32,487 nucleotides of DNA from an uncultured Eggerthellaceae bacterium (GTDB taxonomy: Bacteria > Actinomycetota > Coriobacteriia > Coriobacteriales > Eggerthellaceae). Within the stretch, counting starts at the first letter, position 1, and each line of letters starts with the position of its first letter. The translations under genes and the position numbers were made by a program. The notes beneath the pieces were generated by a model, which ran no database searches, was not told where the DNA came from, and was given only the letters and a program-made list of their open reading frames with translations. Location: positions 1 to 32,487 of the forward strand of contig CAJFUR010000097.1 of NCBI GenBank assembly GCA_904420215.1. The letters are read 5' to 3'. Below, in pieces: positions 1 through 32,487 of this stretch.

Positions 1-135
1 CATTAGTGGATAATCGTCGCTTTGAGGCGCCTGTTCGTTTCGCTCTTCAAGCAGTTCGGAAACCTTACGCTGTTCCCAAGGGTCAGTGAAACCGGGGAAG
101 CGAAGTTTGGGTACATTTGGTTTTGATTCGTTCAT
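1..135 (-). CDS. hsdS: Type I restriction specificity subunit HsdS, N-terminal part (cut by window edge)
   Basis: This gene is too short in the window for the ORF track. Reading the minus strand from an ATG at 135 gives 45 open codons to the window edge. The first residues include VPKLRFPGFTDPWEQRK, the typical opening of HsdS specificity subunits, which recognise the target DNA sequence for a type I restriction-modification complex. A strong ribosome site (AAGGGGAG) lies just before the ATG, and only 10 bases separate it from the HsdR stop, so the two genes are surely co-transcribed. The two target-recognition domains lie outside the window. Confidence in the family is high; completeness cannot be judged. 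Confidence 0.85.
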   Translation of the reverse strand, partial: MNESKPNVPKLRFPGFTDPWEQRKVSELLEERNEQAPQSDDYPLM

Positions 136-145
136 TGCTCTCCCC

Positions 146-3100
146 TTAGCCTTCCAAGAGCTTGTCGGCCATGTCGTAAATCGCTTTGCGCAGTCCGTTG
201 CGGTACTTGATGCGCGTAAGCGCCTGCACTGCTTCGTCGGTCGCCATGGTTTTATACGCTCCTGTCGCATCTGCGACGATTTTTGTGATTCGCCCTGCAT
301 CGTCCAGGTCTTGCTGTCCAAAACGATGACCGCTGAACAGCTCGCGTATCTCGGCGCTGGTGATGAAGTCGGTTATGCCCCATGCGTTCCTGAACTCAAG
401 AAGCTCCCTGTCCACGCCTGCATTGCTGGCCGCTTGGATGATGCTTTCCCCCTCGGCCTGCGAAGTCAATTTCACTGGGAAGGTCAGCCCCGAATTCCTC
501 GGCGGGAAGATGCGGCTCACGATGGCGCTCACCGCATTGAGAATCCGCTTCGCATACCCGCGATCGTCCAGGCCGTTGGCGAACTGCTCAATCTTGCCGC
601 GCGTTTCCACAACCTTATCGGTTTCTCCCTCATGCACGGCGTTGATCAGGGTCTCGATAAGCTCCGTGAGGTAGTCGTAGTCTACTTTGACCTCTTTCAC
701 GTGCGTCATGCGCAGTTCTATTTGGTAGACGGGCACGCTCTTTTTATTCGCAATGCGTCCTTTCAGCTCATTGGACAGAACAGTAGTCAATGCGATTTCT
801 TGCTCGGGCTCCATGCCAAGCGCCCGTACAAGCTCATCGGGTCTATCGTAATCAAAGCCTATCTTTGCCCCATCCACTTCTTCTGGTTTAAACTGCTTGA
901 GCTTTGCCATCCCGGCATTGTACTCGCGAAGCAAATCCAGCATGAAGTCTTGCTGCTTTTCGGAAGGTGGCAGCTGCGTGAACCCATCGGTGAGGTCATG
1001 CAGCTTGGCAACCTTCTCCTTAACCTGCTGGAACACCTGCTCAAAATCAGGGGCAGTGATGCCCTCGTCCACGTTGAGCTGCCGACGCTCTTCATCGGTA
1101 AGGTTGGCGGAATCCTTATTGGCGTAAATTGCCAGCGCTTCATTCATAAGTCGTTCGTTCTGCGCTGGCCAGCGATAGTTCACCACGTGCCCCCAGGGTT
1201 TTTCCTGCATATCCGCGATGCGGTTGGTGCGCGAATACGCCTGGATGAGGCCGGCACCTTTGAGCGTGCGATCGACGTAGAGCGTGTTAAGCTCGGGCGC
1301 ATCGAACCCTGTCAAAAGCTGATCCACCACAATGACCAAATCAAGATACGGGCCTTCTCTGAGCGACTTGTTCAGCCGCGCCATCACATCCTGCGTGTAA
1401 CCAGAAACATCGTCCATGCCAAAGGTGGTGCCAAACTCCTCGTTGTAAGTCACGATGGCTTCATGCAGCCCGCGGTTGGTCTCCAACATGGTGTCGTTGT
1501 TGGTCGTGTTTTGGCTGAAAGTTACCGCCACCTTGAGCGTGGGCATTCCCTCGGCGCGCCGCTCCTTATTCACGCGCTGGAACTCCCGGAAATACATCAT
1601 GGCCATGGGCGTGGACGCCTTGCCGCCGCCCACATGCGTGGTGAGCAGCGCGTTATACCTGCCCTCGGCCGAACGGTTGCGCCAGTTGTCGAAGATGTCC
1701 CGCACCACTTCCCTCACATGGTCGGGATTCTCGTCATAGAAACTGGGTTCAATGGCGTCGTCCATGTCTTCCGGCGTGAGGTTGGCAATCTTGCGCTTGA
1801 TTTGCTCACGGGTCCAGTCGGGGTGCTGTTCGCGGTAGAAGCGGGGCAAATATTCTTCCTTCATGGCCTGCTCGGGGATGGTAGTCTCAAAATCCACCTG
1901 GAAGCCCAAAACGTTGCGGTCGGCTATGGCCTCGCGAATGGTGTAGGCGTGCAGCAAGGGCCCAAAGATGTCCTCGGTGCGCATGCCCGTGGTGGTTTCG
2001 TCGAACATGGGCGTGCCGGTGTAACCCAGCCATACCGCATGCTTGAAAGCATTCTGAATCTCTTTGAATGCCTCGCCTCCCGTGGATCTGTGCGCTTCAT
2101 CCACAATGAACACGATATGCTTGCCGGGATCGGTGAACGATTTGCGTTTGACAAGGCGCTCAAGTTTTTGCACCGACGTCACAATGATGTCGTTGCCCTT
2201 GGACTTGAGCTCGCGGCTTAGAAAGCCGGTATTCTGCGTCTCGCGAATGCTGCCGGTGGCGATATCCGCAGCATCCGGGTCGTATGCACGGTAGTTCTCA
2301 AGCGTCTGCTTGGTAAGCGCGATGCGGTCAACCAAGAAGACAACCTTGTCAACGCCAGGCAGACGGCTGGCAAGCCATGCGGTTTTGAAGCTGGTGATGG
2401 TTTTCCCCGAGCCGGTGGTATGCCAGATGTAGCCAAGCTTGCGCCCGTCAATCGGGCAATCGAAATCGGCATGTTTTATGGCGCCGATGGCCCTTTGCGT
2501 CGCGTAAACCTGATAGGGCCGCATGACCTTGACGCTCTGTTTGTTCGGCGTGCCATCCAGAATCATGAAGTTGGTGGCCATCTGATGCGCCATGGGAATG
2601 GAGAGCATGGAGTCGGCGAACTCCTTCCAGTTGCGCACCACCCGGTTGTCGCTTTTCCGCTGCCAATGGAACGCGAAATCCCTGTTGAAGCGCTCCGCCG
2701 TGGTGTTGGCCATGTACTTCACGTTGTTTGGCGTGATGGCAACCAAAATCTGCAAGGTTGAGAAGATGTCGCTGTACTGGTTCTCATCGATGTACTGGTG
2801 CATCTGGTTCAAAGCCTCGTCCACGTCGCGCGTGTCACGCTTCTCCTCTATCTGGATGACGGGCAGGCCGTTAATGAGCAGCGTGGTATCGAAGATTCTC
2901 TCTTGCTTCCCTGGAATCTTCGGCGGGCGCGTTACCTGGTTCACAACCTGATACACTGTATCGCCCGCGCCAATCTGCTTCTGGTCGAACACGGTCAAAA
3001 ACGCATGGCGACCATCGTCCAAATCGATTTCAATCTGCGAAATCCCATTGAGGCCATAAAGGAACTGCCCCGCCTGATACGGCGTCTGCAGATCCGAAAT

Positions 3101-3361
3101 GATCTTTTTCACCTGGTTGAACTCGACGACGCTCAAAGGGTGGTCGAGCGTGGCCTGATTGTGCTGTTCCAAGATGCGCTTGAAGTTGTCCCACAGTTGT
3201 TCGGTGGTTTTGATGCCGGGCTCGTATTTCCAGAGCTTCGTTTTCACCACATAATCCACCGCCGGCTCGCCCACCGCGCCCCAGCCGGTATCAGTTGGCT
3301 GGGTGATGGCGCCGTTGCACAGGTATTGGATAAGCTCGGACTCAAATTGCAGCTCGTTCAT
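146..3361 (-). CDS. hsdR: Type I restriction enzyme R subunit (HsdR), ATP-dependent translocase and nuclease
   Basis: This is the motor and nuclease subunit of a type I restriction system, which translocates and cuts unmodified DNA. The 1071-residue length is normal for HsdR. The N-terminal PD-(D/E)xK nuclease is visible: Asp158, the E172-E-K174 pair in VIQIEEK, and the QxxxY motif at 186-190. The Walker A motif TTGSGKT lies around residue 320 (Lys320). A DEAH box (VDEAHRS) and later helicase motifs (LLTGFDAPELNTLYVD; QAYSRTNR) follow. The start ATG overlaps the stop of the upstream HsdS-like gene as ATGA. All key residues are present, so it looks functional. GC content is visibly lower than in the second half of the window, which fits an acquired defence cluster. 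Confidence 0.97.
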   Translation of the reverse strand: MNELQFESELIQYLCNGAITQPTDTGWGAVGEPAVDYVVKTKLWKYEPGIKTTEQLWDNFKRILEQHNQATLDHPLSVVEFNQVKKIISDLQTPYQAGQFLYGLNGISQIEIDLDDGRHAFLTVFDQKQIGAGDTVYQVVNQVTRPPKIPGKQERIFDTTLLINGLPVIQIEEKRDTRDVDEALNQMHQYIDENQYSDIFSTLQILVAITPNNVKYMANTTAERFNRDFAFHWQRKSDNRVVRNWKEFADSMLSIPMAHQMATNFMILDGTPNKQSVKVMRPYQVYATQRAIGAIKHADFDCPIDGRKLGYIWHTTGSGKTITSFKTAWLASRLPGVDKVVFLVDRIALTKQTLENYRAYDPDAADIATGSIRETQNTGFLSRELKSKGNDIIVTSVQKLERLVKRKSFTDPGKHIVFIVDEAHRSTGGEAFKEIQNAFKHAVWLGYTGTPMFDETTTGMRTEDIFGPLLHAYTIREAIADRNVLGFQVDFETTIPEQAMKEEYLPRFYREQHPDWTREQIKRKIANLTPEDMDDAIEPSFYDENPDHVREVVRDIFDNWRNRSAEGRYNALLTTHVGGGKASTPMAMMYFREFQRVNKERRAEGMPTLKVAVTFSQNTTNNDTMLETNRGLHEAIVTYNEEFGTTFGMDDVSGYTQDVMARLNKSLREGPYLDLVIVVDQLLTGFDAPELNTLYVDRTLKGAGLIQAYSRTNRIADMQEKPWGHVVNYRWPAQNERLMNEALAIYANKDSANLTDEERRQLNVDEGITAPDFEQVFQQVKEKVAKLHDLTDGFTQLPPSEKQQDFMLDLLREYNAGMAKLKQFKPEEVDGAKIGFDYDRPDELVRALGMEPEQEIALTTVLSNELKGRIANKKSVPVYQIELRMTHVKEVKVDYDYLTELIETLINAVHEGETDKVVETRGKIEQFANGLDDRGYAKRILNAVSAIVSRIFPPRNSGLTFPVKLTSQAEGESIIQAASNAGVDRELLEFRNAWGITDFITSAEIRELFSGHRFGQQDLDDAGRITKIVADATGAYKTMATDEAVQALTRIKYRNGLRKAIYDMADKLLEG

Positions 3362-3933
3362 CGTTGAACCGCCTCTCTGATTTCTCCCAGCACTAACGCC
3401 GTTTCAAGCTCTGCCGTCCTTTTCTTGAGCGCCGCCAGCTGCATCTGATTGAGATACAGCTGGCCTATGAGCCTTTGCCTCTCTGGCGGCGGAAGCTCTG
3501 GAAGCATGAGCGAGCCGAGCTGGGCGATGGTGTATTTCATGACCGATGATCCCTGCTGGCTAATGCGGAGCTGATGCCTGATGCTGCGGTCTTCATTGAC
3601 GAGGTAGACGAGGTAGCGGGCATCAAGTTCTCGCGTGGGCTTGAACGCAAGGTAGTTTTGCGTGAATATATATCCCCCATGCTGGGCTTGCACGATGGCC
3701 GCCTTGCCGGACAGGAGACTGAAAACGACATCCCCTTCCGCAAGCGTGTTGACAGCATCGAAAGTTCTGACCTGTTTCCTGTCGTTGCTCTGGCAATTCA
3801 ATCCCCCCAAGTCTTCCTCGAGGTCAGACTGGGTGTAGAAACAATAGGCAGGCGCATTGCCGCTCAAATCTTCGACAATGCGAAATTGAGGGGTGCCACT
3901 AACGAGCTCAACCACACTTTTGATATCGATCAC
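3358..3933 (-). CDS. Single-TRD HsdS-like protein (half specificity subunit)
   Basis: The ORF track starts this at 3993, but a GTG at 3933 is preferred. It follows GGAAAGG at a good distance, and a likely promoter (TTGCTT-16 bp-TACAAT) would start transcription downstream of the 3993 ATG. The product is then 191 residues. It begins IDIKSVVELVSG and ends with PELPPPERQRLIGQLYL plus a long helix (LAALKKRTAELE), the layout of one target-recognition domain followed by the conserved helical spacer of HsdS. Full HsdS proteins carry two such halves. It overlaps hsdR by ATGA, so it is the first gene of hsdS-like/hsdR/hsdS. It may be a half-subunit that dimerises, a regulator of specificity, or a remnant. 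I infer the family from pattern only. Confidence 0.72.
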   Translation of the reverse strand: MIDIKSVVELVSGTPQFRIVEDLSGNAPAYCFYTQSDLEEDLGGLNCQSNDRKQVRTFDAVNTLAEGDVVFSLLSGKAAIVQAQHGGYIFTQNYLAFKPTRELDARYLVYLVNEDRSIRHQLRISQQGSSVMKYTIAQLGSLMLPELPPPERQRLIGQLYLNQMQLAALKKRTAELETALVLGEIREAVQR

Positions 3934-3951
3934 AGCAAACCGTGCCTTTCC

Positions 3952-4030
3952 ATAATCACAAATCCATTGTATTACAATGCACGGCAAAAGCAATGTGGTT
4001 TTTGATTTTTTATAATTACAAATTACATTG
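3952..4030. repeat. Imperfect direct repeat flanking the hsdS-like promoter
   Basis: ATAATCACAAATCCATTG (3952-3969) and ATAATTACAAATTACATTG (4012-4030) are near-identical and lie about 60 bp apart. The second copy covers the 3' end of the radC-like gene and contains AATTACA twice in tandem. The region is markedly AT-rich compared with the rest of the window. The repeats could be paired operator sites controlling restriction genes or a duplication scar; no direct evidence decides between these. Confidence 0.4.
3966..3993 (-). promoter_or_regulatory. Likely sigma70-type promoter for the hsdS-like/hsdR/hsdS operon
   Basis: On the minus strand TTGCTT (3993-3988) is followed after 16 bp by TACAAT (3971-3966). 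The -10 box lies inside a perfect inverted repeat, ATTGTA-T-TACAAT (3966-3978), which could also bind a regulator. Transcription would begin near 3958, leaving a leader of about 25 bases before the GTG at 3933. Start site and activity are inferred. Confidence 0.5.
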
Positions 4031-4655
4031 AACCGAGACTCCGGTAGCCTCCCCTCGCCACAATCAAATGATCCAGCACTTCAATTCCCATAAGCCGTCC
4101 CGCTTCTTCGAGCTTCTCCGTTACCGCTTCGTCGTCGCGAGACGGCTCGAGACTGCCGCTGGGATGGTTGTGGGCAACGATGATTTTCGCCGCTCGATCT
4201 TCAATGGCTTTCGCAAAAATCTCCCGAGGATGCACCAAACTCTGATCAAGCGTGCCCTGAAAAACGATGGCGTTGTCAATGAGTCTGTTGGCCCCATCCA
4301 GGGTCAAAACGACAAAGCACTCTTGCTTTTTGGCTTTGAGGTAGTCGAGTTGCTTGGCCGCCTGTTCCGCGCTTTGGATTATCGGTCGGTCGGCAGGCAT
4401 GAGATAACGACGGCCCAACTCGAAAAGAGCGACCACTTCGCTCGTTTTGGCGGGACCCATGCCGGGAATGCACCGGATCTGCTTGTAAGAAATCGAACTT
4501 CCCTGACTTTTCAATAACTTGAGCAGGCGCCTTGCTATCTGCTCCGCAGAAAACTGCTGATTGCCGCTTCCAATGAGGATTCTTAGCAATTCCAAATCGG
4601 TGAGGTTTTCTGCACCAAATTTTTCAAGCTTTTCCCGTGGCTTAAGTTTGTCCAT
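4023..4655 (-). CDS. radC: RadC/JAB-domain family protein
   Basis: The 210-residue product belongs to the RadC (UPF0758) family, a JAB/MPN-fold metalloprotein whose biochemical role is unsettled; these genes are frequent in mobile and defence regions. A helix-hairpin-helix stretch (IRCIPGMGPAKTSEV) lies around residues 60-75. The metal-binding motif AHNHPSG (His162, His164) is followed by PSRDD (Asp174/175), the expected HxH...S/D arrangement. The length is close to the usual size of about 220-230. The ATG lies 8 bases after the stop of the Mrr-like gene, and AGGGGG overlapping that stop serves as ribosome site, so the two genes form an operon. No key residue appears to be missing. Confidence 0.9.
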   Translation of the reverse strand: MDKLKPREKLEKFGAENLTDLELLRILIGSGNQQFSAEQIARRLLKLLKSQGSSISYKQIRCIPGMGPAKTSEVVALFELGRRYLMPADRPIIQSAEQAAKQLDYLKAKKQECFVVLTLDGANRLIDNAIVFQGTLDQSLVHPREIFAKAIEDRAAKIIVAHNHPSGSLEPSRDDEAVTEKLEEAGRLMGIEVLDHLIVARGGYRSLGSM

Positions 4656-4663
4656 AGCACCCC

Positions 4664-5656
4664 CTACGCCGGCCAGTAAATCCTCACGAGCGGCAGTATC
4701 GCCCTCATGTCGGGGTCGGCGTTGTCGTAGTTGTCCACTATGAGGCGCACAAGCTGGTCGAGATCGAGAAGCTTTACGGGCATGATGGCGCGGTCGGCTT
4801 CGTAGGCCGCTTCCTTGGTGAAGCCGCCGGTGCTCACATACAGACCGCTGTCGGTGTTGCGCAGGCCACCGATGAAAGAACGCAGCGCAGGCGCGCCCAT
4901 GGGGCCTTTGCGGTGCTTGACTTCCACCACGATGCGCGGCGACTCGAGCCCCAAACCGTCGGGCGACGCTATGATGTCGCGCCCACCATCGGCGGCCTTG
5001 CCCGTCATGGACGTTTTGTATCCCATGCAGCGCAGCAGCCCCGCAACAAGATGCTCCATGTCATCCCAGCTCAATTGAATGACGCGGTCTTTGATGCGCT
5101 CGATGCCGTCCTCGGCGGTCGCCTCGCGGACGTCGGAAGAACTTTCTTCGTCCGCGTCTTCTCCACCAACGGCGGCAACGCCTTTCGCTGCATCTTCCAA
5201 CTCGCGCAGCGTTTCGTCGGAAACGGCGAACAGGGTGGAAATGCTGCCGAGGGAGTGCTTGGCGCGCGCAGACAGCGCATCGCGGGAGGCCGTCGCCTTC
5301 CAAGAAACCGTCCGATGGTACGAACCGTCATCGCCGTCCGCATCGGAAGGAGGGACGAACGCGCAGGGGCCGGTGACTTCCGCAAGATGGTACAGACGTG
5401 TTGCCGGATTGTACACAACCACCGTGGAACCTTCGCCGATTTCGTGTGCGAAGCGCCAGATCATCCCCGCATTCGCAGCCACAACTTGGCGGGACGCGCT
5501 GGGAAAATGCTTTTTGTACAGGGCTTTCGTCTGGCCCTTGTCGAGCGACGCGATATCCGCAGCGCCCAAGTTCCAGTAGATGGCGATGTATCCTTTGCTT
5601 ATCCACTCCGCAGCCCTGACACCACCTTTGCCGGCGCGAACGATCCAAGCAGTCAT
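4664..5656 (-). CDS. Mrr-type restriction endonuclease with N-terminal reader-like domain
   Basis: This 330-residue protein probably cleaves foreign, possibly modified, DNA (type IV-like). The C-terminal half shows the Mrr_cat fold: an acidic helix start (MEHLVAGLLRCMGY, about 200-213), then AADGGRDI with Asp227, then VVEVKH with Glu245 and Lys247, the D...ExK nuclease core. The N-terminal 150 residues begin WIVRAGKGG and contain GEGSTVVVYNP and a typical SLGSI stretch. I recognise this domain from many Mrr-like endonucleases and suspect a PUA/EVE-like fold, but cannot prove it. The linker (about 155-185) is acidic. AAGGGGGC before the ATG is a good ribosome site. It lies first in an operon with the RadC-like gene. 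Confidence 0.85.
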   Translation of the reverse strand: MTAWIVRAGKGGVRAAEWISKGYIAIYWNLGAADIASLDKGQTKALYKKHFPSASRQVVAANAGMIWRFAHEIGEGSTVVVYNPATRLYHLAEVTGPCAFVPPSDADGDDGSYHRTVSWKATASRDALSARAKHSLGSISTLFAVSDETLRELEDAAKGVAAVGGEDADEESSSDVREATAEDGIERIKDRVIQLSWDDMEHLVAGLLRCMGYKTSMTGKAADGGRDIIASPDGLGLESPRIVVEVKHRKGPMGAPALRSFIGGLRNTDSGLYVSTGGFTKEAAYEADRAIMPVKLLDLDQLVRLIVDNYDNADPDMRAILPLVRIYWPA

Positions 5657-5687
5657 GCGAGCCCCCTTTGCTTGCCAAGTGCTTCGT

Positions 5688-5715
5688 ATTGTAACGCTTC
5701 ACGACAGCAGCTCAA
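5688..5715 (-). promoter_or_regulatory. Likely promoter of the mrr-like/radC operon
   Basis: On the minus strand TTGAGC (5715-5710) is followed after 16 bp by TACAAT (5693-5688), with the ATG about 30 bases further down. The spacing and -10 box match those of the proposed hsdS-like promoter at 3966-3993. This supports two separate defence transcripts. Confidence 0.5.
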
Positions 5716-6013
5716 CAGACAGCTTGCTCAGCCCATCCCAGTCCAGCCCCTCCCCTCCGCCAAGCCCCCTCCACCCCCCCCGCCGCCCGCGCATCAGGCG
5801 CAACGGGGATGCTGCAATAGCAAGCAAATCGCAGCCGCAACAGCGCACCGGAAAGGGTGCGGCATGGCCCTTGGCGGCAGTCTGGCGGCAGAAAGCGGCA
5901 TCGGGTTCACGCACGGCAAGCCAAAACGATCATCACCCGCTCCTTCCGCAAGGAAGACGGACGGGACATGCACACCGCGCAAGCGAGCTGGAAGCCGAAG
6001 GCAAGGAGGCAGG
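5716..6013. other. Intergenic region without a recognisable gene
   Basis: About 300 bases lie between the mrr-like promoter and the Tat-leader remnant. The stretch contains a C-rich run (about 5770-5795) and no ORF with recognisable protein content or a ribosome site, except the AAGGAGG at its very end that serves the ATG at 6014. The several ORFs listed here look like GC-driven noise. No tRNA or riboswitch fold was noticed. Confidence 0.5.
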
Positions 6014-6686
6014 ATGTCCGAAAACGAACTGACCCGCCGCTCGTTCGTGAAAATGGGGATGGCCGGGCTGGCTGGCGGCGCGCTGGCCGCGGCCATGGGC
6101 GGATGCGCCGCCACGCAGCCGCAGGCGTCGGAAAGCTAACCCGCGGGAGGCGAAGACGCGCGGAGCAACGTTCCCCCGAGATCAGGTGGGCGCCGAGGTG
6201 GACTCCACCGCAAGCATTGCCCAAACCACCGACGACGACATAGCGATAGAAGCGCCCTCGCAGGACGTCCGCTACGACATCGTGGACAGCCACCTGCACT
6301 ACGTGGACTTCCTCGAAAAGAGCGACGGCTTCCCCGCGCTCGTCCGCGCGCAGGACAAGGCGGGCGCCAGCCTGGCCGCACGTCTGGCCGACCCGCGCCG
6401 CGAAAGCCCGCTTCTGTGCGCGCTCGCCCACGCCGGCTGCACGGCGCTCGTGATGTGCCTCGCCATGAGCCTGGTGGGTTCCCTCGTGTTCAGCGTTGCG
6501 CTGAACGGGGCCGACGCGCTGCAGCTGCCTGCCATTTGGGTGGGCACCACCATCAAGAACTTCCCGATGGCGCTTTTCCTGAGCATCTTCGTGGCCGGCC
6601 CCATCGCCCGCGCCGTGTTCGCCCGGTGCTTCTCCCGTCTAGGGGAAAGACGCGCACCCAAAGCCGCCGACGAAGCCGCGGCGTAG
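6014..6686 (+). pseudogene. Decayed chimera: Tat-exported amidohydrolase N-terminus fused to a DUF2798 membrane segment
   Basis: An ATG at 6014 behind AAGGAGG opens a clear Tat leader (TRRSFVKMG) followed by a lipobox-like GGCAATQ. That frame ends at TAA 6137-6139. Dropping one A from GGAAAGCTAA shifts the reading into the next frame (ASEANPREAKT), which then stays open to 6686. That frame contains YDIVDSHLHYVDF, the metal-binding start of amidohydrolase-family enzymes, up to about 6365. The sequence then switches abruptly to a hydrophobic segment (LVMCLAMSLVGSLVFSVALNG; NFPMALFLSIFVAGP) typical of DUF2798 inner-membrane proteins. A deletion has apparently fused two genes and a frameshift cut off the leader. 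Neither half is complete. The downstream part could still be expressed from a GTG at 6186. Confidence 0.75.
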
Positions 6687-6697
6687 CACAAGCACAC

Positions 6698-8161
6698 CTA
6701 GCGCAAGCCGCAGGCGTCTTTCAACATGCCCATCTTCATGGCATGGTAGGCGCGGCTCATGAGCAGGGGATGGTTTTGCGGGTTTTCGAAACGCTGCTCC
6801 TCGGGTGCAACTTCCTCCGCCAGCTGCCGCATCAGATAGCCGCGAACGTCCTCCAAAGCCGGCGAAGGATCCACGCGGCGGCCCTGCTCCATGACGGTCC
6901 TTTGAAGTTCGCGGACGGCACAGCCTGCAAGCGACACGCGCTCCCACGGCTTGCGCGGATCCACGCAAGAGAAACGCGCGCCTTCCCTGTCGGGCCGTTC
7001 GTCTGCCAAAGTCAGGAGATCGGCCACGGCACGCCCGCGCGCGTCGTTCACGCGCCACACGCGCTTGCGCCCCGGATTGGTTATCTTGTCGAACGTCTCG
7101 GACACCTTGATCTTCGGGCGGCATGCCGCGTCCTCGTTCACGGCCACCAGCTTGTACACCGCGCCGAACACCGGGTTGCTCTTTGCAGTGATCAGCCTTT
7201 CCCCCACGCCGAAGGCGTCGATGCAGCCGCCTTGCTCCACAATGGAGCGAATGGTGAATTCGTCCAAGCTGTTCGAGGCGACGATCCTGCAATCCTCCAG
7301 CCCCGCCGCATCCAACAGGACGCGCGTCTCTTTCGATAGGCGCGCCAGATCGCCCGAGTCAATCCGCACGCCGGCAAGGCGTGCCCCGCGCGGCTCCAGA
7401 ACCTTCTTCGCCACGCGAATGGCGTTCGGCACGCCCGACTCCAGCACGTCGTAGGTGTCCACCAGAAGCACGGCGTTGTCCGGATACAGTTCGGCGAAGC
7501 GTCTGAATGCAAGGTATTCGCTCTCGAAGCACATGACCCAGCTGTGAGCCATGGTTCCACCGACGGGCAAGCCGAACGTCTGCCCCGCCAGCACCGTCGC
7601 CGTGCCCTCCACGCCGCCGATATAGGCGGCGCGCGCACCGTACACCGCCGCGTCTACATTGTGGGCCCGCCGCGCCCCGAAATCGGACACGGCACGTCCC
7701 GCCGCGGCTCGCACGATGCGCTGCGCTTTCGTTGCCACCAGCGACTGATGGTTCACTTGGGCGAGTATCGCCGTTTCCGCAAGCTGCGCATCTATAAGTG
7801 GCGCATGAACGCTCAGAATGGGTTCGTTAGGGTAGACGACCGTTCCCTCGGGCATCGCCCGCACGCAGCCCCGAAACTCGAATGTTCCAAGCCACGCCAG
7901 AAACCGCTCGTCGAACAACCCCAGCGAACGCAGGTAGGCAACGTCCCGCTCGTCGAAGTGCATGCCCTCCAGGAAGTCGAGCACCTGTTCCAGCCCCGCA
8001 AACACGGAAAACGCCGCCCCATCGGGATTCTTGCGGAAAAACACGTCGAACGTGGCCCAATCGTCCTGCCGGCCGTCGGCGAAATACCCGTTCGCCATGG
8101 TCATCTGATACAGATCGGTCACCATCGACAGGTTGCGCGCGTCGAACTGCGTCACCGCCAT
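6698..8161 (-). CDS. pncB: Nicotinate phosphoribosyltransferase
   Basis: The enzyme converts nicotinate and PRPP to nicotinate mononucleotide (NaMN), the entry step of the Preiss-Handler NAD salvage route in the cytoplasm. The 487-residue length and the motifs fit the longer bacterial PncB class: SMVTDLYQMTMANGYF at the start, AQLAETAILAQVNHQS, SDFGARRAHNVDAAVYGARAA and GLPVGGTMAHSWV in the middle, and GVRIDSGDLARLSKE in the phosphoribosyl-binding region. The start ATG overlaps the end of the HD-nicotinamidase gene by 10 bases, so it is translated from the same message. It is the last gene of the sirtuin/NAD operon and converges on the decayed DUF2798 chimera with only 11 bases between; no clear terminator is seen there. 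Confidence 0.96.
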   Translation of the reverse strand: MAVTQFDARNLSMVTDLYQMTMANGYFADGRQDDWATFDVFFRKNPDGAAFSVFAGLEQVLDFLEGMHFDERDVAYLRSLGLFDERFLAWLGTFEFRGCVRAMPEGTVVYPNEPILSVHAPLIDAQLAETAILAQVNHQSLVATKAQRIVRAAAGRAVSDFGARRAHNVDAAVYGARAAYIGGVEGTATVLAGQTFGLPVGGTMAHSWVMCFESEYLAFRRFAELYPDNAVLLVDTYDVLESGVPNAIRVAKKVLEPRGARLAGVRIDSGDLARLSKETRVLLDAAGLEDCRIVASNSLDEFTIRSIVEQGGCIDAFGVGERLITAKSNPVFGAVYKLVAVNEDAACRPKIKVSETFDKITNPGRKRVWRVNDARGRAVADLLTLADERPDREGARFSCVDPRKPWERVSLAGCAVRELQRTVMEQGRRVDPSPALEDVRGYLMRQLAEEVAPEEQRFENPQNHPLLMSRAYHAMKMGMLKDACGLR

Positions 8162-9366
8162 CCCTCCTTCACGTCAACCTGGCAGCTACGCAGCACGTTG
8201 AGTGCGGCAACATGCCGCCCGGGCGTGGTTCCGGCGCAGCATGCCGCATCCACCGCAAGGGGCAGCTCGGGCGCAAGGGCTTTCACAAGCAACGCGTTCG
8301 ACACCACGCAGATGTCGGTGCACAGCCCCACGAACTCCACCGAGGCCACCTCGCCCGCCGCGAACCGGCACGCAAGCTCCATCGCCAGTTCCATGCTGCC
8401 GAACGTGGGCTTGCGAAACACCTTGGCGTCCCGCAGGCAGCGCACTTCGTCCAACTCGGCGGGAAACTCCCACCCGGGCGTCCCTTCGATGCAATGCAGC
8501 ACGGGGAGCTTCTCGCCCTCCTGCATTTCCAGATAATCGCCCCCGTGCGTGTCCTGCGTGAAGTACACTTCGCCGGCAAAGGCGCACGCCTTTTCCACCA
8601 ACCCGGGCAGCATCGCCTGCGCTTCGGCGGTGCCCAGAGAACCCGTCACGAAGTCGTTCTGCACGTCCACCACCACCAGCACGTTCTCCGCCGCGGTGCT
8701 TTTCCGTGCGCGGTGCTGCCGCCAGCTTTTCCGCACGTCGTCGCACAGCGCGCGGGCGGCCTCCGTGCGCAGGTAGCGCTCATCGAAGCCGGCATCGCCC
8801 AAGCGGAAGCGGTCGAGCGCGTCGGCGTCCTTGAACGCACGGTAAAGCAGCACGGCACGCTCGGGCGGCAGAGGCGCAAGCCCGTGCGCCGTTTCCGCAC
8901 TCATAGCCGCGCTTTTGGAAACCTCGTCTTCACCCAAGGCGTCGTCGCGGTCGTGGTACGCCATAATCGCGTAGCTCGTCGGGCGAAACGCCCAGCCCGC
9001 TTCTGCGGAAAGGTCGCGGTAGTACGCCGCCGCCCGTGCGCCGTGCCCCACGTCCAGCCCGTCGTCGTTGCGGCGGCTGTCGTGGAACACCGCACAGGCG
9101 CACAGCGTTTCCGCCTCGTCGGCGGACAGCCCCTCGCGCTCTGCGATGAGCAGGCACAGCAGCAGCACGCGCGCGCAATGCCGCTTCGTGTGCAGCCCGT
9201 CGTCGTCCAACCCGAACGTCACCTCGTCGTTGAGGAAGCGCGCCCAGCGCACGTACGCATCGCGCAAGCGCTCCGGCACCGCCAGCGGCGCAGGGTCGAT
9301 CGGCAACCTGGACGCCGCTCCCGTGCGCGCCGCAGCGCGGGGCGCACGCTCGTCCTGCGCGCTCAT
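8152..9366 (-). CDS. pncA: HD-domain/nicotinamidase fusion protein
   Basis: This 404-residue protein joins two enzymes. Residues about 35-200 form an HD phosphohydrolase-type domain with His63, the His95-Asp96 pair (VFHDSRR) and a late Asp182 (KDADALDRF), all expected metal ligands. Residues about 227-404 form an isochorismatase-fold nicotinamidase, which hydrolyses nicotinamide to nicotinate and ammonia. Its triad is visible: Asp234 (VVDVQNDF), Lys319 (FRKPTFGS) and Cys353 (GLCTDICVV). The metal site DTH is at 272-274. Stand-alone PncA is about 200 residues, so the HD half is an addition. The start ATG overlaps the upstream sirtuin stop as ATGA, and its end overlaps pncB. The HD substrate is unknown. 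Confidence 0.93.
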   Translation of the reverse strand: MSAQDERAPRAAARTGAASRLPIDPAPLAVPERLRDAYVRWARFLNDEVTFGLDDDGLHTKRHCARVLLLCLLIAEREGLSADEAETLCACAVFHDSRRNDDGLDVGHGARAAAYYRDLSAEAGWAFRPTSYAIMAYHDRDDALGEDEVSKSAAMSAETAHGLAPLPPERAVLLYRAFKDADALDRFRLGDAGFDERYLRTEAARALCDDVRKSWRQHRARKSTAAENVLVVVDVQNDFVTGSLGTAEAQAMLPGLVEKACAFAGEVYFTQDTHGGDYLEMQEGEKLPVLHCIEGTPGWEFPAELDEVRCLRDAKVFRKPTFGSMELAMELACRFAAGEVASVEFVGLCTDICVVSNALLVKALAPELPLAVDAACCAGTTPGRHVAALNVLRSCQVDVKEGWR

Positions 9367-10211
9367 CGCCCGCTCGCCTTCCGCACGCCTGCCAGCACGT
9401 CGGCAATAAGCCCGTCGAACCCGAACGATTTGCCCGCTATCTCGCGCGGAATGAACAACTCGCCCAAGTTCACGCTCACATACGTCGCATGCTCCTCCTG
9501 CGCAACAAGGCGCATGAGCGCGGGCTTGACAAGCCGGTTGCGCGGCCCTATGCCCAGCTCCAGCACCACGAGCTTCTTTCCGCCCGCACGCTCCAGAAAG
9601 CCCTCGAACGCCTGCCGCTGCGCCCTATCCTCCACGAAACCCGCGCCCTCCATGCGCGGGCGCATGGGAGACCCGCACTCGGGGCACAGCGGCACCAACC
9701 CGGCGGGCACGCGCCCGCCACGCTCCGCCGCCGCCATCTGCCGCAGCTTCTCCACGCTGGAGTAGATGCCGCCATGGCACGGTCGCGAGCACTGCATGGT
9801 GAGCCAGTTGCCCTCCACCTCGTAAATGCGGTCTGCCGCGAAACCCGCCATTTCGAAATGGCATTCGCCGTTGCTCGTCAGCACGAAGTAGTCCTTGCCC
9901 GACACCAGCGCCAACAAGTCGCGCATGACGGGCGTCGGCTCGTAGCTCAGGCAGTAGCGCGCCGCCAGCCGCGCCCAAAAGCCCCACAGCTCCTCGCTCG
10001 TCTCCCACGGATAGCCCATGCCGTGCAGAATGCAGCGCAACCCCCGCGCTTGGCGCAGGTCGCCGAACGTCTCCTGAAACGCCGCGTCGTCGGCGAACAG
10101 GTGCAGCCCCTCCGTGATGGAAAGCCCGTTGCTCGCACCCACCAGCACCGCGTCCGCCTCGCCGATGCGCTGCGCGACAGCCCGCAAATCGTTTTCGTTG
10201 AATCCGCTCAT
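9363..10211 (-). CDS. Sirtuin-family protein B, class M (SirTM)-like
   Basis: The ORF track begins at 10556, but the ATG at 10211 overlaps the previous stop as ATGA and starts the homologous sequence, giving 282 residues. It resembles its neighbour: a nucleotide-binding opening (LVGASNGLSITEG, about 23-35), a VLTSNGECHF segment (Asn114) and four zinc-type cysteines (C141, C145, C176, C179). Where deacylase sirtuins have a catalytic His before Gly, this reads MQCSRPC with Gln140. From memory, Gln here marks the SirTM class that ADP-ribosylates proteins. The usual NxD becomes NGE, so activity may differ from the partner. It may be a divergent subunit or a partner of sirtuin A. The NAD-using role is inferred. 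Confidence 0.85.
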   Translation of the reverse strand: MSGFNENDLRAVAQRIGEADAVLVGASNGLSITEGLHLFADDAAFQETFGDLRQARGLRCILHGMGYPWETSEELWGFWARLAARYCLSYEPTPVMRDLLALVSGKDYFVLTSNGECHFEMAGFAADRIYEVEGNWLTMQCSRPCHGGIYSSVEKLRQMAAAERGGRVPAGLVPLCPECGSPMRPRMEGAGFVEDRAQRQAFEGFLERAGGKKLVVLELGIGPRNRLVKPALMRLVAQEEHATYVSVNLGELFIPREIAGKSFGFDGLIADVLAGVRKASGR

Positions 10212-11194
10212 GCCAATCGTCCCCCTTCGCGCGCCAACTCGGCACGCACGTCTTTCAGCACTTGCGCAATGTCGGCCTGAATCGCCATGCCCTTGCCCTC
10301 TATCTGCGCGGGCAGAAGCGCATGCTTGTCGTTCACCGCCACGTAGCGCGCCTGCGGCAAGCCGTTCGTCAGCGCCCAGAACGGCTCTTGGATGAACATG
10401 GGCGTCATGCGCCCCACGCCCAGCTCGATGAACAGCATCTTTCTCTGCGCGTTGCGCTGGATGCAGTCCGACACCTTCTGGTACTCGTGCTCGTATTTGC
10501 CACCTTGCAGGAAGTTGCCGTAGCCGCGCACCCAGGGGAACAGCTCGGCGCCGCAATGCGGGCAGTGCGGAATCATCTCCGCAGGCACGCTGGTGCCCTC
10601 ACCCATGGCGGCGAACATCCGCTCCACGGGCGCTTCGGCATCCCACGTCTCGTCGCAGCACGGGCGCGAGCATTGGAAGAAGCGGTGGTCGCCCTGAATC
10701 TGGCTCAGCTTGTCCTCGGGGTACAGCTTCGTGAACTGCGTGTCCTGGTTCGTGGTGAGCACGAAGAACTCTCGTCCGTTCAAGATGGCATCCAAATCGA
10801 AGTACGGTTTGCGAATGGGCGCAGTCTGCGTGGTGTGCAAAAACGTGACCAGATAACCCCAGAACTCCTCACGTGTTTTGAAATGGTTGCCGAGCATGCC
10901 GGCGAACGCGCCCTTGAAGCCGTATTTGCGCGCGAACTTGCCGAAGTGCTCGCGAAACGACGGCGTGTCGTCGTAGTAGAAGTCGCCGCCGCCCGCCGCC
11001 GACAGCCCCGACGCGCCGCCCACCACGATGACCTCCGCGCCCTCCACCTCGCGCGCGAATCTGCAGATCTGCTCGCCGTAGGGCGCGGGTTCCACGCGGC
11101 TGAGCGCCACCGCCGTGCCGCCCGCGGCGTAGGTGCCGTACGCGCGCGAGTAGTTCGTCTGCGTCTGCATGACCAAATCTTCGTAGAACGTCAT
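10208..11194 (-). CDS. Sirtuin-family protein A, class M (SirTM)-like
   Basis: The track start at 11317 is too early. The ATG at 11194 follows AAAAGGAGAAAG and gives 328 residues. The Rossmann-type NAD site appears as VVGGASGLSAAGG (about 58-70), and the sirtuin TNQD motif is at 148-151 (LTTNQDTQF). FFQCSRPCC (Gln174, Cys175, Cys179) with CPHCG (Cys211, Cys214) forms the zinc site. The catalytic His of deacylases is replaced by Gln174, as I recall for the ADP-ribosylating SirTM group. ELGVGRMTP lies near 257-265. Known SirTM loci carry macrodomain, GcvH-L and LplA genes, none of which is seen here. The gene overlaps the next one by ATGA and heads the intact part of an NAD-salvage operon. Confidence 0.88.
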   Translation of the reverse strand: MTFYEDLVMQTQTNYSRAYGTYAAGGTAVALSRVEPAPYGEQICRFAREVEGAEVIVVGGASGLSAAGGGDFYYDDTPSFREHFGKFARKYGFKGAFAGMLGNHFKTREEFWGYLVTFLHTTQTAPIRKPYFDLDAILNGREFFVLTTNQDTQFTKLYPEDKLSQIQGDHRFFQCSRPCCDETWDAEAPVERMFAAMGEGTSVPAEMIPHCPHCGAELFPWVRGYGNFLQGGKYEHEYQKVSDCIQRNAQRKMLFIELGVGRMTPMFIQEPFWALTNGLPQARYVAVNDKHALLPAQIEGKGMAIQADIAQVLKDVRAELAREGGRLA

Positions 11195-11424
11195 TGTTCT
11201 TTCTCCTTTTCCGCAATCGCGCACGCCGCGGCGAGCGTGCGCGCCAAACCTCCTGCCACGTACAGGCTTTTTCCCGCCAGATGCGCGGGCGTCTGCAAAG
11301 GAGCCTTGTTCAGGCACGCGTAGAGCGCGTTGCCGCTTTTCGCCGCCATGTCCTAAAGCGGCAGTTTGGTGACGCCGGGGGTCATCTCGCCCACGCCCAG
11401 CTCAAGAAACAGCACGCGCCTTGC
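11191..11424 (-). pseudogene. C-terminal remnant of a third sirtuin-family gene
   Basis: Upstream of sirtuin A the minus strand still reads RRVLFLELGVGEMTP, closely matching the C-terminal ELGVGRMTP of sirtuin A. It continues to an in-frame TAG (11355-11353), then through about 50 more residues (DMAAKSGNALYACLNK; AHLAGKSLYVAGG) to a TGA that overlaps the ATG of sirtuin A as ATGA. The TAG sits where the paralogue has Trp (PFW versus PL-stop), so a TGG to TAG change is likely. Everything before about 11450 is missing. The preserved overlap suggests the operon once had three consecutive sirtuin genes. Confidence 0.8.
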
Positions 11425-11487
11425 GCCGTAGTGCCGTCTTTTTCGTTTCCCATGTTTGACCATCCTTGTTCTATGTGTTAATTTTTC

Positions 11488-11515
11488 AATTACAACTTTA
11501 CCTTATCATGTAATT
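11488..11515. promoter_or_regulatory. Inverted repeat in the divergent sirtuin-operon/rrf2 region, candidate operator
   Basis: AATTACA (11488-11494) and TGTAATT (11509-11515) form a perfect 7-bp inverted repeat separated by 14 bases, about two helical turns centre to centre. It sits in a conspicuously AT-rich gap between the sirtuin remnant and the Rrf2 gene. On the plus strand a weak promoter (TTGACC at 11457, then TAATTT after 17 bp) could drive rrf2, and this repeat would lie at or just past its start. Rrf2 binding here is inference. Confidence 0.4.
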
Positions 11516-11606
11516 TTATTAATTGCAACACAGAACACATCGGAGCGGCCGAAGACGTGCAACGGGGCGAGGCAAGCCCGGGGGCCCGAATCGAAGGAGG
11601 GAATTC

Positions 11607-12059
11607 GTGAAATACTCCACACGACTGGCGGACGCCGTGCACATCATGGTGTTCGTCCACCTCGCCGACCAAACCACGCTCACCAGCACGGAAATAGCCA
11701 CGAGCATCCAAACGAACCCCGCTTACGTGCGGCAGCTCATGGCGAAGATGAAAGCAGCGGGGCTCATCGAAAGCGCGCGTGGGCAAGCACGCCCGTCGCT
11801 TGGGCGCGAGCCCGAGGCCATCACGCTTCTGGACGTGTATCGCGCCGTGGAGGGCGACAAGCCGCTGCTGCATCTGGACACGCACACGAACCCCGAATGC
11901 CACGTGGGCGTGTACATTCAGCACGCGCTGCAGGACTACTACAACCAGGTGCAGCGCGACGCCGAAGCCAGCATGAGCGCCATCACGCTGGCAGACGTCG
12001 TTGCCACGTTCCGCAGGAAAAGCGCCCTCGCCGAAAAAGCGCAGGCGCAGAAAGCGTAG
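11607..12059 (+). CDS. Rrf2-family transcriptional regulator
   Basis: The GTG at 11607 is chosen because AAGGAGG lies six bases upstream and the conserved Rrf2 opening (MKYSTRLADAVHIMVFV) begins there; the track start at 11523 lies within the AT-rich promoter. The 150-residue protein has the winged-helix DNA-binding region in residues 1-60, with NPAYVRQLMAKMKAAGLIES as recognition helix and start of the wing. The C-terminal effector part has only one conserved-looking cysteine (PECHVG), so an IscR-type Fe-S cluster with three cysteines is unlikely. It is transcribed away from the sirtuin/NAD operon and is the obvious candidate for its regulator, but that link rests on position alone. Confidence 0.9.
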   Translation: MKYSTRLADAVHIMVFVHLADQTTLTSTEIATSIQTNPAYVRQLMAKMKAAGLIESARGQARPSLGREPEAITLLDVYRAVEGDKPLLHLDTHTNPECHVGVYIQHALQDYYNQVQRDAEASMSAITLADVVATFRRKSALAEKAQAQKA

Positions 12060-12475
12060 AAACCGGGTGCAAGCCGGAAGCGCTTGCGAACGCATCCGAG
12101 AAGCGCGCCCACTCCCCCAGCACCCGCAGGCACCCCCGGCATCCCTTGCAATCGCCTCTCGAAGTTCAAAACGTTTTCGGCAAACCTGTTAGGAACTTCC
12201 CTTTTCGCGGATGACACCTCCCCTTGCAGAGGATACACTGATGCAGCGAAACAAGCTGCAAGCGCAACGGAGCGCATGGAAAGGGAGTGCAAAAACTTGG
12301 AAACGGCACCGTTCGGCGTGGGCATCCTTGCCTGCGGACTGGCCACAGGGGCAATCGCCGGCCTGGCGGCGTAAAGCACCCCGAAGCCACGCAACGCAAC
12401 GCGGCACAGGCGGCGCACCCCGTCCTTTTTTCGATTCTACGTAACTATAGCAACAAGCTGGGAGAAAGAGCGCAT
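12060..12475. other. Intergenic region with a possible very small ORF
   Basis: About 415 bases between rrf2 and the DMT transporter. A reading frame ending at TAA 12372-12374 closes with a hydrophobic glycine/alanine stretch (FGVGILACGLATGAIAGLAA) that could be a membrane peptide, for instance from the ATG at 12276 (32 residues). Its only Shine-Dalgarno candidate (GGAG) is too close to that ATG. I do not call it a gene. No terminator with a T-run is evident after rrf2. A GGGAGAAAGAG just before 12476 serves the transporter. Confidence 0.35.
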
Positions 12476-13705
12476 ATGGGGAACTCGGCGAGAACGCAAA
12501 GCGGGCGGCGAGCCTCGGAGCAGGGCGTCATGGTGGCTGCTGCCGTGGTGTCTGCCGTGTTCTACGGCATCTCGGTGCCGCTGTCGAAAATGCTCATGGA
12601 CGACGTCTCCTCGTCGCTCATGTCGGCGCTGCTGTATTTGGGCGCGGGCGCCGGCATGGCGCCGCTCGTCGCCGCGCGTGTACTGGCGGCCAAGCGCGCC
12701 GCGCGCGACGCGGCACCCGGCGTGGCATCCAACGGTGCAGCGCCCGGCAGCACGACCGGCAGCGCAACGTCCGGCAATGCATCCGGCGCGGCGCACGAAG
12801 CCCCGGCGGGCACCGCGCCCCGCGCGCACGCCCCCGCCGCCGACACGTCGCTCACGCGCAAGGAGATTCCCCTGCTCATCGTAATGGTGGCGGTAAACGC
12901 CGCCAGCGCGCTGCTTATGATGTACGGCATCAGCAACGCGTCCGCCGCCAACGCATCGCTGCTGGGCAATTTCGAGATAGCCGCCACCGCCGTCATCGCC
13001 ACGCTGCTGTTCAAAGAAGACATGGGGCGGCGCCTGGCGTGCGCCATCGCCGTCATCACGCTGTCGTGCGCGCTGTTGTCGTTCGAGGGAGCCGACGCGC
13101 TGACGCTGTCCACCGGGTCGCTGCCCATACTGGGCGCATGCGTTTTATGGGGGCTGGAAAACAACATCACGAAAGCGCTGTCGGACAAAGACCCGCTGCA
13201 GCTCACGTGCGTGAAAGGACTGGGTTCGGGCGCATGCGCGCTTGCCGTGGCGGCGGCGCTGGGGCAGATGGACGCCTCGCTAGGCGCCTGCGCGCTGGCG
13301 CTGCTTCTGGGGTTCGCGTCGTACGGGCTGTCCATCGCGCTGTACGTGCGGGCGCAGCGCACGCTGGGCGCCACGCGCACGGGCAACTACTACGCGTGCG
13401 CGCCGTTCGCGGGCGTGGCGTTCTCGTGGCTGTTCTTCGGCTTCAACCTCACCTGGCAGTTCGCGCTAGGACTGGCACTCATGCTGTGGGGCTTCTGGCT
13501 CACGCTGTCCACCAGCCACAACCACGAGCACACCCACCCCGCGCTTCGCCACGAGCACATGCACGCGCACGACGACGGGCACCACTTCCATGCCCACCCC
13601 GGGCTTGACCCTCACGTGGCACACGCGCACCCCCACGAGCACGCCGCCCTCACCCACGCTCACGAGCACACCCCCGACATCCACCACACCCACGCCCATC
13701 GGTAG
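12476..13705 (+). CDS. EamA/DMT-family transporter with histidine-rich C-terminal tail
   Basis: The ATG at 12476 (GGGAGAAAGAG upstream) starts a 409-residue polytopic membrane protein with the two-repeat EamA layout: VSAVFYGISVPLSKMLMD opens repeat one and GACVLWGLENNITKALS opens repeat two. The track start at 12287 lies in noncoding sequence. Two features are odd. Residues about 80-125 are a low-complexity Gly/Ala/Ser/Thr loop. The last 64 residues hold 24 histidines (runs such as HEHMHAHDDGHHFHAH). Such tails bind Ni, Zn, Co or Cu in other proteins, so metal transport or metal storage and sensing at the membrane is a reasonable guess. EamA proteins more often export metabolites, and the substrate cannot be read from sequence. 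It appears monocistronic. Confidence 0.85.
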   Translation: MGNSARTQSGRRASEQGVMVAAAVVSAVFYGISVPLSKMLMDDVSSSLMSALLYLGAGAGMAPLVAARVLAAKRAARDAAPGVASNGAAPGSTTGSATSGNASGAAHEAPAGTAPRAHAPAADTSLTRKEIPLLIVMVAVNAASALLMMYGISNASAANASLLGNFEIAATAVIATLLFKEDMGRRLACAIAVITLSCALLSFEGADALTLSTGSLPILGACVLWGLENNITKALSDKDPLQLTCVKGLGSGACALAVAAALGQMDASLGACALALLLGFASYGLSIALYVRAQRTLGATRTGNYYACAPFAGVAFSWLFFGFNLTWQFALGLALMLWGFWLTLSTSHNHEHTHPALRHEHMHAHDDGHHFHAHPGLDPHVAHAHPHEHAALTHAHEHTPDIHHTHAHR

Positions 13706-13873
13706 CGCAGGGATCGGAACACGGCAGGCGCATGCAAAACGACGCTCGGCGGGCGCAAGACGCCATGTCACCGCGCGCCCCAGCCAGCAGGCTTCCCCCG
13801 CCGCGGGCGAGCCTTCCGCGTCGCCCGGCGCGCTGGCGCCCGCATGCGCCGCCTCAGCCGTCGGCCCCGTGTC

Positions 13874-14083
13874 TCAGCCGTCGGCTTCGCCGCGGCGCTC
13901 GCGCAGGGCGTCCGCGCACTTCCGGTTTTCCTCGGCCACCACGGCCCCAATCACTTCGTCCACATGGCTGGGAATGCCGAACAGCGTGCGCTGCGAGCAC
14001 AAGCGCACGGGCGCCTTGCCCGTCGCCTCGGCGGCAAGCTGCTGTTGCAAGCGCTCCCAGCGCCTTTCCTCGGAAGTCTTCAT
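13874..14083 (-). CDS. Small hypothetical protein, possibly leaderless
   Basis: The 154-residue track ORF is probably a shorter gene. The last 69 residues, from the ATG at 14083, have ordinary protein composition (MKTSEERRWERLQQQL; LFGIPSHVDEVIGAVVAEEN), while the upstream extension is Gly/Ala/Arg noise. TATACT, a good -10 box, ends about six bases before this ATG, and no ribosome site is present, so the message may begin at the start codon. No -35 box is clear. I do not recognise the family; it is charged, soluble-looking and helical. It faces away from the SBP/MscS operon and may be unrelated to either neighbour. Confidence 0.5.
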   Translation of the reverse strand: MKTSEERRWERLQQQLAAEATGKAPVRLCSQRTLFGIPSHVDEVIGAVVAEENRKCADALRERRGEADG

Positions 14084-14364
14084 GCGCCCAGTATAACCCA
14101 ACCCGCAAGCATCCGCGCCTGCTGCCAACACCGCGGCGCCCGCGCCCGCGCGCGCCCCTCCTCCACCCTCCCGCGCGGCCGCCGCAGGCCACCCGCCGGC
14201 GCCCCCCTCCCCATCGTCAAAAGATCGTTGAGCCTCGGAAACGCACGCTCCCCTGTAACGTTTATTTGGCATACTAGTTTGGTTTGTTTTTTGCCGAACG
14301 GCAACGAAACGGAAAAGGCCGCGTGCCCGCAGACGCACGCGCGCAAGCAGAGAGGGAGAAAAGA
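14084..14364. other. Intergenic region before the SBP/MscS operon
   Basis: About 280 bases. The first part is extremely GC-rich (proline/arginine-like noise in translation). From about 14255 it becomes AT-richer (TTTATTTGGCATACTAGTTTGG followed by a T6 run), which probably holds the operon promoter, though no convincing -35/-10 pair could be fixed. GGGAG lies before the GTG at 14365. Confidence 0.35.
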
Positions 14365-15216
14365 GTGAAGCGGAAACTCATGGCGCTTGCCGCCGCCATG
14401 CTGGTGGCGGCGGGGCTGCTCTGCCTTGCCGGCTGCGGCGGGCAGGACGCCGGGCAGAAGGAGGGCGGGAGCGCATCCGCCAACGCCAACGCCAACGCCA
14501 ACGGCACCGGCACCCTGCGCGTCGGCGTGCGCGCCGACGTGGTGGGCTTCGGCTACTTCAACGAGCGCGCCAACAACTACTACGGCCTCGAGATCGACCT
14601 GGCCCGGGAGCTGGCCAGCCGTCTGGGCTACGCCGACGTGGAATTCGTCACGGTGGAACCGGACACGCGCAAGGACATGCTGCTTGCCGGCGAAGTGGAT
14701 TGCCTGGTGGCGTGCTATTCCATCACCGACACGCGCACGGAAAACTTCGACTTCTCGCCCGCGTACTACCACGACCGGGCGGTGATCATGGTGGAGAACA
14801 GCTCGCTCATCACGGACGTCTCCGACCTCGAGAACAAAACCGTCGGCATCATGTCGGGCTCGAACACTGGCCCGCTTCTGGCCATAAAGCTGCAAGAGCT
14901 GGGCATGATCAGCGAGATCGTCGAAAACGCCGACGAGGGCACCCAGTACGACGGCCTGTACGTCAAGCAGGTTCCCTCCTACGCAGAACTTTCGCGCGAG
15001 CTGGAAGAGGGCACGGTGGACGCCGCCGCCATGGACGGCAACATCACCCAAACCTACATCGACGAGGACCGCAGCATCCTCGACCTCAACATCGCCGACC
15101 AGGAATACGGTGTGGCCACCCAGAAGGGCTCGGCGCTCAGCCAGCCAGTGGCAGACGCCATCCAGTCGATGCTCGACGACGGCACCATCGCCGCCCTGAC
15201 GGAGAAGTGGAACTAG
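14365..15216 (+). CDS. Solute-binding lipoprotein (SBP_bac_3 type)
   Basis: The GTG at 14365 is chosen over the track start at 14284. It follows AGAGGGAGAAAAGA and begins a lipoprotein signal (KRKLMALAAAMLVAAGLLC) with the lipobox LAGC. The 283-residue product then has a short spacer and a periplasmic-binding fold of the amino-acid (family 3) type: LRVGVRADVVGFGYFNE, GLEIDLARELASRLGY, then TENFDFSPAYYHDRAVIMV and DLENKTVGIMSGS. These proteins normally bind small polar ligands for ABC uptake, but no permease or ATPase gene is nearby. The next gene, 17 bases on, encodes a sensor-like MscS protein. The binding protein may therefore feed a ligand signal to that channel; this is inference from gene order. 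Confidence 0.9.
   Translation: MKRKLMALAAAMLVAAGLLCLAGCGGQDAGQKEGGSASANANANANGTGTLRVGVRADVVGFGYFNERANNYYGLEIDLARELASRLGYADVEFVTVEPDTRKDMLLAGEVDCLVACYSITDTRTENFDFSPAYYHDRAVIMVENSSLITDVSDLENKTVGIMSGSNTGPLLAIKLQELGMISEIVENADEGTQYDGLYVKQVPSYAELSRELEEGTVDAAAMDGNITQTYIDEDRSILDLNIADQEYGVATQKGSALSQPVADAIQSMLDDGTIAALTEKWN
14479..14502 (+). repeat. Four tandem copies of GCCAAC in the lipoprotein linker
   Basis: GCCAAC is repeated four times exactly, encoding (Ala-Asn)4 between the lipobox and the folded domain. It is a likely slippage site, but each unit is in frame and would only lengthen or shorten the flexible tether. Confidence 0.8.
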
Positions 15217-15233
15217 CCATGGAGTCGCACGCT

Positions 15234-18200
15234 ATGTCACGCAACCTCAAAATCAAGGCCGCCCTTCTGGTGGCGTTCGCCATCGCAAGCACCGTGGCCA
15301 TGGGATTCGTCCTGTCGGCCCAGCAAGACGGCCTTTCGCTGGAAAGCTACCGAAGCGACATCGAACAGGAGCGGGAAGCCCTGCCCGGGCTGCTGGAGTC
15401 GGCCGCTTCGGAAACCGAGCAGAACACGTCCACGTTCGACGAGATCTACCGCTCGAAGGCCGAGACCCTCCGCTTCATGGCGCTGCACGAGACGGGCTTC
15501 GAGGTCACCGACGCCAAGATGCAGGAATACCGCGAGCTTCTCGGCGTGGACAACGTGCTGGTGGTGAACCGCGCCGGCGAGATCCTCGCCCAGGCGCAGG
15601 AAACCCCCGCCGACTTCTCCTACGAGCGCTACAACCAGCTGCGCGCGGTGATCGGCACCGATTCCGCGTCCCAGGCCATGGAGGTGACGTTCGCCGAAGC
15701 GGGTCGGACGCTGCGCTACTACGCCGCCCCCCTTCCCGGCGACGCCATGGCGGTGATCGAGCAGGATCCCGTCGAACTCGACGAACTGGTGGCGGAAACC
15801 GGGTCGCTCGCCAGCGTCCTGCGCACCATCAGCGTGGGGCAAAACGGCTACGTGGTGGCCGTGTCCGCGCGGGACTACCTCATCCAATACCATCCCGACG
15901 AGCGCCTGACCGGCACCGACGCCCTCGTCGCCGGCGTGGACGTGACCGCCCTCGAAGACGGCAACCACACATGGGTCACCCTTGACGGCGAGCGCCTGTA
16001 CTGCGGCGTCAGCAAGATCGGCGACACTTACTACCTGCTCGCCGTGCCCGAAAGCGACATGGCGCAGTCGCGCAACATCACGGTGGGCGTCATCCTGTTC
16101 GCGTTCTTCTCCGTGCTCATGACCGTCATCCTCTACGGCCTGTTCGTCATGCGCGACGAGGAGAAGCGCGGCTTCGACCCCAAGAACTACCGCTCGCTCG
16201 GCCCGCTGCGCTACAACAAGGCCGTCGGCCGCAAGGCCATCGTGCTGTCCTTCGTGGGCTTCCTGGGCGTCATGCTGGTGACGTTCTACATGCAGACGCT
16301 GTTCTCGCTCTCGGCGGAATCGGTGAGCAGCAGCCAGCGCGCCAACGACATCGCCGGAACCATCCAGCGCACGAACGAACAGGCGGACGCCCTCACGGAA
16401 CAGTACGACGAGCGCTACCTGAGCAAAGCCGAGGCGGCCGCCTACATTCTCGAGCGCGACGCGGGCGTCCAGACGAAGGAGGGGCTGCAGGAGCTTGCCG
16501 ACGTGCTGCAGGTGCAGTACTTGTACGTCTTCGACGGCGAGGGCGCGCTGCAAACGACCAATTCCTCGTACACCAACTTCGCGCTGAGCGACGACCCCGA
16601 ATCCCAGTCCTACGAGTTCCGGCAGCTGCTGCAGGGCGTCGAGCACGTGATCCAGGAGCCGCAGCCCGACGACGTGTCCGGCGAGCTGCGCCAGTACATC
16701 GGCGTCACGCTGCACGACGCCGAAGGCAACGCCGACGGGTTCGTGCAGCTGGGCATCAGGTCCGAACGCCTGACGAACCTGCTGGCCTCCGTGGAGATAG
16801 GCCGTATCCTGGACGGCGTGAAGGTGGGCGCGAACGGCTTCGCGTTCGCCGTGAACCGCAACGACAACACGTTCGCCTACTACCCGCAAGAGCAGATGGA
16901 AGGCCGCGGCGTTGCTGAATACGGCATGGCGGAAACGCAGGTGAAGGCAGGGTTCAACGACTACCTCGCCATCGACGGCACGACGTACTACGCCTCGTCG
17001 GTGGAGACGGGCGACTACTACGTCTACATCGCCCAGCCCGCCGACGAGCTCATGTCCGAGCGCGTGCCCATCACGCTCACCACGGGCATCAGCGGGCTTG
17101 TCTGCCAGATCGTCGTGTTCTTCCTGCTGACGCTCGAGCCGCGCCGCCCCCGTTCCGTGCGGGCGCGCGCAGGGGAAGCCGCCGGAGAGGACGGGGAAGA
17201 TGGGGAAGCCGCCCGCATGATCGACGTGACCATGCCCGATGGCCGCGTGAAGAAGACCGAATCGGCCGTGAGCCGCTGGCTCAGCACGTCGATGCAGTGG
17301 CACGAGAAATCCGCCGAGCAGCGCATCGGCACCGTGGTGAAAGCCATCGTCGCGGTGTTCGCCATTGCGGTGTGCCTCGCCGTGCTGTTCCAAGACCAGA
17401 TCTTCGGCAGCGATTCGGTGTTCGCCTACATCCTCGGCGGCGGCTGGGAGCGCGGCCTCAACGTGTTCGCCGTCACGGCGTGCGTCATGATCGCCTGCGT
17501 CGTGCTCACGCTCACCATGATCGTGCGCGAGCTGCTGCGGATGCTCTCGGGGGTGTTCGGCGCACGCGGCGAGACTATGTGCCGTCTGGTCAGCAGCTTC
17601 ATCAAGTACGCGTCCATCATCGGCATGCTGTACTACTGCCTGATGGTCATCGGCATCGACACCACCACCCTGCTCGCCTCGGCGGGCATCCTGTCCATCG
17701 CCGTCAGCTTCGGCGCCAAGGAACTGGTGTCCGACATCCTGAGCGGCCTGTTCATCATCTTCGAAGGCGAGTTCCGCGTGGGCGACATCATCAAGGTGGG
17801 GTCGTCCACGGGCACCGTCATGGAAATAGGCGTGCGCACCACCAAGATCAACGACGGCTCGGGCAACGTCATCGTGCTGCGCAACTCCGACGTGAGCAAC
17901 GTGGTCAACATGACCAAGGACTACTCCTTCGCCACGTGCGAAGTGGGCATCGAGTACGCCGAGTCGCTCGAGCGCGTGGAGAACATTCTGGAAACCGAGT
18001 TCCCGAACATCCGCCGCCGCCTGCCCGCCATCCAGGACGGCCCGTTCTACAAGGGCATCGTGGCGCTTGCCGACAACAGCGTGAACATCCGCATCGTGGC
18101 GAAGTGCCACGAGAGCGACCGCGGGCAGTTGGAGCGCGACCTGCGGCGCGAGATGAAGCTGATCTTCGACGAGTACGACATCAGCATCCCGTTCCCGCAA

Positions 18201-18332
18201 GTGGTGGTGAACCAGCCCAGGGAATTCCGCGAGGCGACGCTGGCCGAGCAGCTGCGCGCCGAGCAGTTCAACGCCGAGCAGAAGGAAGCAGCGAAGAACG
18301 TGGGCAACGAGGATCTTCCCCGACAACACTAG
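15234..18332 (+). CDS. Double Cache-like sensor fused to an MscS-family mechanosensitive channel
   Basis: The ATG at 15234 has GGAG nine bases upstream; one at 15219 is possible. The 1032-residue product starts with a transmembrane helix (about 8-30). Residues about 35-280 and 362-610 look like two extracytoplasmic Cache-type sensor domains (each with QNGYVVAVSARDYLIQYHPDE- or ANGFAFAVNRNDNTFAYYP-like stretches), each bounded by membrane helices (about 281-305, 335-360, 611-632). After an acidic linker come further helices and a canonical MscS pore and beta domain (ASAGILSIAVSFGAKELVSDI, then FEGEFRVGDIIKVG, about 810-860). MscS proper is about 290 residues and opens on membrane tension. The added sensors suggest ligand control. 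It is coupled to the solute-binding lipoprotein upstream. Confidence 0.9.
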   Translation: MSRNLKIKAALLVAFAIASTVAMGFVLSAQQDGLSLESYRSDIEQEREALPGLLESAASETEQNTSTFDEIYRSKAETLRFMALHETGFEVTDAKMQEYRELLGVDNVLVVNRAGEILAQAQETPADFSYERYNQLRAVIGTDSASQAMEVTFAEAGRTLRYYAAPLPGDAMAVIEQDPVELDELVAETGSLASVLRTISVGQNGYVVAVSARDYLIQYHPDERLTGTDALVAGVDVTALEDGNHTWVTLDGERLYCGVSKIGDTYYLLAVPESDMAQSRNITVGVILFAFFSVLMTVILYGLFVMRDEEKRGFDPKNYRSLGPLRYNKAVGRKAIVLSFVGFLGVMLVTFYMQTLFSLSAESVSSSQRANDIAGTIQRTNEQADALTEQYDERYLSKAEAAAYILERDAGVQTKEGLQELADVLQVQYLYVFDGEGALQTTNSSYTNFALSDDPESQSYEFRQLLQGVEHVIQEPQPDDVSGELRQYIGVTLHDAEGNADGFVQLGIRSERLTNLLASVEIGRILDGVKVGANGFAFAVNRNDNTFAYYPQEQMEGRGVAEYGMAETQVKAGFNDYLAIDGTTYYASSVETGDYYVYIAQPADELMSERVPITLTTGISGLVCQIVVFFLLTLEPRRPRSVRARAGEAAGEDGEDGEAARMIDVTMPDGRVKKTESAVSRWLSTSMQWHEKSAEQRIGTVVKAIVAVFAIAVCLAVLFQDQIFGSDSVFAYILGGGWERGLNVFAVTACVMIACVVLTLTMIVRELLRMLSGVFGARGETMCRLVSSFIKYASIIGMLYYCLMVIGIDTTTLLASAGILSIAVSFGAKELVSDILSGLFIIFEGEFRVGDIIKVGSSTGTVMEIGVRTTKINDGSGNVIVLRNSDVSNVVNMTKDYSFATCEVGIEYAESLERVENILETEFPNIRRRLPAIQDGPFYKGIVALADNSVNIRIVAKCHESDRGQLERDLRREMKLIFDEYDISIPFPQVVVNQPREFREATLAEQLRAEQFNAEQKEAAKNVGNEDLPRQH

Positions 18333-18358
18333 CGCCGCCCGGCGGTTGCGGCGGGGCG

Positions 18359-18426
18359 CCGGTGGCAGCTGCGTCGGGCGGGGCGCCCACACCGCGTGTG
18401 CGCGGGCGCCCCGCACCCGCCACCGG
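18359..18426. terminator. Large nested hairpin between convergent mscS-like and MFS genes
   Basis: GCGGGGCGCCC (18378-18388) pairs exactly with GGGCGCCCCGC (18404-18414), with CACAC-CGC-GTGTG inside. An outer pair, CCGGTGGC (18359-18366) and GCCACCGG (18419-18426), brackets it. It lies between two genes that end toward each other, so a bidirectional terminator is likely even though no T-run follows. Confidence 0.6.
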
Positions 18427-18457
18427 CCCGGCTGGGGACGCCGGCACCCGCCCGCCC

Positions 18458-19912
18458 CTAGCCGGCGTCGAGCGCGCGGATGCTCCGTGACAGCGCGCCG
18501 GCGGCGAACAGGGCAACGAGCAGGATACCGCACGTCAGGAACCACGCGCGGATGCCCACGGCCTCCGCGACGAAGCCCGAGAACGCCAGCCCCACCGGGG
18601 CCGCCAGCGACGAGCCGGCCATGAAGATCCCCATCACGCGCCCGAGCATGTCCTCGGGCGCGCGCTTTTGCATGAGGGGCATGATGGGCGCGTTCAGGCA
18701 GCCCATGGCCGCAGCCGCCACGCCCATGAGCGCCGCGAACGCGGGAAAGCCCTCGCGCGGCAGCAGCCCGCAGGCGGCCAACGCAAGGCCGATGGACACC
18801 CCGCCCACCATCGCAAGCGGCACGAGCCGCTTGCCGCCGCCCCATGCGAACACGGCGGCAGACCCCACCAGAAGCCCGACGCCGAACACCGCCTCCACCA
18901 CCGAGGCCGACCACCCGTTGCCGCCAAACCACTCGTAGACCATCAGCGGCGACAGCGAGCTGGCCGGCATGAACAGCAGCATTGCCGCCATGACGAGCAG
19001 CATCAGGCTGCGCAGCCCCCGATCGCGCCATATGAACGCAGCCCCCTCGCGCATGTCGGCCCATACGCCCGCCCGCGCATCGCCGCCACGGCGCATGCAA
19101 GGGATGCGTGCGGCGGCAAGGCACGCGCAGGCCGCTGCCGCGCACAACGCGTCGAACAGCATGACCCCCGCCAACCCCCACGCGCCGTAGAGGAAAATGC
19201 CCAGCGCCGGCCCCGCTATCGAGGACAGGCTGGTGATGGACTGGTCCAGCGAGTTGATGCGCACCAGCTGCTCCTGGGGCACCAGCAGCGGCACGGCCGC
19301 CGTCAGCGCCGGCCCGTGGAAAGCCTGTGCGGCGGCGCGCACGAAAAGCAGCGCCAGCAAAAGCCACGGCTCCAGCAGGCCGCCCAGAAAAAGCAGCGCG
19401 AGCGCGAGCGAGAACAGCCCCGCAACGCCGTCCGCCACAAGCATGACGAGCTTGCGGTCGAAGCGGTCGGCCGCCACGCCGCCGAGCGGGCTGAGCAGCG
19501 CCACAGGCAGCAGGGAGGACGCCGACGCAAGCGAAAGCCACACGGCCGAGGACGTGGTTTCCGTTATGTACCAGATGGCGGCGAAACTGGCGGCGCAGGT
19601 GGCGAACACCGAAACCGCCTGACCAGCCCAAATCACCGCCACCGCCGCAAGCCACCGCTCGGGCAGCGGCTGCCCCTTCGCGTTCACCGGCCGGCCGGCG
19701 CCCGCCACCGGAGCTGGGACATCCCCCGGACTCGGTTCGCTCGTCGGCGCCGGAACATCTGCCGGCACCCCGGCTCCGACCGGCGCCGGGACGTCTGCCG
19801 GCGCCACCCCGCCTGCCGGATCCACCCTGCCTGCCGGAACCGGGGCGCCTGCCGAAGCCGAGGCGCGTCCCCGCCCTTCCCGTTTCCCACTTTCCCGTCC
19901 GTTCCCGCCCAT
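18458..19912 (-). CDS. MFS exporter with a proline/alanine-rich N-terminal tail
   Basis: The ATG at 19912 has GGGAG five bases upstream; the TTG at 19939 used by the track has no such site. The 484-residue protein is a major facilitator of the multidrug or siderophore-export type. WLAAVAVIWAGQAVSVFATC opens the first helix, and the MFS loop motif appears as GGVAADRFDRKLV. About ten further helices follow to the C-terminus. The first 80 residues are unusual: a disordered Pro/Ala/Gly stretch with DVPAP three times, predicted cytoplasmic. It is divergent from the MerR/GNAT gene, and its promoter carries a MerR-type operator, so drug- or metabolite-induced efflux is likely. The substrate is unknown. 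Confidence 0.9.
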   Translation of the reverse strand: MGGNGRESGKREGRGRASASAGAPVPAGRVDPAGGVAPADVPAPVGAGVPADVPAPTSEPSPGDVPAPVAGAGRPVNAKGQPLPERWLAAVAVIWAGQAVSVFATCAASFAAIWYITETTSSAVWLSLASASSLLPVALLSPLGGVAADRFDRKLVMLVADGVAGLFSLALALLFLGGLLEPWLLLALLFVRAAAQAFHGPALTAAVPLLVPQEQLVRINSLDQSITSLSSIAGPALGIFLYGAWGLAGVMLFDALCAAAACACLAAARIPCMRRGGDARAGVWADMREGAAFIWRDRGLRSLMLLVMAAMLLFMPASSLSPLMVYEWFGGNGWSASVVEAVFGVGLLVGSAAVFAWGGGKRLVPLAMVGGVSIGLALAACGLLPREGFPAFAALMGVAAAAMGCLNAPIMPLMQKRAPEDMLGRVMGIFMAGSSLAAPVGLAFSGFVAEAVGIRAWFLTCGILLVALFAAGALSRSIRALDAG

Positions 19913-19951
19913 GGCATCTCCCGTCTCTCGTCTTGCCAACGTTGCAAGGCA

Positions 19952-19983
19952 AGCCTAAACTATGGGGTAACCACACGGTCAAG
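19952..19983 (-). promoter_or_regulatory. MerR-type promoter/operator of the MFS gene
   Basis: On the minus strand TTGACC (19982-19977) and TAGGCT (19957-19952) are separated by 19 bp, the overlong spacer typical of MerR-activated promoters. The spacer holds a dyad, GACCGTGTGG-TT-ACCCCATAGTTT, resembling the usual MerR drug-regulator operator. It sits in the 141-bp gap between the MFS exporter and the divergent MerR fusion. The regulator very probably binds here. Confidence 0.75.
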
Positions 19984-20053
19984 CGCATGCAGGAGAGCAG
20001 GCGGGCGCATGCGGCAAAACGACCCCGTATGCCCGGAAGCGAGGGGAAGGCCC

Positions 20054-21454
20054 ATGGACAGCCTGATGAAATCGGGGGCGTTCGCCCGACTCTGCCGCAC
20101 CACCAAGGAAACCCTGCGCCACTACGCCGACATAGGGCTGCTGCGCCCCGCAGCCGTGGCACCCAACGGGTACAAGCTGTACTCCCTGTTCCAGATGACC
20201 GACTTCGTCATGATATCCTCGCTGCAGGCCGCCGGCCTCTCCCTCGCCGAAATCGCCGGCGTCTTGGGGCGGCGCAGCAACGCGCAGGCCCACGCGGCGC
20301 TCGAAGCGCAGGTGGGGCACCTTGAGCGCCAGATCCGCGACTTGGAGCGCAAGAAGGCCTTCCTGGAAAACACCCTGCGGCAGGACGCGACACTGCGCGC
20401 ATGGCTCGACCCGTCGTCCCGCGAGGTCAACGTGACGCCCGAGGGAAACCGCTGGCGCCTCGGGTTCGAGCGGGAAGAGCGCTTCGTCGCAACCCCCACG
20501 CCGTACTCCGAGGAAAACGAGCGGGGCTTTCTGGCCGCCGTGGCCGACCACGTGGACTATTGCCAGGCGCACGGCCTGCCGCAACGCAGTCAGGAAACCT
20601 ATTTCATCGACGCGGCGGCGGTGGCGTCCGGAGACTACCGGAAGGGCCTGCACGTTGCAACGCTCGTCGGCAACGGCGTTTCCTCCCCGCGCCTGCACGT
20701 CAAGCCGGCGGGGACGTACCTGCACTGGCTCAACCGCATAGACCTCGCCCAAGTGGAACGGGCGCCCGAGGGCGCCAACCCCATGTTCGCCGCCTACGAC
20801 GCGCTGCTCGCGTTCGGACGCCAGAAGGGCCTCGGCCTTTCCGGCAACGTCTACGACACCGAATACACCCTGTTCGCAGGCGACGGAACCAGCATCCTGT
20901 TCACCGAAGTGAGCATGCTGGCCACGCAACCCGCCGCGATGGACGGAGTCCCGAAGGGGTCCGGCATCGCCTATGCAGCCTTGGCCGCAGACGACCTGCA
21001 AGGCGCGCTGGAGGCGGCACGGCTGTTCCACGCCACGGTGCACGCCGTGAACGCGCGCGACTACGCCCCCGAACAGCTGCGTGCCTGGGCGCCCGACGGC
21101 AAGGACTTCCAGCGGGAACTGGCGCACCGCCTCATGAGCCAATACGCCGTGACGGCCAAGCAGGGAAACGTGCTGGCGGGGTTTGGCAGCCTCGACGCGC
21201 CGGGATGCATCGACATGCTGTTCGTCCACAAGGACCACCAGCGCCAAGGCATCGGCGCGGGCCTGCTGGCGCGCCTCGAAGAGCAGGCGGCCGCGCTCGG
21301 ACAAGACGCCGTGTCCGCCTATGCGTCCCTCACCGCCCGCCCCTTCTTCGAAAGGATGGGGTACCGCGTCGTGCGCGCGAACACCGCCGTCCGCCGGGGA
21401 GTGCCCCTCGCGAACTTCCTCATGCGCAAGGAGCTTCCCCGCAGTCGCCCCTGA
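20054..21454 (+). CDS. MerR regulator / GyrI-like effector domain / GNAT acetyltransferase fusion
   Basis: The ATG at 20054 follows GAGGGGAAGG; the long upstream track frame is antisense to the MFS gene. The 466-residue product has three parts. Residues about 5-75 are a MerR winged helix (RLCRTTKETLRHYADIGLLRP), followed by the usual dimerisation coiled coil (80-108). Residues about 130-295 look like a GyrI/BmrR-type effector-binding domain. Residues about 315-466 are a GNAT acetyltransferase, with HKDHQRQGIGAGLL (392-405) as the acetyl-CoA loop and ARPFFERMGYRVV at the end. A plausible role is drug sensing, activation of the neighbouring exporter, and direct acetylation of the drug or of itself. 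Regulators of this type usually end after the effector domain. Confidence 0.88.
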   Translation: MDSLMKSGAFARLCRTTKETLRHYADIGLLRPAAVAPNGYKLYSLFQMTDFVMISSLQAAGLSLAEIAGVLGRRSNAQAHAALEAQVGHLERQIRDLERKKAFLENTLRQDATLRAWLDPSSREVNVTPEGNRWRLGFEREERFVATPTPYSEENERGFLAAVADHVDYCQAHGLPQRSQETYFIDAAAVASGDYRKGLHVATLVGNGVSSPRLHVKPAGTYLHWLNRIDLAQVERAPEGANPMFAAYDALLAFGRQKGLGLSGNVYDTEYTLFAGDGTSILFTEVSMLATQPAAMDGVPKGSGIAYAALAADDLQGALEAARLFHATVHAVNARDYAPEQLRAWAPDGKDFQRELAHRLMSQYAVTAKQGNVLAGFGSLDAPGCIDMLFVHKDHQRQGIGAGLLARLEEQAAALGQDAVSAYASLTARPFFERMGYRVVRANTAVRRGVPLANFLMRKELPRSRP

Positions 21455-21459
21455 ACGCA

Positions 21460-21475
21460 GCGTGCCGACGCACGC
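21460..21475. terminator. Short hairpin between convergent MerR-fusion and LuxR genes
   Basis: GCGTGC-CGAC-GCACGC is a perfect 6-bp stem with a 4-base loop, just after the MerR-fusion stop and before the LuxR stop on the other strand. No T-run follows, so its terminator activity is a guess from position. Confidence 0.4.
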
Positions 21476-21515
21476 ACTGCTGCGGTTGCGACAGACGGCG
21501 GCAAACAGACAGGTG

Positions 21516-23060
21516 TTAGTCCACGTAGCTGTTGACCAGAGAAAACAGTTGCTGTTTTTTATGGATGTCCAATTTCGCATAGAGACGCCGCATGTGGGTT
21601 TTAACGGTGTTTTCGGAAATGAAGAGCTCTTCGGCAATTGCCGCTATGGTGAAGCCCTGCACGACAAGCCTCATTATCTCCACTTCCCGTCTGGATAGAT
21701 AGAACTTTTCCCCTATGAGTTCGCAGCGCATCGATAGTTTGTCGGCATATTTCACGCCTTTTTGCCAAGGAGAGGGTCCAGCCCCACCCGCACGGTCGTC
21801 CTCCACCGCGCAAGCTCCATGTTCCACATCTCCCACCGCTTTTCCGGAAATCTCTTTGAGTTCCATCGACCCACGCGAAAGCGACAAGAACTCTATGATG
21901 CGCCCGTCTTCTTCCTGCGAAATGGACAGACCCCGCGTGAAATACAGAACCAGCGCAAGCACGGCAAGGGAGACGATCGCAATGAACGCCACCGGTTGAG
22001 CATTCGATAGGAACGGAGCATTGACCGCATTCCCCAAAAGGTAGCCCAAACCTTGCATGCAGAGCGCCACGACCATCTGAAAGCTCAAGCAAAACACCGG
22101 ATTGACACCGTAATCGTAAGATGTTTGGGCGCAGAGCATCTGCAAGCTGAGCGACATGAAACTGTAAACGGCATAAAACGCCACCGCGATGGCCACCCAA
22201 GACCCCATATCCGTGAAAGGAAGCGCGCACAATGCCATCACGAGAAAGGGAAACATGCTTCGAAACAGAAAATTGACGCTGTAGCGAATCGTCCTGAACC
22301 TCCACACCGTTGCGAGCACCAGCGCCGAGACGAACCCGCCGAAAATGGAAGCGTAATTTACGTATGTCATCGCATCCATCTGCAGCATGAGGGATCGCAC
22401 GATGCCGCCCAAGAAGGCGAACACACCACAGTACAGAGCGCATTTCCACAAACTGCGCAATGCGTGGACATAGGCCACCTTTGCATTGCGCAGTTTGTTG
22501 GCAATCATGGGAAGATCGTCATCGACGCGCTTCCCCCACAGAAGAGACAACCCCCACAACGCACAAACGAAAAAGAGCGACACTGCCAATTGCATGGCCC
22601 ACCCATCAAGGAACTCGAGGAATCCCCGAACAAGCCCGGCCAGCGCCCACGACAGCAAAATGCTTAGAAAGCCATTTTCCACGCTTTGCGTCACGCAAAG
22701 AAAAAACCAAGAGAGAAGGAAAAGGTGCACCCCCGCCGCAGGAATTGCGACACCCAGAAAAAGACGCAACGCGTCGGGACTCGAAGCATCCAGAAACGGC
22801 AAGCACAAGAGCGCGATTACCATGACAGGAGGAAAAACCCTTGTAAGAAACGCCCGCAAGAACTCGGGGACAATACAAGACAAGCCCAAAACGGCAAGAC
22901 TGACCGCAATGCCGACAAGAACGCTCACGCCATGAAGCCAATAATTCGACTGGGCGGAGACAATCCAGTCGCTTCTCCACAAAACCAGAGAGGACAGGGA
23001 CATAGCCATAGCCATGCCAACCGAAACACATGCCACACCTTTTGCGTCGATGAGCCTCAC
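21516..23060 (-). CDS. LuxR-family regulator with polytopic membrane N-terminus
   Basis: The 514-residue protein has roughly 400 residues of hydrophobic helices (about twelve by eye, for example VVALCMQGLGYLLGNAV and IAIVSLAVLALVLYF) and a C-terminal LuxR helix-turn-helix (LSRREVEIMRLVVQGFTIAAIAEELFISENTVKTH, about 450-490). This architecture is abundant in Eggerthella and relatives, where such regulators sit beside and appear to control molybdopterin oxidoreductases induced by their substrate. It is divergent from such an operon here. The start is a GTG at 23060, with a downstream GTG at codon 9 possible. The GTG is preceded by a G10 tract in the place of a ribosome site. GC content is lower than in neighbouring genes. 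Confidence 0.9.
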   Translation of the reverse strand: MRLIDAKGVACVSVGMAMAMSLSSLVLWRSDWIVSAQSNYWLHGVSVLVGIAVSLAVLGLSCIVPEFLRAFLTRVFPPVMVIALLCLPFLDASSPDALRLFLGVAIPAAGVHLFLLSWFFLCVTQSVENGFLSILLSWALAGLVRGFLEFLDGWAMQLAVSLFFVCALWGLSLLWGKRVDDDLPMIANKLRNAKVAYVHALRSLWKCALYCGVFAFLGGIVRSLMLQMDAMTYVNYASIFGGFVSALVLATVWRFRTIRYSVNFLFRSMFPFLVMALCALPFTDMGSWVAIAVAFYAVYSFMSLSLQMLCAQTSYDYGVNPVFCLSFQMVVALCMQGLGYLLGNAVNAPFLSNAQPVAFIAIVSLAVLALVLYFTRGLSISQEEDGRIIEFLSLSRGSMELKEISGKAVGDVEHGACAVEDDRAGGAGPSPWQKGVKYADKLSMRCELIGEKFYLSRREVEIMRLVVQGFTIAAIAEELFISENTVKTHMRRLYAKLDIHKKQQLFSLVNSYVD

Positions 23061-23070
23061 AAAAAAACAA

Positions 23071-23080
23071 CCCCCCCCCC
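23071..23080 (-). repeat. G10 homopolymer at the LuxR ribosome-site position
   Basis: Ten C on the plus strand (ten G on the LuxR message strand) lie ten bases before the GTG start, followed by TTG and a T7 run. The position is that of a Shine-Dalgarno sequence. Length changes in such tracts are common during replication, so translation or transcription of the regulator could vary between cells. Confidence 0.65.
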
Positions 23081-23276
23081 GTTCCCGTCCGCCCTCAGTT
23101 TAGCACAACCGCCGCCGGCTTCATCCCTTCGCAGACAGCCCCACCAGCCCCGCTGCATCACACTCATTGGGAAGCGCGGCAAGAATTCACGAAAAAAGGT
23201 GACAGGGGCAGCCGAGATTCACCCACTTTGTGCCACAGCATCGCCCTTGAAACTGGGCAATACTCCCCCTTGCATC

Positions 23277-23290
23277 GGCATCGCAATGCC
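23277..23290. promoter_or_regulatory. Inverted repeat upstream of the molybdopterin oxidoreductase, candidate operator
   Basis: GGCAT-CGCA-ATGCC lies about 40 bases before the ATG at 23329, within the 268-bp gap shared with the divergent LuxR gene. It could bind the LuxR regulator, whose family favours short dyads. No confident -35/-10 pair was found, so this is weak. Confidence 0.3.
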
Positions 23291-23328
23291 GCAAACAGAA
23301 GGGTTCGAGAGGAAAGGACGGGGAACCC

Positions 23329-25803
23329 ATGAAGCACGACAAGGAAGCAGGGGTTTCAAGACGCACCTTCGTCGGAGGATCGGCAATAGCGGCAATCGCC
23401 GCCGTTGCATCCGCCGGTGGGGCGTCCAGCCTCTTCGGCTGCGCGCCCAAGCAGAACACGGACGAGCCAGCCGAGGAAACGGGCGGAGTCTATGCCAACG
23501 AAATCCCCGAGGAAGGCGAGGTCATATGGCAGAGTTGCTGCCATTGCGGCTTCACCGGCTGCCCCATCAAGTGCCATGTCGTCGATGGCACGCTGCGCTG
23601 GATAGACAACGACACTGACGGCGATCCCGAGTTCGGAGGCATAGCGTTCAGGTCCTGCCTGAAGGCCCGCTCGATACGCAAATGGATCAACAGCCCCGAG
23701 CGTCTCAAGTACCCCATGAAGCGCGTGGGGAAGCGCGGCAGCGGGGAGTTCGAGCGCATCAGCTGGGACGAAGCGCTCGACATCATCGCCGAGAAATGGC
23801 AGTACACCCTCGAGAAGTACGGCCCCGAAGCGTTCTTCAATTGCGCCACGGGAACGCGCAACTACCCCGTCCAGCGCCTCATGAACCTCACGGGAGGCCA
23901 TCTCGGCACCATCAACTCCGAATCGAACGGGCAGATCGCGCAGACCGTGAACTACCTGTTCGGCATGGATCCCGAAAACTTCGACTGCGCAGGAGGCCTC
24001 GGCAGCCACACGGCCGCCATCAAAGACGCGGACTGCGGCATATTCTTCGGATGCGGGTCGGGCGAATCGCGCATGTGCGGCATGGGGGAAGTGTACGAGG
24101 CGATGAAGGCGCGCGAGGCGGGCATTCCCATCGCGTTCGTCGATTATCGGCTCGGCGAGGGATCCTCGGGAAACCCCGACGAATGGTTCCCCATCTATCC
24201 CGGAACGGACGGGGCGCTCGCAAGCGCCATGGCCTACGTCATCATCAGCGAAGGCAAGCACGACAAGGAATTCCTCGACAAATACGCGATAGGCTTCGAC
24301 GCGGACACCATGCCGGCAAGCGCCCCGGCCAATTCCTCCTACATGGACTACATCATGGGCACGGGCTACGACATGGTTCCCAAGACCCCCGAATGGGCCG
24401 CGCCCATCTGCGGGCTTCCCTCCGAGAAGATAGAGTATCTGGCCCATTTCATCACCGACCATGAAACGTGCTACATCACGCAGGGCTACGGCCCCCAGCG
24501 CCACCACAACGGGGAGTGGAATGCGGCGGCCATTGCGGCGCTTTCCGTCATCACCGGCAATGTGGGACGCGCCGGCACCTGTCCCGGACTCAACGGCAAG
24601 GGCATGAACCTGAATTACGACGGCGGCATGTGGAACAGCGTACCCATTGGCAACAATCCGGTCACGAAGAAGATATCAATCTCCGGGCGCTTCAACGCCA
24701 TCGACCATCCCCTCGAGATGACGGCACTCACGGACGGCATCACCGGAGGCGACAAGCTTGAAGTGGGCATCAAGTTCATGGTGCTCTACGAAGCCGGCTG
24801 CTTCGGCAACTCCAGCTCCGATCTCAATTGGGCGGCAACCATTCTGGAAGACGAATCGAAATGCGAATTCATCCTGGGTTGCGACGTCATCATGTCCACG
24901 TCGTTGCCCTACTGCGACGTCATCCTGCCCGACCTCATGTACCAGGAGCGCATGAACTTCGTCGCCACCACCACCGCCGGGTCTGCCTATGGGTTCATTT
25001 TCGGCAAGCCCGTCCAAGAGCCCCAGTTCGAATGCCGCCTTTCTTACGACTGGTGCGCCGACCTCGCCGAGCGCCTGGGCCTGCGCGACGAGTTCACGGA
25101 AGGCCGCACGTGGGAGGAATGGATGAAGGAGCGCTACGAGACGTACAGCCGCCCTTCGGCTCCCCACGGCAACGCCCCTTCGTTCGAAGAAGGGCTTGAA
25201 ATGGGATTCTGGCGCGACCCCGAACCCGCCGAACCCTACATTGCCCTGCAACCCTACGTCGATGACCCCGAGGGTCGCCCGCGCACCACGCCGTCCGGCA
25301 AGATCGAGCTTTACTCGGAACGTTTGGCGACCATTCGCGACACGTGGACGTTCCACAACGGCGACCGCGACGTGATCCGCCCCGTTCCCAGCTACTTCCC
25401 CGAGATAGAAGGCGTCGAGGACGTCAACGACACTTATCCTCTCATGTTCGCCACATGGAAGGCGAAGAACCAGTTCCACAGCCGCTACCAAGTCATCGAG
25501 GAGCTCCAGCAGGCTTGCCGCCACTGCCTCTGGATCAACCCCATCGACGCCGAGGAGCGGGGAATCGCAAACGGAGACATGCTCACTGTCTTCAACGACC
25601 GCGGAACCGTCCAGATCGAGGCCCGCGTGACGGCCCGCATCATGCCGGGCGTCGTCGGCATGCCCCACGCGCACAGGCGGGAAATGGTCGATGGCGTAGA
25701 CATGGGCGCCAACGCCAACACGCTCACCGGGCACCACTGGTCACCCATTTCGAAAAACTGCCCTTCCACGGGCTCGACGCTCGTTCAAGTGAAGAAAGCC
25801 TAA
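23329..25803 (+). CDS. Tat-exported molybdopterin oxidoreductase, DMSO reductase family catalytic subunit
   Basis: This 824-residue enzyme would carry bis-MGD molybdenum (or tungsten) and one Fe-S cluster and act outside the cell membrane as a respiratory reductase. The twin-arginine leader is SRRTFVGGSAIAAIAAV with a Cys (FGCAP) near residue 38. The mature start has cysteines 70, 71, 73, 78 and 82 (CCHCGFTGCPIKC) and later RSCLKAR (Cys110) for the 4Fe-4S cluster. NLTGGHLGTINSESNGQIAQ (about 185-205) is where a serine ligand to Mo is expected. Its C-terminal domain (about 700 onward) is the usual MGD-binding fold. The electron acceptor cannot be told from sequence. It forms an operon with a DmsB-like protein and a chaperone. 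Confidence 0.93.
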   Translation: MKHDKEAGVSRRTFVGGSAIAAIAAVASAGGASSLFGCAPKQNTDEPAEETGGVYANEIPEEGEVIWQSCCHCGFTGCPIKCHVVDGTLRWIDNDTDGDPEFGGIAFRSCLKARSIRKWINSPERLKYPMKRVGKRGSGEFERISWDEALDIIAEKWQYTLEKYGPEAFFNCATGTRNYPVQRLMNLTGGHLGTINSESNGQIAQTVNYLFGMDPENFDCAGGLGSHTAAIKDADCGIFFGCGSGESRMCGMGEVYEAMKAREAGIPIAFVDYRLGEGSSGNPDEWFPIYPGTDGALASAMAYVIISEGKHDKEFLDKYAIGFDADTMPASAPANSSYMDYIMGTGYDMVPKTPEWAAPICGLPSEKIEYLAHFITDHETCYITQGYGPQRHHNGEWNAAAIAALSVITGNVGRAGTCPGLNGKGMNLNYDGGMWNSVPIGNNPVTKKISISGRFNAIDHPLEMTALTDGITGGDKLEVGIKFMVLYEAGCFGNSSSDLNWAATILEDESKCEFILGCDVIMSTSLPYCDVILPDLMYQERMNFVATTTAGSAYGFIFGKPVQEPQFECRLSYDWCADLAERLGLRDEFTEGRTWEEWMKERYETYSRPSAPHGNAPSFEEGLEMGFWRDPEPAEPYIALQPYVDDPEGRPRTTPSGKIELYSERLATIRDTWTFHNGDRDVIRPVPSYFPEIEGVEDVNDTYPLMFATWKAKNQFHSRYQVIEELQQACRHCLWINPIDAEERGIANGDMLTVFNDRGTVQIEARVTARIMPGVVGMPHAHRREMVDGVDMGANANTLTGHHWSPISKNCPSTGSTLVQVKKA

Positions 25804-25812
25804 GGAGACGCC

Positions 25813-26439
25813 ATGACGCAATACGGATTCTATTTCGACTCGTCGCGCTGCACGGGGTGCAAAACCTGCGAGCTCGTATGCAAGGACTACCACGACCTTG
25901 GCCCGGAGATCCTTTTTCGCCGCGTCTACGACTACGAGGGAGGCACGTGGGAAAAGACCGACGAAGGCGCATGGAACGCAGCGGCCTTCAACTACCACGT
26001 GGCCGTTTCGTGCAACCACTGCGACGAACCCGCCTGCGTGGCCAACTGCCCCACGGGAGCGATGCAGAAGGACGAGGAGACGGGACTCGTGAACACCGAC
26101 CCGCAGGTCTGCATAGGGTGCGGAACCTGCCGGAACTCGTGCCCCTATGACGCGCCGCGCATCGACGCCAATTCGAAAGTATCCCGCAAGTGCGACGGAT
26201 GCCTCGCCCACGTGCGGGAAGGCATGGAGCCCCTGTGCGTGGGCGCCTGCCCGTTGAGGGCGCTCGAGTTCGGGCCCATCGAAGACCTGCGCGAAAAGCA
26301 TGGGGACCTTGCCCAGATTCCGCCCCTGCCAGAGCCGACGACCCTTCCGAACCTCGTGATCGGCTCGTGCCAAGCCGTCGATTCGGACATCTACGACCTC
26401 GACCAGGGGTATGTGGCCAATCCGCTCGAAGTGGAGTGA
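25813..26439 (+). CDS. DmsB-like four-cluster ferredoxin subunit
   Basis: The 208-residue protein carries four cysteine groups of the DmsB/NrfC type: CTGCKTCELVC, CNHCDEPACVANCP, CIGCGTCRNSCP and CDGC...CVGACP. It would pass electrons between a quinol-oxidising partner and the catalytic subunit. It has no leader, as expected when it is carried out with the Tat-exported partner. It starts nine bases after the catalytic gene, with TAAGGAG as ribosome site. No DmsC-type membrane anchor gene follows, so the complex either docks on an anchor encoded elsewhere or takes electrons from a soluble donor. Confidence 0.95.
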   Translation: MTQYGFYFDSSRCTGCKTCELVCKDYHDLGPEILFRRVYDYEGGTWEKTDEGAWNAAAFNYHVAVSCNHCDEPACVANCPTGAMQKDEETGLVNTDPQVCIGCGTCRNSCPYDAPRIDANSKVSRKCDGCLAHVREGMEPLCVGACPLRALEFGPIEDLREKHGDLAQIPPLPEPTTLPNLVIGSCQAVDSDIYDLDQGYVANPLEVE

Positions 26440-26443
26440 GACT

Positions 26444-27055
26444 ATGGAAACCGGGCTGGACAATGCGGGTTCGGCCGCCATGTTTCTGGGGGTTTTGCTC
26501 ATGCAAAGCCCCCAGAACGATGCCGTGGCCGAAGCCATCGAGGGGCTTTTCGAACTCGATCTGGAAAAAGAATGGCCTTACGGGTCGCGCGGGGAATTGC
26601 GCGACGTCGCAGCGCTGCTCGAGGACGCCCGTGCGCTGTCGCTCCGCGACCTCGACAGGGAATTCCACCACCTGTTCGTGGGGCCGCAACATCTCGAAGC
26701 GCCGCCGTGGGGTTCCGTCTACCTCGATGCGGAGGCGGTCGTGTTCGGAGATTCCTGCAAAGACCTCGTGCGCTGGATGCGCAGGCATGGCATCGCCCTG
26801 CACGAAGGCGCCAGCAGGGAGCCTGCCGACCAGATTGGGCGCATGCTCGTCCTGCTTAGCTGGATCTGCCGCAACGATCCGTCCCTTCTGGACGAGTATC
26901 TGCAGCGCCATCTCCTCACATGGGCGCCCACGTATCTAGAACGTTTGCAGGGAGCCGCCAGCGGCCCTTTCTATCGCGCGGTAGCCAAACTGGCCGCCCT
27001 CACGCTCGAGGGCATCAATGCGCAAAGCATCAATGCGCAAAGAAACGCCGTATGA
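26444..27055 (+). CDS. TorD/DmsD-family redox enzyme maturation chaperone
   Basis: The ATG at 26444, four bases past the Fe-S subunit stop, is preferred to the track start inside that gene; a GTGGAGTGAG stretch offers a ribosome site. The 203-residue, all-helical product has the family signature REFHHLFVGP (about 68-77) and EPADQIGRML (about 127-136, usually ExDH). Such proteins bind the Tat leader and the apo form of the catalytic subunit until the molybdenum cofactor is loaded. It belongs to the Mo-enzyme operon. The His of the usual EPDDH motif is Gln here. The C-terminus ends in a tandem duplication giving INAQSINAQR. Confidence 0.9.
   Translation: METGLDNAGSAAMFLGVLLMQSPQNDAVAEAIEGLFELDLEKEWPYGSRGELRDVAALLEDARALSLRDLDREFHHLFVGPQHLEAPPWGSVYLDAEAVVFGDSCKDLVRWMRRHGIALHEGASREPADQIGRMLVLLSWICRNDPSLLDEYLQRHLLTWAPTYLERLQGAASGPFYRAVAKLAALTLEGINAQSINAQRNAV
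27012..27041 (+). repeat. Perfect 15-bp tandem duplication at the chaperone C-terminus
   Basis: GCATCAATGCGCAAA occurs twice in direct succession just before the stop codon, adding five in-frame residues. It is probably a recent slippage product with no effect on the fold. Confidence 0.85.
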
Positions 27056-27059
27056 ATAG

Positions 27060-27093
27060 CGGAAGGGGCTGGCAAACCAGCCGGCCCCTTCCG
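27060..27093. terminator. Hairpin terminator between the Mo-enzyme operon and the convergent YhgE genes
   Basis: CGGAAGGGGC (27060-27069) pairs with GCCCCTTCCG (27084-27093). An alternative inner stem GGCTGG-CAAA-CCAGCC extends the structure. It begins five bases after the chaperone stop and lies just past the end of the opposite-strand YhgE gene, so it may serve both. A T-run is lacking. Confidence 0.65.
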
Positions 27094-27121
27094 TTCCAAC
27101 CCGCAGTCCGCCCGCTCGGCC

Positions 27122-29308
27122 CTACCCCACCAGCTTCGACGACTCCACCCGCTCCACGTACCATGCCATGAAGCGGGCGAACGGCTTGCGCAGGGCAAGC
27201 CCGATGACCGCGGCCGGAATCAGGAAAAGCGCGAGCAGCCCCATCTCCACCCAGAAGTCGTTGTGGTACGTGCCGAACATGGCGGCGCGCAGGGCGTTGA
27301 CCACGTGCGTGGCGGGCAGCCACGGGCTGATCGCCTGAACGAACGGGGGCAGGAGCTGCAGCGGGTACGAACCCCCGCAGCCGGTCACCTGCACCACCAG
27401 CAGCAGCACCGCCACCGCCTTGCCCAAGTTGGCGAAAGCCGCCACCAACGCGTAGATCAAGAAGGAGAACACCACGCCGGCAAGCCAGAAGCACATCATG
27501 AACAGCAGCGGATGCGCCACCTGCACCTGCAAAAACAGCCAGTTGCCCAGCCCCATGAGCGTCGTCTGCGCCAGCGACAGCAGCGCCATCACGCCGAAAT
27601 GCCCCAAGAACAGCTCGCGCGGCTTCGGGTCGCGCAGGGCCTCCCTCGTGCGCGGCGACACCGTCGGCTTCACGGCCACCAGAATGAGCAGCGAGCCGAT
27701 GAACAGCGCCAGCGCGGTGTACAGCGGCGCCATGGCCGACCCGAAGTTGGCCACGGGGAAAACCGCCACGCGGTCGATGCCCACCGGGGCGGCAATCGCC
27801 TTCGAAAGCGCCTGCACGTCCGACCCCAGCACCTGCCGCACCGCGTCCGCGTCCCCCGACGCAAGCGCCACGTCCACGCCGTCCGCCAACTCCCGCAGCT
27901 GCGACGCGGCGGCGCGCAGCTGCTGCACCGCCTCGTCAAGCGTGCATTCGGCCTCCCCCAGAAGCGCCGAAGCCGACCCTGCCGCGTCGGCCAGCCCCGC
28001 GCCGGAGGCGCGCACGCCCTCCATGCCCACGCCTGCGCCCTCCGCAAGGCTTGCCACCTCGCCGGCAAGCCGCTCCATGCTCGGGCGCACGGTGGCGTCG
28101 AACTCGGCCTGCAACTCCGCGGCGCCGGCCCGGGCCTGCGCAAGCGCGTCTCTTATCTCCCGATGCTGCGCCTGCACGTCGCCGTTTTGCGCCTCCAGCC
28201 TGTCGGCGGCGTCGCGCAGGCTGCCGCCCATGTCCTCCATCAGGTCCGCCACGGCCCTAGCCCGGGAGACCGCCGCGTCGATGGCGGCGCGGTCTTCCTC
28301 GGGCACTTGCCCGCGCAGGGCCTCCAGCGCATCGGCGAGGTCGCGGTAGCGGCCGGCCTGCGCCGCAAGCGCGTCGGCCTGCGAGCGCATCTGCGCCACG
28401 GCCTCGGCCGACCCCGAAGACGCGGCGTCGAACAGCCCATCCACGGCGTCTTCCAACGCATCGAGGCTTCCGCTTCCCGCCGCAAGGGCCGCCGAGAGGT
28501 CGTCGGCCGACTGCTTCAGCACGTCGGCCATCGAGGCGACCGCCTGCACGCCCTGCAAGGCGGCCTCGCCCCCGTCGCCCAGCCGGCCCTGCGCCTCTTC
28601 CGCAAGGCGCGCCGTGTCGCCCACGAGCGCCTGCGACGTTTCGGCAAGCGAGGCGTACAGTTCCAGCACGTCCGCCGCCCGGTCCATGTCGTCGCCCATC
28701 TCCCGCACGTGGGACGCCACCTCGGCGATGCGCCCCTCGGCGCCGGAATCCTCGGCGTAGCGGGAAAGCGACTCGGCCATGCCGAGGGAAATCTCGGAAA
28801 GCGTTTCCACGAACACCTGGTTGACCTGATACGACACGGTGTCGGCACCTTGGTCGGTTATCTTCGGGGAAATGGCGTTCTTCTTCTCGTTCACGTAGTA
28901 GACGATGCTCGCGCGCTGCGCGTCCTTTTGGTAGAACGTGAGCATGTCGCGGCTGAAGTTGCGGGGGATGACCACCGCCGCGTAGTAGCGCCCCGACCGC
29001 GCGCCGTCCACCGCGTCCTCCTCGGTGGTGAACGTCCAGTCTATCTGGTCGTTGGCGCGCAAGGCCGCAATCACCTGGTCGCCAACGTTGACGCGCAGGG
29101 GCATCAGGTCGCTTTCGTAGCCCTCGTCGGTGTTCGCAACCGCCACCTTGAGGTTTCCGGTGTTGTCGAACACGTCCCAGCACGCGAGCACGTTGTACCA
29201 CGCGAAAAGGGAGGGAAGCACCACCAGCCCGATGGCGATGACGACACTCATGGCATTCGCGAACAGGCTTTTGACGTCGCTTTTCACGATGCGCGCAATG
29301 TTATGCAC
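27122..29308 (-). CDS. YhgE/Pip-family membrane protein (second of two)
   Basis: The GTG at 29308 is chosen. GGAGGAGGGCGG lies just upstream, and the protein then begins MHNIARIVKSDVKSLF, the typical YhgE opening. The track start at 29488 is inside the previous gene. The 728-residue product has one N-terminal membrane helix (VVIAIGLVVLPSLFAWYNV), a long extracytoplasmic alanine-rich helical region (about 120-490), and about five C-terminal helices resembling ABC-2 permeases (GHFGVMALLSLAQTTLMGLGNW; FMMCFWLAGVVFSFLIYAL). This is the family of phage-infection protein Pip and of type VII secretion-related YhgE. The function in actinobacteria is unknown. It overlaps the preceding paralogue by 8 bases. 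The pair may form a heteromeric complex. Confidence 0.9.
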   Translation of the reverse strand: MHNIARIVKSDVKSLFANAMSVVIAIGLVVLPSLFAWYNVLACWDVFDNTGNLKVAVANTDEGYESDLMPLRVNVGDQVIAALRANDQIDWTFTTEEDAVDGARSGRYYAAVVIPRNFSRDMLTFYQKDAQRASIVYYVNEKKNAISPKITDQGADTVSYQVNQVFVETLSEISLGMAESLSRYAEDSGAEGRIAEVASHVREMGDDMDRAADVLELYASLAETSQALVGDTARLAEEAQGRLGDGGEAALQGVQAVASMADVLKQSADDLSAALAAGSGSLDALEDAVDGLFDAASSGSAEAVAQMRSQADALAAQAGRYRDLADALEALRGQVPEEDRAAIDAAVSRARAVADLMEDMGGSLRDAADRLEAQNGDVQAQHREIRDALAQARAGAAELQAEFDATVRPSMERLAGEVASLAEGAGVGMEGVRASGAGLADAAGSASALLGEAECTLDEAVQQLRAAASQLRELADGVDVALASGDADAVRQVLGSDVQALSKAIAAPVGIDRVAVFPVANFGSAMAPLYTALALFIGSLLILVAVKPTVSPRTREALRDPKPRELFLGHFGVMALLSLAQTTLMGLGNWLFLQVQVAHPLLFMMCFWLAGVVFSFLIYALVAAFANLGKAVAVLLLVVQVTGCGGSYPLQLLPPFVQAISPWLPATHVVNALRAAMFGTYHNDFWVEMGLLALFLIPAAVIGLALRKPFARFMAWYVERVESSKLVG

Positions 29309-32003
29309 GGCGACCGCCCTCCTCCGGCGCGGGGGGCGCGCACGCCCCGTCCCCTGTCGCAGGCCCGCCTGCCGCCGCAGGCCCCGGCTCGGCCGCATCC
29401 GGTTCGCTGCCCGCAGCACCCGGCCCATCGCCTTCCGCATCCGGCCCGTCGCCGCAGGCGCGCTCCATGGCGTTGCGCCCCATGCCAAGCTCCAGCAGCC
29501 CCTCGTCGGTCATGGCGCCCAGCTTCGCCTGCCGCTCGAAGCCGGCGCGCATGCTTTCCACCACTGCCAGAAACACGAAGACAGCAACCAGCCAGACCAG
29601 CCAGGCGGTCAAAAGCCACACCTTTTCCGCCGGCGTGAGCGCGAAGACGACGGTCAGCGCCACCGGCACCGCAACCCCCAGCGCCACGGAGCCGCGCATC
29701 AGCCGCGGGTACCAGCGCGAGAAGCGCTCGTAGCGCATGCGGAGCCGCTCGCGGTACGCCTCCTTGCCCGCCAGGGCGAAGAACAGCTGCGACAGTCGGT
29801 AGGGGCGTGCCGGAACCTCCACGTCCTCGCCGTTGAACAGGCCGCTTTGCCGCACCTGCGCGGCCACCATACGGTTGACGTTGGCCATGAGCGGCCGCAC
29901 CAGAAGGCCTATGGCCATGAACGCCGCGAAGAACAGCGCGAGCACGCCGAGCGAAGCGGCGTAATGGCTGCCGTAGAACCCGCAAATGGCCTCGCGCATG
30001 GCCCGGATGCCGTAGGTGAACGGCAGGGCCGGATAGACCGCTTGGAAGAACCCCGAGGTCATCTCGATGGGATACAGCCCGGTCGCACCCGGAATCTGCG
30101 CGAACACCAACACGATGCACAGCCCCTTGCCAATGTGCTGCAGCGTGGTCGAAAGCGCGTAGACGATGCTCAGATACGCAAGCGACGCCACCGCCGCCGC
30201 GAAGAACAGCGCCGGGGCGCTGGCGGTTTCCACGCCAATGGCGAGCACGCCCGCACAGCAAATGCACGCCTGCAAAACGGCGAGCACGGCCAGAAGCGCG
30301 AAGCGGCCCAGATAGCGCTGCGTTATGGTCAGGCGCGCCACGCCCTCGTCGTCCACTTCCTGCCGCAGGATGACCATCAGCATGAAGGCGCCGATCCAGA
30401 ACGTGAGGTTCATGAACAGCGGGGCCATGGCCGCCCCGTAGGCGTTGGGCGCGTACAGCCGTTCCGTCACCACTTCGGTCGGCGACCCCATGAAGTCCGC
30501 CACCTTCGCCGCATCCAAGCCGCCCTCTCCCGCCAGCTGCGCCAAGGCGTCGGACGCCCCCAAGGCCGTCACGTCCGTCCGCACGTCCCCAAGGTCTGCC
30601 TCGAGGTCCCCCAGTAGCCCGCCGGTTTGCCCAAGCGCCTCCTTCGCCGTTTTCAGCGTGGCGTCCAGCTGGTCGAGCGCCAGCGACGCCTGCCCCACCA
30701 GCAGCTCCTGCCCCTCCACCGACGCGCCCAGAGACGCGGCGGCGGACGAAAGCTGCGCGAGGCTCTGGTTCAAGGCGGGAACGGCCGTCCCGAAAAGCTC
30801 GTCGGCATACGCCTGCGTGGCCCCGGCGGCCGCCTGCACGGCGGCGTCGAGCGCGTCGCTCGCCTGCCCGATGGACTGGGACAGCCGCTCGGCCTCCTCC
30901 CCCAACTGCGAAAGGCCGTCAAGCGCCTGCTGCGCCTCGCCCGCGCTCGCATCCAAGTCGTCGGCCAAAAGGGCGAGCGCGTCCTTGGCGGGGTCGCCCT
31001 CGGGAAGCGCCTCGGCCAAGCCGCGCACATATGCCGCAAGTGCCTGCTGCTCCTCCACGCACGAGCGCGCCTGCGCAATCGACGCGTCTATGCCCGCACG
31101 CGCCTCGCCGGCGGCCGCCGTCATGTCGGCAATGGCCCCGTGCGCTTTCGTAGACGCGTCGGACACGCCCTGCACGCCCTCGCCCACCGCCGGCACGGCC
31201 ACCTGCGCGAAGTGCGCCAGTTCGGCCTGCAGCTGCGCCGTCAGCTGCGACACGTCCGCAAGCGCGTCGCGGGCGACCTCCAGCTGCGCGCGCGCCGCGT
31301 CCAGCGCGCCTTTGGCGTTCTGCACCTCGCCCTGCGCCCGGTCGGCCGCGTCCGCCACGCCCTCAACCGACGAGCGGGCGCCGCCAACCGCCTGCAGGGC
31401 TTCCTCCACCTGCCGCTGCGCCTGCGAGCGCGCCGCCTCCGCGTCGTCGCGCGCCCCGTCGGCCGCCTCGTCAAGTGCCTTGGCAACCGCATCGCTCACC
31501 GTGGCCACAAACGCGGAGTTGATGGTTTCGTCAAGGGTGGACGCCCCCGTGTCGGTGATCTTCGGCGCAACGGGGCCGGCCTTCTCGTTCACGTAATAGG
31601 TTATCTCCGGCTGCACGAAATCGCCCGTCGTCAGCGAGAGCAGGTGCTCGCTGAAATCGGCGGGGATCACGAACACGGCATAGCTCTCCCCCGACTGCAG
31701 CTGTTCCATGGCGGCTTCGCGATCGGCGAACACCCAGTCCAGCTGATGGTTTTCGCGCAATTCGGCCACAATCATGTCGCCCGCGCGCACCTCGCCGGTC
31801 AGCTCGCTCGACGCGCCCGCGTCCTCGTTCACCACGCACACGCGCAAGTTCCCGGTGTTGGCATAGGGGTCCCAGAAGCCGACCACGTTGTACCACGTGT
31901 ACACCGACGGCAGCACCAGCAGAGCCACGACCACCACCAGCGCGGGCGGCACTTTCAGCAGGCGCAGCACGTCGCGCTTGAACACCCGCCACACGTTGCC
32001 CAT
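29301..32003 (-). CDS. YhgE/Pip-family membrane protein (first of two)
   Basis: The family pattern begins at MGNVWRVFKRDVLRLLK, so the ATG at 32003 (900 residues) is preferred. The track start at 32072 would lie at the predicted transcription start and inside an operator. The N-terminal helix is ALVVVVALLVLPSVYTWYNV. A very long Ala/Gln/Asp-rich coiled region (about 170-510) follows, then about six C-terminal helices including a pair (SVALGVAVPVALTVVFAL; TAWLVWLVAVFVFLAV) not found in its partner. The last 60 residues are a low-complexity Gly/Pro/Ala/Glu tail. Such pairs are common in Coriobacteria and Firmicutes, and drug export or envelope roles have been suggested. No transporter ATPase is seen nearby. 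Confidence 0.9.
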   Translation of the reverse strand: MGNVWRVFKRDVLRLLKVPPALVVVVALLVLPSVYTWYNVVGFWDPYANTGNLRVCVVNEDAGASSELTGEVRAGDMIVAELRENHQLDWVFADREAAMEQLQSGESYAVFVIPADFSEHLLSLTTGDFVQPEITYYVNEKAGPVAPKITDTGASTLDETINSAFVATVSDAVAKALDEAADGARDDAEAARSQAQRQVEEALQAVGGARSSVEGVADAADRAQGEVQNAKGALDAARAQLEVARDALADVSQLTAQLQAELAHFAQVAVPAVGEGVQGVSDASTKAHGAIADMTAAAGEARAGIDASIAQARSCVEEQQALAAYVRGLAEALPEGDPAKDALALLADDLDASAGEAQQALDGLSQLGEEAERLSQSIGQASDALDAAVQAAAGATQAYADELFGTAVPALNQSLAQLSSAAASLGASVEGQELLVGQASLALDQLDATLKTAKEALGQTGGLLGDLEADLGDVRTDVTALGASDALAQLAGEGGLDAAKVADFMGSPTEVVTERLYAPNAYGAAMAPLFMNLTFWIGAFMLMVILRQEVDDEGVARLTITQRYLGRFALLAVLAVLQACICCAGVLAIGVETASAPALFFAAAVASLAYLSIVYALSTTLQHIGKGLCIVLVFAQIPGATGLYPIEMTSGFFQAVYPALPFTYGIRAMREAICGFYGSHYAASLGVLALFFAAFMAIGLLVRPLMANVNRMVAAQVRQSGLFNGEDVEVPARPYRLSQLFFALAGKEAYRERLRMRYERFSRWYPRLMRGSVALGVAVPVALTVVFALTPAEKVWLLTAWLVWLVAVFVFLAVVESMRAGFERQAKLGAMTDEGLLELGMGRNAMERACGDGPDAEGDGPGAAGSEPDAAEPGPAAAGGPATGDGACAPPAPEEGGRRA

Positions 32004-32071
32004 GTTCCCGCGACTTCCCTTCTCCGACGGCTGCCGAAATACCGAACCATGATACTCCTGCCCCGAAGACA

Positions 32072-32108
32072 TGTCAGTCGATCATTGACACTTTTGCGCA
32101 TTTGTCAA
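32072..32108 (-). promoter_or_regulatory. Promoter with overlapping operators for the YhgE pair
   Basis: On the minus strand a perfect -35 TTGACA (32108-32103) is followed after 16 bp by AATGAT (32086-32081). Two dyads share half-sites with it: TTGACA-N12-TGTCAA (32085-32108) and TGTCA-N9-TGACA (32072-32090). A repressor, perhaps of the TetR family that often governs such genes, could block the promoter. No such regulator gene lies in the window. Confidence 0.6.
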
Positions 32109-32130
32109 CGAAAACGAACGCGACAGCGGG

Positions 32131-32146
32131 CGCGTGCGCGCACGCG
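32131..32146. terminator. 16-bp perfect palindrome after the isocitrate dehydrogenase gene
   Basis: CGCGTGCGCGCACGCG reads the same on both strands. It lies about 20 bases past the stop of the isocitrate dehydrogenase gene on the minus strand and before the YhgE promoter. It may end transcription of the former. The stem would need an internal loop, and there is no T-run. Confidence 0.35.
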
Positions 32147-32165
32147 GCGTCGCGGGAGCGCCTCC

Positions 32166-32487
32166 CTACGCCGCCAGGCGCTTCGCGATGGCGAGGATGA
32201 AGTCGCGGGTGGAAAGCGTCGTCGGGTTCGGAAGCGTGGTGATGCGTGCGAGGTCGCCCGTCATCTCGCCGGCCTCGATGGTGTCGAGCGTCGCCTTCTC
32301 CAGGCGGTCCGCGAACGCCACGAGGTCGTCCAAGCCGTCCAACTCGCCGCGCTTGCGCAGGGCGCCCGTCCACGCGAAGATGGTGGCCACGGAGTTCGTA
32401 GACGTTTCCTCGCCCTTGAGGTGCTTGTAGTAGTGGCGCTGCACGGTGCCGTGCGCGGCCTCGTACTCGTACACGCCGGCCGGGCTC
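32166..32487 (-). CDS. icd: NADP-dependent isocitrate dehydrogenase, C-terminal part (cut by window edge)
   Basis: The frame is open to the window edge, and the GTG used by the track is an internal Val codon. About 106 C-terminal residues are seen: [39 protein letters not shown] is too distinctive to mistake (read in pieces: EAAHGTV for the nicotinamide/NADP region, then [12 protein letters not shown]). It matches the dimeric, eukaryote-like NADP-dependent isocitrate dehydrogenase, which makes 2-oxoglutarate from isocitrate in the citrate cycle. The C-terminus ([11 protein letters not shown]) is intact. The rest of the gene, including its promoter, lies outside. Confidence 0.92.

Follow-up and report, generated by a model that had tools for sequence, protein, structure and literature searches.

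Mechanosensitive channels of bacteria are treated as tension valves, and how gating is altered by their large extra domains is of interest. Members of the MscS superfamily often carry large N-terminal additions, as does the channel protein described below, whose pore helix, beta domain and cytosolic cage are homologous to those of superfamily members (3udc; E. coli MscS, MscK and the YbiO-type 7a46). By contrast, none of these relatives that we looked up has tandem dCache domains or a known partner solute-binding protein (SBP). The sensor domain of the receptor LuxQ has a dCache-like fold. In LuxP-LuxQ and further receptors stimulated by SBPs, the SBP is periplasmic and docks on the extracytoplasmic sensor of a membrane receptor (PMC9602780), whereas docking in the present locus is a proposal. 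The receptor types listed as SBP-stimulated are chemoreceptors, sensor kinases, cyclases/phosphodiesterases and Ser/Thr kinases, with no ion channel mentioned (PMC9602780). The GlnH-GlnX-PknG system of Corynebacterium and Mycobacterium likewise has an Asp/Glu-binding lipoprotein SBP of the same family, linked genes and no ABC permease, and GlnX resembles the sensor part of our channel protein in having two extracytoplasmic domains in tandem, together with four transmembrane (TM) helices. However, the GlnX sensors are helical bundles and not dCache domains, the output is the kinase PknG, and no channel is fused to the sensor (PMC9769921, PMC6069109). Prokaryotic glutamate-receptor channels of the GluR0 type also combine a family-3-type amino-acid-binding fold with an ion channel, but their binding fold is built into the channel protein itself and their pore is potassium-channel-like/iGluR-like, whereas in the present pair the SBP is a lipoprotein of its own and the pore belongs to the MscS type (PMC2950845). 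Finally, the dCache_1 amino-acid receptors PctA, Mlp37 and Tlp3 share their fold with both of our sensors, as judged by Foldseek, although the R-x-W-Y core that they carry is absent here (PMC10104139). Every part of the locus is known, but the combination of SBP, dCache and MscS and its obligate linkage appear to be new; no paper on an MscS protein with a Cache domain or a solute-binding protein was found in a literature search that covered few subscription papers.

The two genes lie in the window, that is, the whole 32,487-nt stretch of DNA that was analyzed, and have the following features.

14365..15216, + strand: gene for a family-3 solute-binding lipoprotein (SBP_bac_3 match, ribosome-binding site, lipobox, pocket residues)
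15217..15233, + strand: intergenic gap of 17 nt with a GGAG ribosome-binding-like sequence ahead of ATG 15234 (orthologue gaps, 8-22 nt)
15234..18332, + strand: tandem-dCache MscS channel protein, 1032 aa (open reading frame of 1032 codons plus stop)
15315..16076, + strand: predicted dCache domain 1, about residues 28-281, between TM1 and TM2 (AF2 pLDDT 82; Foldseek)
16293..17069, + strand: predicted dCache domain 2, about residues 354-612, between TM3 and TM4 (Pfam dCache_1; whole-chain AF2/Foldseek)
17133..17333, + strand: charged cytosolic linker, residues 634-700, with conserved MPDGR..KTES.ASRWL (alignment; topology)
17334..17390, + strand: extra TM helix TM5, residues 701-719, ahead of the MscS core (topology)
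17466..18209, + strand: MscS pore and cytosolic domain, residues 745-992 (3udc E 4e-37, NCBIfam, Pfam)

Hydropathy and the positive-inside rule gave eight TM helices in the channel protein; in this topology the two sensors face outward, and the pore has the orientation normal for MscS. Along the chain, TM1 (residues 9-27), TM2 (282-300), TM3 (335-353), TM4 (615-633) and TM5 (701-719) are followed by the three-helix MscS core and the cytosolic part; TM2 and TM3 are joined by a short basic loop. The pore-lining last TM helix, the MscS beta domain and the C-terminal cytosolic domain are all present, placing the protein in the MscS superfamily. It matched Pfam PF00924 (E 5e-15), PF21088 and PF21082 (20.8 vs 21 bits), and MscS of T. 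tengcongensis (3udc) aligned with it at E 4e-37. An earlier note on this DNA had read an MscS pore at the end of a 1032-residue chain, preceded by several extra helices. Both points held: the Pfam MscS match spans residues 790-985, and of the additional helices four hold the sensors while TM5 stands ahead of the core. In a search of the PDB, solved MscS relatives gave no match outside the C-terminal channel region.

The same note had proposed two Cache-like extracytoplasmic sensors, with structure prediction of the protein alone as a check. Domain 2 matched Pfam dCache_1 over residues 366-590 (E 4e-10; 40 bits vs a curated cut-off of 45), and this match was found in domain 2 of 39/39 aligned relatives, with a best E of 1.5e-14. 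Residues 1-310 of the window protein, which include domain 1, gave weak Pfam Cache matches only, and weak dCache matches were seen in domain 1 of five of six relatives. Because sequence profiles of each dCache domain alone found no sensor chain in the PDB, we turned to fold comparison, using AF2 models built from six-sequence alignments. Modelled alone, domain 1 reached a pLDDT of 82, and its order of helices and strands is that of a dCache domain, a fold defined by a long N-terminal helix and two PAS-like lobes. dCache sensor domains made up nearly all of the 50 best Foldseek matches to this model in the PDB, and the top ones were dCache receptors at probability 1.00. TM-scores were low, at 0.3-0.4 for domain 1 and 0.3-0.5 over all dCache matches, with a uniform family call and an unreliable lobe orientation. 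For the full-chain model, the best Foldseek matches were dCache receptors, followed by MscS; the sensors were good in this model and the pore was poor, owing to the shallow alignment of only six sequences. These models predict that both sensor regions fold as dCache, in agreement with the earlier proposal.

The gene upstream encodes an SBP of 283 aa, counted from GTG 14365 to the stop at 15216, which matched SBP_bac_3 in Pfam (E 2e-26). It carries the lipobox LAGC, whose Cys is invariant in all 36 aligned orthologues. The longest frame opens at TTG 14284; GTG 14365 is the best start because it is preceded by GAGGGAG. In several orthologous SBPs (L068, L070, L073 and L074), N-terminal TRRxF-like twin-arginine signals replace the plain Sec signal, and the lipoprotein may therefore be exported folded in some lineages.

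We examined how constantly the two genes occur together. In a 300-genome sample of Coriobacteriia, a full-length channel orthologue of at least 48% identity was present in 36 genomes, including the window's own, and the SBP gene lay directly upstream in 36/36 intact orthologues at a gap of 8-22 nt. This is the range for orthologues; the gap as computed was wrong in a few loci, where the start had been mis-chosen. An SBP search of the same sample found no SBP orthologue that was intact and lay apart from the channel: every match better than about 1e-45 was either a neighbour of the channel or a remnant, and the following group started at 39% identity. A more diverged SBP-channel pair was also present (L046). 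No flanking gene family exceeded 16 of the 43 loci, and nothing nearby was conserved like the pair. Damaged loci tended to have both genes damaged. Both were broken in G284 and G264, G229 retained an SBP remnant with a stop while the channel was gone, and G161 had an intact-looking SBP beside a broken channel. These results indicate that the SBP and the channel are a real two-gene unit. The family 3 binding lipoprotein that the earlier note had placed 17 bases upstream is confirmed, as are its lack of an ABC transporter partner nearby, among the matches listed, and the conserved SBP-Cache-MscS pairing for which the note had suggested a search.

Furthermore, the same pair was found in two genomes of another family (locus GC, 0.53 and 0.34), which we took as Bacillota because one is labelled Eubacterium sp. 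A 391-genome sample of their class showed just one of the two, suggesting that the SBP and channel genes were transferred together. Across 397 sampled genomes of the phylum to which the window belongs, full-length channel matches were confined to the window's own order. In the low-GC genome of the two (L127:3140-6290, - strand), the pair adjoins apparent type I restriction-modification genes, which suggests an acquired island. Stand-alone MscS proteins of 345-347 aa were detected in Clostridia-type genomes (L122:5350-6393, + strand; L123:334-1371, + strand; E about 1e-92); they align from the extra TM helix on, at about profile position 684, and are likely the source or a close relative of the channel half. 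No relative was present in viral contigs, and plasmid records gave a match to the channel part only. Rfam detected no RNA in the window, and a scan for promoters and terminators yielded nothing beyond chance expectation.

By analogy with GlnH-GlnX and LuxP-LuxQ, we infer that a ligand tunes the channel and that the SBP makes contact with the dCache domains. The explanation we favour, and consider reasonably probable, is that the ligand-loaded SBP docks on the tandem dCache module and tunes the gating of the MscS channel, the two proteins forming a dedicated sensor channel. The lipid-anchored SBP would catch an external amino acid, most likely aspartate/glutamate or a close analogue, and close before docking on the extracytoplasmic module. 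The resulting shape change would reach the MscS helices by way of the four sensor helices and the cytosolic linker, altering how strongly TM4 and the linker pull on TM5 and the pore, so that opening under membrane tension would be made easier or harder, or the pore would be opened outright. The two dCache domains of one chain may pack as an intramolecular pair, as GlnX pairs its two domains, and such packing would make the tendency of dCache domains to dimerize compatible with the seven-fold symmetry of an MscS channel. Evolutionary distances among the SBPs correlated with those of the sensor domains at r 0.82-0.84 and with those of the pore at 0.67, values confounded by shared descent and slow pore evolution; they are consistent, if weakly, with SBP-sensor coupling. 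In a bolder form, the acidic amino acid bound by the lipoprotein would directly control opening of the MscS pore through the tandem dCache domains, making this a channel gated by a separate SBP subunit and a fifth class of SBP output; we put this tentatively, at somewhat short of even confidence. The conserved SBP-dCache-MscS unit is a concrete example in which a dedicated chemical input to a channel can be tested. The pair spans Coriobacteriia, a gut-associated class, and looks like a channel tuned by an external nutrient. If so, SBP-driven signalling would extend to ion flow, and glutamate-receptor channels would have a counterpart, assembled from other components, in culturable gut bacteria.

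dCache domains usually bind ligands themselves, and both domains of this family carry many invariant residues. The dCache domains could accordingly sense a small ligand of their own and gate the channel, with the SBP only concentrating or delivering solute or modulating a second input. Diverged tandem-dCache MscS proteins without an SBP neighbour do exist (L044:3417-6507, + strand, ~32-34% identity; L045:6687-9822, - strand, ~23%), so a tandem-dCache channel can occur without an SBP; these solo sensor channels represent either an older form or loss of the SBP. However, the SBP is never absent from an intact locus of the main family, and the known amino-acid motif is missing in both dCache domains. 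The core of that motif, dCache_1AA, is R126-x-W128-Y129 of PctA (PMC10104139), and R-x-[WF]-[FY] was absent from both domains as a family feature, with one stray RNWY in L071. Because neither domain has this core, sensing is plausibly delegated to the SBP, and direct sensing by the dCache domains seems unlikely to us.

The predicted ligand pocket of the SBP was compared with those of GlnH and PEB1a, with residues numbered from 14380 (numbering from the GTG start is +5). In GlnH, the alpha groups are contacted by Ser164, Arg169 and Asp250, and the acidic side chain by Arg147, Thr162 and Trp232 (PMC6069109). By spacing and by an alignment with PEB1a that is gap-free over these stretches, the first set corresponds to S114, R119 and D219 and the second to R97, C112 and Y201. 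R97, S114, R119, Y201 and D219 were kept in all 37 channel-linked SBPs, including the Arg, Asp and Ser anchors for the alpha-carboxylate and amine, and position 112 was Cys in 36 of the 37. By contrast, SBPs of ABC paralogues have Thr at both 112 and 114, and ~25 residues in the alignment, among them R51, E62, Y68, K98, N162, P165, R231 and Q262, are fixed in channel-linked SBPs without being so in the ABC ones. The Asp/Glu-holding residues of PEB1a and GlnH are thus kept, except for Thr to Cys at one side-chain contact. The ligand is most likely an acidic amino acid (aspartate/glutamate) or a close analogue, met by an altered side-chain contact. MscS relatives of the MscCG type export glutamate. 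A predicted acidic ligand would also suit an efflux-and-recapture unit, in which the MscS pore releases an amino acid or osmolyte and the SBP outside serves as a feedback gauge of efflux. This reading is a physiological variant of SBP-tuned gating and not a separate mechanism, and we think it improbable.

SBP_bac_3 proteins are usually importer subunits, and the amino-acid pocket of the present one is still complete. It might accordingly serve an ABC importer encoded elsewhere, the gene order being an operon convenience and the channel an ordinary decorated osmotic valve. Among the matches listed, no ABC permease lay near a channel-linked SBP in 16 genomes. Conversely, the nearest SBP paralogues (33-39% identity) adjoin ABC permeases, with a permease within a few hundred bases in at least 11 genomes among the matches listed; SBP orthologues thus sit with the channel and not with permeases. 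In the tree, ABC paralogues formed one separate branch (support 100/100), L109 and the long row L046 aside; L109 (the G198 row, 23% identity) is no true paralogue and was ignored, and the SBP alignment omitted L043, L048 and L075, which had wrong starts. Membership of a nearby importer was rejected, with no conserved flanking gene, no permease among the matches listed, and paralogues holding the permease place. Against an importer encoded elsewhere stand the obligate linkage with nothing else conserved nearby, the presence of both genes together in Bacillota, the separate paralogue beside a permease, and a second, ordinary MscS gene in the same genome. Such an importer is, in our judgment, decidedly improbable.

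The pore helix is among the best-conserved regions of the channel family, and the gate is hydrophobic in 39/39 aligned channels (I/L/F at position 822, F/L/M at 826; E. coli L105/L109 by hand alignment), which makes it very improbable that the channel part is non-conducting and the protein a receptor with the MscS region as a mere scaffold.

Other genes were also identified in the window. The R subunit of a type I restriction enzyme (HsdR; 146-3361, - strand) lies some 11 kb from the pair, and an Mrr-type restriction endonuclease domain is encoded at 4664-5656 (- strand). At 6698-9366 (- strand), a nicotinate phosphoribosyltransferase gene stands beside a gene for an isochorismatase-type (nicotinamidase-like) protein with a long N-terminal part, a probable NAD salvage pair. 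Encoded at 18458-19939 (- strand) is an MFS transporter resembling Mef macrolide efflux proteins, far under the cut-offs (235 vs 675 bits).
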